Below, piece by piece: positions 1-45,710 of a stretch of DNA of 45,710 bases (positions within the stretch are counted from its first letter, which is position 1; each line of letters begins with the position of its first letter). A program made the translations under genes and the position numbers. A model generated the notes under the pieces. The model saw only the letters and a list, made by a program, of their open reading frames with translations, was not told where the DNA came from and searched no databases. Source of the DNA: a virus; the IMG/VR virus record IMGVR_UViG_3300044716_001511, positions 1 through 45,710 of that record; one strand, given 5' to 3'.

Positions 1-282
1 CAGTGTTTTTGCCACCCAAGGCCGCTCTGTCCGCCGCATCCGCACATCAGGCGTTGACGAACAAAACCGCTCCTGGGGCAGCACTAATTACACCTACTAC
101 CCGGCAACACCAAACGGTGCCAGCAGCGTGGCGCCCGACATTTTCCTCGACACGGTTCTCGACAAGGAAGACGGCATCGGCAACTACGCCGTAGCTAGCG
201 GCATTGACGTGCGCCAGCTCGCCATCACCAAACGGTTCTGCATTCGCAACAAGCTGTTCATGGACTGCGTGATTGCAAGCCC
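1..282. repeat. Terminal direct repeat, left copy (circular overlap)
   Basis: Bases 1-282 match 45429-45710 with 6 mismatches, at 128, 133, 166, 244, 259 and 265. The first 127 bases are identical. Five mismatches are synonymous in the tail-tip frame and one changes Val to Leu. The reading frame continues exactly from one copy into the other. This marks a circular or permuted genome whose two ends come from slightly different variants. Confidence 0.95.
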
Positions 283-1138
283 CCGCAGCTGGCGCGAGTT
301 CTGGGTTGAAGTCGCCCCCTTCAACCTCTTGGAGTTTGCCCGCATCGGCGGTCGTGAAACACTGGTGCCTGCAGTGCCCTACGACGCCACAACAGGCGCT
401 ATCACCCGCACAGTCAATGTCAGCGCCATCTTCAACACGGGCAACATCCTCGAGGACTCCTACAAGGAAGAATTCCTCGACTACGGATCCAATGTCCAAG
501 ACATGATCGCGACCATCATTTACACCGATGTCCCAACCGACGCCGTATTCGCGAAAAAACGGTCCGTTGACATCCAACGCAAGGACACCCTCGAAGCCGA
601 TGCCATCCGCCAGACCTTCGACCTATCGGCCTACGTCTCGAACCTCGATCAGGCCATCCTGTTCGGCAAGTTGATCTGCAACACCCGCCGCTACATCCGC
701 CAGGCCATCGAGTTCAAGACCTACCCAACCTCCGACCCCATCTCCCCTGGCGCCTACATCTACGTGGACATCGGCCAGAACAGCTGGGACGCCATCCGCA
801 CAGGAGTCATCGCAACCGATGGCACGCTCAACACCCCCCTCGACAACACCGTCATCAACGGCACCTACAACTTCAAGCTTTACCGCAGTGACCGGGGCTT
901 AGTGAACCTCTTCAATGTCCAGATCGCGAACGGACGATCCGACGCCCTCCGGCCGTACGAAGGTTTCCTGTTTGTGTTGGGTGTGGAAGCAACATCCAGG
1001 CGCGTCTTCCGCGTGAGCGAAGTGCAAATGGACGAGGAAGGCGAAACCACAGTCCGCGCCACTATCTACCCCTGTACAACAGACGGGCAATCGCTGCTGG
1101 CAGACTTCAGCGACACTGCATTTACAGTGCGCAGCTAG
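2..1138 (+). CDS. Tail tip attachment / host-specificity protein, C-terminal part
   Basis: Open from the window edge, with no start inside; it is the end of the gene that begins at 43141. Joining the two parts through the 282-base overlap gives 1141 residues in one frame. Proteins in this position, after the lambda K/L-like genes, form the central tail tip and contact the host (gpJ-like role). The part here is beta-rich, with no clear motif I recognise. It ends with TAG, and a tail-tube-like gene follows after 26 bases. Function is called from position, size and end-of-tail-operon context rather than a diagnostic motif. Confidence 0.75.
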   Translation, partial: SVFATQGRSVRRIRTSGVDEQNRSWGSTNYTYYPATPNGASSVAPDIFLDTVLDKEDGIGNYAVASGIDVRQLAITKRFCIRNKLFMDCVIASPRSWREFWVEVAPFNLLEFARIGGRETLVPAVPYDATTGAITRTVNVSAIFNTGNILEDSYKEEFLDYGSNVQDMIATIIYTDVPTDAVFAKKRSVDIQRKDTLEADAIRQTFDLSAYVSNLDQAILFGKLICNTRRYIRQAIEFKTYPTSDPISPGAYIYVDIGQNSWDAIRTGVIATDGTLNTPLDNTVINGTYNFKLYRSDRGLVNLFNVQIANGRSDALRPYEGFLFVLGVEATSRRVFRVSEVQMDEEGETTVRATIYPCTTDGQSLLADFSDTAFTVRS

Positions 1139-1164
1139 GATAGGCACATTGAAGGATTGCACCC

Positions 1165-1659
1165 ATGGCTTTTTTCACTGGGCGGACGGGAGCGCTATAC
1201 CTGATCCCCGATGGCACAGGCGGTGTGTCGGTGACTTCCTCGCAGCAAGCATTGAAACTCCGCGATTGGTCCCTAGAAACGACCATGGAATTGCTGGAAA
1301 CCACCACGGTTGACACCGCCGTAAAGACCTTCACCCCTGGAGCTGTCAGCTCTACCGGCAGCGCCACTGTCTTGTACTACCGCCGCGAAGGTACCACTAG
1401 CACCGAGCCCGGTGTGCAGTTCGACCAATTTCTCAGCAAAGTCATGAAGACCAGCGTTGCTGGTGTGACCGAAGCCGATCGAGTTGGTATCGTCCTGCGT
1501 GTTGGAACCACCGCCGGTGTCGGCACCGACATCAAGGACGACATCGCCTTTAACGCCTACATCACCAGCGCATCGATGCAGGTCTCCACTGGCGAATTGT
1601 CGTCCGTAGCGATCAACTTTACTGTTGACGGGCCGTTCCGTGAACTCGTTGACGCATGA
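1165..1659 (+). CDS. Tail-tube-like protein, paralogue 1
   Basis: 164 residues. It shares a pattern with the major tail protein at 37608: an N-terminal Gly-Ala-Leu-Tyr segment, an Arg-Asp-Trp followed by a Glu/Thr-rich strand, a glycine-flanked strand, a Phe-Asp/Asn-Ala segment with Thr-Ser-Ala-Ser, and a closing Val-x-Phe strand. I infer a tail-tube fold. Its place after the tail-tip gene, away from the tube gene, suggests a tube-related cap, decoration or fibre-anchor role. Start ATG; it overlaps the next gene by 4 bases (ATGA), so the two are translationally coupled. It is shorter than the tube protein (256 aa). Confidence 0.6.
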   Translation: MAFFTGRTGALYLIPDGTGGVSVTSSQQALKLRDWSLETTMELLETTTVDTAVKTFTPGAVSSTGSATVLYYRREGTTSTEPGVQFDQFLSKVMKTSVAGVTEADRVGIVLRVGTTAGVGTDIKDDIAFNAYITSASMQVSTGELSSVAINFTVDGPFRELVDA

Positions 1660-2528
1660 CCTACTTCCTAGGGCAATACGGCAAAATCAAACTGCGCCGT
1701 AAGGCAGCTGGTACGTTCACCAGTTCTGTATTGCCTGCGGACGTAAATACAACCCTCAACCGCTTCGGCTTTGACGGTTCGGTTGAGAATCTTCTTACAG
1801 GAGACCAGCTTGTAATTCGTACCACCGATTCCCGCGGTCTGGACTTTTTGCCTGCCTCCACTTGGCCTGACGGCGGGGGAGATACTCAGCAAGAGGTTGT
1901 TGCTTACTGCAACATCAACGCTATCGGTGGTATCCGCTTATTCGAGACGTTTAGCGCCGCCATCAACAACGACCGTTCAGTGGAGTACCCACTAGAGGCT
2001 TTCACTGGAGATGCACTTCCCATTTCCGTGCAGATCTACGGATCAGTGGAACGTGTGCTTGGCGATGTGAAGGGCTATACCTTCAATACAGATCGCGAGG
2101 CGCTCGTGACAACCACGATGTCCGACCGCTTCCAGCGCATGTACTCAGCCGGCCTAATCAGCGGCTCCGGCTCCATCGATTGCATTTTTAATACCACCAA
2201 CAGCGGCCTAGTTGAAAACTCGCTTTTGATGCTGCAACTCATCAATCGCACCGACATCGGTAGCGAGTTTGACTGTTATTTGCAGCTAACGGAAAACGAC
2301 GTATATGCGGGAACACAAGATATTTACTACGAGTTTCAAGCAGCAATCACACGCACCGGAATTGAAGTAGCCACAGATCAAACCATTAACTGCGCGATTG
2401 ACTTTGTTACCACTGGCGAAATCAAGTTACTAATCGGTGAGCCTTCCGGTTACATCCTTAAGGAAGACACCGACCGCCTGCGGCTGCAGCAGAACCTGGA
2501 CTTCCTGCTAACAGAAGTCACAGACTAG
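1656..2528 (+). CDS. Probable tail-tube-related structural protein, paralogue 2
   Basis: 290 residues starting at the ATGA overlap with the previous gene. Beta-rich, no transmembrane segment. A region near residues 35-65 (Leu-Thr-Gly-Asp, then Arg-Gly-Leu-Asp-Phe-Leu) and a late Ala-Ile-Asp-Phe-Val-Thr-Thr-Gly strand resemble phage tube-like proteins. I see weaker similarity to the upstream 164-residue protein than that one has to the tube protein. Coupling to its neighbour and position before the fibres suggest the two work together at the tail end. Structural role inferred, not proven by a motif. Confidence 0.5.
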   Translation: MTYFLGQYGKIKLRRKAAGTFTSSVLPADVNTTLNRFGFDGSVENLLTGDQLVIRTTDSRGLDFLPASTWPDGGGDTQQEVVAYCNINAIGGIRLFETFSAAINNDRSVEYPLEAFTGDALPISVQIYGSVERVLGDVKGYTFNTDREALVTTTMSDRFQRMYSAGLISGSGSIDCIFNTTNSGLVENSLLMLQLINRTDIGSEFDCYLQLTENDVYAGTQDIYYEFQAAITRTGIEVATDQTINCAIDFVTTGEIKLLIGEPSGYILKEDTDRLRLQQNLDFLLTEVTD

Positions 2529-2566
2529 ACTGGCCTAAGAATTGTCGTTTCGCGAGGCTCCGTAAG

Positions 2567-5521
2567 TTGGCCGACCAGCGCATTACCCAGCTTACGCAGC
2601 TCAACGAAGCTGACGTGGCAGCAACGGACGTGCTGCCCATCGTTGACATCTCGGCCAGCGAGACCAAAAAAGTCCGCGCCAAAGACCTGTTCGAGGCTGG
2701 CGCAACCCTGGCCGACAACTCCAGCATCGACCTCAGCAAACTTAACCAAAGCAGCGCCACCAAACTCGGCACCACCGCGCTGGCTGATGACGCGATCACA
2801 GCCGCCAAACTAGCTAACGACTCCAGCATCAACTACGGCCCCACGGCCCCCAGCACCGACAACTTTGAAGGTCGCGGCCACGTCAGCAGCACAACCAAAT
2901 ACCTAAGTGTCTGGGATGGCAGCGTATTCCAGCAGGTCATCGCCCCCACCGCCGGCATCGAAGACCTGGCGGTCACCACCGGCAAGATTGCCGCCAACGC
3001 AGTCACCACAGCCAAAATCGATGCTGCTGGCCTCGGCACGGCCGCCATCGCTGATAGTGCCGTTACCGCAGCCAAGATTGCGGACGGCACCATCACCTCC
3101 AGCAAATTTCAAGCTGGCGCTGTCGATGCAGCAGCCATTGCCGACAACGCGGTTGGCGCAGCGGAACTAGCGGACAACGCAGTTGACACTGCAGCCATCG
3201 CCGCCCTCGCCGTAACCGACGCCAAGCTCGCTGCTGGCGCTGTCACCGAAACCAAGCTCGGTGCCGGCGCAGTTACCAACGACAAGATCGCTAATACAAC
3301 CATTGCTTACGGCAAGTTAAACCTGGCCGACGGCAGCATCCCAGCTTCCAAGATTGCGACCGATTCGATCGCTGTCACTCAAATGGCAGCCGGTAGTGTT
3401 GGCACAGATGAACTAATTGACGATTCAGTCACTACGGCAAAGATTGCTGACGCCGCAGTAACGGCAACTCAGCTTGCATCCGGCTCTGTCACAGCTGACG
3501 CTATTGCCGACAACGCGGTTGGTGCAGCGGAGTTAGCGGACGATGCAGTTGACACAGCTTCCATTGTTGCTTTAGCGGTAACTGAAGGCAAACTGGCTTC
3601 TGAATCCGTTACCGAAACTAAACTCGGTGATGGCGCTGTAACGGCAGTTAAGATTGCTGATACGCAAATTACCTATGCCAAATTAAATCTGGCCGACGGC
3701 AGCGTTCCAGGTGCAAAACTAACCGACGCATCTATTACTTCAACCCAGATTGCAGTTGATGCAGTTGCCACCGGCCAAATCATTAACAACGCCGTTACCA
3801 CGGCAAAGATCGCAGACGACGCCGTTACTGTTGACAAACTAGCCGCTGGCGCAGTCGATGCAACAGCACTCGCAGATTCTGCTGTAACTACCGCAAAAGT
3901 CGCCGATGGCGGTGTTACTTACGCCAAGATTCAAAATGTTACCGACACCGACAAACTGCTGGGTCGCTCCTCTGCTGGTGCCGGCGCCGTAGAGGAAATC
4001 GCCTGCACCAGCGCCGGTCGCGCATTGCTGGACGACGCAGACGCGGCCGCCCAACGCACCACCCTCGGCCTTGGGACGCTCGCCACACAAGACGGCACCT
4101 TCAGCGGCACCTTCAGCGGCACCAGCTCTGGCACCAACACCGGCGACCAGACCATCACCCTGACTGGTGATGTCACCGGCAGCGGCAGCGGCAGTTTCGC
4201 CGCAAGCATCGCGACCGACGCGGTAACAACCGCCAAAATCGCCACTGGCGCAGTCACCACCGACGAACTCGGTACTGCCTCCGTCACTGGCGCCAAATTG
4301 GCCGCCGACTCCAGCACCGTTGTTTCGGGCAACGCCCCCAGCGGCAGCGGTGAATTTGAAGGCCAGCAGTGGTTCAACACCAACACAGGCTTCACCTACG
4401 TCTGGGACGGCACAGCCTGGCAACAACAGGCAGGCGTCCAAAGCTTCGCCTTTACCGACGGCACCCCGCTGACATTCAGCGCCTCGGTCAGTGCCGCCGG
4501 CGTCGCCACCATCACCACCGGCCTCGAAAACCAAAACGCCAACACCGTTTTTGCCGGCCCAACGACTGGCTCGGCCACCACGCCTGGCTTCCGTGCCCTT
4601 GTCGCAGCTGACCTCCCGGTTGCAGCTGCGGGTACGAACGGCGCCATCCAACCCGGCACCGGCCTGACCGTTGCCGCTGGCGGCGTCCTCAATCACACCA
4701 ACATCGTCAGCCCTGGCGTTTACACCAAAGTCACGGTTGACGCCCAAGGCCATATCAGCACTGGCGCAAACCTGACCGCTGCCGATGTCCCCAGCCTGGA
4801 CGCCAGCAAAATAACCACCGGCACCTTTACTGGTGAGTTCCTGGCTGCCAACAGCGTTACTGCAGCCCAACTGGCCGACTACGGCATCGCCCAAGTCAGC
4901 GAATCAGCCCCCACCCCCGAGTTCGCTGGCCAGTGGTGGGTCAACCCATCCGACCGCTCCGCCTACATCTGGATCGGCACCGTCAGCCCCACCCCCAACG
5001 GCTACTGGCTGCTTGTGGGCTATGGCTCACCCACCCAACTCAACCTGCGTTTTGGCGGCACCTACAACGCCTCAACCAACCTCGTCGTCAGCCTGAACCA
5101 GTACGGCACCGAGGCCGGCCTGACCATCGGCCAATCGCTGACGGCCCCCAACCCACAAAACAACGGCGTCTACCTGATCGCCACCACTGCTGGTACCGGC
5201 ACCACGCCAGCCCCCACCGTCTCCCTGGCCGCGGGCGACTGGGTACTCAGCCAAGGCACTGGCGCCAACTGGACAAAGATTGCCGTTGTTTCTGGCGCCA
5301 CCGGCACCTTCAACGACTACGACATTCTGAGCGACGGCACGTACTTCACTCCCGACATGACGGGGGTGACCGACGTTCGCGATGCCTTGGTGCTGCTGTG
5401 GGGTCGCGCCCAAATCGCCACCACCAGCCAAATCGGCACGGTCCTTGAATCCACCGAAGTCCTTGTTGATAACAGCACCGGCGCCATGTCCATTGGAGTC
5501 GTGGACGATGGGACTTACTAA
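2567..5521 (+). CDS. Long repetitive tail fibre
   Basis: 984 residues from a TTG start; GAGG at 2554-2557 sits 9 bases upstream and supports it. Residues ~1-50 are a short N-terminal attachment region. About residues 55-470 are built from short degenerate units of the kind Asp-x-Ala-Val-Thr-x-Ala-Lys-Ile/Leu-Ala, typical of trimeric beta-rich fibre shafts. A ~360-base imperfect repeat is visible (around 3140-3340 against 3500-3700). After that comes a globular part with two Trp-rich modules (near residues 605 and 795, each ending in Trp-Asp/Ile-Gly-Thr and Trp). It ends Asp-Asp-Gly-Thr-Tyr. Codon use drifts to A/T-ending codons around 3300-3960. Receptor-contact role inferred. Confidence 0.85.
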   Translation: MADQRITQLTQLNEADVAATDVLPIVDISASETKKVRAKDLFEAGATLADNSSIDLSKLNQSSATKLGTTALADDAITAAKLANDSSINYGPTAPSTDNFEGRGHVSSTTKYLSVWDGSVFQQVIAPTAGIEDLAVTTGKIAANAVTTAKIDAAGLGTAAIADSAVTAAKIADGTITSSKFQAGAVDAAAIADNAVGAAELADNAVDTAAIAALAVTDAKLAAGAVTETKLGAGAVTNDKIANTTIAYGKLNLADGSIPASKIATDSIAVTQMAAGSVGTDELIDDSVTTAKIADAAVTATQLASGSVTADAIADNAVGAAELADDAVDTASIVALAVTEGKLASESVTETKLGDGAVTAVKIADTQITYAKLNLADGSVPGAKLTDASITSTQIAVDAVATGQIINNAVTTAKIADDAVTVDKLAAGAVDATALADSAVTTAKVADGGVTYAKIQNVTDTDKLLGRSSAGAGAVEEIACTSAGRALLDDADAAAQRTTLGLGTLATQDGTFSGTFSGTSSGTNTGDQTITLTGDVTGSGSGSFAASIATDAVTTAKIATGAVTTDELGTASVTGAKLAADSSTVVSGNAPSGSGEFEGQQWFNTNTGFTYVWDGTAWQQQAGVQSFAFTDGTPLTFSASVSAAGVATITTGLENQNANTVFAGPTTGSATTPGFRALVAADLPVAAAGTNGAIQPGTGLTVAAGGVLNHTNIVSPGVYTKVTVDAQGHISTGANLTAADVPSLDASKITTGTFTGEFLAANSVTAAQLADYGIAQVSESAPTPEFAGQWWVNPSDRSAYIWIGTVSPTPNGYWLLVGYGSPTQLNLRFGGTYNASTNLVVSLNQYGTEAGLTIGQSLTAPNPQNNGVYLIATTAGTGTTPAPTVSLAAGDWVLSQGTGANWTKIAVVSGATGTFNDYDILSDGTYFTPDMTGVTDVRDALVLLWGRAQIATTSQIGTVLESTEVLVDNSTGAMSIGVVDDGTY

Positions 5522-5692
5522 ATGTCACACCGCACAGAGTCCTTTGTTTACAGCGCCGAAAACGTCCCCATCGGCGGCCAGCCTGGGGACGTACTGCTGA
5601 AAGTGCAGGCACCCAACTACTACACGGCCTGGCGCGACTTCACCTACGTCTTCGAGACCTACGATGTCGTCCTCGATGACGGCGAGTATTAA
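5522..5692 (+). CDS. Small fibre-associated protein
   Basis: 56 residues. The ATG follows the fibre stop codon directly (TAAATG), so it is coupled to the fibre. It ends Leu-Asp-Asp-Gly-Glu-Tyr, echoing the Asp-Asp-Gly-Thr-Tyr end of the preceding fibre, which suggests a duplicated C-terminal strand or a split-off fibre tip. No membrane segment. I do not recognise the family; a fibre chaperone or tip subunit is a guess from position. Confidence 0.65.
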   Translation: MSHRTESFVYSAENVPIGGQPGDVLLKVQAPNYYTAWRDFTYVFETYDVVLDDGEY

Positions 5693-5729
5693 ACTACTGG
5701 TGTAATCCCGTCCGGCCGGAGTTAAGGGA

Positions 5730-8111
5730 ATGGCATCTACCCATAAGAGTCTGCGTTCGAGCACCGCGAACAAGCGCCCCACAACCGCCATTGCCGACGG
5801 TCAAATCGCGCTCAACACGAACGCAACCTCTCCGGGGCTGTTCTTCAAGGACTCCACTGGCGCCACGATTATCAAAATCGGCCCAGTTCACGTTGGCACG
5901 ACTGCCCCAAACGCCACCCCCGGTAGCGGCGGCAGCACCGGCAACAGCACCGGCGAAGTGTGGCTGGACACGAGCCTTACTCCCGTGGGCGTCAAGATCT
6001 GGGATGGCTCAGCTTGGCAGAACACCACTCCTTCCGGCAGCACCACCGTCCAAGGTCTGCTGGAACTGGCCACCAACGCCGAAACCCAAACCGGCAGTGA
6101 CACCGCCCGCGCCGTAACACCCGCCGGCCTGCAATCCAAGCTCTCGGATAGCACCAGCACCACCAGCGCTACCACGATTGCTTCGAGCACGGCAGTCAAA
6201 GCTGCCTACGACTTGGCCGCTGCTGCAGTACCCCTGACTGGCGGCGTTGTCACCGGCAACCTCGAGATCGGCACCGCCGGTAGCCTGAGTTTTGAGGGTG
6301 CGACCGCCAACGGCTTCGAGACCACCATTGCCGTGGTGGATCCCACCGCCGACCGCACCATCACCCTGCCCGACACCACTGGCACGGTGGTAACAACCGG
6401 CGACACCGGCACGGTAACTGGCACGATGATTGCCAGCGGCACGGTCACCAGTAGCAATATCGTCGATGCCACCATCGTTGACGGTGACATCAGTGCCACA
6501 GCCGAGATTGCCGTCAGCAAGCTCGCCGATGGTGCTGCCAGACAACTGCTACAAACCGACGCGGCAGGCACGGGTGTCGAATGGACTAGCAACGTAGACA
6601 TCCCAGGCACACTGGATGTCACTGGTGCTGCAGTATTTGACAGCAACTTAACCGTTGATACCAACACGCTGCACGTCGATGCGACGAATAACCGCGTAGG
6701 TATCGGCACCACAAGCCCTAGCTACGCCCTAGATGTAAACGGCAACGGATCTTTCACTGGATCCATGCGTGCCACAAGTACCGGCACCTTTACCGTGCTG
6801 CCCGCGGGTGTATCTGGTAACTGGACCGGAAGTGGCTTTGCCCTGCAATCGGAAGGCAACACGGCGCCAATTGGTTTCCTCCAAGGCTCAGCCGAACGCG
6901 CCCGCATCGACAGCTCCGGCAGGCTGTTGGTGGGGAATTCTACTGCTCGCGTAGGTGTGCCTCAGGGGGACTCTGCTGTTGGCTATACATTGTCCAGTAC
7001 CTTTGAGGGGACTTCTACTGTTCCCGGAAGTGTATCTGCTATTCAAAATAGCGCATCTGCAGCAGATGATGGCCCTTATTTTTATTTTGCAAGAACTAGA
7101 GGAACTCTTGTAGGTAGTAGCACTATTGTTGCATCTAATGACAATTTAGGAACCATTGCTTTTGCAGGCGCTGATGGTACAGACATAAGAACCAAGGCCG
7201 CTGAAATTTATGCCCAAGTAGACGGCACCCCAGGCGCCAACGACATGCCGGGCCGCCTGGTCTTCAGCACCACCGCCGACGGAGCTAGCACCCCGACGGA
7301 GCGTCTCCGCATCGACAGCGCAGGCGACATCACCATCGCAGGTGGCGGCCTGATTAAAGCTGATTTTACTAACGCAACTGCTGCTGACAGGACATATTTT
7401 CAAACTTCAAGTACCAATGGATTCACCGCAGTAAGCGCTATTCCAAATGGCACAAACACCACATCTACTTTTTATGCGTTTAATAATTCAAATCCAACAA
7501 ACGCTTCTTATTGTGGAGTTGTTGCAACGCCTACCGCTGCAGTTGTCAGATCGTCTGCAACTGGAACAGGCACCTTATTGCCCTTAACGCTTGAAACCAA
7601 CAACCAAGAGCAGGCCCGCTTCACCACCACCGACCGTTACTTCCGCATGGCCGCCGGCACAGGCGGCATCCAGTTCGGCGGCGACACAGCTGCAGCCAAT
7701 GCGCTGGATGATTATGAGGAGTCAACTTGGACAGTCAATCTCTACGATGCCTCCGCTGGTGGCAACGTGTCAGCTACTTCGGCAACTGGTCGCTATACAA
7801 AAGTTGGCCGATTGGTGACCGCATTTTTTTCAATCGGCAACTTTAGCACCGCCGGTATGACCGCCGGAAACGTTCTTTATTTTAGCCTTCCCTTTACTTC
7901 TGATGCATTGGCAGGAAGCGCAGGAAGCGCAATGACCGGATCCACCACTATTGGCGCTAACGGTATTGTTGCCTATGTGGCACCAAGCGCAACTAGAGGA
8001 AGTATCTATGAATACGTGTCTGGAGCTGTTTGGTCCCAACTTACAGTCTCAGATTACACAAACGGCGCAGCGGATTTAGTTGTAACAATCACGTATAACG
8101 CTTCAGCCTAA
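5730..8111 (+). CDS. Second tail fibre / receptor-binding protein
   Basis: 793 residues, ATG start. The N-terminus (to ~residue 110) has the same Trp-Asp-Gly-Ser-Ala-Trp-Gln module as the first fibre. The middle carries repeats seen in many phage fibres: Leu-Asp-Val-Asn-Gly-Asn-Gly near residue 333 and Arg-Ile-Asp-Ser-Ser-Gly/Ala-Gly twice. The C-terminus has Leu-Asp-Asp-Tyr-Glu-Glu-Ser-Thr-Trp near residue 660 and a glycine/serine-rich head. Base composition is patchy: about 6960-7190, 7360-7590 and 7710-8110 are richer in A+T than the rest, suggesting swapped cassettes in the shaft and head. Acts outside the cell in adsorption. Confidence 0.85.
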   Translation: MASTHKSLRSSTANKRPTTAIADGQIALNTNATSPGLFFKDSTGATIIKIGPVHVGTTAPNATPGSGGSTGNSTGEVWLDTSLTPVGVKIWDGSAWQNTTPSGSTTVQGLLELATNAETQTGSDTARAVTPAGLQSKLSDSTSTTSATTIASSTAVKAAYDLAAAAVPLTGGVVTGNLEIGTAGSLSFEGATANGFETTIAVVDPTADRTITLPDTTGTVVTTGDTGTVTGTMIASGTVTSSNIVDATIVDGDISATAEIAVSKLADGAARQLLQTDAAGTGVEWTSNVDIPGTLDVTGAAVFDSNLTVDTNTLHVDATNNRVGIGTTSPSYALDVNGNGSFTGSMRATSTGTFTVLPAGVSGNWTGSGFALQSEGNTAPIGFLQGSAERARIDSSGRLLVGNSTARVGVPQGDSAVGYTLSSTFEGTSTVPGSVSAIQNSASAADDGPYFYFARTRGTLVGSSTIVASNDNLGTIAFAGADGTDIRTKAAEIYAQVDGTPGANDMPGRLVFSTTADGASTPTERLRIDSAGDITIAGGGLIKADFTNATAADRTYFQTSSTNGFTAVSAIPNGTNTTSTFYAFNNSNPTNASYCGVVATPTAAVVRSSATGTGTLLPLTLETNNQEQARFTTTDRYFRMAAGTGGIQFGGDTAAANALDDYEESTWTVNLYDASAGGNVSATSATGRYTKVGRLVTAFFSIGNFSTAGMTAGNVLYFSLPFTSDALAGSAGSAMTGSTTIGANGIVAYVAPSATRGSIYEYVSGAVWSQLTVSDYTNGAADLVVTITYNASA

Positions 8112-8173
8112 TTCATAGCCCGCAACGGCTCAAAACTACGGCCTAAACCCGTTTCATCCAGAGGATGTCCCTA

Positions 8174-8425
8174 ATGGCTACTTTCACTGAACGCCACGAA
8201 CACAAAATCGAGATCATCCCGCCCTATTCCCAGTTGCAATGCCGCCGGGCCGACATCATTGAAAAGGACGGCGTTGAGGTGGGCCGCACCTACCATCGCA
8301 GCGCCTACTCCCCTGGTGACGACGTGAGCGGCGAGTGTGAAGAGCTGCAAGCAGTCGCTGGTGCGCTGTGGACCGCTGACGTGATCGCGGCATACCAAGC
8401 CAGCCTGAGTGAGGGCACGCTCTAA
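8174..8425 (+). CDS. Conserved-type small phage protein, unknown
   Basis: 83 residues. An in-frame ATG at 8165 exists, but GAGG at 8161-8164 touches it; the same GAGG is 9 bases before the ATG at 8174, so 8174 is chosen. The protein is soluble, with a Tyr-His-Arg-Ser-Ala-Tyr-x-Pro-Gly-Asp turn and a C-terminal helix. It overlaps the next start by one base (TAATG). I do not recognise a function. It lies between the fibres and the lysis genes. Confidence 0.7.
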   Translation: MATFTERHEHKIEIIPPYSQLQCRRADIIEKDGVEVGRTYHRSAYSPGDDVSGECEELQAVAGALWTADVIAAYQASLSEGTL

Positions 8426-8559
8426 TGGCAGTCCGCAGCAAAACTGGCACCGGGGCTCTCCAGCATCAACCTGGCAAACCCAAGCGCACCCGCCAAGGCA
8501 ACGGTCAGCACAGCAAACCCCGTGGTACACGCAAGCTGCACAAAGGCCAAGGTCGCTAG
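8425..8559 (+). CDS. Very basic small protein (cyanophage type)
   Basis: 44 residues, about a third Lys/Arg/His, ending Lys-Gly-Gln-Gly-Arg. The pattern Arg-Ser-Lys-Thr-Gly-Thr followed by Pro-Lys-x-Thr-Arg-Gln-Gly resembles small basic proteins I recall from cyanophages. The start overlaps the upstream stop (TAATG). Likely binds nucleic acid or is a minor virion component; this is inference. Confidence 0.7.
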   Translation: MAVRSKTGTGALQHQPGKPKRTRQGNGQHSKPRGTRKLHKGQGR

Positions 8560-8585
8560 GCTACTACTGAGGCGTAATTGTTCCC

Positions 8586-8852
8586 ATGCCACCAGCCGAT
8601 GATGTCTCGCATGGGGACATTTACCACAAGCTTGGTTCTCTCGAAGGCAAGCTTGAGACTGTGTTGATCCAACTCAGTGAAAAGCGTGGCGACATGGCTG
8701 CTGTATTCTCCCGCCTCCGCGAGATTGAAACCCGCGTAGCCATCGGCGTGGGCCTTGCTATCGGTTTGAGTTTTTTAATCCCATTTGTAATTAACGCAGC
8801 AGCACCCAAGCTGCACTTTGAACACACCCAGCCATCGCAAATCCAGCGATGA
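8586..8852 (+). CDS. Small membrane protein, holin or spanin-like candidate
   Basis: 88 residues: a soluble amphipathic helix (residues ~10-48) then one hydrophobic span (~51-72, Val-Ala-Ile-Gly-Val-Gly-Leu-Ala) and a short polar tail. This order is common in phage accessory lysis or holin-like proteins. It overlaps the next gene by 4 bases and lies 740 bases before the endolysin. A holin role is plausible, but a single C-terminal span is not diagnostic. Confidence 0.6.
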   Translation: MPPADDVSHGDIYHKLGSLEGKLETVLIQLSEKRGDMAAVFSRLREIETRVAIGVGLAIGLSFLIPFVINAAAPKLHFEHTQPSQIQR

Positions 8853-9034
8853 CAGTCATCCAAAGCACCAGCTACCCCAACGGCTTCCGCCTGGAACAGC
8901 TGGAAAACGAACGCGGCGAGATCTATTACCGCGCCTGCATCAACAGCATCTGCCGCTATGCAGAAGACGAATACATCGCCCGCATGTACCTAGAAGGCAT
9001 GGGCTGGGACCCTACGCACACAGCCCTCCCGTAA
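8849..9034 (+). CDS. Small protein, unknown
   Basis: 61 residues; starts at the ATGA overlap with the preceding membrane-protein gene. Two cysteines in Ala-Cys-Ile-Asn-Ser-Ile-Cys. No membrane segment. Its last 23 bases overlap the end of the reverse-strand HNH gene. Coupling to the membrane protein suggests a shared role; function unknown. Confidence 0.6.
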   Translation: MTVIQSTSYPNGFRLEQLENERGEIYYRACINSICRYAEDEYIARMYLEGMGWDPTHTALP

Positions 9035-9332
9035 TCCAGCGGATGATCGCATCCTCCCGATGTGGCTCCCAAAACTCCTGATCCCGATACCACTCCAGCC
9101 AATCATTAGCCGACTTTGAAATATTGCACGCAAAACAGCACGCAATCAGATTTTGCTGGTGCGTATGCCCACCACGAATTTTCGGATGCACATGATCCAG
9201 CGTGGCTGACCTGCCTAAAGCTGTATCACAGTAGGCACACTTGTTGTCCCACTCTTTAAGAATTGATTGCCTAAACCTTGCCTTCGCTTGTTTTTTGTTT
9301 AAGTATTCGCCATCTTCAATGTGATGGTCCAT
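9012..9332 (-). CDS. HNH endonuclease (free-standing, reverse strand)
   Basis: 106 residues with the HNH core: Cys32-x-x-Cys35, Leu-Asp46-His47, Asn61 and Cys66-x-x-Cys69, so the zinc-binding and catalytic residues are present. It is inserted against the direction of the lysis genes and its 3' end overlaps the previous gene by 23 bases, as expected of a mobile homing-type nuclease. Start ATG at 9332. A packaging-associated HNH role is less likely because it is far from the terminase. Confidence 0.85.
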   Translation of the reverse strand: MDHHIEDGEYLNKKQAKARFRQSILKEWDNKCAYCDTALGRSATLDHVHPKIRGGHTHQQNLIACCFACNISKSANDWLEWYRDQEFWEPHREDAIIRWITGGLCA

Positions 9333-9429
9333 ACCCAGCAGTGGCTAGATGAAATGTAGCTGTAGAAACCCTTACGCGCTGGAGCTTTTAGGCTAGTACA
9401 GCTAAGCTTCCGTAAGAATCTTGGTTTTT
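9333..9429. promoter_or_regulatory. Intergenic region with interleaved inverted repeats
   Basis: Between the reverse HNH gene and the small membrane protein. AGCTGTA (9358-9364) pairs with TACAGCT (9397-9403), and CTTACG (9371-9376) pairs with CGTAAG (9411-9416). The arms interleave, a pseudoknot-compatible order. It probably holds the start signals for both flanking genes; no confident promoter was seen. Confidence 0.3.
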
Positions 9430-9570
9430 ATGACTGAAGAGCAGATCGCGGTAGTGGCCATCGTCATTGCAGCTGGCTCCGAAATCATCGGCATGAGCAA
9501 ACTGCGCTCCAACAGCTGGATTCAGCTGGTGCTGCAGGGTCTCCGCCTGATGTTCCCCAAGCGCCGCTAA
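9430..9570 (+). CDS. Short membrane protein next to endolysin, holin candidate
   Basis: 46 residues: Met-Thr-Glu-Glu, a hydrophobic segment (residues ~5-21), a Ser-Glu-Ile-Ile-Gly-Met-Ser turn, and an amphipathic C-terminal helix ending in Lys-Arg-Arg. I recall similar small proteins from cyanophages, sometimes beside lysis genes. It lies 20 bases before the endolysin. Holin function is inferred from size, hydrophobicity and position. Confidence 0.65.
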   Translation: MTEEQIAVVAIVIAAGSEIIGMSKLRSNSWIQLVLQGLRLMFPKRR

Positions 9571-9590
9571 TTTCCACTGAGGGCCTTGTC

Positions 9591-10718
9591 ATGACGCAAA
9601 ACGGTATCCGCCTCGGCGATCTCTTCAGGTACTACAAGGCCCTGCCCCACCAGATGGCAGCCATCACCGAGCTGGAACAGGCCATCAACAAAGCCAATCC
9701 CAACATCTTGGGCCGCGATCAAGGCTGGTTCAAGACCTGGAGCGTAGCCGGCAAACAAACCACTTTCCCCAACACTTGGGAAGGCGTCCTCGAAGCAGCC
9801 CGCGTAGCCGGCGCCAAATTCCCGGAACTTGTAAGCGCCCAATGGGCACTGGAATCCAACTACGGCAAACTTGTCTCCGGCCGCAATAACTTTTTCGGCC
9901 TCAAAGGCACTGGCACAGACACCAAAACACAAGAATTTATAAACAATCAGTGGATCTCAATCACAGACAGCTTCATTGACTTTCCAGACCTGCTGTCCTG
10001 TGTCATCTATTTAGTAGACCACTGGTACAAAGATTTTAAAAATTACAAAGGCTGCAATAACGCAAACACCCGCGAGGAAGCAGCCAAATGGTTAATCAAA
10101 GAAGGGTACGCCACCGATCCCAACTACGCCGGTAAGCTGATCGCCCTAATGGAACAGCACACAGGCACTAACCCACTGGTAAGACCCAAAGAAAAAATCC
10201 TGAAGGTTGCCTACGAATATCAGCTGGGACCGGACGATGGAGCAACGGGTTACCGCCAGTGTTTCAGTTCGAGTTGTGCCATGGTGGCCCGCTACTACGG
10301 CAAAATTTCCGGGGACTACGAATACAACAAACTCCGCGCCCGCTTCGGCGACACCACCGACCCCAAAGCCCAGATCGCTGCCCTCAAAGCCCTGGGACTC
10401 AAAGCCACATTTGAAATGGATGGCACTGCCCAAGAGCTGGAGGACGAAATCAACGCCAGCCATCCCGTACCTGTGGGCTGGCTTCACCACGGCCCCATCT
10501 CAAAGCCCTCTGGTGGCGGCCACTGGAGCGTTGTGGTGGGCTTTACCCCAACCCATTTCATCTTTAATGATCCTTACGGTGAGGCAAATCTGACTGCAGG
10601 CGGCTATGCAAACCATAAGGGCGGCGCTGGCGTTGCCTATTCCAAGAAAAACTGGCTGCCTAGGTGGCTCATCGAAGGCACCGATACCGGCTGGTTCATG
10701 AAAATCCGCCCTAGCTGA
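9591..10718 (+). CDS. Endolysin: glucosaminidase plus C39-like peptidase
   Basis: 375 residues with two domains. Residues ~55-190 look like a FlgJ-type N-acetylglucosaminidase: Ser-Ala-Gln-Trp-Ala-Leu-Glu88-Ser, then Asn-Asn-Phe-Phe-Gly-Leu-Lys-Gly, with Glu88 as the likely catalytic acid. Residues ~205-345 look like a C39-family papain-like peptidase: Gln-Cys224-Phe, His311-Trp-Ser-Val, and Asn326-Asp327-Pro-Tyr-Gly fit the Cys/His/Asp triad. It should cut peptidoglycan glycan strands and peptide links at lysis. No signal peptide, so release would need a holin. GAGGG lies upstream of the ATG. A structural lysozyme role is possible but less likely given the adjacent small membrane protein. 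Confidence 0.85.
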   Translation: MTQNGIRLGDLFRYYKALPHQMAAITELEQAINKANPNILGRDQGWFKTWSVAGKQTTFPNTWEGVLEAARVAGAKFPELVSAQWALESNYGKLVSGRNNFFGLKGTGTDTKTQEFINNQWISITDSFIDFPDLLSCVIYLVDHWYKDFKNYKGCNNANTREEAAKWLIKEGYATDPNYAGKLIALMEQHTGTNPLVRPKEKILKVAYEYQLGPDDGATGYRQCFSSSCAMVARYYGKISGDYEYNKLRARFGDTTDPKAQIAALKALGLKATFEMDGTAQELEDEINASHPVPVGWLHHGPISKPSGGGHWSVVVGFTPTHFIFNDPYGEANLTAGGYANHKGGAGVAYSKKNWLPRWLIEGTDTGWFMKIRPS

Positions 10719-10720
10719 CC

Positions 10721-10942
10721 ATGCGCCCCATCGAACACACCACCGAGTCCAGCTTCCACAAGGCCGCAACGGACAGGTGGCTAGTGGAGCGGTTCAACAA
10801 GGGCGACTACCGGGGCTTGCTGGAAGCAGCCCTCCTGCTTAACACGCTCCACCAGCTGGAACGAACAAAATCCGCCTGGGCCATCCGCGAAGCAGCGGAC
10901 AACCTGGCGGATCAATTCGGCATGGACCGCGATTCGGCCTAG
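10721..10942 (+). CDS. Small helical protein after endolysin, unknown
   Basis: 73 residues, mostly helical and charged, no membrane span. Starts 2 bases after the endolysin stop, so it is in the same transcript. Its stop codon overlaps the stop of the convergent minus-strand gene through a CTAG palindrome. Not recognised. Confidence 0.6.
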   Translation: MRPIEHTTESSFHKAATDRWLVERFNKGDYRGLLEAALLLNTLHQLERTKSAWAIREAADNLADQFGMDRDSA

Positions 10943-11124
10943 CCCTCGCTTTCCATCTTGGCAATGTGATCCGTGTAAAGCCCGGTGTATAGGCTGTGCA
11001 TGGGATGCAGTGGCGAATCCCGCCCATCCAAAACGTAAAGCCGCTCCAGATAATCGTGGCGACCTTGGTCAATGCGCACCTTGGCCCAAGCCTCGGCAGC
11101 CCACTGGGGAATTTCAGTTGTCAT
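10939..11124 (-). CDS. Small protein, unknown (end of minus-strand block)
   Basis: 61 residues from ATG at 11124. A longer open frame upstream is rejected because this ATG lies inside the end of the preceding coupled gene, as elsewhere in the block. The sequence contains Ala-Trp-Ala-Lys-Val-Arg and Tyr-Leu-Glu-Arg-Leu-Tyr, with no membrane segment. Last gene of the minus-strand block. Function unknown. Confidence 0.6.
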   Translation of the reverse strand: MTTEIPQWAAEAWAKVRIDQGRHDYLERLYVLDGRDSPLHPMHSLYTGLYTDHIAKMESEG

Positions 11125-11422
11125 TGCGAGTTTCTGACAGTTTTTTACGCGCCTTCGCAGCCACACTGGGACTGGTGTGCGACCGAGCCAGCTTAGGTTT
11201 CCTTGCCGGCGGCACCGGCGTATCCACCCGACAATTCGGGTAACGATTTTTGGCAAACTCCACAGCCTGCTGGAGCGACTCAGCCCTCACCAAATCCCGC
11301 ATAGCCCCTTGACCGGGCAGCCAGATCTGCAACTCAAAAAGGGCAGATTTTTCTGCACTGGTGCGTGAAATCCCTTCACCGAAACGGACTTCCCGGTTTT
11401 CCTCCCAACTCAAGACGTTCAT
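11114..11422 (-). CDS. Small protein with basic tail, unknown
   Basis: 102 residues. The ATG at 11422 overlaps the upstream stop (ATGA), which is preferred to a TTG at 11434. The N-terminal two thirds look folded (a Glu-Ser-Leu-Gln-Gln-Ala-Val helix). The last ~35 residues are Pro/Lys/Arg-rich and probably disordered, so nucleic-acid binding is possible. Overlaps the next gene by 11 bases. Unknown function. Confidence 0.65.
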   Translation of the reverse strand: MNVLSWEENREVRFGEGISRTSAEKSALFELQIWLPGQGAMRDLVRAESLQQAVEFAKNRYPNCRVDTPVPPARKPKLARSHTSPSVAAKARKKLSETRNDN

Positions 11423-11640
11423 TCTGCTTTCCAAGACCGGGGGTAGACGGGTTCTTCCACGCCATGGACGCTAACAGGGCTATTAGTGCAACGAGCCACA
11501 GCCTGTGCAGCCACAACAGCCCGCTCATAGGTCACCCAGCTAGACGCATCATCTTTCGCAGCCGTTAGTCCAATCCCATTCCCTGGCCCATAAACCGCTG
11601 TGACCCAGCGATCTCCCGCCATAACCACGTACCGCGTCAC
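11419..11640 (-). CDS. Small protein, unknown
   Basis: 73 residues from a GTG at 11640; an in-frame ATG at 11622 is an alternative start. It contains Tyr-Gly-Pro-Gly-Asn-Gly-Ile-Gly-Leu and an Ala/Val helix. A CTACTGTAG site (11655-11663) lies just upstream and contains a -10-like TACAGT on this strand, so the gene may start its own transcript. Function unknown. Confidence 0.55.
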   Translation of the reverse strand: MTRYVVMAGDRWVTAVYGPGNGIGLTAAKDDASSWVTYERAVVAAQAVARCTNSPVSVHGVEEPVYPRSWKAE

Positions 11641-11654
11641 TGCCTTTTAGTGAA

Positions 11655-11663
11655 CTACTGTAG
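11655..11663 (-). promoter_or_regulatory. CTAC-T-GTAG motif (possible -10 / operator)
   Basis: A near-palindromic 9-mer; on the minus strand it contains TACAGT, a reasonable -10 hexamer. The 12-mer CTACTGTAGTAG here recurs exactly at 22866-22877 before the ssDNA-binding gene. It is embedded in an inverted repeat AACTAC-TGTA-GTAGTT (11653-11668). No clear -35. Confidence 0.35.
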
Positions 11664-11687
11664 TAGTTTAACCCGCAACCGCCATCA

Positions 11688-11718
11688 GACTCAGACTGTT
11701 ACAAACCACAACTGAGTC
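11688..11718 (-). terminator. Inverted repeat after RHH gene
   Basis: GACTCAG (11688-11694) and CTGAGTC (11712-11718) form a 7-bp stem directly after the stop of the ribbon-helix-helix-type gene on the minus strand. There is no T run, so it is a weak terminator or an mRNA 3'-end or regulator-binding hairpin. Confidence 0.3.
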
Positions 11719-11994
11719 TCATGCGTCAACTTCTGATCCACCTTCTGGCTGCTTGGAGCGCAATCTGCCCTGCACCCGCCGCTGGACTGACTCGGCCCAA
11801 GCTGCCTTATCCGCAGCCTCCGCAGCCTTGTAGTCCGAAGCCGGAAGCGCTTTTTCCAACGCCGCGTAAACCATTTCCCGCAACAAACCCGTCACCTTCT
11901 TACCTTCGGTGGCGGCAAGTTTTTCCGCCAGCTTGTACCGATTGGTATCAAGCAACAACTGGCAATAGATTTTTGAGCCGTGGCGCAGCGGCAT
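11719..11994 (-). CDS. Ribbon-helix-helix-like DNA-binding protein (putative)
   Basis: 91 residues. Residues ~7-50 fit a ribbon-helix-helix layout: a short strand (Lys-Ile-Tyr-Cys-Gln-Leu-Leu-Leu), then a helix with Ala-Glu-Lys-Leu-Ala, a turn, and a second helix (Leu-Leu-Arg-Glu-Met-Val-Tyr-Ala-Ala-Leu-Glu). The C-terminal half is a charged helix. Such dimers act as small repressors. Separate from its neighbours by 49 and 78 bases. The fold call is by pattern only. Confidence 0.55.
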   Translation of the reverse strand: MPLRHGSKIYCQLLLDTNRYKLAEKLAATEGKKVTGLLREMVYAALEKALPASDYKAAEAADKAAWAESVQRRVQGRLRSKQPEGGSEVDA

Positions 11995-12043
11995 GGTCCC
12001 TGTTCTAGTCTCCTACACAGTAGCATACTGCGACACAATAGAC

Positions 12044-12247
12044 TCACCACCGCAAATCCTGGTCTACCCCCTTCCGCCACGCATTGGACTGCGCCACCCG
12101 CGCATTGGAACGCTGCTTCCCGCACCCCTTGCGAATCCCCCTCGCCCACTCCAGGAAAGCCGCCGCCCTATGGAGATCCGCCGTCTTGGCCATGCGCACC
12201 TCACGCATCAACCACTCCAACACGATCTCCCTGCCGGTGCGACTCAT
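12044..12247 (-). CDS. Small basic protein, unknown
   Basis: 67 residues; starts at an ATGA overlap with the 55-residue gene upstream, so it is coupled to the DNA polymerase transcript. Basic and helical, with Arg-Glu-Ile-Val-Leu-Glu-Trp-Leu-Met near the start. Function unknown. Confidence 0.55.
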   Translation of the reverse strand: MSRTGREIVLEWLMREVRMAKTADLHRAAAFLEWARGIRKGCGKQRSNARVAQSNAWRKGVDQDLRW

Positions 12248-12411
12248 TTGTCTAAATCTGAGACTCTCAAGATCGACTGGGGCGTCTGATCAGGACAAAG
12301 CTCCAGCGCCTTGAGCCTTGCGGCATAGGCGTCTGGAGCGATAACAAAAACGTCGTGCATCGGGCCGTGACGCGGCCACATCCTGACCCGATACTCGAAC
12401 TCCTCAGTCAC
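12244..12411 (-). CDS. Small protein coupled to DNA polymerase
   Basis: 55 residues. Its GTG overlaps the polymerase stop (GTGA) and its own stop overlaps the next ATG (ATGA), which argues strongly that it is real despite its size. It contains Arg-Met-Trp-Pro-Arg-His-Gly-Pro and Phe-Val-Ile-Ala-Pro-Asp-Ala-Tyr-Ala-Ala-Arg. It could be a polymerase accessory factor by position; no motif supports this. Confidence 0.65.
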   Translation of the reverse strand: MTEEFEYRVRMWPRHGPMHDVFVIAPDAYAARLKALELCPDQTPQSILRVSDLDK

Positions 12412-14231
12412 TTGGCCTGGTCCCAGCTATCCCCGACCTTAGCTTCTGCCAGCGCTGGAATATCCCCCAACCACTGCGCTTCAGCATCTTCCATGACTGC
12501 CTGGAGCTGGAGCACCCAAGCCTCAGTATGTTCCTCTGCAACTAAGAGGATTACCTCGTCATGCACCACGCCGGCCAGGCGCACAACATCCTCCCCATCC
12601 GCTTTAAGTAAAGGCCATAACTTCCCCAACGTCCGCTTCAGTACAGCCGCACCAGCTCCCTGAATCGGTGTATTACAGCGAGTTGTGAGTTTGTTGTGCT
12701 CACTTGGAAGAATCCGCCGCATACCAGACACCCGAATCCTCACCTCACCGTTGCCCTTGCTGTTGTCGGCAGCGTTAGCGGCCTTCCGCTGCCACTGATT
12801 GATCCCCTTATAAGCGAAGTGAAACTCTTGCCTAATCGCACCAGCCTCATCTAATTCCATCTGGATCCCCGTTGTTGCTGCATAGTTACGCAACCCTTTT
12901 GCACCGCTTCCATACAACAATCCAAAGTTTGCCGACTTTGCAATTTGACGTTGTTCTTTTGTAACCTGATCTTCAGCTACCCCATAAATCTGCATCGCGG
13001 TAAATGTATGCAGATCTTTCCCTTCCTGGAACGCTTTAGTCATAAGCGGATCCTGCGCTTCCGCTGCTGCAAGTCTCATTTCCATCCCGCTGTAGTCCGC
13101 CACCACCAACTTCCAACCTGCTGGAGCCTGCACACAAGCCCTAAACCGAACATCCCGCGGAATTTGCTGGAGGTTGGGACTCATGCACGACATTCTTCCT
13201 GTATCTGCACCAAGCTGTAAATAACTGGCACGTATAAATCCGTCAGCCGCAACATTCTTCTCAAGCGTTTCGGCCATTTGCCTACGCTTCTCTACTCGCT
13301 TCCACCGCAAATAGTCCGCAATACACTTGTGCTCCCCTACATATTCCTGGAGCGCAGACTTACTGGCACTGTGCTTGCCGGTCTTTGTATCGACTGGCGA
13401 CTTACCCAACAACGCTGAGAATTTAACTAGCAACTGTGCAGGGCTGTTTAGGTTAAATACCTCAGGATCGGGCTTACCTTTCTTCTCAGATCGCGTTTGG
13501 TACTTCAGATTGCCGAACACGTCCCGGTGTAGTTTGAAGCCCTCAGGCAAGGCAGTATCGAAGTCTTCAATGAATCGATCCCCAACTTCCTTGTGCTCAA
13601 TATCCAGATCCTCGATGAGTTTAATAAGCGACTCCTTATTAAAGGGAAGCCCAGTTCGCCATAACTGCGCCATCGACTGGAGCGCCGCACACTCCAGTAA
13701 CCATGCTGGTGCAAGTTTCTCCACACACATCCGCTGCTGAATCGGCTCCATCAACTCAGTCAACACCACAACATCCTTGGCCGCATACTCCATCTGGTCC
13801 ATGGACAGATCACCAGACCAGTCACTTTTCTGCTGTTCCTTAGAAATGTCGTAGTGCAGATACCGCTTCACCACGTACTGCAGACCGTGCTTCAGGTTTG
13901 GTAGCCCATTGGTAAGAATCCGACTGGCGAGCATGGTGCAAAGCACCTGCCCCGCAGGATGAATTTCGTACTCCTGCAACCAGCCCAAATCAAATACCGC
14001 GTTGTGCGCAACCCACGTCCGCTCAACGTCAAAAAACTCCTCCAATGTGATCCAATCGTTGTCATCTAACTGCCAACAATCAATTACCACTGGCGTCTGC
14101 CCCAGTGTGCATAGCTGGAGCAACCGCAACCCTCCAAAGGTGGGCTGGAGCCCCGTCGTCTCGACGTCAAATGCAACAGTAGTAGCCCCCTCCAAAGTGG
14201 AGAGATGCTCGATGCCAAAGAGAATTTCCAT
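12408..14231 (-). CDS. Family A DNA polymerase with 3'-5' exonuclease
   Basis: 607 residues. The proofreading domain (~1-180) has ExoI Asp22-Val-Glu24-Thr-Thr-Gly, ExoII with Asp81 and ExoIII with Asp153. The polymerase domain (~270-600) has motif A Asp379-Tyr-Ser-Gly-Met-Glu384, motif B with Lys432 and Phe436-Gly-Leu-Leu-Tyr-Gly, and motif C His557-Asp558-Glu. There is no 5'-3' exonuclease domain, as in phage replicative enzymes of this size. The residue matching E. coli Pol I Phe762 is Phe436, not the Leu often linked to temperate phages. Motif A has Met where Ile is usual. It should replicate the genome with the primase-helicase at 20331. Starts with ATG at 14231. Confidence 0.95.
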   Translation of the reverse strand: MEILFGIEHLSTLEGATTVAFDVETTGLQPTFGGLRLLQLCTLGQTPVVIDCWQLDDNDWITLEEFFDVERTWVAHNAVFDLGWLQEYEIHPAGQVLCTMLASRILTNGLPNLKHGLQYVVKRYLHYDISKEQQKSDWSGDLSMDQMEYAAKDVVVLTELMEPIQQRMCVEKLAPAWLLECAALQSMAQLWRTGLPFNKESLIKLIEDLDIEHKEVGDRFIEDFDTALPEGFKLHRDVFGNLKYQTRSEKKGKPDPEVFNLNSPAQLLVKFSALLGKSPVDTKTGKHSASKSALQEYVGEHKCIADYLRWKRVEKRRQMAETLEKNVAADGFIRASYLQLGADTGRMSCMSPNLQQIPRDVRFRACVQAPAGWKLVVADYSGMEMRLAAAEAQDPLMTKAFQEGKDLHTFTAMQIYGVAEDQVTKEQRQIAKSANFGLLYGSGAKGLRNYAATTGIQMELDEAGAIRQEFHFAYKGINQWQRKAANAADNSKGNGEVRIRVSGMRRILPSEHNKLTTRCNTPIQGAGAAVLKRTLGKLWPLLKADGEDVVRLAGVVHDEVILLVAEEHTEAWVLQLQAVMEDAEAQWLGDIPALAEAKVGDSWDQAK

Positions 14232-14275
14232 GCCTGGTAGGGCGAAGTGAGTTACTTAAAAGGTTTTAGCCGGTG

Positions 14276-14557
14276 CTACTCTAGCACACTATCAAACTCC
14301 CGCGCCGAGCAAAGCTCAGCCATCACGGTCCCAGCCTCTGGAATCCCAAGCGTACAACGATGATGCCAATGCACACACTGCTGGCACACACCCCCATCCT
14401 CCAAAGGCTTGTACTTTTGCCGATGCCATGCCTGGCGCTTTTCCTCCCTTCCCGCCGGTGAAGTGCCATAACACTTACAGCAGTACACAGCGCTCAAAGT
14501 CTTTTTGCCGCAGGTAAGGCACAGCCTCTGCGTAAGTCGAAGAACAGGTGTTTTCAT
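14276..14557 (-). CDS. Zinc-ribbon / cysteine-rich protein
   Basis: 93 residues with 10 cysteines: Cys-Leu-Thr-Cys and Cys-Cys-Lys-Cys near residues 13-29, then Cys-Gln-Gln-Cys, Arg-Cys-Thr-Leu-Gly-x-Pro-Glu and a final Leu-Cys-Ser. Two metal sites are likely. The start overlaps the upstream stop (ATGA). The second half resembles small metal-binding phage proteins with a Cys-x-x-Cys ... Cys-x-Leu-Gly-x-Pro-Glu pattern. Function unknown; possibly nucleic-acid binding. Confidence 0.65.
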   Translation of the reverse strand: MKTPVLRLTQRLCLTCGKKTLSAVYCCKCYGTSPAGREEKRQAWHRQKYKPLEDGGVCQQCVHWHHRCTLGIPEAGTVMAELCSAREFDSVLE

Positions 14558-14769
14558 GAAAAGTGAACACGTAAGAATCCAGAAAGGCGCTCCAGTTTGC
14601 TGCTCTTGGCACCCCGATGCACAACAGAGCCTGCAGGCAACTCCACCTCAACAGTGAATACCCGCGTACCGCAGTCCAAACAAGTGCGCTGGCGCAAGAT
14701 GGACTCTGTTGTATCCCTGCAAGTTCGCGTAACACGAACTTCTTGCGAATCACACTTGGAGCACCTCAT
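14554..14769 (-). CDS. NrdR-like zinc-ribbon protein
   Basis: 71 residues. Residues 1-40 match the N-terminal zinc ribbon of NrdR: Met-Arg-Cys3-x-x-Cys6 ... Ser-Ile-Leu-Arg-Gln-Arg-x-Cys31-x-x-Cys34-Gly-x-Arg-x-Phe. The ATP-cone domain of true NrdR is absent. NrdR represses ribonucleotide reductase genes, so a ribbon-only version could bind similar DNA sites or be a general zinc ribbon. Overlaps both neighbours by 4 bases. Confidence 0.65.
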   Translation of the reverse strand: MRCSKCDSQEVRVTRTCRDTTESILRQRTCLDCGTRVFTVEVELPAGSVVHRGAKSSKLERLSGFLRVHFS

Positions 14770-15002
14770 TCGTCGTCGGGGTCGCAGTTGTCAAAGTAAA
14801 AACCTTGGAGCCGCTCCACGATGTCGTGTGCGGCAACAAGTTGTTGAAAGAACGCCTCGCTGACTAAGTAGTCGCTCTGGCGGTGTTTGCAGTCGTAACA
14901 CTCATACCGCCGCCGCTTAGCACGACCGCTGTACGTCTTTTCTTGGAACAACATTCGCATTGTCCCAGCGCATTTGGGACACCGTTGTTCCCCCAGATTC
15001 AT
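14766..15002 (-). CDS. Third zinc-ribbon protein
   Basis: 78 residues from ATG at 15002, which overlaps the upstream stop (ATGA); an earlier in-frame start is rejected for that reason. Cys-Pro-Lys-Cys near residue 8 and Cys-Tyr-Asp-Cys-Lys-His near residue 36 form a ribbon with a very basic link (Arg-Ala-Lys-Arg-Arg-Arg). The acidic C-terminal helix ends Asp-Pro-Asp-Asp-Glu. Likely nucleic-acid binding. Confidence 0.65.
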   Translation of the reverse strand: MNLGEQRCPKCAGTMRMLFQEKTYSGRAKRRRYECYDCKHRQSDYLVSEAFFQQLVAAHDIVERLQGFYFDNCDPDDE

Positions 15003-15244
15003 CGATCCTTGTAAGCCTCCATAGCAAGCGTGTTTACAAGCCGATTGAGATACCACTGGGCCTTCCTGGCATCCTCATAAGGATCCCGCTTAAGCCACAT
15101 CCGACTGATGTATTTAATGACCTGCCACTGCAGGCCACCAACCACCGGATCAGGTGCAGGCCGCACCCAATCCTCGATCACATCAATCACCTCAGCCTTT
15201 CCAGCCGTGTAATGCGCTGGTGAATTAACGGGATCAATCGACAT
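14999..15244 (-). CDS. DUF3310-family protein
   Basis: 81 residues from ATG at 15244. The start Asp-Pro-Val-Asn-Ser-Pro-Ala-His-Tyr and the later Gln-Val-Ile-Lys-Tyr-Ile-Ser-Arg-Met ... Asp-Ala-Arg-Lys-Ala-Gln-Trp-Tyr-Leu are the hallmarks of DUF3310 proteins, common in phages and sometimes annotated as nucleotide-related. Exact activity is not established to my knowledge. The company of dCTP deaminase and DNA polymerase fits nucleotide metabolism. Overlaps the HNH gene by 11 bases, as if that gene was inserted into a coupled pair. Confidence 0.8.
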   Translation of the reverse strand: MSIDPVNSPAHYTAGKAEVIDVIEDWVRPAPDPVVGGLQWQVIKYISRMWLKRDPYEDARKAQWYLNRLVNTLAMEAYKDR

Positions 15245-15716
15245 GTTTCCAAGTTTTGTGTTTACGAATAGCGCTAATGGCCGATCTGCTGATACCATAC
15301 TGGCGAGCAAGATCTGCTCCAGAAACTAATGTAGATCGGATAAAGCGAACATCCGATTCTGACAAGGGTGTCTGATGATGAGCTTCTCCGGTAGGAGGCA
15401 CTGGAACAACATTACGTTTAGCTTTTACAGCATCCGCATTGTTCTCTGCAATTGTCCCCGGCAAAAGGTGACTCGGATTGCAACATACTGGGTTATGGCA
15501 CATGTGCCTAACACACTGCTGCGAATTAAGAGGCCCAAAGTGCAGTTCCCAAGAAAGTCTGTGAGCTTTTAACAAACGTCCTTTGTCGTTTAATTGCCCA
15601 TAACCGCCTCGTACAGCCACGGAACCTGTCCACGGCCAGCACTGATGATCCTGCCGTCGATATACGCAAGTATGCCAACGATCTATAACTGAATCAGATA
15701 ACGTAAAGTTCGTCAT
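15234..15716 (-). CDS. HNH homing endonuclease with C-terminal helix-turn-helix
   Basis: 160 residues. Residues ~25-100 form an HNH_3-type domain: Cys-Trp-Pro-Trp-Thr-Gly, then Arg-His-Met-Cys-His-Asn-Pro-x-Cys-Cys-Asn-Pro-Ser-His-Leu and Gly-Thr-x-x-Glu-Asn-Asn. Residues ~110-160 form a DNA-binding module: Leu-Ser-Glu-Ser-Asp-Val, Asp-Leu-Ala-Arg-Gln-Tyr-Gly-Ile-Ser and a terminal Lys-Thr-Trp-Lys-His-Val. The start overlaps the dCTP deaminase stop (ATGA). The same C-terminal module recurs in the protein at 16219. Probably a mobile nuclease domesticated into the operon's coupling. Confidence 0.9.
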   Translation of the reverse strand: MTNFTLSDSVIDRWHTCVYRRQDHQCWPWTGSVAVRGGYGQLNDKGRLLKAHRLSWELHFGPLNSQQCVRHMCHNPVCCNPSHLLPGTIAENNADAVKAKRNVVPVPPTGEAHHQTPLSESDVRFIRSTLVSGADLARQYGISRSAISAIRKHKTWKHVD

Positions 15717-16222
15717 CCCTTAGACCTCTGCACTTTGGTGTCGCCGCAATAACGGCCTGTCAGCGCGTAACTCTTAGCCGGCAACATCGACATCTTGTGC
15801 CAGACAATCTGCCCAATCCGCATCCCATGCCACAGGGCAACCGGATGCAGAGACCGGGCATTTTGTAGCTCCAGCGTCAGCCTGCCTTCGTAGCCCGGAT
15901 CCACGTACCCAGCCATCAGGTGCTCAATACCCTCCCTGGCACGGGAGGACTTAAGCGCCAGCTGCCCGGCTATGCAATCCGGCACCTTGAAGAACTCCAC
16001 CGTTTCCGCCAACACGAACTGGTGCGGCTGTAGCAGGAAGGGCTGCTCTGGAGCAGTGCCGCGAAGCGACACCGACTCCATCTCACTGGTGCCCTCCACC
16101 TCAATCAGCAGATTCTCGCCGAGTCTCACATCAAGACTGGCGGGATTCACGAGGGCCTCATCAAAAGGCGAGACAAGACCCCGTTTGCACAGGGTCCAGA
16201 TCTCCAGATCCGGGAGAATCAA
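15713..16222 (-). CDS. dcd: dCTP deaminase (or dCTP deaminase/dUTPase family)
   Basis: 169 residues, typical length for the trimeric family. Motifs: Asn-Pro-Ala-Ser-Leu-Asp-Val-Arg-Leu-Gly (~26-35), Lys-Ser-Ser-Arg-Ala-Arg (91-96), Tyr-Val-Asp-Pro-Gly (106-110) and Thr-Leu-Glu118-Leu, where Glu118 fits the catalytic glutamate. It makes dUTP (or dUMP) from dCTP, feeding thymidylate synthesis during replication. Coupled by 4-base overlaps on both sides. I cannot tell mono- from bifunctional by eye. Confidence 0.9.
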   Translation of the reverse strand: MILPDLEIWTLCKRGLVSPFDEALVNPASLDVRLGENLLIEVEGTSEMESVSLRGTAPEQPFLLQPHQFVLAETVEFFKVPDCIAGQLALKSSRAREGIEHLMAGYVDPGYEGRLTLELQNARSLHPVALWHGMRIGQIVWHKMSMLPAKSYALTGRYCGDTKVQRSKG

Positions 16223-16647
16223 GCGGTGATCTCCACAGGGGAAGGCGTGCCCTGGGACAGCTGGACATGCTTCCAGGTCTTACCCCACTTGATGCAGTTG
16301 ATCGTGGTGACATGCACCCCAAACTCCGCAGCGATCTTGGCAACGGACTGGGTACGCGCCGCCAAAGCCCGCTTGATCTCCAGCACCTTTGCCTCCGTCA
16401 GCACAGCCACCCCACGCTTTCCCTTGCGGCTGGACTTACGAGTCTTAACTTGAGACTTCGCAGTACGGACTTTTGCCGTACCTTTTAGCTCACCAGCTGG
16501 AGCGGCGGCGGTTTGCTTGGTGCTGCTGGCCTCCAGGTCAACGTGCTGAGCGTTGTGCAGGATGGTGGCGATCTCCTGCTGGTGCTCGGTGATGGTCTTG
16601 AGGCTGTCGGCGATGATCCGGGCTTGTGTGTCAGAGAGGATGAGCAT
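16219..16647 (-). CDS. Helix-turn-helix protein with homing-endonuclease-type DNA-binding end
   Basis: 142 residues. An N-terminal helix (~1-35), a Lys/Thr/Ser-rich linker (~45-80, very basic) and a C-terminal module (~82-128): Leu-Thr-Glu-Ala-Lys-Val, Lys-Ile-Ala-Ala-Glu-Phe-Gly-Val-His and Lys-Thr-Trp-Lys-His-Val. That end aligns with the C-terminus of the HNH protein two genes away, but there is no nuclease domain. It is likely a sequence-specific DNA binder, perhaps a regulator made from a homing-nuclease remnant. ATGA overlap with dCTP deaminase downstream. Confidence 0.7.
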   Translation of the reverse strand: MLILSDTQARIIADSLKTITEHQQEIATILHNAQHVDLEASSTKQTAAAPAGELKGTAKVRTAKSQVKTRKSSRKGKRGVAVLTEAKVLEIKRALAARTQSVAKIAAEFGVHVTTINCIKWGKTWKHVQLSQGTPSPVEITA

Positions 16648-16676
16648 GTTCTTAGGAGTGAACGGTTGTTAATGTA

Positions 16677-17003
16677 CTACGCGAAGAAGCGGGGATCCTG
16701 CTTCTTGAGCAGATTGATGCGGGAAAGCGGCAGCTTGAGCACTTCGCACATTGCCATCTCGGCCAGCTTGCTGGAGCAAATACTGTCGCTGGTGGCAAAG
16801 ACGTAGATCAGGTGCCGGTAGAGCTGGGTCAGAGTCCGAGCTTTGACCCAGTGGGTGTCGCCTGGAATGGGCTCGGTGCCGTAGTACCAGTCGTCGTAAT
16901 CAGTCGCATTGCGAATCTCACGAGACTCAGCGCTACCGATAAGGCGACTGGAGTGGTTGCCAGTTGTCGATTCGCTCGGAGAGCATTTTTCGTAGGCCGG
17001 CAT
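16677..17003 (-). CDS. Small protein, unknown
   Basis: 108 residues from ATG at 17003, overlapping the upstream gene by 71 bases, which is unusual here; the true start may be lower, but no clear ATG/GTG was found. Contains Tyr-Asp-Asp-Trp-Tyr-Tyr-Gly and a basic C-terminus (Leu-Leu-Lys-Lys-Gln-Asp-Pro-Arg-Phe-Phe). Function unknown. Confidence 0.5.
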   Translation of the reverse strand: MPAYEKCSPSESTTGNHSSRLIGSAESREIRNATDYDDWYYGTEPIPGDTHWVKARTLTQLYRHLIYVFATSDSICSSKLAEMAMCEVLKLPLSRINLLKKQDPRFFA

Positions 17004-17172
17004 CGGTAGCAGGAATCACGTCTTCATCAGAAAGGTAGAAGGAGCCTCGGCACACGGCAGGCACCCAGTGGGGCGAGACTGCCACAAGCTCCATCTCCTC
17101 CACCAAGGCCTCGACGGTGAGGCAGTTGTTGACGCCAAAGGACAGGTCAATAACTTCAAGAATCTGCCTCAC
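16933..17172 (-). CDS. Small protein, unknown
   Basis: 79 residues from a GTG at 17172 that overlaps the upstream stop (GTGA); a longer frame from 17202 is less likely. Contains Phe-Gly-Val-Asn-Asn-Cys and Val-Ser-Pro-His-Trp. No membrane segment. Unknown function; part of the early small-gene cluster. Confidence 0.6.
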   Translation of the reverse strand: MRQILEVIDLSFGVNNCLTVEALVEEMELVAVSPHWVPAVCRGSFYLSDEDVIPATDAGLRKMLSERIDNWQPLQSPYR

Positions 17173-17408
17173 TGGAGCACCTCTGTAGCAGCAGTACGGC
17201 ACTCAAGCTGTTCGAGCCACACGTCCCAGCTCATCTTGAGGAACTGGGCAAGGTCGTCCATTTGAGCAAGTTGTGCGAGGTGGTAGCCGGGATCCTGCCC
17301 AGCAGCCTCGGTTTCGACAATCGCCTGTTGCAGCAGATGCTGGCTCCAAGTGACGGCGAAGTACCACCTGGACAGGTTTTCGTTTGGAACGCTGGTGTGG
17401 GTAGCCAT
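17169..17408 (-). CDS. Small helical protein, unknown
   Basis: 79 residues from ATG at 17408, helix-rich (Trp-Ser-Gln-His-Leu-Leu-Gln-Gln-Ala). The first gene after a 213-base gap, so it may begin a transcript. Upstream on the minus strand TTGACG is followed 17 bases later by ACACTA, a poor -10. Function unknown. Confidence 0.6.
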   Translation of the reverse strand: MATHTSVPNENLSRWYFAVTWSQHLLQQAIVETEAAGQDPGYHLAQLAQMDDLAQFLKMSWDVWLEQLECRTAATEVLQ

Positions 17409-17621
17409 GGGCGTGTGTAACAGAAACAGAGCGAGAGCTGTCTGCCCTCGCCCTGTAGTGTTGCACAGAAACAGCCCCCGTCAACCCTGCCCTGTTGTAA
17501 TCCGTTACACGGCCCTAGCCGCTAAGCTTCGGGTCCAACGATTTCATCGCTGGGCATTCCGCAGTGTGGAGGCTGCGGTGAGGCGTGCAGGCGCGAGAGC
17601 CGACGCCACCTCCACACCCCA
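17409..17621. other. Noncoding gap in minus-strand block
   Basis: 213 bases without a convincing gene. It holds two copies of CAGAAACAG (near 17413 and 17466), which read CTGTTTCTG on the coding strand, and TTGACG on the minus strand before the 79-residue gene. A promoter/operator region for the distal minus-strand genes is likely. A 76-codon frame across it looks like a shadow. Confidence 0.4.
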
Positions 17622-17711
17622 TTACGGCAGCAGCTTCGACGCCAGCCAGAGCGCCAGGCAACACGCCACGACGTAGACGACGAGAAGCTCGAACAGTAGA
17701 GGCACTGTCAT
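17622..17711 (-). CDS. 29-residue single-span membrane peptide
   Basis: The ATG at 17711 overlaps the upstream stop (ATGA). Almost all of the peptide is hydrophobic (Leu-Leu-Val-Val-Tyr-Val-Val-Ala-Cys-Cys-Leu-Ala), then Trp-Leu-Ala-Ser-Lys. Such coupled micro-membrane proteins are easily missed. Role unknown; envelope interference or superinfection exclusion are guesses. Confidence 0.5.
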   Translation of the reverse strand: MTVPLLFELLVVYVVACCLALWLASKLLP

Positions 17712-17944
17712 TGGCCCTCCAGCTCGGCGGCAATGGCGAGGACACGAAGGCGCATCAGTTGTCGGGCTTGCACTTCGACATCCATTCCGACCATATATTC
17801 GTGCGGCACCGCCTGATCCGCAGCAGCGCGGAGGGCGGCTGGGAGCGCACCTTGTAGCAGCGTTTTGGCTATGTGGTCACCGTGTAAGGGGTACTTGCCG
17901 AAGGCATCCAACACCGCTTGCGCGGCGGGGGAGAGGTCAGTCAT
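17708..17944 (-). CDS. Small Ala-rich protein, picocyanobacterial phage family
   Basis: 78 residues from ATG at 17944, which shares one base with the upstream stop (TGATG). Starts Met-Thr-Asp-Leu-Ser-Pro-Ala-Ala-Gln-Ala-Val-Leu and contains Ala-Ala-Leu-Arg-Ala-Ala-Ala-Asp-Gln, a pattern I recall from Synechococcus/Cyanobium hypothetical proteins. Helical, soluble. Function unknown. Confidence 0.7.
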   Translation of the reverse strand: MTDLSPAAQAVLDAFGKYPLHGDHIAKTLLQGALPAALRAAADQAVPHEYMVGMDVEVQARQLMRLRVLAIAAELEGQ

Positions 17945-18228
17945 CACTCCGCCTCCTGCTGCGGCACCGGCTCGATGGCGGGGTGGCCCCATTTGGCAAG
18001 GACGGCGCGGGCGAAGCGGCGGCACTCTTGGAAGTCAGCCTCAGGGCCTTCCTGATCCCACAGGTCGTACAGCTCCTCATCCGTTGGCCCCTGCGGCTCG
18101 GGCTGGGCCAGGGCGGCGCGGGCGCGGACAAGCAAATCGTGGTGCGCCTCATCAACAGCGTATGTGTTGAACGCGGCATGAAGCTCAGCGCAAAGCGCTC
18201 GCCAGTCGGTGGGGGAGAGGTCAGCCAT
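17944..18228 (-). CDS. Small protein, picocyanobacterial phage family
   Basis: 94 residues from ATG at 18228 (a TTG one codon earlier is possible). Contains Arg-Ala-Arg-Ala-Ala-Leu-Ala-Gln-Pro-Glu-Pro-Gln-Gly-Pro-Thr-Asp-Glu-Glu, a linker I recall from many picocyanobacterial hypothetical proteins. The N-terminus (Asp-Leu-Ser-Pro) resembles that of the next gene. Overlaps the upstream gene by 8 bases. Function unknown. Confidence 0.7.
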   Translation of the reverse strand: MADLSPTDWRALCAELHAAFNTYAVDEAHHDLLVRARAALAQPEPQGPTDEELYDLWDQEGPEADFQECRRFARAVLAKWGHPAIEPVPQQEAE

Positions 18229-18565
18229 CAAGTTGCTCCAGGGCGCGGCGGATTAGGTAGACATCAATGTCGTCATCTTCCAGTGCTTTCAACGCCTGCT
18301 CCTTCAAGCTCGGCAGATTGGGACGCATCGCCTCTTTTAATGATTCACCTACTGGAGTAATCCGTAGATACGGTTCATTCAGAGCATTATGATCCAGCCA
18401 CTTTGCATCTTCTGCAAGTTGTTGGTCAGCGCCCCATTGGGCGGCACGTGTGGCGATGTGCTGTTCGTACGCCCAGTGTTTATCGTTGTGTGGCACGCCT
18501 GAAAGGTTGGCGTCGTGCCCCCACTGCTGCACCAGCTCCGGCGGTGGGGTGATGGGGTGGATCAT
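18221..18565 (-). CDS. Small protein, picocyanobacterial phage family
   Basis: 114 residues; ATGA overlap with the upstream membrane-protein gene. Starts with His-Pro-Ile-Thr-Pro-Pro-Pro-Glu-Leu-Val-Gln-Gln-Trp and has Ala-Ala-Gln-Trp-Gly-Ala-Asp-Gln-Gln-Leu, then Ser-Leu-Lys-Glu-Gln-Ala-Leu-Lys-Ala-Leu. This pattern recurs in Synechococcus-type hypothetical proteins as I recall them. No catalytic motif. Probably an early host-interaction factor by location only. Confidence 0.7.
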   Translation of the reverse strand: MIHPITPPPELVQQWGHDANLSGVPHNDKHWAYEQHIATRAAQWGADQQLAEDAKWLDHNALNEPYLRITPVGESLKEAMRPNLPSLKEQALKALEDDDIDVYLIRRALEQLDG

Positions 18566-18714
18566 TTAATACACTCCCACCAGATAATTCCCTTGACTAC
18601 CGCGCCACCAGCGGCGTGACATTCAGACGCAAACTGCACGGTGCAAAAAAGTGAAGTCACAGCAACAATGAAGCCAATCAAGAGGAGTGTTGCATTTAAT
18701 GGTTGCTCATTCAT
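18562..18714 (-). CDS. 50-residue membrane protein
   Basis: The ATG at 18714 lies 8 bases inside the upstream gene and the stop overlaps the next ATG (ATGA). Residues ~8-27 form one hydrophobic span, followed by Phe-Ala-Ser-Glu-Cys-His-Ala-Ala-Gly-Gly and Ile-Ile-Trp-Trp-Glu-Cys-Ile. The two cysteines would lie on one side of the membrane. Not recognised functionally. Likely real because of the double coupling. Confidence 0.65.
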   Translation of the reverse strand: MNEQPLNATLLLIGFIVAVTSLFCTVQFASECHAAGGAVVKGIIWWECIK

Positions 18715-18889
18715 TGAGCAGTTCTCCGTCAACCATGGCGTCGCACCACTCCTTGAACGGTGCTTCGATCTGGGCCATGGCCTTGTTGTCGATGGTCTCG
18801 GGTTTGAGGATCATGCCGAGCGCGAGACCAAGAGCATTGCCGAGGCGATCCTCAAGGCTGTTCAGTGGCACGAACTTGTAGTCAGTCAT
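18707..18889 (-). CDS. Small protein, unknown
   Basis: 60 residues from ATG at 18889, 8 bases inside the upstream gene; the longer frame from 18928 is less likely. Contains Leu-Gly-Asn-Ala-Leu-Gly-Leu-Ala-Leu-Gly-Met and Ala-Pro-Phe-Lys-Glu-Trp-Cys. Amphipathic, soluble. Function unknown. Confidence 0.6.
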   Translation of the reverse strand: MTDYKFVPLNSLEDRLGNALGLALGMILKPETIDNKAMAQIEAPFKEWCDAMVDGELLNE

Positions 18890-19064
18890 CTTCGTTGGGC
18901 AAGAGTTCAAGAAGTGAGTCAATGGCAAGACCTGTCGTGTTTTCTGAGCCTGGTGTGTAATACTGCGCCTCTACCAGCGCTATTCGCAAACGCTCAATGC
19001 AGGGCCACGGGTCGCGCAGCTCGGTGGAGAAGTCTTGGAATGGTGCGGGGTGAAAGTCGGTCAT
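18882..19064 (-). CDS. Small protein, unknown
   Basis: 60 residues; ATGA overlap with the upstream gene. Starts Met-Thr-Asp-Phe, like several neighbours that start Met-Thr-Asp, and ends acidic (Pro-Asn-Glu-Asp-Asp). Function unknown. Confidence 0.6.
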   Translation of the reverse strand: MTDFHPAPFQDFSTELRDPWPCIERLRIALVEAQYYTPGSENTTGLAIDSLLELLPNEDD

Positions 19065-19486
19065 CGCTCGACCTCCTGCTCAAGAGCAAAGACAAGCGCA
19101 GGCGGAAAGTACACATCGGGGTTGCCGGTCATCCACGCCGCCACTTCGCGAATCGCGGCGCGTGCTTCGGGTTCCCAGTTGATGGGCTCGTCGTCTCGGC
19201 CGATGGCACGGGCCACCCGGTCAACCAGCGAACTCCTAATTTGGCTTGGATTAGGAGTTGGCTTGGAGTCCTCGTTGTCAGGCAGCAGGGCGGTAAAGAA
19301 TTTCAGGCGGTCTGGTGCAAGCGAGGCGCAGGTGTTGGCCAATCGCAGGTGGTCTATGCGCCACTGCTTGGAGTTGGCCTCCAGCGCCTCAATGCGGGCG
19401 CAAAGTTCAAGGAGGCAGGCCCGGGTATCGGAAGCAAATGCTCCGGCATCAGCCCATTGTTCGGGTGTTGCTCTGTAGTCAGTCAT
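19061..19486 (-). CDS. Small helical protein, picocyanobacterial family
   Basis: 141 residues; ATGA overlap with the AP2 gene. Starts Met-Thr-Asp-Tyr-Arg-Ala-Thr-Pro-Glu-Gln-Trp-Ala, then a helix with Cys-Leu-Leu-Glu-Leu-Cys-Ala-Arg-Ile-Glu-Ala-Leu-Glu (short coiled coil) and a variable linker, then Ser-Ser-Leu-Val-Asp-Arg-Val-Ala. I recall this start and helix from many Synechococcus/Cyanobium hypothetical proteins. Function unknown. Confidence 0.7.
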   Translation of the reverse strand: MTDYRATPEQWADAGAFASDTRACLLELCARIEALEANSKQWRIDHLRLANTCASLAPDRLKFFTALLPDNEDSKPTPNPSQIRSSLVDRVARAIGRDDEPINWEPEARAAIREVAAWMTGNPDVYFPPALVFALEQEVER

Positions 19487-19749
19487 TCGGTGATTTCGTT
19501 GATGACAGCGTGTTCGCCAATGATGCGCAGAGCGGCCTCGTTGTAGGCCAAGGCCGCCTCGCGCTCGGTGGCATGGTTACCGAGGTAGTAGCGCCCACCC
19601 CGGTAACCCAGTGCTGCCCGCCACGGCAGCTTGGGATTGTTGCTACGCGACACACCTCGATAAACGCTGGCGCGGTTGGCAGGCCGCGGCCGATTGGCCA
19701 TCGACAGGTAGTAAGCCTCCTTGGTGCCGCTGCAGTTGAAGTACCCCAC
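19483..19749 (-). CDS. AP2-domain DNA-binding protein
   Basis: 88 residues from a GTG at 19749; an ATG at 19701 is an alternative. Residues ~28-85 match an AP2/ERF-type domain: Tyr-Arg-Gly-Val-Ser-Arg, Trp-Arg-Ala-Ala-Leu, Tyr-Leu-Gly-Asn, then Glu-Ala-Ala-Leu-Ala-Tyr-Asn-Glu-Ala-Ala and Asn-Glu-Ile. In phages this domain usually sits on HNH homing endonucleases (one is at 25536); here it stands alone. It probably binds DNA as a regulator or is a nuclease remnant. Confidence 0.85.
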   Translation of the reverse strand: MGYFNCSGTKEAYYLSMANRPRPANRASVYRGVSRSNNPKLPWRAALGYRGGRYYLGNHATEREAALAYNEAALRIIGEHAVINEITE

Positions 19750-19770
19750 GAACTTATGTCGAGTGTAACA

Positions 19771-20073
19771 CTAGTCTACAGGGACACCAAGGATTTCGGG
19801 CTGGAGGTCAGTCATGACGGACACGTCCGCCCCATGCCGCAACGCCTGCCCCACTAGGTAGTGGAACGAATCCACGGCATCCTCGTCACACTCGATCTGG
19901 TACTCCTCGACCTCGCAGGCCCTCCCGCGCTTGAACCAGCAGATCCGCACCACAGCCAGGAGATGGTCTGGCGTGGTGGTGACGTTGTAGTCCAGCATCG
20001 GCCTACGGGGTTTTTTCGGACGAGGCTTGGACACGGGGGGATCCCTCCAAAACAGCCATGCGGCAACCCGCAT
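19771..20073 (-). CDS. Small protein, unknown
   Basis: 100 residues from ATG at 20073 with AGGG just upstream; a GTG at 20106 overlapping the preceding stop would give 111. The start has a hydrophobic patch (Val-Ala-Ala-Trp-Leu-Phe-Trp) then Pro/Lys-rich residues, then a folded part with Val-Arg-Ile-Cys-Trp-Phe-Lys-Arg and Glu-Glu-Tyr-Gln-Ile-Glu-Cys-Asp. Function unknown. Confidence 0.5.
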   Translation of the reverse strand: MRVAAWLFWRDPPVSKPRPKKPRRPMLDYNVTTTPDHLLAVVRICWFKRGRACEVEEYQIECDEDAVDSFHYLVGQALRHGADVSVMTDLQPEILGVPVD

Positions 20074-20098
20074 AAGCCCTAGGAAAAAGTTAGGCGCG

Positions 20099-20299
20099 TT
20101 AAACACCGGTAACTCTGACCTCTGTGAGTTGGGCGTAGACCTCGGCGCGTTCGGCCTCCGGCAGTGTTTCCAGCTGGCGCTGTGCTTCGTGAGCAACCAA
20201 CACAGCGAGAAGGTTGGAGACCTTTCGCATGGTCCGCTTAGACAGCCACTCCAGCTCGTTCGCAGTCACGTCATTGCAAGAAAAAGTGATGCGGTTCAT
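20099..20299 (-). CDS. Putative small DNA-binding protein
   Basis: 66 residues from ATG at 20299. A strand (Arg-Ile-Thr-Phe-Ser) followed by two helices (Asn-Glu-Leu-Glu-Trp-Leu-Ser-Lys-Arg and Val-Ser-Asn-Leu-Leu-Ala-Val-Leu-Val) fits a ribbon-helix-helix protein, weakly. First gene after the primase-helicase on the minus strand. Could regulate the block; inference only. Confidence 0.5.
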   Translation of the reverse strand: MNRITFSCNDVTANELEWLSKRTMRKVSNLLAVLVAHEAQRQLETLPEAERAEVYAQLTEVRVTGV

Positions 20300-20330
20300 A
20301 AAAAGGCATACGAACCGCACCACTATACGA

Positions 20331-22772
20331 CTAATCCCACATCCGTGCAGCTTCCTGCATCAGCTGATCCAGCTCATCCGGGCTGCGCTCCTCAGTTGAG
20401 GTGGAATCCCCTCGCGTGAATATCGGGGTGTCCTGCTGTCCCAAACTCTGAGAGTCGTTGCGCTGCAACGCATCTGCCGGATTTACCTGTCCCAGTTTGT
20501 CCTGTTTTGTCCCAACCTGTCCTTTTGGTGTCCCAGAGGCGGGTTTGGGACAACTTGGGACAAAATCGGACAAAACGGGACAACCCATTTCCTCAGATCC
20601 AGCTCCAGCACTGGATTCTTCCTCTTTGGGACAGCTAACACCTCCTCCCCCCCTGTGCGCGAGGACTGCGTAATACCTCTTACTGGAACGATCCCCCTCA
20701 ACAGCCACCAGTTTCCGATCGACCAACCGTTGGAGCGACTTGGCAATGGCGCTGACGCTTCCACCAAGTAGTGGATCCGCATTCAGCTCCGCCTTGGTCA
20801 TCGGCACTGCCTTTGTCCGCAGGCGCTGGAGCACCCGGTCAATGATCGAAGCCGGACCCGCCGTATCCATGTCATCCGCCGGCGGCAGATCCTGCAGCGA
20901 GAAGGTCAGGTCTTCCTTCTGGCGCAGGATCAGTTGCTTGCCCTCGTTCCCCTCCCGGCTCTTCCCGATGGTGATAAGCCGCGCAGAGGCCCCTACACGC
21001 TCCAGCTCGGCCTTCTCCGGGCGTCGGATGCCCCAAGACTCATCCACGGCATCCTGAAGCGCTGTGGTGCCCCTGAAGTCGCCAGTCTTGGAAGCGTGGT
21101 GGATGAAGACGATGGTGGTTGCCGGGAAGCTCTCGCCGTTCTCGGCGCTGTACCAGTAGATCGGCTCGGCGTACTCGGCCTTGTTCTGGTCAAAGGCACA
21201 GCCCCGCATACAGGCCGTCACTGAATCCCACACCACGAGCTTGGGGCGATGCTCCTCGATCTGCTGGATAAACCACGGGTACCAAAGCATCGAAACTTTG
21301 TTCCGGACAATTACGGGATCGTCCGCCGTGAAATCCAAATCCTCAAACTGCTTCCGAATCCGGCGGCTGTTCTGGTCTCCGTTCAACCAAAGCACCGTGC
21401 CCTGTTCAACTGGAACCTCCTGTCCCCTAACCGAAAAAGGCGTCCCCCTGGCGATGTGCTGAGCCAAGGTCAAGACAGCCATCGTTTTGCCACAGCCACC
21501 ACGACCGTGCATCAACACAGTCCCCGGCTTAGGCAACAGCTCTGGAATCAGGTACTCAATCGGCGTTTCTTCAGTAGCAAAAATCTCTTGCAAAGAGCCT
21601 CCATGCGAACCACGGCGAAACTCCTGATCAGCAATTAACAGCCGCACCACAGCCGCTGCATCGCGGTAACCAGCCTCCTGCGCAATTTCATGCAGCTTGT
21701 GCTGCACTTCGGACGGGTTAGGCAGTTTCATGGCCGCCTCAGCCCGCTTGACGATTTCTTCGTGCGAAAGACCGACGGTACGGAACCGCTGCACCCGGTC
21801 CTGCTCAGCCTCGGTAACGATCTTGCGCAGATCCTCCGACAACCACACACGACCCGGCATCTGCTGGTCCGCCATCCAAAACAGCGTCCCAAGGCTCACC
21901 GGCCCCTTCCGAAAGCTCTTCCACACCTCCTCACAGGGGTTGGCACCAGCCCACTCATCGGCGTACTCAGGATCCTCAGCCGACCACGCCGCCCACAACG
22001 TCAACCCCAAATCAGTGGGCAGCTCGCTGTGGATCGCCATGCCCACCTTGACCCAATGATCCCGGCTACCAGCTCCCTGCCCTGGAATCACCCGCAAGGC
22101 GGACTGCACAATCTCAGCCACCTCAGCCGGGTCTCGATCCGAGAAATCCAGCGCCTTGCGGTTCTTAATGAAGCCACCATCGGCCACCTCTTTCCCGCAG
22201 CGCTCGCGCATCTCCGCCAGCAACCACGCTGGAGCCTCTGGAATGACCTCCAGATCGCCCTCAAAGCCGTACTGCCCCTCTGGCGCCTTCCCATCGTTAG
22301 AGCCCGGATAAGCCCCGTACAGAAGCCCCTGGCGCCCCCACAGCACCTCATACCCAGCCCCTGTATCCGACAGTCCAAAACCCTGTACCTCAGCCCACAG
22401 CGCCTCAGGCACCCGGAACAGGTACTTCGCCGCATTGGCCTTGGTGGACGTAACGACTGGAGCACCTTCCAGCGTCTCCCCCCACTTTTTCTTGAGACGG
22501 CTGAGATTCCGATCCACATCGAGAATCACGAGTCCCGCACTGCGAGGCCCGGTAAATACACCGACCGCCCGAAACACATCCGGCTTCCGCTCGATCTGGA
22601 GCACCACGTCAGCCGGCCCCATCACCTGATGGTGACTCCGCTCCAACGGCGCCTTGCCCTTACTTTCCTTACCGGACTGGAGCTTGCTGCCAGCCCTGTA
22701 AATCGGCGCATACGCCATGCCCACGGGCAACTGGCGCACAAAATTCAATAGCTGTTGCGTCTCACTGGACAC
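20331..22772 (-). CDS. Primase-helicase (Prim-Pol plus RepA-like AAA ATPase)
   Basis: 813 residues from a GTG at 22772 with GGAG 9 bases upstream. Residues ~1-190 resemble a bifunctional primase-polymerase (AEP) domain with Leu-Val-Ile-Leu-Asp85-Val-Asp87. Residues ~215-300 look like a PriCT-type helical domain. Residues ~400-620 are a RecA/RepA-like helicase: Walker A Gly-Arg-Gly-Gly-Cys-Gly-Lys429-Thr and Walker B Leu-Val-Val-Trp-Asp516. Residues ~640-705 look like a winged helix. The tail (~710-813) is low-complexity and its DNA carries a phased repeat array (20488-20582). It should prime and unwind DNA for the family A polymerase, and may bind the origin. Confidence 0.88.
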   Translation of the reverse strand: MSSETQQLLNFVRQLPVGMAYAPIYRAGSKLQSGKESKGKAPLERSHHQVMGPADVVLQIERKPDVFRAVGVFTGPRSAGLVILDVDRNLSRLKKKWGETLEGAPVVTSTKANAAKYLFRVPEALWAEVQGFGLSDTGAGYEVLWGRQGLLYGAYPGSNDGKAPEGQYGFEGDLEVIPEAPAWLLAEMRERCGKEVADGGFIKNRKALDFSDRDPAEVAEIVQSALRVIPGQGAGSRDHWVKVGMAIHSELPTDLGLTLWAAWSAEDPEYADEWAGANPCEEVWKSFRKGPVSLGTLFWMADQQMPGRVWLSEDLRKIVTEAEQDRVQRFRTVGLSHEEIVKRAEAAMKLPNPSEVQHKLHEIAQEAGYRDAAAVVRLLIADQEFRRGSHGGSLQEIFATEETPIEYLIPELLPKPGTVLMHGRGGCGKTMAVLTLAQHIARGTPFSVRGQEVPVEQGTVLWLNGDQNSRRIRKQFEDLDFTADDPVIVRNKVSMLWYPWFIQQIEEHRPKLVVWDSVTACMRGCAFDQNKAEYAEPIYWYSAENGESFPATTIVFIHHASKTGDFRGTTALQDAVDESWGIRRPEKAELERVGASARLITIGKSREGNEGKQLILRQKEDLTFSLQDLPPADDMDTAGPASIIDRVLQRLRTKAVPMTKAELNADPLLGGSVSAIAKSLQRLVDRKLVAVEGDRSSKRYYAVLAHRGGGGVSCPKEEESSAGAGSEEMGCPVLSDFVPSCPKPASGTPKGQVGTKQDKLGQVNPADALQRNDSQSLGQQDTPIFTRGDSTSTEERSPDELDQLMQEAARMWD
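20488..20582. repeat. Helically phased TGTCC / GGACA array (candidate origin or operator)
   Basis: On the plus strand TGTCC units start at 20488, 20498, 20508, 20518 and 20529, then inverted GGACA units lie in hexamers starting at 20547, 20557, 20567 and 20577. The step is 10 bp (one is 11). The halves are mirror images about ~20540. A further GGGACA is at 20628. The 10-bp step does not match codons, so the encoded peptide is not periodic and the DNA itself appears to be selected. Location in the replication gene recalls lambda ori inside gene O. Confidence 0.7.
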
Positions 22773-22805
22773 AGTGGTAGACTCCTACACGAGAATGTTC
22801 ACTCC

Positions 22806-22838
22806 GCCCCACCGCCTTCTGGCAGTGGGGCGTTTTTG
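22806..22838 (+). terminator. Hairpin with T run in divergent replication region
   Basis: GCCCCAC (22806-22812) and GTGGGGC (22825-22831), then GTTTTTG: a good rho-independent terminator on the plus strand. It lies between divergent genes, so it would stop antisense transcripts coming across the primase gene, or act as a 5' leader hairpin of the minus-strand primase message. Confidence 0.65.
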
Positions 22839-22863
22839 TAGGGTAGCCCCCTGCGTCAACCCG

Positions 22864-22877
22864 TGCTACTGTAGTAG
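22864..22877 (+). promoter_or_regulatory. Putative extended -10 promoter, CTACTGTAG motif
   Basis: TG-C-TACTGT (22864-22872) is an extended -10 element; the overlapping CTACTGTAGTAG 12-mer is identical to the one at 11655. It would start the ssDNA-binding-protein message ~40 bases before the ATG. No -35 is apparent. Confidence 0.45.
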
Positions 22878-22917
22878 ACGTTGCCACTCAGGCGACCATC
22901 AAACACCAGTAACCGCA

Positions 22918-23499
22918 ATGGGTTTCCTTTCCAAGCAAGCATCAGCCAACGTCTCCAGCTCCGGCAGCGGCGGCGGCTACCTGCAAGTCTCCAAACTCCC
23001 CGATGGCGGCAGCGTCCGCTTCGCCCTGCTGTCCGACACCCCCCTCGAGTTCTATGAGTGCTGGGGCACCTGCGACGGCGCCACCAAGCCCTTCCGCTTC
23101 GACCACGAACCCACCGAAGGTGACCTCAAGGTGGAAATGGGCGACTTCGAGCCCCGCGAAGGCCGTGGCGGCCCTGGCACTGCCGACGTGAAATTCGCCA
23201 TCGCCGTCCCCGTCTACAACTTCGACACCGGTAACGTCCAAGTCCTCTCCCTAACCCAAAAGTCCATCCTCAAAGAGCTGGACTCGATCAGCCAAATGGA
23301 GGATTACGACGACTTGCTTGCCTGGGACTTCAGCCTCAGCAAAAAAGGCTCCGGTCTCCTGACTGAGTACACGCTGCGTCCCGTCCCTCGCAAGAAAGGC
23401 GCCCAAGAGCACATCGACGCTGCCTGGATCGAGGCCAAATCAGCCGGTTTCGACTTGGAGCGCCTGCTGACTGGCGGCAACCCATTCAAGGCTGCCTGA
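22918..23499 (+). CDS. Probable single-stranded DNA-binding protein
   Basis: 193 residues from ATG at 22918; a longer frame upstream crosses the terminator and promoter and is rejected. Starts Met-Gly-Phe-Leu-Ser-Lys, then a Ser/Gly linker, Leu-Pro-Asp-Gly-Gly-Ser-Val-Arg-Phe-Ala-Leu-Leu (~29-40), Pro-Arg-Lys-Lys-Gly (~161-165), and a terminal Leu-Leu-Thr-Gly-Gly-Asn-Pro-Phe. I recall this family from cyanophages beside replication genes. The ssDNA-binding role is inferred from context (divergent from primase-helicase, before nuclease genes) and not from a defining motif. Confidence 0.5.
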   Translation: MGFLSKQASANVSSSGSGGGYLQVSKLPDGGSVRFALLSDTPLEFYECWGTCDGATKPFRFDHEPTEGDLKVEMGDFEPREGRGGPGTADVKFAIAVPVYNFDTGNVQVLSLTQKSILKELDSISQMEDYDDLLAWDFSLSKKGSGLLTEYTLRPVPRKKGAQEHIDAAWIEAKSAGFDLERLLTGGNPFKAA

Positions 23500-23500
23500 A

Positions 23501-24097
23501 ATGAAGGTGCTCGTTGCCTGTGAATACAGCGGACGAGTGCGTGATGCTTTCGCAGCTCAAGGCCACTACGCTTTGAGCTGCGATTTACTTCCCACAGAGT
23601 CACCGGGGCATCACTACCAAGGCGACATCACTGCCTTGCTGCACTCAGACCATGACTGGGACATGCTAATCGCCTTCCCTCCCTGCACCTACTTAGCTGC
23701 TTCTGGGATGCATTGGACCACAAGGGGTATCCGTGATCCACAGCTAACAGAAGACGCTCTAAGTTTTGTCGAGCTGCTACTCAATGCGCCGATTAAATAC
23801 ATTGCGTTAGAAAATCCCATAGGTTGCATCTCTAGCCGCATAAGAAAACCCGATCAATACATTCATCCTTGGCAATTCGGACACCAAGAATCTAAAAAGA
23901 CCTGTTTATGGCTCAAAAATTTACCCTTATTACAGCCCACAGATGTAGTACAGAAGCCTTCTTCCGGCGTATGGTTAAACCAAACTCCATCCGGGCAAAA
24001 CAAACTGGGACCCTCAGCCACTCGCGCCAAACAGCGCAGCCTTACCTACACAGGTATTGCTCAAGCCATGGCAAACCAGTGGGGCACCCTTGGTTGA
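23501..24097 (+). CDS. DNA cytosine methyltransferase-like protein
   Basis: 198 residues. Starts Met-Lys-Val-Leu-Val-Ala-Cys-Glu-Tyr-Ser-Gly (SAM-binding first strand and loop), has Asp-Met-Leu-Ile-Ala-Phe-Pro-Pro-Cys-Thr (~53-62, matching the catalytic Pro-Cys motif IV) and Ala-Leu-Glu-Asn-Pro (~101-105, like motif VI). It is much shorter than full C5-methyltransferases and lacks a visible large target-recognition domain. Such short forms are common in phages, with mostly unknown activity. It could modify DNA to escape restriction. A terminator follows 1 base after the stop. A/T-rich from about 23760. Confidence 0.7.
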   Translation: MKVLVACEYSGRVRDAFAAQGHYALSCDLLPTESPGHHYQGDITALLHSDHDWDMLIAFPPCTYLAASGMHWTTRGIRDPQLTEDALSFVELLLNAPIKYIALENPIGCISSRIRKPDQYIHPWQFGHQESKKTCLWLKNLPLLQPTDVVQKPSSGVWLNQTPSGQNKLGPSATRAKQRSLTYTGIAQAMANQWGTLG

Positions 24098-24098
24098 T

Positions 24099-24123
24099 CC
24101 CCGCCTTTGCGCGGGGTTTTATC
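24099..24123 (+). terminator. Rho-independent terminator after methyltransferase-like gene
   Basis: CCCCGC - CTTTGC - GCGGGG followed by TTTTAT: 6-bp GC stem and T run. It ends the message that begins near 22870. The next ATG is at 24126, so some read-through or a separate start is needed for the following gene. Confidence 0.85.
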
Positions 24124-24125
24124 TT

Positions 24126-24581
24126 ATGGGCCACTACTTTGACACTTTACAGGCGCGTATCCTGCAAAAATCTAGAAGCACAAACTGGGAAAAGGCTGTG
24201 CTGGAGTGGGAAGTGGAAAGCATGTATGAAGATCCCGAAGGTATATGCACTTGCGGATACAGCCCGATAACACAACACAATATCCTTTGTAACCGTTACA
24301 CAAAAGAAAAACTAACCGTGGGACGTATATGCGTAAAACGATTTTTACCCAACAAAGAAGTCGAAAAACTTTGGCAAGCACTGGACAGACTTAAAAACAC
24401 GCCAGATGCGTCCGTGCCTGCCGTCTTGATTGAGGCAGCAGAGCAAAAGCACTGGTGCGATAAGACTGAATGCGCCTTCTTACGGAAGATCCGCTGCAAA
24501 CGCAACATCAGCCCTAAACAAAGGGCCTGGCGCAACCGCTTAACCCGCCGGATTTTGTACCAAGCCCTATGGAAAGCTTGA
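24126..24581 (+). CDS. Cysteine-rich small protein with CTCG...C motif
   Basis: 151 residues from ATG at 24126. A core (~residues 40-75) reads Cys-Thr-Cys-Gly-Tyr-x-x-Ile ... Ile-Leu-Cys-Asn-Arg-Tyr-Thr ... Val-Gly-Arg-Ile-Cys-Val-Lys-Arg-Phe, a likely zinc-binding unit. I recall similar Cys-x-Cys-Gly ... Asn-x-x-Thr-Gly ... Val-Gly-x-x-Cys-x-x-x-Phe units from several large DNA viruses. The rest is basic and helical (Lys-Arg-Asn-Ile-Ser-Pro-Lys-Gln-Arg). Low GC compared with neighbours. Function unknown; nucleic-acid binding is likely. Confidence 0.65.
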   Translation: MGHYFDTLQARILQKSRSTNWEKAVLEWEVESMYEDPEGICTCGYSPITQHNILCNRYTKEKLTVGRICVKRFLPNKEVEKLWQALDRLKNTPDASVPAVLIEAAEQKHWCDKTECAFLRKIRCKRNISPKQRAWRNRLTRRILYQALWKA

Positions 24582-24585
24582 CAGT

Positions 24586-24594
24586 GATGATAGA
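24586..24594 (+). promoter_or_regulatory. Putative extended -10 promoter
   Basis: TG-A-TAGAAT (about 24586-24594) is a good extended -10. Transcription would start near 24601 and lead to the ATG at 24619 of the nuclease gene. The nearby TTGACA is too close to be its -35. Confidence 0.45.
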
Positions 24595-24618
24595 ATCCTT
24601 TTGGGAAAGAATATCCAA

Positions 24619-25461
24619 ATGGCCTCCAACACACAAGACACCTTGGCAGCACTAAGGAAAAGGAGGCTGGTACAAGACAATTCAGGCCCCTTCCGGGTCT
24701 ATCGGGACTCAACAGGCACCATATACCATAGTGTTACACACATCTTAAAGGAAACTAGCGACACCACCGGACTGGAGCGCTGGGTCGCCCGCCTCGGCGA
24801 GGTCGAAGCCACCCAACAACGTAATGTTGCTGCCAACCGGGGCAACATGGCCCACAACCAAGCCGAGTATCTTCTCAAAACCGCCCAACGACTGGCACGT
24901 TCTACCGCCAACAAGCGCAACGCCATTCACTGGGACGACAACGGCCTGGCTCGCATTCCCACCCCCATCACCCAGTGGGCCCTCGGCAAGGTCCACCCCA
25001 ACATCCCCCGTGTTGGCTGGAGCGCCTCAGGCTTCGCCCGCGGCCTGTCCGGCTGGATTTCCGAGAACGTCACCGAAATTTTTGCAAGTGAGTTTTCTAT
25101 TCACCATCCTGCAGGATTTGCAGGCACTTGTGATGCTTTAGTGGGTGTAAAAAACAGTGCTTTAGTCCTAATGGACTGGAAAACTAGCGTTTCAAAAAAG
25201 ACAAAAGAAAACGAAGACGGCTTGGAACGTCTACCTACAAATCACAGCTACATCGACCAATGCGGGGCCTATTCACTGGGACTTAAACACTTAACCGGCC
25301 TAAAACCTACTGGCGCAGCTGTGGTTTTAGCACGACGTTGCGGTAAACCAAACGTTCATTGGATGTCGCAAGCCGAACTAGAACAAGCCGAACATTCATT
25401 CATGGCACGAGTACAGCAATATTTCGACAAACTCGCGAATCCCATTCAGGTCTCAGACTGA
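24619..25461 (+). CDS. PD-(D/E)XK exonuclease (RecB/Cas4-like)
   Basis: 280 residues from ATG at 24619, chosen because a -10 sits just upstream of a possible TTG at 24601. The nuclease core has Phe-Ala-Gly-Thr-Cys-Asp-Ala-Leu-Val (~167-175) and Leu-Val-Leu-Met-Asp-Trp-Lys-Thr-Ser (~182-190), matching the Asp...Asp-x-Lys pattern, followed by Tyr-Ile-Asp-Gln-Cys-Gly-Ala-Tyr (motif with Gln and Tyr). An N-terminal helical part may bind DNA (Asn-Arg-Gly-Asn-Met-Ala-His). Likely 5'-3' exonuclease in recombination or host DNA breakdown; no Cys cluster for an iron-sulfur site was seen. The second half is A/T-richer. Confidence 0.8.
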   Translation: MASNTQDTLAALRKRRLVQDNSGPFRVYRDSTGTIYHSVTHILKETSDTTGLERWVARLGEVEATQQRNVAANRGNMAHNQAEYLLKTAQRLARSTANKRNAIHWDDNGLARIPTPITQWALGKVHPNIPRVGWSASGFARGLSGWISENVTEIFASEFSIHHPAGFAGTCDALVGVKNSALVLMDWKTSVSKKTKENEDGLERLPTNHSYIDQCGAYSLGLKHLTGLKPTGAAVVLARRCGKPNVHWMSQAELEQAEHSFMARVQQYFDKLANPIQVSD

Positions 25462-25468
25462 GATTCAC

Positions 25469-25477
25469 TGGTACAAT
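25469..25477 (+). promoter_or_regulatory. Putative extended -10 promoter for HNH-AP2 gene
   Basis: TG-G-TACAAT is a near-consensus extended -10. It lies 59 bases before the ATG at 25536, so the homing endonuclease may be transcribed on its own. Confidence 0.5.
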
Positions 25478-25535
25478 GGTTGCCTGAGCGTGGCTGGAAC
25501 CACCTCAGGCCGGACAACCTCTCTCACAGGCCGTC

Positions 25536-26030
25536 ATGTCACAGTCTAACGTGCGTCCTCCCGTGGAGGATCTGTGGGAAAAGTATTCCTACAACCCATT
25601 CACTGGGACGCTTCATCGCCGCGATAACGACCGCCCACTGAGAGGCAATCGCTGCAGTAGAAGCCACCAACTTTCCATTCATGGAACAGCTCGCCATCCT
25701 TACGGTGTGGTGGTATTTGCGTGGGTAAACGGTCGTTGGCCCATTCAAGGGATGGAGATTGATCATATTGACCGCAACCCATTCAACCAGCGCTGGTACA
25801 ACTTACGCGAAGTAACTAGGCGGCAGAACATGCAGAACACTAGGCGAGCCCGTGGTGGAGCATTTAAAAGCGGCCACCGCTGGTACGCCTATATTCAAGT
25901 ATCCGGTCAAACGCAAAAGTTAGGTAGTTTCATTACTGAAAAAGAGGCACGAGCAGCCTATTTAACTGCTTGTGCCTCTAAAGGGCTGGCATATTTGCCC
26001 GAGCTGGTACGGGATCTTAGCGGATCGTGA
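25536..26030 (+). CDS. HNH-AP2 homing endonuclease
   Basis: 164 residues. Residues ~1-100 hold an HNH_3-type domain with Glu-Ile-Asp-His-Ile-Asp-Arg-Asn-Pro-x-Asn-x-Arg-x-x-Asn-Leu-Arg (~74-91). Residues ~105-150 are an AP2-type DNA-binding domain: Gly-His-Arg-Trp-Tyr-Ala-Tyr-Ile, Leu-Gly-Ser-Phe and Glu-Ala-Arg-Ala-Ala-Tyr. A classic phage homing-nuclease layout. The 3' end overlaps the convergent RlpA-like gene by 14 bases. It has its own promoter, as expected for a mobile gene. Confidence 0.9.
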   Translation: MSQSNVRPPVEDLWEKYSYNPFTGTLHRRDNDRPLRGNRCSRSHQLSIHGTARHPYGVVVFAWVNGRWPIQGMEIDHIDRNPFNQRWYNLREVTRRQNMQNTRRARGGAFKSGHRWYAYIQVSGQTQKLGSFITEKEARAAYLTACASKGLAYLPELVRDLSGS

Positions 26031-26328
26031 CGGTCGCCACACCATCCAGTGGGACGCCCAACCTATGGGCAGCTCCTGCGGATAGATCCACCGAAGCGCA
26101 GTCACACCTGTCTGTGACTGGGACGGTAAGGGTCCGTCCCTGGTGCTGAATCCTCAAGCGTGTGCCGCAAGGCAACCAGGGGTGAGCCGCGCTCACCCCC
26201 CAGTGCTGGTACGTCTGCCCACAGGCTGTTTGACGGCCGTGGTACCAGCCGTCGTACACCGTGGCGGTTACTTGCCGCGCGTGTGCCTGGAGTCCTGCCA
26301 CCAGCCAAAGAAGGGCAAGCCGCTTCAT
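26017..26328 (-). CDS. RlpA-like double-psi beta-barrel secreted protein
   Basis: 103 residues. An N-terminal signal peptide (Lys-Arg-Leu-Ala-Leu-Leu-Trp-Leu-Val-Ala-Gly-Leu, cleavage near Ala-His-Ala-Arg) then a domain like RlpA: Val-Tyr-Asp-Gly-Trp-Tyr-His-Gly-Arg-Gln-Thr-Ala-Cys-Gly, Val-Ser-Ala-Ala-His-x-x-Leu-Pro-Cys-Gly-Thr, Val-Thr-Asp-Arg-Cys-Asp-Cys, Val-Asp-Leu-Ser-x-x-Ala-Ala. RlpA enzymes cut bare peptidoglycan at septa. A secreted phage version could act on the wall at lysis or modify it during infection. Four cysteines in the domain suggest disulfides. Overlaps the upstream gene by 4 bases. Confidence 0.8.
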   Translation of the reverse strand: MKRLALLWLVAGLQAHARQVTATVYDGWYHGRQTACGQTYQHWGVSAAHPWLPCGTRLRIQHQGRTLTVPVTDRCDCASVDLSAGAAHRLGVPLDGVATVTIR

Positions 26329-26780
26329 ACCGCCCCCTTAGCACTGGAGCCCTTGCGGGAGGGTTTGGCGATGCCTGCATCGGACCGCACCTTGCGGGGG
26401 GATCCTTTGCCGGCTTTAGTCCGGGTGGCTGGTGCGCGGCTCGCTTCGCTCACCGCAACTGCTGGAGCATCCCCACTAGTTGCGCGCGGAAAAATTCCCG
26501 TAGCCTGTGGAAAAAGTTCTGACGGCAAATCCGCCCCGCCGTTCAGGGTCTGGCACTGCCGCCAGTAGGGCACCAGCTCCCGCCACAGCTGCAGCGGGCC
26601 CTCTTTACCTAGTTCGGCCTGGAGTGCCAGCAGGTCTGCCCAGTCCGAAGCTTCCAGCCTGGAGCGTTCGACTGCCCATCGCAAGTCGCGATGGTGCCGC
26701 TTCATAAGGCGCAAGTGCTCCCGTTCAGCTTCTCGGGCCTCTCTCTGCTGGCCTCTTGTAGTCCACTCTCCACCACTCAC
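26325..26780 (-). CDS. Coiled-coil protein with basic tail, unknown
   Basis: 151 residues from a GTG at 26780. The N-terminal ~60 residues are a highly charged helix (Glu-Ala-Arg-Glu-Ala-Glu-Arg-Glu-His). A Pro/Phe patch follows near residues 85-97, then an Ala/Ser/Lys-rich tail. Coupled by a 4-base overlap to the RlpA-like gene, so the two are expressed together. No family recognised. Confidence 0.6.
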   Translation of the reverse strand: MSGGEWTTRGQQREAREAEREHLRLMKRHHRDLRWAVERSRLEASDWADLLALQAELGKEGPLQLWRELVPYWRQCQTLNGGADLPSELFPQATGIFPRATSGDAPAVAVSEASRAPATRTKAGKGSPRKVRSDAGIAKPSRKGSSAKGAV

Positions 26781-26925
26781 GGTGTCGCCTCCCTGGGTTT
26801 GGGTGTGCCGTGTAACACTACCACCACAGGCAAGCGGCCAAGCCAGTCTGTGAAGTTACACAACAACGGCAGCTGACGGCCTGGGGTTGGGGCGATGATG
26901 GCGGGGCACCAAGGGAAACCACCCC
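26781..26925. other. Divergent intergenic region
   Basis: 145 bases between a minus-strand and a plus-strand gene. On the minus strand TG-G-TAGTGT (near 26813-26824) is a weak extended -10; on the plus strand no good promoter was seen. No gene. Confidence 0.35.
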
Positions 26926-27405
26926 ATGCAAACCGCAACACCGACCACACAAGACCACGCCTTCTTCGCAGGCCGTGCCTGCCTGGAGCGTATCGGCACC
27001 CTCTGGGAGTTGGGCACCTTTGCCGAACGTCCCTATGCTGGCGACCTAGAGGATCTCAGCCCTGCCGCTCGTGAGATGGCGGACGATGAGGCCTGGGATG
27101 TCAGGGGGGATCGCGTCCTACTGGCTGAGCAGATTAGGGATCACGTGACGGAGATTCCCTTGTCTCTGCTGGTGCGGTCCGATTGGCACGTACCCGGAGG
27201 CGAGTCCACCTATTCCCAGTTTGAACTGCTGCTCAGCACTGGTGGTCCTGCCGTGAGGATCCTGGGAGAACTGGATTCATACTGCGAGCCCTACCGGCCA
27301 GCCCTGCAGTTCTCTGACTGGGGCGTCAGCTGGACTGACCATCCCGAGTCCAACGTTGATTCCCTGTTGTGGTTCGCCGGTCAGTTCTACTACGGCGAGG
27401 GTTGA
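26926..27405 (+). CDS. Conserved phage-type protein, unknown
   Basis: 159 residues, acidic, soluble. The C-terminal half (Phe-Glu-Leu-Leu-Leu-Ser-Thr-Gly-Gly-Pro-Ala-Val-Arg-Ile, Asp-Trp-Gly-Val-x-Trp-Thr, and Trp-Phe-Ala-Gly-Gln-Phe-Tyr-Tyr-Gly-Glu) matches a family I recall in many unrelated phages and plasmids, without a known function. A terminator follows, so it is transcribed apart from the terminase. Confidence 0.75.
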   Translation: MQTATPTTQDHAFFAGRACLERIGTLWELGTFAERPYAGDLEDLSPAAREMADDEAWDVRGDRVLLAEQIRDHVTEIPLSLLVRSDWHVPGGESTYSQFELLLSTGGPAVRILGELDSYCEPYRPALQFSDWGVSWTDHPESNVDSLLWFAGQFYYGEG

Positions 27406-27424
27406 GCCCTTACCACTGAATTAC

Positions 27425-27450
27425 GGCCCGGCCTAGTGTCGGGCCTTTTC
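27425..27450 (+). terminator. Rho-independent terminator
   Basis: GGCCCG - 9-base loop - CGGGCC followed by TTTTC. It separates the preceding gene from the packaging module. Confidence 0.85.
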
Positions 27451-27456
27451 TGTGGC

Positions 27457-27462
27457 CTACAC
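27457..27462 (+). promoter_or_regulatory. Putative -10 (TACACT) before small terminase
   Basis: CCTACACTGG lies directly after the terminator and 9 bases before the ATG at 27471, which would give an almost leaderless message; GGAG at 27465-27468 is close to the ATG. The call is weak. Confidence 0.3.
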
Positions 27463-27470
27463 TGGAGAAA

Positions 27471-27974
27471 ATGCAAAGGTTAACAGTGAGCGACCAACAA
27501 GGCGCAGAATCTAATGCTGACGCGCTGGAAGTTGGCGCGGGTGAAGTTACCAAGCCTACGAATGTTGGTAACGATGAATCTAAGCGTTGGCGAGGAGGTA
27601 AAGGCTCCGAGCTGAGAATGGAGGAGCGTATGAATTACGCGTATAGCTTATTGCTGGAGGGGAATACGCGTCGCGCTAATGCTCAATTGATCGCCGATCG
27701 CTTCGGTGTGTCTATTCGTACGGCTGATGCAGACATCACTCGTGCCATGGAGATTCTCCGAACGGAGAATTCTGAGAATCGCGATTCAATCCTGAACCAA
27801 GTGTTGGCGATGCGACTTGCTACCGCCAAACGTGCTATGAAGCGCGGCAACTTCCAAGTGGTGGCGCACCTGTTGGACTCCATCGGTCGTGCTGCTGGCG
27901 AGCTGAGCACCGAACAGGCAGCCGCTGCAGCGCCCACACTGCAAATCACGGTGGAAGACAAGCGGCAAGCATGA
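27471..27974 (+). CDS. Terminase small subunit (putative)
   Basis: 167 residues, 680 bases before the large terminase. The first ~50 residues are low-complexity and charged. Residues ~63-90 hold a helix-turn-helix (Asn-Ala-Gln-Leu-Ile-Ala-Asp-Arg-Phe-Gly-Val-Ser-Ile-Arg-Thr-Ala). The C-terminal part is helical and Ala-rich (Met-Arg-Leu-Ala-Thr-Ala-Lys-Arg-Ala, Leu-Leu-Asp-Ser-Ile-Gly-Arg). It should recognise the packaging site and feed DNA to the large subunit. Fits by length, fold pattern and position. Confidence 0.75.
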   Translation: MQRLTVSDQQGAESNADALEVGAGEVTKPTNVGNDESKRWRGGKGSELRMEERMNYAYSLLLEGNTRRANAQLIADRFGVSIRTADADITRAMEILRTENSENRDSILNQVLAMRLATAKRAMKRGNFQVVAHLLDSIGRAAGELSTEQAAAAAPTLQITVEDKRQA

Positions 27975-28074
27975 GACCCGCGAGACTCACTCCCACTGTT
28001 AAGTGATACAACAGAGGCCCTGGCCACGTGCTAGGGCTGTTCTATTGTCAGTGAGTACCACGCCAAACCAAGGC

Positions 28075-28221
28075 ATGACTGATCGCATCCTCACCGCTGC
28101 CGCTCTGCTCACTGTTGCTGCCCTGGTGGCGATGGGCTACGACAACCAGCGAGTGCTGGCCCGTTGCGAGGCCTCTGGCACCAGTGCCGAACAGTGCCGT
28201 CTTGTTGTTCTGGGACGCTAG
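28075..28221 (+). CDS. Small membrane protein
   Basis: 48 residues from ATG at 28075. One hydrophobic span (~residues 4-22, Ile-Leu-Thr-Ala-Ala-Ala-Leu-Leu) and a polar end with two cysteines (Arg-Cys-Glu-Ala ... Gln-Cys-Arg). Placed between the terminase subunits. Unknown; envelope-located by prediction. Confidence 0.6.
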   Translation: MTDRILTAAALLTVAALVAMGYDNQRVLARCEASGTSAEQCRLVVLGR

Positions 28222-28254
28222 TACGTCCGCACTACGTTACAGAGTGTGACAGTA

Positions 28255-28273
28255 GGGGCCCATGGTGGGCCCC
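28255..28273. repeat. Perfect palindrome before membrane-HTH gene
   Basis: GGGGCCCA - TGG - TGGGCCCC: 8-bp arms, 3-base centre, no T run. It lies immediately upstream of the TACACT -10 of the following gene, the usual place of an operator; a terminator is less likely without a T run. Confidence 0.6.
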
Positions 28274-28278
28274 CAGTG

Positions 28279-28287
28279 TGCTACACT
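28279..28287 (+). promoter_or_regulatory. Putative extended -10 promoter
   Basis: TG-C-TACACT, preceded by the palindrome at 28255-28273 and 28 bases before the ATG of the membrane-HTH gene. Confidence 0.5.
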
Positions 28288-28314
28288 AACAGAGTCAACC
28301 AGGCAGATCCCGCC

Positions 28315-28503
28315 ATGACATTCGCCACAGCCGCCGCGCTCCTCCTAGCGCTGATCCTCCTCCCACTGATCGTGCTGGCGTGGGCCAGCGAGTCTCGCCA
28401 ACAGCGTGCCAAGCGCTGGCGCAAGGCAGGCCTGACGCAACAAGCCATTGCCGACCGCCTAGGCGTCAGCCGCTCCACCGCACGGCGCCTACTGGCGGGC
28501 TAG
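28315..28503 (+). CDS. Membrane-anchored helix-turn-helix protein
   Basis: 62 residues from ATG at 28315. Residues ~3-24 are a strongly hydrophobic span (Ala-Ala-Leu-Leu-Leu-Ala-Leu-Ile-Leu-Leu-Pro-Leu-Ile-Val-Leu). Residues ~28-62 form a resolvase/MarR-like helix-turn-helix: Trp-Arg-Lys-Ala-Gly-Leu-Thr-Gln-Gln-Ala-Ile-Ala-Asp-Arg-Leu-Gly-Val-Ser-Arg-Ser-Thr. The DNA-binding end is at the C-terminus, so the span would hold it at the inner face of the membrane. Possibly autoregulated through the palindrome upstream. Rare architecture at this size. Confidence 0.75.
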   Translation: MTFATAAALLLALILLPLIVLAWASESRQQRAKRWRKAGLTQQAIADRLGVSRSTARRLLAG

Positions 28504-28654
28504 TACAAGTGAACCAGGGGTAGGGTTCAGCGATTGTGGGGGCGAAGCTACACCTAGGGAACCTACTGACACATCCTCGTTTTCTTCTACTGTCACACAA
28601 GGGGGCAGGGGTTCGATTCCTGTAATACCCTAGAAGGTACCCCCCTACTACAAA
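28504..28654. other. Noncoding region before large terminase with tRNA-like T-arm
   Basis: 151 bases. TGAACC - 8 bases - GGTTCA (28510-28529) is a hairpin without a T run. GGTTCGATTCC (28610-28620) matches the tRNA T-arm/B-box consensus; the surrounding bases (GCAGG/CCTGT) can pair. No full cloverleaf fits. It may hold the packaging start region or an old attachment site. Confidence 0.4.
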
Positions 28655-29905
28655 ATGGCCGATTCTGCTGGAGCCCTTACCCTTCGCCACGCCCAAGGTG
28701 AGGTATTTACCAGCCGAAAACGCTTCCGCGTCCTCGTTGCAGGCCGCCGCTTCGGCAAAAGCTACCTCTCCTGCATCGAACTCTTGCGTGGAGCAATCGA
28801 AAAACCGGGCGAAACCTTTTTCTACTGCGCCCCAACGTACCGAATGGCGAAGGACATCGCCTGGAAAGCCCTCAAAAAACTCGTCCCCCGCGCCTGGATC
28901 AAGTCAAAGAACGAAACCGACCTCAAGCTGGAACTTGTCAACGGCTCCACCATTGAATTAAAGGGCACCGAAAACGCAATGGCCCTGCGCGGCCGCAGCC
29001 TTTCGGGCGTCGTCCTCGACGAAGCCGCCTTCATGGACCCCGAAGTCTGGTTCGAGGTGATCCGCCCCGCCCTCGCCGACAAACAAGGCTGGGCCCTCTT
29101 CATCTCCACCCCGGACGGCACCGCCAGCTGGTTCTACGACCTCTGGTGTTACGCCGACGAAGGCGATTCCAACTGGAGCCGCTGGCAATTCACCACTATC
29201 GACGGCGATAACGTCCCACCGGAAGAAATCGAGGCTGCCCGCAGCCAACTCGACCCCCGCACCTTCCGCCAAGAATTTGAAGCCAGTTTCGAAAACCTCT
29301 CCGGCCTCGTCGCCATCAGCTTCTCGGACGAAAACATCGACAAGGTGGTCCAAGACCTGCCCGTTTTACCCCTCTTGCTGGGGGTGGACTTCAACATCGA
29401 CCCAATGTCCGGCATCTGCGCGGTGAAAAAAGGCGATGTCCTCTGGGTCTTCGACGAAATCATCATGACCGGCGGCGCCACCACCTGGGATTTCTGCGAG
29501 GAAGTCCAATCCCGCTATGGCGTGGAGCGCCGCATTATTGCCTGCCCCGACCCCACGGGCGGCGCCCGCAAAACCGCCGGCGTTGGCGCCACCGACCACA
29601 ACATTTTGCGCAAATCCGGCTTCACCGTCTCCAGCCCCCGTTCCCCCTGGAAAATCCGCGACAAAATCACCTGCGTCAACACCGCCCTCCTCGATGCCTC
29701 TGGAACCCGCCGCCTTTTCATCCACCCCCGCTGCAAAGAACTAATCAAATCCCTCCGCACGCTGACCTACGCCCCCGGCACGGGCCTCCCCAACAAAAAC
29801 CTCGGCGTAGACCACGCCTTCGACGCCCTGGGATATCTCTGCCTACAGACCTTCAACCTTGCCAAACCAGAATCCATGGCCCCAACCAACTATCGTGTGT
29901 GGTAA
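28655..29905 (+). CDS. Terminase large subunit
   Basis: 416 residues. The ATPase part has Walker A Gly30-Arg-Arg-Phe-Gly-Lys35-Ser and Walker B Val-Val-Leu-Asp122-Glu123. The nuclease part starts near residue 241 with Leu-Gly-Val-Asp245-Phe-Asn-Ile-Asp and has Cys-Pro-Asp-Pro-Thr-Gly (~298) and a late Val-Asp-His-Ala-Phe-Asp-Ala-Leu-Gly-Tyr (~387-396). It powers DNA entry into the procapsid through the portal (31776) and cuts the concatemer. Length is typical of terminase_6-like enzymes. ATG with no strong ribosome-binding site. Confidence 0.95.
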   Translation: MADSAGALTLRHAQGEVFTSRKRFRVLVAGRRFGKSYLSCIELLRGAIEKPGETFFYCAPTYRMAKDIAWKALKKLVPRAWIKSKNETDLKLELVNGSTIELKGTENAMALRGRSLSGVVLDEAAFMDPEVWFEVIRPALADKQGWALFISTPDGTASWFYDLWCYADEGDSNWSRWQFTTIDGDNVPPEEIEAARSQLDPRTFRQEFEASFENLSGLVAISFSDENIDKVVQDLPVLPLLLGVDFNIDPMSGICAVKKGDVLWVFDEIIMTGGATTWDFCEEVQSRYGVERRIIACPDPTGGARKTAGVGATDHNILRKSGFTVSSPRSPWKIRDKITCVNTALLDASGTRRLFIHPRCKELIKSLRTLTYAPGTGLPNKNLGVDHAFDALGYLCLQTFNLAKPESMAPTNYRVW

Positions 29906-29919
29906 CTACCGCTAAGACC

Positions 29920-30099
29920 ATGGCCAAAAAACAAACCAAGGCCCAAAAAAAGGTCAGCAAAGTTATGCGCGAGTACGGCAAGGGCGAACTGCACTCGGGT
30001 AGCAAAAAAGGCCCCGTCGTCAAGTCCCGCAAACAGGCAATCGCCATCGCTATGAGCGAGGCTGGCATGGCCAAACCCAAGAAAAAAGGTAAGAAGTGA
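29920..30099 (+). CDS. Small basic protein, DUF6496-like
   Basis: 59 residues from ATG at 29920. Lys-rich, with Lys-Val-Met-Arg-Glu-Tyr-Gly-Lys-Gly-Glu-Leu-His-Ser-Gly-Ser-Lys and Lys-Gln-Ala-Ile-Ala-Ile-Ala-Met-Ser-Glu-Ala-Gly, which match a family found next to terminase or portal genes. Overlaps the next start by one base (TGATG). Likely a DNA-binding or minor virion protein. Confidence 0.75.
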   Translation: MAKKQTKAQKKVSKVMREYGKGELHSGSKKGPVVKSRKQAIAIAMSEAGMAKPKKKGKK

Positions 30100-30254
30100 T
30101 GGCTAAGCGCGGTCTTTATAGCAATATCGCCGCCAAACGCAAGCGCATCGCTGCCGGCAGCGGCGAAACCATGCGCAAGCCTGGCACCAAAGGCGCCCCC
30201 ACCGCCGCCGCCTTCAAAGCCGCGGCCAAAACCGCCAAAAAGCCCAAAAAATAA
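30099..30254 (+). CDS. Small basic protein
   Basis: 51 residues; starts Met-Ala-Lys-Arg-Gly-Leu-Tyr-Ser-Asn-Ile, then Ala-Lys-Arg-Lys-Arg-Ile-Ala-Ala-Gly-Ser-Gly-Glu, with an Ala/Lys tail. A pattern I recall from many marine phages next to head genes. Coupled to the preceding gene. Function unknown; nucleic-acid binding is likely. Confidence 0.75.
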   Translation: MAKRGLYSNIAAKRKRIAAGSGETMRKPGTKGAPTAAAFKAAAKTAKKPKK

Positions 30255-30280
30255 CCCCTTTACCCGCTCCGAGGCCCCTC

Positions 30281-31546
30281 GTGCAGCTAATCCAATCCAC
30301 CTCCATCACCGGCGCCTACCCCTTCGGCACCACCGCAGGCGCCTCCTCCTCCTCTGCTGCTGGGGTGTACGACGCATTCGGCCGCGTCCGCACATCTAGC
30401 CCCCTCACTCTTTTCGACTCCAGCCACCGTTACCACGACAACGGCCTCTGGAGCACCTCGACCGCAACCGGCGGCACCTCCACTTTTGACGCCAGCGCCG
30501 GCCTCGTCAACCTCGCCGTAACCACCTCTTCCGGCTCCTCGGTTATCCGCGAAACCACCAAATGTTTCTCCTACCAGCCAGGCAAATCCCTGCTGGTGAT
30601 GTCCACCTTCACGCTTAATCCTGCCAAAACCAACCTCCGCCAGCGCATCGGCTACTACGGCGCCGACAACGGCATGTACCTAGAGCTGAACAACACCACC
30701 CTTTCCTTCGTCGAACGCAGCTCCTCCACCGGCTCCCTACTCGAAACCCGCGTCGCCCAATCCGACTGGAACATCGACCCCCTCAACGGAACCGGCCCCT
30801 CCAATCTCACCCTCGACCCCACGAAATCCCAAATCCTGTGGATGGACATCGAGTGGCTGGGACTTGGCACCGTCCGCATGGGCTTCATCATTAACGGCAA
30901 ATTTGTCCACTGCCATTCTTTCCACCACGCCAACATCATCACCTCCACCTATATCACCACCGCTTCCCTTCCCCTCCGCTACGAAATCACCAACACCGCT
31001 GCCACGGCCAGCGCCAGCACCCTCAAACAAGTCTGTTCCACCGTCCTTTCCGAAGGCGGCTACGAACTCCGCGGCCTCCAACAAGCCATCGGCACTCCCA
31101 TTAACACCCCTGCAAGCCTCGCAACCGTTGGCACCTACTACCCCGTCATCTCCCTCCGCCTAAAGAGCACCGCCCTCGACGCCATCGTCATCCTTACCGC
31201 CATCTCCATCCTCGGCACTACAACCAACACCAACTACAACTGGCGCGTCGTCGCCAGCCCCACCACAACCGGCGGCACCTGGGTAAGCGCCGGCACCAAC
31301 TCCTCCGTCGAATACAACCTCACTGGCACAGCTACCACCGGCGGCCGCATCCTTGCCCAAGGTTATTTCAGCGCCTCCACCCAAAGTTCTCCCAGCATCG
31401 ACATCCTCAAAGAAGCCCTCTTCAAATTCCAGCTGGAACGCGACGGCTTGACCGCCACTCCTTATGAACTGAGCCTTGTACTGACAGGCAGTACGTCAAC
31501 GTGTAATGTCCACGCATCCATGGACTGGGAGGAAATCAGCCGCTAA
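30281..31546 (+). CDS. Virion structural protein (cyanophage type)
   Basis: 421 residues from a GTG with GAGG upstream. Contains Tyr-Asp-Ala-Phe-Gly-Arg-Val-Arg-Thr-Ser (~29-38), Phe-Asp-Ser-Ser-His-Arg-Tyr, Ser-Tyr-Gln-Pro-Gly-Lys-Ser-Leu, and Cys-Ser-Thr-Val-Leu-Ser-Glu-Gly-Gly-Tyr-Glu-Leu. I recall this family as virion proteins of cyanophages and other marine phages, in myo- and siphoviruses. Beta-rich. Lies between terminase and portal rather than with the tail genes, so it may be a head decoration or whisker/fibre. Overlaps the next start (TAATG). Confidence 0.75.
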   Translation: MQLIQSTSITGAYPFGTTAGASSSSAAGVYDAFGRVRTSSPLTLFDSSHRYHDNGLWSTSTATGGTSTFDASAGLVNLAVTTSSGSSVIRETTKCFSYQPGKSLLVMSTFTLNPAKTNLRQRIGYYGADNGMYLELNNTTLSFVERSSSTGSLLETRVAQSDWNIDPLNGTGPSNLTLDPTKSQILWMDIEWLGLGTVRMGFIINGKFVHCHSFHHANIITSTYITTASLPLRYEITNTAATASASTLKQVCSTVLSEGGYELRGLQQAIGTPINTPASLATVGTYYPVISLRLKSTALDAIVILTAISILGTTTNTNYNWRVVASPTTTGGTWVSAGTNSSVEYNLTGTATTGGRILAQGYFSASTQSSPSIDILKEALFKFQLERDGLTATPYELSLVLTGSTSTCNVHASMDWEEISR

Positions 31547-31743
31547 TGACAATCCAAACCGTAACTGGCGGCTGCATCCACATCGACATCGATGCTGAGG
31601 ACGGCCTCACCCACGCCACCTTCGCCTTCAAAACCCCATCCCTGCCCGAAACATTAGGCGGCTTTATCACCATGCTCGCCCAAGGCATCGAAGTGCTGGT
31701 GCCCATCGCCGACCCCGACGACGAAGAAGAAGACGAGGATTGA
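31546..31743 (+). CDS. Small acidic protein
   Basis: 65 residues; starts one base inside the preceding stop (TAATG). The tail is Asp/Glu only (Asp-Asp-Glu-Glu-Glu-Asp-Glu-Asp). Likely an accessory or chaperone for the preceding structural protein or the portal. Not recognised. Confidence 0.65.
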   Translation: MTIQTVTGGCIHIDIDAEDGLTHATFAFKTPSLPETLGGFITMLAQGIEVLVPIADPDDEEEDED

Positions 31744-31775
31744 TGCCAAAATAAGTACAAAGTAGGAGTCAAACC

Positions 31776-33221
31776 GTGGTCTACAGCGCCAACATCCCCC
31801 CGACTGGCGCCGTAGTCAGCGAATCCCCCTTCGTCCGCAACCTGGACGTAATCGCGATGATGCCCGACTGGGGCGTGATGGCTGCCGTCACCCGCGGCAC
31901 CAACTACATCCGCGACCTGGCCGAAACCTACCTGCCACAGGAACCTCGCGAGGACGACGACGCCTACGAAACCCGCGTCGCCCGCAGCGTCCTCAGCCCC
32001 TACACCAGCCGCCTAGTCGAAACTGCTGCTGGCGCCATCCTGCGCAAACCCATCCACATCGAAGGCGACCCTTACTGGCTGGAACTCGCCGAAAACATCG
32101 ACGGCCTTGGCTCCAGCATCAACGAGTACGCCCGCCGGGCACTGGTAAGCAGCCTGACCTACGGCCACAGTGCAATTTTGGTGGACTACCCCGCCGCCAC
32201 CGACGCCCTGAACTTGGCCGAAGAACGTGCGATGGGCCGCCGCCCCTACTTTGTCCACGTAGACGCCCCCCAGATCTGGGGCTGGCGCAAAGAATCTGGC
32301 ACCAACCGCCTCCTGCAGGTCCGCATCCACGACTACGACGTTCGCCCGCTAAACGAATTCGGCGAAGAACAGATCGAGCAAATGCGGGTGATCTACCCCG
32401 GCCGCTACGACCTCTACACCCTCGGCCAGGAAGTCGTCGAATTCAGCGAAACCGGCGACTACAGCCTCCCCGAAATTCCACTGGTTCCGATCTACAGCAA
32501 CCGCCGCGGCCTGCTGGTATCCCAACCCCCACTCCTCGACATCGCCAACCTGAACATCACCCACTACCAACGCCAAGCCGACCTGATCCACGCTCTCCAC
32601 ATTGCCGCCATGCCCACCCTTGTCCTCGAGGGCTGGGACGACACCACCGGTAGCGCCTCCATGGGTGTCAACTACGCCATTGCCATGCAACCGGGCAACA
32701 AGGCGTACTACGTCCAAGCCGACGCCACCAGCTTCGACGCCCAAATGAACGAACTCCAATCCTTGGAGTCTCAAATGTCCACGTTGGGCGTCACCAAACT
32801 CTTCGGCCAGAAGTTCGTCGCCGAGTCCGCCGAGGCCAAGCGCATCGACCAAGCCCAATCCAACAGCGTCCTTTCAATCATCAGCCAAGAGTTGGAGTCT
32901 GCCCTCAACCAAGCCTTCGCCTTCGCCGCCCAATACGTCGGCTTGGAACCACCCGAAATCACCATCGACCGCGACTTCGACTTCTACCGTCTAATCGGCC
33001 AAGACATCGCAGTTTTGACCCAACTCAACCAGCTCGGCAAGATCAGCGACTCCCTGCTGCTGGAGATCCTGCGCCGCGGCGAAATCCTCCCGGACAACAT
33101 CAACATTGAAGACGAAGAGGAAGCTGCCGGCAAACCCGCCTTGGAACTCACCGAGGAAGCCAGTTCAGTCGAAGAACCGGATAGCGAAGACTCCATGGAC
33201 GAAATGGAAGTTGCCTCCTAG
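31776..33221 (+). CDS. Portal protein (DUF4055-like)
   Basis: 481 residues from a GTG with AGGAG upstream. The N-terminal part (Asp-Leu-Ala-Glu-Thr-Tyr-Leu-Pro-Gln-Glu ... Ala-Tyr-Glu-Thr-Arg-Val-Ala-Arg-Ser-Val) fits DUF4055-type portals, followed by Gly-Ala-Ile-Leu-Arg-Lys-Pro and Gly-His-Ser-Ala-Ile-Leu-Val-Asp-Tyr-Pro. The C-terminal ~50 residues are very acidic. It forms the dodecameric ring at one capsid vertex and docks the terminase and connectors. Correct size and order (terminase, portal, scaffold, capsid). Confidence 0.88.
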   Translation: MVYSANIPPTGAVVSESPFVRNLDVIAMMPDWGVMAAVTRGTNYIRDLAETYLPQEPREDDDAYETRVARSVLSPYTSRLVETAAGAILRKPIHIEGDPYWLELAENIDGLGSSINEYARRALVSSLTYGHSAILVDYPAATDALNLAEERAMGRRPYFVHVDAPQIWGWRKESGTNRLLQVRIHDYDVRPLNEFGEEQIEQMRVIYPGRYDLYTLGQEVVEFSETGDYSLPEIPLVPIYSNRRGLLVSQPPLLDIANLNITHYQRQADLIHALHIAAMPTLVLEGWDDTTGSASMGVNYAIAMQPGNKAYYVQADATSFDAQMNELQSLESQMSTLGVTKLFGQKFVAESAEAKRIDQAQSNSVLSIISQELESALNQAFAFAAQYVGLEPPEITIDRDFDFYRLIGQDIAVLTQLNQLGKISDSLLLEILRRGEILPDNINIEDEEEAAGKPALELTEEASSVEEPDSEDSMDEMEVAS

Positions 33222-33260
33222 TACCCTTGTAGACTAGAAGCGTCCCTGTAACACATAATC

Positions 33261-33968
33261 GTGCCCGAAGATCAACTTATGCCTCCTACTCCCGTGGAGT
33301 CTGCGGCATCCCAGCCTGTGGCTGACACTTCGGACCTTGCCCAACAACTGGAGGCCCTTCGTGCGAAGAACGCCGAGCTTATCGGCGAGCGCCGCAAGGA
33401 CCGCGAAACCCGCGAAACCCTCCAGAAACAACTAGACGCCCTATCTGCTGCCCAACAAGAAGCCAAAACCCAACAACTTGCCCAATCCGGCGAATACAAA
33501 ACTCTCTGGGAAGAAGCCCAACAAACCGTTGCCGACCTCAAGCAACAACTTGCTGCAAAAGAAGCCGAAACCGAGCAAATCCGCCAAGGCTACACACAGG
33601 AACAAATCAAATCCGCCACCATCGCCCAGCTGTCTAACGCTGGTGCATTAGCACCCGATCAGCTGTATCGTTTACTTCAGGAGAACCTTCGCGCCAAAGA
33701 CGGTCAGCCTGTGGCTGTCGCCGGCGGCGTGGAAGTTCAGATCGGCGAGTACATCGCCAATCTCAAAAATCCCGGTAGCGGCTACGAACATCACTTCGCA
33801 GCAACCAACCGGGCGGGAATGGGCGTAGCAGGCAGTGCCCGCACCAGCTCACTTCCCGGCCAATCCAACCCTTGGCAAAAGGACAACTGGAACATCACTC
33901 AACAGATGCTCCTCCTTAGCCAAGACCCCGACAAGGCCCGCCTCCTCAAAGCAGAAGCCGGCGCCTAG
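33261..33968 (+). CDS. Scaffold protein
   Basis: 235 residues from a GTG. Residues ~25-115 are a long Gln/Glu/Ala/Lys-rich coiled coil; the rest is flexible with a Gln-Ser-Asn-Pro-Trp-Gln-Lys patch near the end. Placed between portal and capsid, the standard spot for the internal scaffold that shapes the procapsid. A -10-like CATAAT lies just before the start. No protease motif was seen, so scaffold removal probably occurs without a phage protease. Confidence 0.85.
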   Translation: MPEDQLMPPTPVESAASQPVADTSDLAQQLEALRAKNAELIGERRKDRETRETLQKQLDALSAAQQEAKTQQLAQSGEYKTLWEEAQQTVADLKQQLAAKEAETEQIRQGYTQEQIKSATIAQLSNAGALAPDQLYRLLQENLRAKDGQPVAVAGGVEVQIGEYIANLKNPGSGYEHHFAATNRAGMGVAGSARTSSLPGQSNPWQKDNWNITQQMLLLSQDPDKARLLKAEAGA

Positions 33969-34014
33969 CCCCTGTGGGGCACATCCCCAACCATGACTCC
34001 ACTGGAGCTATCCA

Positions 34015-35121
34015 ATGTCTGCTTCTAACAGCAACTTCGGGGGAACTTTCCTCTCGAACCTCGTTACCCGCCCCGAATTTCTCCAGTACACCGCCGAGGG
34101 CATCTTCGAGCAATCGAAGTGGATCCAAAGCGGCATTGTGCAGCGTAACGCTGCCCTGGATGCCCGCGCCGGTGGGACCCGCGTACGCGTGCCTTTCTTC
34201 GACCCCATCGCCCCGACCGAAACCCAGATCCTGTCCACCTCCAGCTGGAACGGCGGCCTGGGCTATCTGACCGCACAGAACGTGACTGCCGACGAGCAGA
34301 TCATGACTCTGCTGCATCGCGGTTTCGCCTACGCGGCCGACGATCTCAGCAAGCTGGGCTCTGGCGCCGACCCCCTCGCCCACGTCCGCAACCAACTGTC
34401 TGCAGCCATTAACAAGCTGAAGACCGCCACCTTGGCTGCCCAACTGCTGGGTCTGTTCGGTGGCATTAGCGGCGCCGGCGTGCTCGGCCCCAACCAAAGC
34501 AACAAAACGTTTGCTGGTGTCCCCGGTTCGATGACCGAGGCCAACTTCCTGAACGTGGCCAACGTGGTTGGCACCAAGGCACTGCTGGGTGAGCGCGGCG
34601 ACGAACTCGACGCCATCGCCATGCACTCCAACGTGGCCTACTACCTGCAACAGGTGGGGATGCTCGTTTTCAGCACCTCCGCTCTGTCCACCGGTGGTGC
34701 CATCACCTGGGGCGGCGGCGGTGTGGGCGTAACCGCAGCTGAAGTCGCCACCTTCGCGGGCCTCCGCGTGGTAATCGACGACCAGCTGACCGCTCTGACC
34801 GGCGGCACCTCCACCCACGCCAAGAAGTACCCCGTGTACCTCTTCAAGTCGGGTGTGGTTTCCGAGGGCATTCAACAGGATCTGCGCCTTGGCGCCGACC
34901 GCAACATCCTGTCCATGCAGGACATCCTGGCTGTGGACTACCACTACGGTTACCACATCACTGGTACCAAGTGGGCCGTCGCCGGCGACAACCCGACCAA
35001 CGCTGCCACCACCGGCAACCTGGCCGACACCGCCAGCTGGAACCTCGTGTACAGCACCACCAAGCAAGTGCCCATCGCTCGCCTGCTGGTAAACACCCCC
35101 TTCGATACCACCGCATACTGA
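34015..35121 (+). CDS. Major capsid protein
   Basis: 368 residues; GGAG lies 10 bases before the ATG. Codon use is strongly GC-rich and optimised, as for an abundant protein. Starts Ser-Ala-Ser-Asn-Ser-Asn-Phe-Gly-Gly-Thr; it has an early Thr-Arg-Val-Arg-Val-Pro-Phe-Phe-Asp and a late Val-Tyr-Leu-Phe-Lys-Ser-Gly-Val-Val. HK97-type fold expected; identified by position after scaffold, length and composition. A bidirectional terminator follows. Confidence 0.85.
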   Translation: MSASNSNFGGTFLSNLVTRPEFLQYTAEGIFEQSKWIQSGIVQRNAALDARAGGTRVRVPFFDPIAPTETQILSTSSWNGGLGYLTAQNVTADEQIMTLLHRGFAYAADDLSKLGSGADPLAHVRNQLSAAINKLKTATLAAQLLGLFGGISGAGVLGPNQSNKTFAGVPGSMTEANFLNVANVVGTKALLGERGDELDAIAMHSNVAYYLQQVGMLVFSTSALSTGGAITWGGGGVGVTAAEVATFAGLRVVIDDQLTALTGGTSTHAKKYPVYLFKSGVVSEGIQQDLRLGADRNILSMQDILAVDYHYGYHITGTKWAVAGDNPTNAATTGNLADTASWNLVYSTTKQVPIARLLVNTPFDTTAY

Positions 35122-35144
35122 TCTCCAGTACGCGCCAAAACAAA

Positions 35145-35170
35145 GGCCCCCAAACCGGGGGCCTTTTCTT
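35145..35170. terminator. Bidirectional terminator between capsid and reverse HTH gene
   Basis: GGCCCCC - AAACC - GGGGGCC then TTTTCTTTT on the plus strand; on the minus strand the same stem is followed by TTTGTTTT. It ends the capsid message and the convergent gene. Confidence 0.9.
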
Positions 35171-35182
35171 TTGCCTATTTAC

Positions 35183-35458
35183 TCAACCTTCAATCTCCCC
35201 AATCCTGATTTTCTCCTGATATTCAAAAATCGTTGGCGCCCTACCCACCAACTTATACGAATGACTCAGCAACTCACGAAACACATGCGGACTCACGGCA
35301 AGTTCCTGCTGGATCGTCTCAGCATCTACACCAGCAGCAAACTGCTCCCGAATAGCAGCAGCAACAACCTCCAGCGACCTTACCTCCTTACCGGGCAATG
35401 CAGAAGGTGCTTTCGCTTCTAGGCTGCCTTCAGTGCTGGCAGTTTTGCGGATAGCCAT
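35183..35458 (-). CDS. Reverse-strand putative DNA-binding protein in structural module
   Basis: 91 residues from ATG at 35458. The start has a flexible region, then Val-Ala-Ala-Ala-Ile-Arg-Glu-Gln-Phe-Ala-Ala-Gly-Val-Asp-Ala-Glu-Thr-Ile-Gln-Gln and Val-Ser-Pro-His-Val-Phe-Arg-Glu-Leu-Leu, compatible with a helix-turn-helix. It is the only minus-strand gene in the head-tail module. Its ATG overlaps by two bases the ATG of the divergent gene at 35457 (CATG). It may regulate late genes or be a moron. Confidence 0.65.
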   Translation of the reverse strand: MAIRKTASTEGSLEAKAPSALPGKEVRSLEVVAAAIREQFAAGVDAETIQQELAVSPHVFRELLSHSYKLVGRAPTIFEYQEKIRIGEIEG

Positions 35459-35651
35459 GAGTACAGTGCGTCTCTTCGTACTACAGAATAACCGCCGTTC
35501 CTTCATTGATGTCCCTTACGGCCAACACCTAGAGACGCAAGCCGAACTCGAAATGACTGGCGCCGACGTGTACCACGCCGCTCTGCTCAGCTCCCCACCC
35601 AAATCAAGAAAATTCTCCACTGGAGCTAGACTCAAGAAAAGACTGTATTGA
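35457..35651 (+). CDS. Small protein divergent from the reverse gene
   Basis: 64 residues from ATG at 35457, sharing CATG with the divergent start. Starts Met-Ser-Thr-Val-Arg-Leu-Phe-Val-Leu-Gln, with a Lys/Arg-rich end. Sits 3 bases before the connector gene, so it belongs to the connector transcript. Function unknown. Confidence 0.55.
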   Translation: MSTVRLFVLQNNRRSFIDVPYGQHLETQAELEMTGADVYHAALLSSPPKSRKFSTGARLKKRLY

Positions 35652-35654
35652 TTC

Positions 35655-36185
35655 GTGGCTGCAGTAATCGACGCCACTCTTAGCGGGGCCGCAGCCAACA
35701 GCTACGTGACGCTTGCTGCTGCCAACGCCTACTTCGAAACGGTCCCCGACTCCAGCACCTGGGTCAACAAAACCGACGACCAGAAAAACCGCGCCCTGAT
35801 CTCCGCAACCCGCTGGATCGACGCCTTGAGCTTTTACGGCGACCGCTGCACCGAAACCCAAGCCCTCAAGTGGCCCCGCGACAACTACACGGTTGACGGC
35901 ATCGCCCTCGCCTGCACGCTGATTCCTGACGGAATCAAAACTGCTACTTACGAACTCGCCCGCGCCTTTGCCAACGACACCACCGCCATCACCGGCACCA
36001 CTGGCACCACGGGCATCTACGACGAAGTAGAACTCGGCGAACTCAAAGTCAAATACAACAAATCTTCCCAAACCAGCGGCGTCATCAACAACGTCTTTGA
36101 CGTTTACCCCTGGCTCCAAACCTACCTCGGCGCCTACTGCATGGGCGGCGCTTCTAACTACGCCGTCCGTCTGTTCCGCAACTGA
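35655..36185 (+). CDS. Head-tail connector (DnaT-like / adaptor 1)
   Basis: 176 residues from a GTG. Ser-Tyr-Val-Thr-Leu-Ala-Ala-Ala-Asn-Ala-Tyr-Phe (~16-27) and Arg-Trp-Ile-Asp, then Trp-Pro-Arg-Asp-Asn (~74-78) are typical of the phage adaptor family sometimes labelled DnaT-like. It should bind the portal from below as the first connector ring. Overlaps the next gene by one base. Confidence 0.8.
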   Translation: MAAVIDATLSGAAANSYVTLAAANAYFETVPDSSTWVNKTDDQKNRALISATRWIDALSFYGDRCTETQALKWPRDNYTVDGIALACTLIPDGIKTATYELARAFANDTTAITGTTGTTGIYDEVELGELKVKYNKSSQTSGVINNVFDVYPWLQTYLGAYCMGGASNYAVRLFRN

Positions 36186-36562
36186 TGTCCCGCATAGACG
36201 ACACCTTTGCTGCCGTACCCCCTGCCCTCCTACGCCAGTGGGGCCAAGACATCACGTACATCAAAACCGCTACACCCCGCACCTACAACCCCACTACTGG
36301 AGCAGTCACTGGATCCGACACTTCCGTCACCGTTCGTGCCGTCATCACCCGCGTCAATCCCCGTGAATCTGAAGGTCTGTATCAAACAACTGATCTCAAA
36401 ATCATCATTGGCGCTGCTGAGCTTGGCACGTATTACCCGACCGAAGCCGACCGTGTGCAGTATCCACAAGATGGCGTCACACGGGAGGCCAAGATTGTCG
36501 CCATCACCAGCTATCGCGGCGATAACCCGGTTCTCCACACTCTGATCGCGAGGCCCCAGTAA
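36185..36562 (+). CDS. Head closure / stopper protein (putative)
   Basis: 125 residues, beta-rich, with Gly-Gln-Asp-Ile-Thr-Tyr-Ile-Lys-Thr (~20-28) and Glu-Ala-Lys-Ile-Val-Ala-Ile-Thr-Ser-Tyr near the end, as in small head-closure proteins. Position between adaptor and neck gene supports the role. One-base overlaps with both neighbours. Confidence 0.7.
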   Translation: MSRIDDTFAAVPPALLRQWGQDITYIKTATPRTYNPTTGAVTGSDTSVTVRAVITRVNPRESEGLYQTTDLKIIIGAAELGTYYPTEADRVQYPQDGVTREAKIVAITSYRGDNPVLHTLIARPQ

Positions 36563-37104
36563 TGGCTCGGCGCATCGGCACACGCCGCAATGATGTAAGA
36601 AATCTCGGCCCAGACGCCTTGGCCGCCATCAACCAAGCGTGCCGCCAAGCTGCCGTAGAGATCATGAACGATCTCGGAAAACAAGGCCCTGCGTATTCAG
36701 GCGAATTTCGCGACAGCTGGGTAGCCATTCCAGCAGGTTCTGGTGCAAGTGGGCGTAGCGGTGGCGAATACCCGTATCAAATCGAAGACGTACCTGAGCT
36801 ATCCACGACGCGACGGGAAGTGGCCCGAGCGACAAAATTTGTAATCGAAAACACCCAACCTTACGCCGAATATGCACTGGACTTAAAAGAGGGCAAATTT
36901 TATCCTCCCGATGAGTTTGGCCCGATAAAATCTCCAGTAAAAGAAGGCAGTCGTCCTTCAGGCACGTCAAAACGCGGCGACGTTCAAACGGGCACTGGAG
37001 AAGCAAAAAGCACCGCTGAACTCGACTGGTACATCACCTATACACAAGGCGGAGGTATGCAAAAAGCTCTAGAACGAGGAGTAAAACTGGGGTTTAAACC
37101 ATGA
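36562..37104 (+). CDS. Neck protein, HK97 gp10-like (putative)
   Basis: 180 residues. Tyr-Ser-Gly-Glu-Phe-Arg-Asp-Ser-Trp (~45-53), Asn-Thr-Gln-Pro-Tyr-Ala-Glu-Tyr-Ala-Leu (~93-102) and a final Met-Gln-Lys-Ala-Leu-Glu-Arg-Gly match the usual layout of gp10-like tail/neck completion proteins. Overlaps the tail terminator gene by 4 bases (ATGA). More A/T-rich in its second half. Confidence 0.75.
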   Translation: MARRIGTRRNDVRNLGPDALAAINQACRQAAVEIMNDLGKQGPAYSGEFRDSWVAIPAGSGASGRSGGEYPYQIEDVPELSTTRREVARATKFVIENTQPYAEYALDLKEGKFYPPDEFGPIKSPVKEGSRPSGTSKRGDVQTGTGEAKSTAELDWYITYTQGGGMQKALERGVKLGFKP

Positions 37105-37532
37105 ACTACCAAACCATCCGCGCTGCCGTTGAAAACCCCTTACTTTCCGCGTTTGGCGCACTGGTACCGGCCGTCCCGGTCTATTTCGACAACATCACGG
37201 CCGTCCCACCTAATACCACAACCGAATATGTCCGCGTCAACGTGACCTTCGGGCTCACCAACGACCCCACGCTTACTTCCAGCGTGGACAACGCCCGTGG
37301 CGCCATCGTCATCCGCGTTTTTACAGAAAAAGGCCGCGGCCCCGCCCGCAACCAAACTCTTATCACCACAGCAGTAAACGTTCTTGAAACACTAAATAAC
37401 TCCAATAAATCAACCATTGGCGTATTTTTCCGCGTTGGCAGCATCAACGGCCCTTCTTTTTCCTCAACAGAAGAAGCACCTCATTTTGTGGGCCGCCTTG
37501 ACACCTCTTACACGGCAACTGTGTTGTCGTAG
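37101..37532 (+). CDS. Tail terminator protein (putative)
   Basis: 143 residues, alpha/beta, starting at the ATGA overlap. Starts with a helix (Tyr-Gln-Thr-Ile-Arg-Ala-Ala-Val-Glu), then Val-Tyr-Phe-Asp-Asn-Ile and Val-Arg-Val-Asn-Val-Thr-Phe, the order seen in terminator proteins that cap the tail tube. Directly precedes the major tail protein, as expected. Confidence 0.75.
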   Translation: MNYQTIRAAVENPLLSAFGALVPAVPVYFDNITAVPPNTTTEYVRVNVTFGLTNDPTLTSSVDNARGAIVIRVFTEKGRGPARNQTLITTAVNVLETLNNSNKSTIGVFFRVGSINGPSFSSTEEAPHFVGRLDTSYTATVLS

Positions 37533-37543
37533 GTAACGCTTTG

Positions 37544-37580
37544 TACAGGCGCTAACCTGTATTAAGCCGGGCAGTGCCCG
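37544..37580 (+). promoter_or_regulatory. Two hairpins in leader of major tail protein
   Basis: TACAGG - CGCTAA - CCTGTA (37544-37561) and CGGGC - AGT - GCCCG (37568-37580) lie 28 bases before the start of the most abundant tail gene. No T run, so more likely message-stabilising or regulatory than a terminator. Confidence 0.45.
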
Positions 37581-37607
37581 CCCCTATCCCATTCTTTGGT
37601 ACGCCCC

Positions 37608-38378
37608 ATGGCCACCACTGTCCTGTCCGGCACGTCCGGCGCTCTCTACTACAAACCCGCTGGCACCACCGGCACTTTCGGTGAATCCGGTGTCAACGCC
37701 TCCACCGATGTAATCACCGTTGCCCCTTACCTGAACTTCAAGGCTGGCGACCCCGTGAAATTCCGTGTGGTGAACAGCCAGACCGGCGGTTCCGGCACCG
37801 GCACGCTGCCCGCACCTATCTCCGACGCCACCACCTACTACGTCCTCAGCTACACCGCTGCGACTGGTGCGCTGACCGTCTCCACGTCTGCTGGCGGGAC
37901 CATTTTGGCCATCACCGACGACGGCACTGCAGCTGCCCCCAACGAGTTCGAGGTTTACTACGCCGAATACGCTGTTGTCGGACAATGCAGGGACTGGGGC
38001 TTTGAAATTTCGAGAGCAGAAATCGACGTAACAACCATCGGTCAAACTCCTGGCCAATACGTACCTTTCCGTAGCTACATCAGCGGCTTCGGCGACGGCA
38101 CCGGCACCGCGACGGTTTACATGACCGACGAAGACGCCGCCCTGTCCAACCGGATGATCGAGGACGTGCTGCAGCGCCAACAAAACGGCGCCGCCTTCAA
38201 GCTCTACACCGACCGCGTTTTTAGCGGTGGCACCTTGAGCGAAACCCTCAGCCGCTCCATCGCCTTCGATGCAGTGCTGACTTCGGCCAGCCTGAACATC
38301 AACCCCGACGACGCCCAATCGGTGACCGTCAACTTCCGCCCCTCCGGCACCCCTACCTTCGACTTCGCCAAGTCCTGA
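37608..38378 (+). CDS. Major tail (tube) protein
   Basis: 256 residues from ATG at 37608; a GTG 12 bases upstream is less likely. Ser-Gly-Ala-Leu-Tyr-Tyr-Lys-Pro-Ala-Gly at the start, a long inserted loop (~residues 25-120, probably an exposed domain), then Arg-Asp-Trp-Gly-Phe-Glu-Ile, a Gly-Thr-Ala-Thr-Val strand, and Thr-Ser-Ala-Ser-Leu near the end. Stacked rings make the tail tube. GC-rich, optimised codons; own leader and terminator. Related to the proteins at 1165 and, more distantly, 1656. Confidence 0.85.
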   Translation: MATTVLSGTSGALYYKPAGTTGTFGESGVNASTDVITVAPYLNFKAGDPVKFRVVNSQTGGSGTGTLPAPISDATTYYVLSYTAATGALTVSTSAGGTILAITDDGTAAAPNEFEVYYAEYAVVGQCRDWGFEISRAEIDVTTIGQTPGQYVPFRSYISGFGDGTGTATVYMTDEDAALSNRMIEDVLQRQQNGAAFKLYTDRVFSGGTLSETLSRSIAFDAVLTSASLNINPDDAQSVTVNFRPSGTPTFDFAKS

Positions 38379-38408
38379 TAGGCTATCGCCGGCCAGATTC
38401 AGCAAACC

Positions 38409-38431
38409 GCCCCAGCCACTTGGGGCTTTTT
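38409..38431 (+). terminator. Rho-independent terminator after major tail protein
   Basis: GCCCCA - GCCACT - TGGGGC followed by TTTTT. It limits read-through from the tube gene into the chaperone genes. Confidence 0.9.
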
Positions 38432-38444
38432 GCTGTCTAGTCCG

Positions 38445-38453
38445 CTACAGTAG
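38445..38453 (+). promoter_or_regulatory. CTAC-A-GTAG motif, putative -10 (TACAGT)
   Basis: Follows the terminator and precedes the chaperone ATG by 22 bases. Related to the CTACTGTAG sites at 11655 and 22866; together they suggest a phage promoter or operator class. Confidence 0.45.
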
Positions 38454-38475
38454 AAACCATAAACAAGCACCTCTT

Positions 38476-38817
38476 ATGCCTGTTCCAGTTCGCGCCATTG
38501 ACCGCCTGCGCAAGGCCGCCAACTTGGAGCCCGTCAAAAAGACCGTCGAACTGTCTGACGGCAGCAAATTTGAAATGTGGGTGGCACCCCTGACGATGGC
38601 CGAGCGCGAACGCGCCCAAAAGCAAGCCAAGTCTGACGACGCCAACGCCTTTGCCCTCCAACTACTGATCGCCAAAGCCCTTGACGACACTGGCGCCAAG
38701 ATTTTCAGCATCGGCGAAATCGACGTACTGAAAAACGAAGTCAAGGACAAAGACCTTCAAGCCCTGATGCTGGCAATCCTGACCGACGACGTGGAGCCCA
38801 TCGACCCAAAATCCTGA
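38476..38817 (+). CDS. Tail assembly chaperone, short form (lambda G-like)
   Basis: 113 residues, alpha-helical, charged, with a Glu-Leu-Ser-Asp-Gly-Ser-Lys-Phe-Glu-Met strand pair (~25-34). It ends shortly after a C CCA AAA slippery site, and the frame continues in -1. Such proteins coat the tape measure before the tube assembles. Length and location between tube and tape measure are standard. Confidence 0.85.
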   Translation: MPVPVRAIDRLRKAANLEPVKKTVELSDGSKFEMWVAPLTMAERERAQKQAKSDDANAFALQLLIAKALDDTGAKIFSIGEIDVLKNEVKDKDLQALMLAILTDDVEPIDPKS

Positions 38818-39002
38818 GCGCCGAAATCCGAAAGGACACCTGGCTTATGCTCCAATTCGGAGTCGCCAAAGAGCTAGGCAAAACCCTTTCGGAGATCAGC
38901 ACCACCATGACCGCCGAAGAACTGATCGGCTGGAGCGCCTATTTCAGCATCCTTAACGAGGACCAACAAAAGGAGATGGAAAAAGCCAAACGCCGCCGCT
39001 AA
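38476..39002 (+). CDS. Tail assembly chaperone, -1 frameshift product (GT-like)
   Basis: The slippery heptamer C-CCA-AAA (38805-38811) is in the correct phase: zero-frame codons CCA AAA re-pair as CCC AAA after a -1 slip, leaving ATC as the next codon. The -1 frame stays open for 63 codons to TAA at 39000-39002, giving 112 + 63 = 175 residues. The added part is helical (Glu-Leu-Gly-Lys-Thr-Leu, Glu-Glu-Leu-Ile-Gly-Trp-Ser-Ala-Tyr) and ends Lys-Arg-Arg-Arg, a typical T-domain. In lambda, gpGT recruits tube protein to the tape measure. The terminator at 38992 overlaps its last codons. Confidence 0.85.
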
Positions 39003-39018
39003 CCCCGGCGGCTTTTTT
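38992..39018 (+). terminator. Rho-independent terminator before tape measure
   Basis: GCCGCCG - CTAACCC - CGGCGGC followed by TTTTTT: a perfect 7-bp GC stem overlapping the stop codon of the frameshift product. The tape measure gene would need its own promoter or read-through; TAAACT at 39025-39030 is a possible -10. Confidence 0.9.
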
Positions 39019-39052
39019 GTCGCGTAAACTGAAGCATCGAAGCTACTGGCAC

Positions 39053-41878
39053 GTGGCCAACTACAACGCCAATATCAATCTTACGGTAACTGGACAGAAC
39101 CGTCTTGATTATATCCTTGCATCAGTAGAAAAACTAGACTCTATCGTATCCAGATTAAAACCTATAAACTTACTGGCTCCTGGAGCAGGCGCTGGTGGTG
39201 ATGCCATCCGAACTGCTAAAAAGCAACTAGACGATTTTGCCCGTGCTGTAATAAATTTCGAACCTCAAGGAATCCAAAAAAGAGCCAAAGAATTATCTAA
39301 TACCTTAGCTGGTTCTGCAGCACAAGCGGATGCGCTATCTGTTGCACTTGCTAACGTAGGTCTAAAAAGCGGTACATTTAAAGATCAAGCTGCCGAAGTA
39401 AAAAATTATGCACTGGCGTTAGATACAGCAACAAAAAATGCAGACCGCTTGAGCGCCATCAGTCGTAGCGTAACAAGAGGCGCTCGTGTAGAAAACATAG
39501 CTTCGCGTTTCGGTACAACATCAGAAGCTGTAGAACAACGGATACTCAATATTCGCAATATACGCTATAAAAAACAAAGAGAGGCTGCTGCCGATGAGTT
39601 TATGCAGCAGAAGCGAGCAGAAGATTTTGAACTACGCTTGAACGCTATTTTTGAAAAAAGGCAAAAAGCTAAGCAAGATCGAACAACCGCAGAAAACGTA
39701 GCTCTGGGCGCCGGTTTTCCTTTGTTGTTCGGGGCTGGCCCTGGAGCAGTTGTAGGTGGCGCTTTAGGTGGACTTATTCCAGGCAACCCCATGTTGTCTG
39801 TTGTAACGAGTGCTGTTGGCGCTCAACTAGATGCTGCTATAGCAAAAATTAGTGAGCTTGGTATTGGCTTACGTCAATTAGATTTTGACAGACTCGAGCA
39901 AAGTGGTCTGCGTGTCTCACAGGTACTTAAAGAACAAGTACAGCTTCTAGTTCGGTTAGGACAAACTTCGCAAGCTTACCAAGTCCTTCAACAGGAAGCC
40001 GCACGCATCACTGGCACGCTCCCTGGAACAATTACAGACATCAGTAATGCTACAGGTATTTTAAATTCTGCATGGTCTGAATTTACAAACGTAGCTAGCA
40101 CAACTTTAGGTATTGTCGGCGCTCCGTTTGCTGCAGCATTAGGCGGCTTAGTTAAACTAGTTTCAGAATTACTAAAAGGCGTAAATAGCGTTGTCAGTCT
40201 GTTTGCAGAAGGACTAAAAACAGTAGGAGAATGGTCCATCCGACTGGTCGCCGGAGAAGAAGGACTAAAGCGTGTTAAAGACTTAATCGATTCCATCAAC
40301 CGCAGTACAGGACAGGGTAATGCTGAGTTTATGCAAAGCAATCTAGTACCCCTTAACGAAGAAATTGTATTAAACAGGCAAATTTTAGATATTCAAAAAC
40401 AGCGCACTGCTGAAACAACTTTGAGCGGTAAAATACAAAACAGCAATATAACTTATACAGTACAAACACTGAAAAATGAACAAAAATACACAGAAAGTGT
40501 TGTACAATTAAATGAAAAGAAAAACTCTATCAGTAAAGAGCTGTACCAGCAAGGCTTGCGGCAATTACAAGTAATTCGTGCTCAATCTGATGAGTACGCA
40601 AAACAAACACGCGATCTAGAAGTCCAACAGGCCCGTAGACAGGAAACGGAACGTCTTTTGCGAGAACAAGAAGAACAAGCACGTACGCGCCAGCAAGCAA
40701 TCGAAGAAGCCGTAAGAGAGGAACAAAGATTTAGACAATCTATGTTGTCTATGCGTAAAGAAGAAAACGATTTAGTTGCATCAGGTTTAGACGTATACGC
40801 AGACTACTTAAAAGCTACTAAAGGTGTAGAAGCGTCACTAGAAAGTCAGTTACTATACTTTAATGATTATGTACAGGCACGTTTAACTGCCCTTAGTTAC
40901 GAACGTACTGCTGCACAAGAAGCAGCTAAAACAGTAAAAGAAGAAGAAAAAATACTACAGTTATACGAGCTTAAAAAGCAGCAACTTGAAAATCAATTAG
41001 CTACACGCCAAGCATTGCTGCGTACTCAACAGATGCAGGCTATTTACGAAGCGGCGGATGCACAAGGTATTTTGTCTGCGGATAAACAGCGCGGTCTAGG
41101 AAAAGCCTTTACACGCTTCCAACCTGACGCACCAGCTGCTTTTGGATCAGCTTTAAATCTGGACTTGGCTAATGATGGTGTACAACAACTAGAAACGTAC
41201 CAAAAAGAACTGGACAAACTTACAGGTAAAACAAACGTAGTAAAGCAAAGCGCCGAAGGTATCAGTGCCGCGTTCTCAGGTGCTTTTCAAGGGCTGATTA
41301 CTGGCGCCCAAACAGCGCAAGAAACATTAGCTGGATTCTTTAAAGGTGTAGCAGATGCTTTTATAAATATGGCAACAGAAATTATTACAAAAATGCTTAC
41401 CATGTATGTGTTTAAAAGTTTGTTGGGTTTGTTTGGCGGTGGTGGGGGTAGCCTATTCAGCGGTCAAGGCCCAGTAGCGATGCCTGGTGCTGGCGTCGGT
41501 GGTGGGGCATCAATGTTTATGCCAGGAGCACCAAGTTTTCGTGCCAACGGCGGCCCCGTCACCGGCGGCTCACCCTACGTTGTCGGCGAACGTGGCCCTG
41601 AATTGTTTGTCCCTGGCACCGGCGGTTCTGTGGTTTCAAACAATGACCTCCGTTCCGCCATGGGCTCTGCTCCAGGTATGGGCGGCAGTCCTGTGCTTAA
41701 TATGAGTTTTGAAACCACCAGTATTGGCGGTGTGGAATACGTCAGCCGCGATCAACTGGAGCTGGCCATGGCTGCCACCCGCCGCCAAGCCGCCCGCGAT
41801 GGCGCCCAACGCGGCATGACGATGACCCTGGACCGCCTCCAGCAATCGCCTAACACCCGCCGGAGAGTTGGTTTCTAA
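39053..41878 (+). CDS. Tape measure protein
   Basis: 941 residues from a GTG at 39053; an in-frame TTG at 39017 lies inside the terminator and is rejected. Hydrophobic Gly-rich segments near residues 215-250 and 770-810, and a long Gln/Glu/Arg coiled coil (~residues 500-620). The end has Gly-Gly-Pro-Val-Thr-Gly-Gly-Ser-Pro-Tyr-Val-Val-Gly-Glu-Arg-Gly-Pro-Glu-Leu, the usual tape-measure C-terminal motif. It fixes tail length and helps DNA entry. Bases 39060-41530 are clearly A/T-rich with A/T-ending codons, while the last ~340 bases return to GC-rich, so most of the gene has a foreign composition. Confidence 0.92.
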   Translation: MANYNANINLTVTGQNRLDYILASVEKLDSIVSRLKPINLLAPGAGAGGDAIRTAKKQLDDFARAVINFEPQGIQKRAKELSNTLAGSAAQADALSVALANVGLKSGTFKDQAAEVKNYALALDTATKNADRLSAISRSVTRGARVENIASRFGTTSEAVEQRILNIRNIRYKKQREAAADEFMQQKRAEDFELRLNAIFEKRQKAKQDRTTAENVALGAGFPLLFGAGPGAVVGGALGGLIPGNPMLSVVTSAVGAQLDAAIAKISELGIGLRQLDFDRLEQSGLRVSQVLKEQVQLLVRLGQTSQAYQVLQQEAARITGTLPGTITDISNATGILNSAWSEFTNVASTTLGIVGAPFAAALGGLVKLVSELLKGVNSVVSLFAEGLKTVGEWSIRLVAGEEGLKRVKDLIDSINRSTGQGNAEFMQSNLVPLNEEIVLNRQILDIQKQRTAETTLSGKIQNSNITYTVQTLKNEQKYTESVVQLNEKKNSISKELYQQGLRQLQVIRAQSDEYAKQTRDLEVQQARRQETERLLREQEEQARTRQQAIEEAVREEQRFRQSMLSMRKEENDLVASGLDVYADYLKATKGVEASLESQLLYFNDYVQARLTALSYERTAAQEAAKTVKEEEKILQLYELKKQQLENQLATRQALLRTQQMQAIYEAADAQGILSADKQRGLGKAFTRFQPDAPAAFGSALNLDLANDGVQQLETYQKELDKLTGKTNVVKQSAEGISAAFSGAFQGLITGAQTAQETLAGFFKGVADAFINMATEIITKMLTMYVFKSLLGLFGGGGGSLFSGQGPVAMPGAGVGGGASMFMPGAPSFRANGGPVTGGSPYVVGERGPELFVPGTGGSVVSNNDLRSAMGSAPGMGGSPVLNMSFETTSIGGVEYVSRDQLELAMAATRRQAARDGAQRGMTMTLDRLQQSPNTRRRVGF

Positions 41879-42294
41879 TGGCTAATTTTCCTGCGCTAAC
41901 TCCCTCCTCACGCAGCTTCACTCCTGCCGTCTATCCCCAACGCAGCTTTCGCACGCTGTCTGGCGCACTAGCTCGCCGCACCTTCGGCAGCTCGCCCTAC
42001 GGCGCCAAACTCGACCTGCAGTACACCAACATCGCCGATGCCGCGGTCAACACCCTGCTGGATCACTACCACAGCCAGACAGCAGCAAACAAGCGCTTTC
42101 GCCTCTCCGCCAACACCACAGCTGGCATGAGCAGCGACGTTGCTGGCGAAGTCACCAGCCTCGCTGCAGCCCGTGGCAACCTGCGTTGGGAATACGCCGA
42201 ACCACCGAAGGTCGAGTCCGTCCGCCCCGGCGTCTATAACGTGGCGATTTCCCTTGCCGGCGAAATCCGAGATCCACGGACGGATGACGCCTGA
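41878..42294 (+). CDS. Minor tail protein (lambda M-like position)
   Basis: 138 residues; starts one base inside the tape-measure stop (TAATG). Beta-rich: Arg-Ser-Phe-Thr-Pro-Ala-Val-Tyr-Pro, Tyr-Gly-Ala-Lys-Leu-Asp-Leu and a long Trp-Glu-Tyr-Ala-Glu-Pro-Pro-Lys-Val region. Probably a tail-tip hub protein. One-base overlap with the next gene (TGATG). Confidence 0.75.
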   Translation: MANFPALTPSSRSFTPAVYPQRSFRTLSGALARRTFGSSPYGAKLDLQYTNIADAAVNTLLDHYHSQTAANKRFRLSANTTAGMSSDVAGEVTSLAAARGNLRWEYAEPPKVESVRPGVYNVAISLAGEIRDPRTDDA

Positions 42295-42770
42295 TGGCCA
42301 TCGACATCCGTATCGCCCAGTTTTTCGATCTCACCACAACAGACGGCACCCGCCATCTGTACCAGAACTACTTCGTAAACGAGGTTTACACCTACGCAGG
42401 ACAGCGCTACAACTTCGCCCCCTTTCGCGCCGAAGGCAGCGTCTCGAACAACACCGGTGACAACAGCATCATGCAGGTGCTATTCCCCAACGTGGAATTC
42501 GCCCTGCGTTTGCTTGACGCCGGCAACGGCAACCGCCTAAGCCGCCTGGTGCTAACAACGGTGTGGCTGACAGCCACCAACGCAATCGCCGCAAACGGAG
42601 CCACACAACAGGAGTTTCTTGTCGGAATTGGCGCCAGCTTGAGCGAAACTACGATTGAGTTACGCTTCCGCTCCGCCATCGACAGCGTAATTTCCGGTTT
42701 CCCCGCCCGTAGCGTCACCCGCCAACTTGTCGGCCCCCTGCCCCTGAACGCCAACGTGGTTCTGCAGTGA
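42294..42770 (+). CDS. Minor tail protein (lambda L-like position, DUF1833-like)
   Basis: 158 residues. Tyr-Thr-Tyr-Ala-Gly-Gln-Arg-Tyr-Asn-Phe-Ala-Pro-Phe (~32-44) and Leu-Arg-Leu-Leu-Asp-Ala-Gly-Asn (~70-77) suit a tail-tip beta-sandwich. Overlaps the next gene by 4 bases (GTGA). Role by position. Confidence 0.7.
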   Translation: MAIDIRIAQFFDLTTTDGTRHLYQNYFVNEVYTYAGQRYNFAPFRAEGSVSNNTGDNSIMQVLFPNVEFALRLLDAGNGNRLSRLVLTTVWLTATNAIAANGATQQEFLVGIGASLSETTIELRFRSAIDSVISGFPARSVTRQLVGPLPLNANVVLQ

Positions 42771-43144
42771 ACGATCTAATCGGTTTGCGCTACGGCTGGG
42801 GCCACGCCCCAAGCGACGGATCCGGCAAAACCGACTGCTTCCAGCTGGTGTGCGAGGTCCGCCAGCGCTTGGGCCTAACCAGCTACACCGACAAGTTCGC
42901 CTGGGTCTACGACAGCTACGCGGACGAAACATTCCCGCGCCGCATGATTGTGCGCTGGCTACTGGCACACGGCAGACGCATCAACGCCCCCGAACACGGA
43001 GCGGTTGTACTGCTGCCCGGCTTAGCTGGGGCAGCCTTGGCCACTGCACTAGATGGCGATGTACTTTTTATTGCCCCAAGTCAGAATGTAGTGCGTAGCC
43101 AACTGCCCGAAGGCATTGGCCACTATTTCTGGATGGACCGATGA
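42767..43144 (+). CDS. NlpC/P60-like tail assembly protein (lambda K-like)
   Basis: 125 residues from a GTG in the GTGA overlap. Leu-Arg-Tyr-Gly-Trp-Gly ... Gly-Lys-Thr-Asp-Cys24-Phe-Gln-Leu-Val near the N-terminus matches the cysteine motif of NlpC/P60 peptidases. The usual downstream His motif is not clear (Gly-His-Tyr-Phe at the end, His in Pro-Glu-His-Gly-Ala). It may cut peptidoglycan peptides during infection, or be an inactive assembly factor. Overlaps the tip gene by 4 bases. Confidence 0.75.
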   Translation: MNDLIGLRYGWGHAPSDGSGKTDCFQLVCEVRQRLGLTSYTDKFAWVYDSYADETFPRRMIVRWLLAHGRRINAPEHGAVVLLPGLAGAALATALDGDVLFIAPSQNVVRSQLPEGIGHYFWMDR

Positions 43145-45710
43145 CCCGCAAGCTGCTGCCCTACGAGCACGACCTCATCGCAGCGCTTGGCGTCAGCAAA
43201 GAGGAGTACCTGCAGTTTCTGGCACTACAAGAGCAACCAGATTTCGGCACCAGCCCTACGGCAGACTTCGGGGTTACCGCCATTGTCCTGACAGTCGTCG
43301 GGATCCTCTTTCAGGTCGGCGCAGCTTTACTCGCGCCACGTCCATCCATCCCCAGCATCAGCGCACCTGACCAGGCCGGCGGCCAAGCGCAGTCACGGGA
43401 CGAGCGATTCTCCCCACGCTTCGGCTTCAACTCAACCCAAGAGCTGGCGACCTACGGCGATCCGGTCAACCTTGTCTACGCCAATCGCGGCTCATCCGCC
43501 GGCGCCAACCCCAATGGCGGTGTGCGCGTTGCAGCCTCGCTGCTCTGGTCCGCTGTCCGCAGCTACGGCTCCAGCCAGTTCATCCAGATGCTGCTGATGC
43601 TGAGCGGCGGTGCCATCACAGCCATCGACCAAAACAAAAGCGCCTTCGGCCAAACCCCCGTCCGCGATCTGATCACGGAAAACCTGTGGATGTACTTCAA
43701 TCCAGCAGGAATCGGTTTCCTGCAGCGCCAACACGAACTACAAGACGCAGAAGCATCCGACCCCACCGCGTACGGCAAACTCACCGACAACCCCTATCGC
43801 ATCCAGCCGAGCACAGAAAATACAAGAACTGACGGCTTCAGTCAGGCGTACTCCCCCACAACCTCCAACACCTTCGGCATTTACGGGGTAGTCCCGCTGA
43901 ACGTCGAAGTTTATGTACGCAACTCCGTTGGCGACATTGCCATCGCAAACCTCGGCATTACAGCCACCGGCCTCACCTGGACCGCTGGCACAAATCCGCA
44001 AATTACCGTCAATCAGGTTCTAAGTCTGACCTTTGCCTCTACCGAAGAAAACGGAGGTGATTCCGACGTAACACGCGAAGCAAAAGATGCCCGTCGCAGT
44101 TTGATCAGCGTCTTTGATTCGGCTGGAATTTTCAAGTTGGGCACCGCCCGCTTCAAAGTCATCTCGATCTCCAACACCTCCATCGATGAAGCCAGTGTTG
44201 TAGTCAAACTTCAGTGCATCGAGGCCGGTCGCGGCCCCTCAGCCATCTACGCAGCAGCAAACATTGAAACTACGACAGGCTCAATCACGGCAGCAGAACG
44301 TGAAGAATACAACCGCCTTCGCCCAACCGCTTTAAGTCTGCTCAACGAAGACCAGCGCGAAAATATCACATCTGCCTATGAACTCGCCGACAGCAAAGAA
44401 ATATTCACAGCGAGCTACGTATCCAAGCGTGAAACCAGTCCGGCAACCTCACCCAAGCCACCAGGCGACGGCTGGCAATACGGCTTCGTGTACACTAACG
44501 TCGCCTTGAGTTACTGGTTCAGGACTGTCAGCGTCCTAACTGGCTACACAAAGAAGCGCGATTTATCAAACGCCGAAGCCGCATTACTCCGCCGCTATGG
44601 CGTCCTTGACGATGCGTTAAACGCCACCGGCAAACAAGACGACATTTTCTACACAAAAGCCTTGGTACGTGTCGCCGCTGCTCAGTACGAAACCCTCAGC
44701 TCCTGCCACATTGTTGACTTTGCCCTGAAAGCGCTGGTGTTCAAACGCATTAGCGGCCGCCAGCAGGAATACGGCAGCGGCCGCCGTGCGGGTTATCCCG
44801 TAAGCGACAACGGCATCAAGATGCGGGTGGCCATGTTCAAAGTCCGCTACCGCGAGGTCGGACAGACCCAGTGGGTCACCATCCCAGCAATCTTTGCACT
44901 CCGCCGCGCTGCCGATAACGAAAACTTCGTGTTCTTCAAATTCAATAGCGGCACCACCAATCCCAGCAACGCCACCAACTGGGCTTTTGAGCTAGAGCCC
45001 ATCAGCGATCCCGTAGCCGAGACCGCCGTAAACAATACCTTCTACTACCTTGAAAATAGCGGCGCTGCCGTCACACAGTCCCTAACACCTTACGCGCTGC
45101 GCAGCGGCCAAGCCACTACACCCAACATCCAGTTTGTAGGCCGAGTCATCAGTGCCGCCAACGGCAATTTCCCCCCTTACAACAATAACCCAACCGGCAT
45201 CAACGAATGGGACTTGTTCAATTACAGCGCCGACACCCAGATCCAGTTCTCTTTTGACAACGGCCCAGAGTTTGCCATCACGGCAGTCACGGAACAACTA
45301 GCCCAACCCTTTACGGATTACGACCAACGCAACAGCCGCAACGTAATCATTCGCCGGCTCTACCAAAACCTTGCCTTGTTCGGCTTCAACGCCTACTCCG
45401 GCAAGACAATCCAAGACCTGCGATCCTTCAGTGTTTTTGCCACCCAAGGCCGCTCTGTCCGCCGCATCCGCACATCAGGCGTTGACGAACAAAACCGCTC
45501 CTGGGGCAGCACTAATTACACCTACTACCCGGCAACACCAAACGGTGCCAGCAGCCTGGCACCCGACATTTTCCTCGACACGGTTCTCGACAAAGAAGAC
45601 GGCATCGGCAACTACGCCGTAGCTAGCGGCATTGACGTGCGCCAGCTCGCCATCACCAAACGGTTCTGCATCCGCAACAAGCTGTTTATGGATTGCGTGA
45701 TTGCAAGCCC
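43141..45710 (+). CDS. Tail tip attachment / host-specificity protein, N-terminal part
   Basis: 856 complete codons to the window end, open without a stop; it continues at 283-1138 through the end repeat for a total of 1141 residues. Starts at the ATGA overlap. One hydrophobic stretch at ~44-66 (Ala-Ile-Val-Leu-Thr-Val-Val-Gly-Ile-Leu) then Pro-rich residues, as in many siphophage gpJ-like proteins. The rest is mixed alpha/beta without a clear enzymatic motif. Directly follows the M/L/K-like genes, the standard order. It contacts the host receptor and opens the tube. Receptor unknown. Confidence 0.85.
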   Translation, partial: MTRKLLPYEHDLIAALGVSKEEYLQFLALQEQPDFGTSPTADFGVTAIVLTVVGILFQVGAALLAPRPSIPSISAPDQAGGQAQSRDERFSPRFGFNSTQELATYGDPVNLVYANRGSSAGANPNGGVRVAASLLWSAVRSYGSSQFIQMLLMLSGGAITAIDQNKSAFGQTPVRDLITENLWMYFNPAGIGFLQRQHELQDAEASDPTAYGKLTDNPYRIQPSTENTRTDGFSQAYSPTTSNTFGIYGVVPLNVEVYVRNSVGDIAIANLGITATGLTWTAGTNPQITVNQVLSLTFASTEENGGDSDVTREAKDARRSLISVFDSAGIFKLGTARFKVISISNTSIDEASVVVKLQCIEAGRGPSAIYAAANIETTTGSITAAEREEYNRLRPTALSLLNEDQRENITSAYELADSKEIFTASYVSKRETSPATSPKPPGDGWQYGFVYTNVALSYWFRTVSVLTGYTKKRDLSNAEAALLRRYGVLDDALNATGKQDDIFYTKALVRVAAAQYETLSSCHIVDFALKALVFKRISGRQQEYGSGRRAGYPVSDNGIKMRVAMFKVRYREVGQTQWVTIPAIFALRRAADNENFVFFKFNSGTTNPSNATNWAFELEPISDPVAETAVNNTFYYLENSGAAVTQSLTPYALRSGQATTPNIQFVGRVISAANGNFPPYNNNPTGINEWDLFNYSADTQIQFSFDNGPEFAITAVTEQLAQPFTDYDQRNSRNVIIRRLYQNLALFGFNAYSGKTIQDLRSFSVFATQGRSVRRIRTSGVDEQNRSWGSTNYTYYPATPNGASSLAPDIFLDTVLDKEDGIGNYAVASGIDVRQLAITKRFCIRNKLFMDCVIAS
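45429..45710. repeat. Terminal direct repeat, right copy
   Basis: Second copy of the 282-base end repeat; see the left copy. Removing one copy gives a unit genome of 45,428 bases. The mismatches argue against a clean physical terminal redundancy from one virion, which should be identical. Confidence 0.95.

Follow-up and report, generated by a model that had tools for sequence, protein, structure and literature searches.

The P4 alpha protein unites a primase, a helicase and a C-terminal winged-helix origin-binding domain in one chain; its iterons lie outside the gene, together with a second cis region, and its primase and helicase belong to families other than those considered herein. The lambda O protein is neither a helicase nor a primase and recruits the host DnaB through P. 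The origin served by O, ori-lambda, is located inside gene O (PMC6022878). SaPI Rep and Cch2 bind short iterons just downstream of their genes through a C-terminal domain (PMC7581432), and pRN1 ORF904 holds a prim-pol, a helicase and a winged helix in a single protein, with an essential element at the 3' end of its gene (PMC4234260). For the PLE satellites, the DNA-binding domain of RepA and the iterons covary and are exchanged as a module; their origins are cut by a phage nuclease, and rapid change of origin specificity is selected (PMC8263062). Finally, oriV of the IncU plasmid RA3 has been mapped to the 3' end of repB, which encodes its initiator (PMC9455977).

Here, we analysed a 45.7-kb tailed-phage record (the whole of which is hereafter called the window), which has matches to terminase, portal, capsid and tape-measure proteins. 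Its primase-helicase gene (20331..22772, minus strand; 813 aa), recognized from Pfam matches and an alignment of relatives, combines in one protein a Prim-Pol domain (residues 24-183; Pfam E 2.1e-5), a PriCT_2 domain (residues 223-301; E 2.9e-16) and an AAA_25 domain (residues 399-565; E 4.1e-22), and all three matches exceed the gathering scores. The C-terminal part comprises, in order, a predicted winged-helix domain (wHTH; about residues 641-705, codons 20658..20852, minus strand), a linker encoded by the repeat array described below, and a short conserved tail. AlphaFold2 folded residues 634-712 as H-H-H-E-E, that is, three helices and a two-strand wing (core pLDDT about 70-82), and the Foldseek neighbours of this model, of modest significance (best E 6e-3), are winged helices of the MarR, Fur and ArsR types. 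A PDB sequence search with the wHTH profile gave weak matches (best E 0.013), and the full-length model of the protein was poor (pLDDT 50). We assign the winged-helix fold to the C-terminal domain with moderate confidence; its predicted recognition helix, placed by the structure model and by covariation, spans residues 673-685 (codons 20718..20756, minus strand). A divergent neighbour on the plus strand (22717..23499), the longest ORF of which overlaps the primase gene at its start, weakly matches a single-strand DNA binding protein (phrog_1607, E 2.3e-4). Elsewhere in the window, G+C is 0.51-0.65 and drops to 0.40-0.45 at 39001-41000, in the tape-measure gene.

An initial annotation had drawn attention to a phased, inverted array of TGTCC and GGACA inside this gene, and we recovered the same positions. 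Specifically, five TGTCC start at 20488, 20498, 20508, 20518 and 20529, with steps of 10, 10, 10 and 11 bp (arm 1, 20488..20533, plus strand), and four GGACA start at 20548, 20558, 20568 and 20578, every step being 10 bp (arm 2, 20543..20582, minus strand, with the five variable bases of each site on the left). Its intragenic location is borne out as well, the array encoding the linker that follows the wHTH of the minus-strand gene. The mirror centre, previously put at 20540, moves to 20535 when the sites are paired (20488 with 20578, 20518 with 20548), the TGTCC at 20529 being left without a mirror partner. Further, the interval 20488-20582 holds the core of the array but not its full extent, as outer sites stand 51 bp from either arm, TGTCCCAAAC at 20437..20446 (plus strand) and a second with its GGACA at 20629 (20624..20633, minus strand), and the spacing of both is kept in relatives. 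One more TGTCC, at 20429 (20429..20438, plus strand), 8 bp from the outer site and present in some relatives only, is perhaps incidental. The array packs 9 sites into 95 bp, against a maximum of 4 in any 95 bp of 100 simulated sequences generated from the trinucleotide statistics of the window, and it is the strongest 6-mer cluster anywhere in the 45.7 kb. It shares with iteron origins the attribute of a cluster of short repeats that is unique in the genome and is located at a putative initiator gene.

Scans of IMG/VR retrieved relatives with about 61-98% identity to the window protein, from which 117 non-redundant genes were kept; a search of bacterial and archaeal genomes returned no relatives, so that no host or prophage is assigned. 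The array is found at the same gene position in all 117; the final 400 nt of each gene contain 4-14 sites (mean 8.3), compared with 0.36 per 400 nt elsewhere in it. Three clade-specific layouts occur, and mirror-symmetric spacings are kept within clades. The start-to-start spacings are 51,10,10,10, centre, 10,10,10,51 in the window's clade and 45,16,10,26,10,16,45 or 45,16,34,16,45 or 45,16,80,15,44 in clade 2, and the third layout is less symmetric (L037, L039, L040 and L050). Measured from centre to centre (a site being TGTCC+N5), the clade-2 distances of 40, 21, 10, 21, 10, 21 and 40 bp approach whole numbers of helical turns. In many relatives, a CCAGT-N9-GGATCTG element recurs in the spacers that separate outer from inner sites, in a single orientation and reading frame; in the window, it lies at about 20596-20617 (minus strand).

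The peptide encoded by the array is far less conserved than the array. Mean pairwise identity declines from 0.84 over residues 1-300 and 0.73 over residues 401-640 to 0.30 over residues 729-782, and the sites use all three frames in 112 of the 117 genes; hence, the DNA is the selected object, as had been proposed, and the expectation that relatives would keep the phasing while the protein drifts is borne out. These observations also bear on the view that a disordered linker with a repeated peptide gave rise to the pattern as a side effect; this view would find some encouragement in the similar CP...GQ peptides that, by eye, the clade-2 outer modules encode in one frame. Steps of 10, 11 and 16 bp, however, shift the frame, and the sites lie on both strands, so that frame usage together with peptide drift contradicts a peptide origin, which we regard as extremely improbable. 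The arrangement lets a protein-coding linker hold a putative origin without fixing its peptide.

Because the layout is palindromic, a hairpin or cruciform could form in principle, and selection might act on such a large secondary structure, of the kind put forward for pRN1-type replicons. The layout does fold strongly (-101 kcal/mol in the window, z about -8 relative to mononucleotide shuffles), mirrored sites in clade 1 resemble each other more than non-mirrored ones (2.48 vs 3.13 mismatches of 5), and pRN1 requires a stem-loop just 3' of its replication gene (PMC4234260). Yet in 61 clade-2 genomes, complementarity of the variable spacer positions across the mirror is about what column composition predicts (0.40 vs 0.33 and 0.29 vs 0.33), and it is the sites alone that exceed expectation (0.74 and 0.86 vs 0.35 and 0.39). 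A conserved stem-loop with compensating changes is, on this spacer pairing, largely rejected. Moreover, the variable bases are common to same-strand copies too, strict mirror order is absent in some clades (L037, L050), and a hairpin would leave the covariation with the recognition helix, presented next, unexplained. We thus consider selection for such a structure very unlikely.

The sites are decamers of the form TGTCC-n1..n5, with a constant core followed by five variable bases that are alike inside one genome and unlike between genomes (CACTG, CACCT, CCCCT, AGCTG, TCTTT, CCCTA, GGTTT and others). Counted over n1-n4 in clade 2, sites from one genome differ at 1.04 positions on average and sites from different genomes at 2.42. 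The window's own clade shows less uniformity in its variable bases, and it is in clade 2 that the covariation is clear. The clade-2 site classes include TGTCCCACTG (L067) and TGTCCCACCT (L053). The former decamer occurs in 6 and 7 copies in two other records (47 and 41 kb), always inside the array, so that in those two records it does not act as a repressor site spread over the genome.

The variable half of the sites covaries with the predicted recognition helix. Over all 117 genes, mutual information places residue 677 first for n1, for n2 and for the sum, with unrelated columns close behind; as this measure is confounded by clade differences, testing was limited to clade 2 and to helix types, and residues above about 706, which correlate trivially because the array encodes them, were left out. 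The clade-2 test drew on 66 genes with a mean identity of 88% and on the 245 columns that vary outside the part encoded by the array, and it used partial correlations that control for divergence in the rest of the protein. Residue 677 was the top column of the 245 for overall site distance (partial r 0.67) and for n1, n2 and n3 (0.76 for n2, the next column reaching 0.35), residue 675 was top for n5 (0.71) and residue 674 for n4 (0.54), and residues 1-630 averaged about 0. When each of 21 helix types was counted once, over residues 641-705 only, the pairing of 677 with n2 (r 0.63, next 0.16, p 0.001) and that of 675 with n5 (r 0.56, p 0.001) were recovered, while n3 and n4 were best explained by residues 660, 672 and 700, outside the helix start. 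On a tree built from residues 1-630 of the primase, 677=R and n2=A changed jointly in 6 of 7 independent pairs, with 0 opposite (median p 0.03).

At the level of single residues, R at 677 goes with n2=A and K mostly with n2=C, and T674 occurs mostly with n4=C under either residue. Site type is predicted by helix type: TAIRKAL is found with CACCT, AGIRKAL with CACTG, AGIRKAT with A[A/G]CTG, TAIKKAT with CCCCT, xGIKKAL with CCC[T/C] and AAIGKAL with T-rich sites. Helix and array types in clade 2 are dispersed across the tree of residues 1-630. The three covarying residues, 674, 675 and 677, begin the recognition helix of the predicted wHTH. Judged from this covariation, the primase-helicase very probably binds its own coding sequence, which lends support to the earlier suggestion that the array is bound by the Prim-Pol/RepA-like protein itself.

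The recognition helix lies about 140 bp from the array and is shuffled jointly with it, so that linkage inflates some of the associations. The wHTH-array segment appears, from its distribution among sequences, to be swapped between phages as a cassette; such a cassette fits a functional module, and linkage contributes too. Alternatively, another phage or host protein might bind the array, the wHTH covarying through physical linkage alone. Adjacency and joint recombination agree with such a scenario, as does the covariation of wing residues 694, 698 and 704, which are not obvious contacts and which, being nearer the array, may covary partly through linkage. However, residues 674, 675 and 677 rank above residues nearer the array, the match between residue and base is position-specific and combinatorial, and the residues concerned are placed where the recognition helix of the predicted wHTH would meet DNA. 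A different binder is, in our assessment, very unlikely.

We favour, as probable, the view that the primase-helicase reads the array in its own gene as a cis-acting site in double-stranded DNA, most likely the phage replication origin. A primase-helicase that binds a unique, two-armed cluster through a C-terminal wHTH is best read as a putative self-loading initiator on its origin. Specifically, we infer that the wHTH would contact each decamer, TGTCC-n1..n5, the start of the recognition helix reading the variable half (677 for n2 and n1, 675 for n5 and 674 for n4). The opposed arms suggest two oppositely facing helicase assemblies, which would be seated as two opposed rings through their wHTH domains; the AAA_25 motors would then open the strands at the array, and the Prim-Pol domains would prime synthesis in situ both ways.

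Binding by the encoded protein could also serve another role, that of an operator governing transcription through the 3' end of the gene, of a copy-control or handcuffing site, or of a partition site. Covariation speaks for recognition and not for function, the array separates the body of the primase from the genes downstream, and regulation is a frequent second task of iteron initiators. On the other hand, the array is >2 kb downstream of the gene start, its likeliest reader has primase and helicase domains, and comparable sites in P4-type systems are origins. Those of SaPI (PMC7581432) and lambda (PMC6022878) are origins also. We therefore consider a role other than replication unlikely. The initial annotation had named a cumulative GC skew minimum as a check on the putative origin. 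GC skew has no minimum at the array and no origin signature; on the primase-coding strand, it is positive upstream of the array and near zero downstream, a pattern opposite to that of a simple bidirectional origin and one that gene orientation confounds. At 16001-20000 of the window, over the run of small minus-strand ORFs downstream of the primase, the skew passes from negative to slightly positive. An AT-rich unwinding element is not marked in the average of the 117 loci, where AT reaches only ~0.52 at one array flank.

TGTCC arrays extend beyond this primase family. A scan of IMG/VR for (TGTCC N5)x4, in which all counts are of arrays among the matches listed and hence lower bounds, gave at least 30 contigs in the window's primase family and at least 100 elsewhere. 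In at least 52 of the latter, a number that includes some near-duplicate contigs, the spacers go beyond simple tandem copying; a complete scan for the reversed core, CCTGT, gave 38 stretches, of which 1 was non-tandem. Outside the window's primase family, TGTCC with 10-bp steps and spacers that differ from one another is thus common in phages (loci L408-L525), and several such arrays are located in or beside replication initiators. In a raw tally of 81 ORFs near the listed arrays, primases, primase-helicases and AAA_25 proteins were the commonest annotations, with terminases, portals and integrases also present. At L504, the array lies at the very 3' end of another Prim-Pol/PriCT_2/AAA_25 gene; at L419 and its relatives, it lies about 55 bp past the gene for a 677-aa primase-helicase; and at L468 (3230-4642), it lies inside the gene for an O-like/DnaD-like initiator, directly after the winged helix encoded there, an independent case of the same layout. 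TGTCC is not universal, as no such array is present in ten regions from named phages whose primases or initiators are distant (including S-CBS4, Pam2, Rhizobium 16-3, Roseobacter CRP-823 and CRP-831, Microcystis Mae-JY30, phiEf11 and BcepNazgul). Searched against ORFs in the vicinity of other TGTCC arrays, the wHTH profile (A2) matched weakly at best (E about 0.004 for the top hit), which leaves a common winged-helix family behind the core unsupported. A literature search, covering few subscription journals, found no description of TGTCC iteron arrays. We tentatively propose, at somewhat less than even confidence, that TGTCC plus five lineage-specific bases per 10 bp is a widespread, undescribed iteron grammar used by phage initiators of unrelated architecture. 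If so, a constant core and a readable variable half would let origin specificity diversify fast, and the window's primase family would supply a natural helix-to-base table.

Comparative sequence evidence gives good support to the array and to its being recognized by the encoded protein; origin function is likely, and the TGTCC core may be shared far more widely. Across 117 genes, and with 21 helix types in one clade, the specificity of the putative initiator has changed repeatedly together with its target, so that a winged-helix recognition code can be fitted and tested. The array family suggests that selection favours fast turnover of origin specificity, as in the PLE satellites (PMC8263062), and TGTCC arrays could allow origins to be located from sequence alone in many uncultured phages.

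As in RA3, which is a plasmid system, the putative origin lies at the 3' end of a putative initiator gene. The pRN1 ORF904-type proteins likewise join prim-pol, helicase and winged helix, with an element at the 3' end of the gene, but they have an SF3 helicase and a stem-loop, whereas here pairing outside the sites is not conserved. PLE RepA, from satellites of Vibrio phages, offers the parallel of a covarying domain and iterons under modular exchange; its iterons, however, are about 30 bp and intergenic, and its RepA_N initiator is without primase or helicase. The comparison with lambda made in the initial annotation holds for location, in that the repeats of the putative origin lie inside the coding sequence of the protein that would bind them, as in gene O. 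It does not extend to design, as here a single chain combines primase, helicase and DNA-binding domain and the decamer sites form two opposed arms; the closer match in design is found in SaPI Rep and P4 alpha, helicases that load themselves and bind DNA through a C-terminal domain. The predicted fold gives the window protein, with moderate confidence, the C-terminal DNA-binding winged helix of such helicases. SaPI Rep and SCCmec Cch2 similarly read short iterons at their own gene end through a C-terminal domain, but their iterons lie downstream of the gene and not within it, their helicases are of other families (DUF927, D5-like), and Cch2 uses AAGTG. P4 alpha has the same three-part composition as the window protein, with extragenic iterons where those found here are intragenic. 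By analogy with lambda O, SaPI Rep and P4 alpha, the array is probably a replication origin. Initiators that bind iterons in or at their own gene are known; the present family stands out by an unusually clear co-evolving specificity code.
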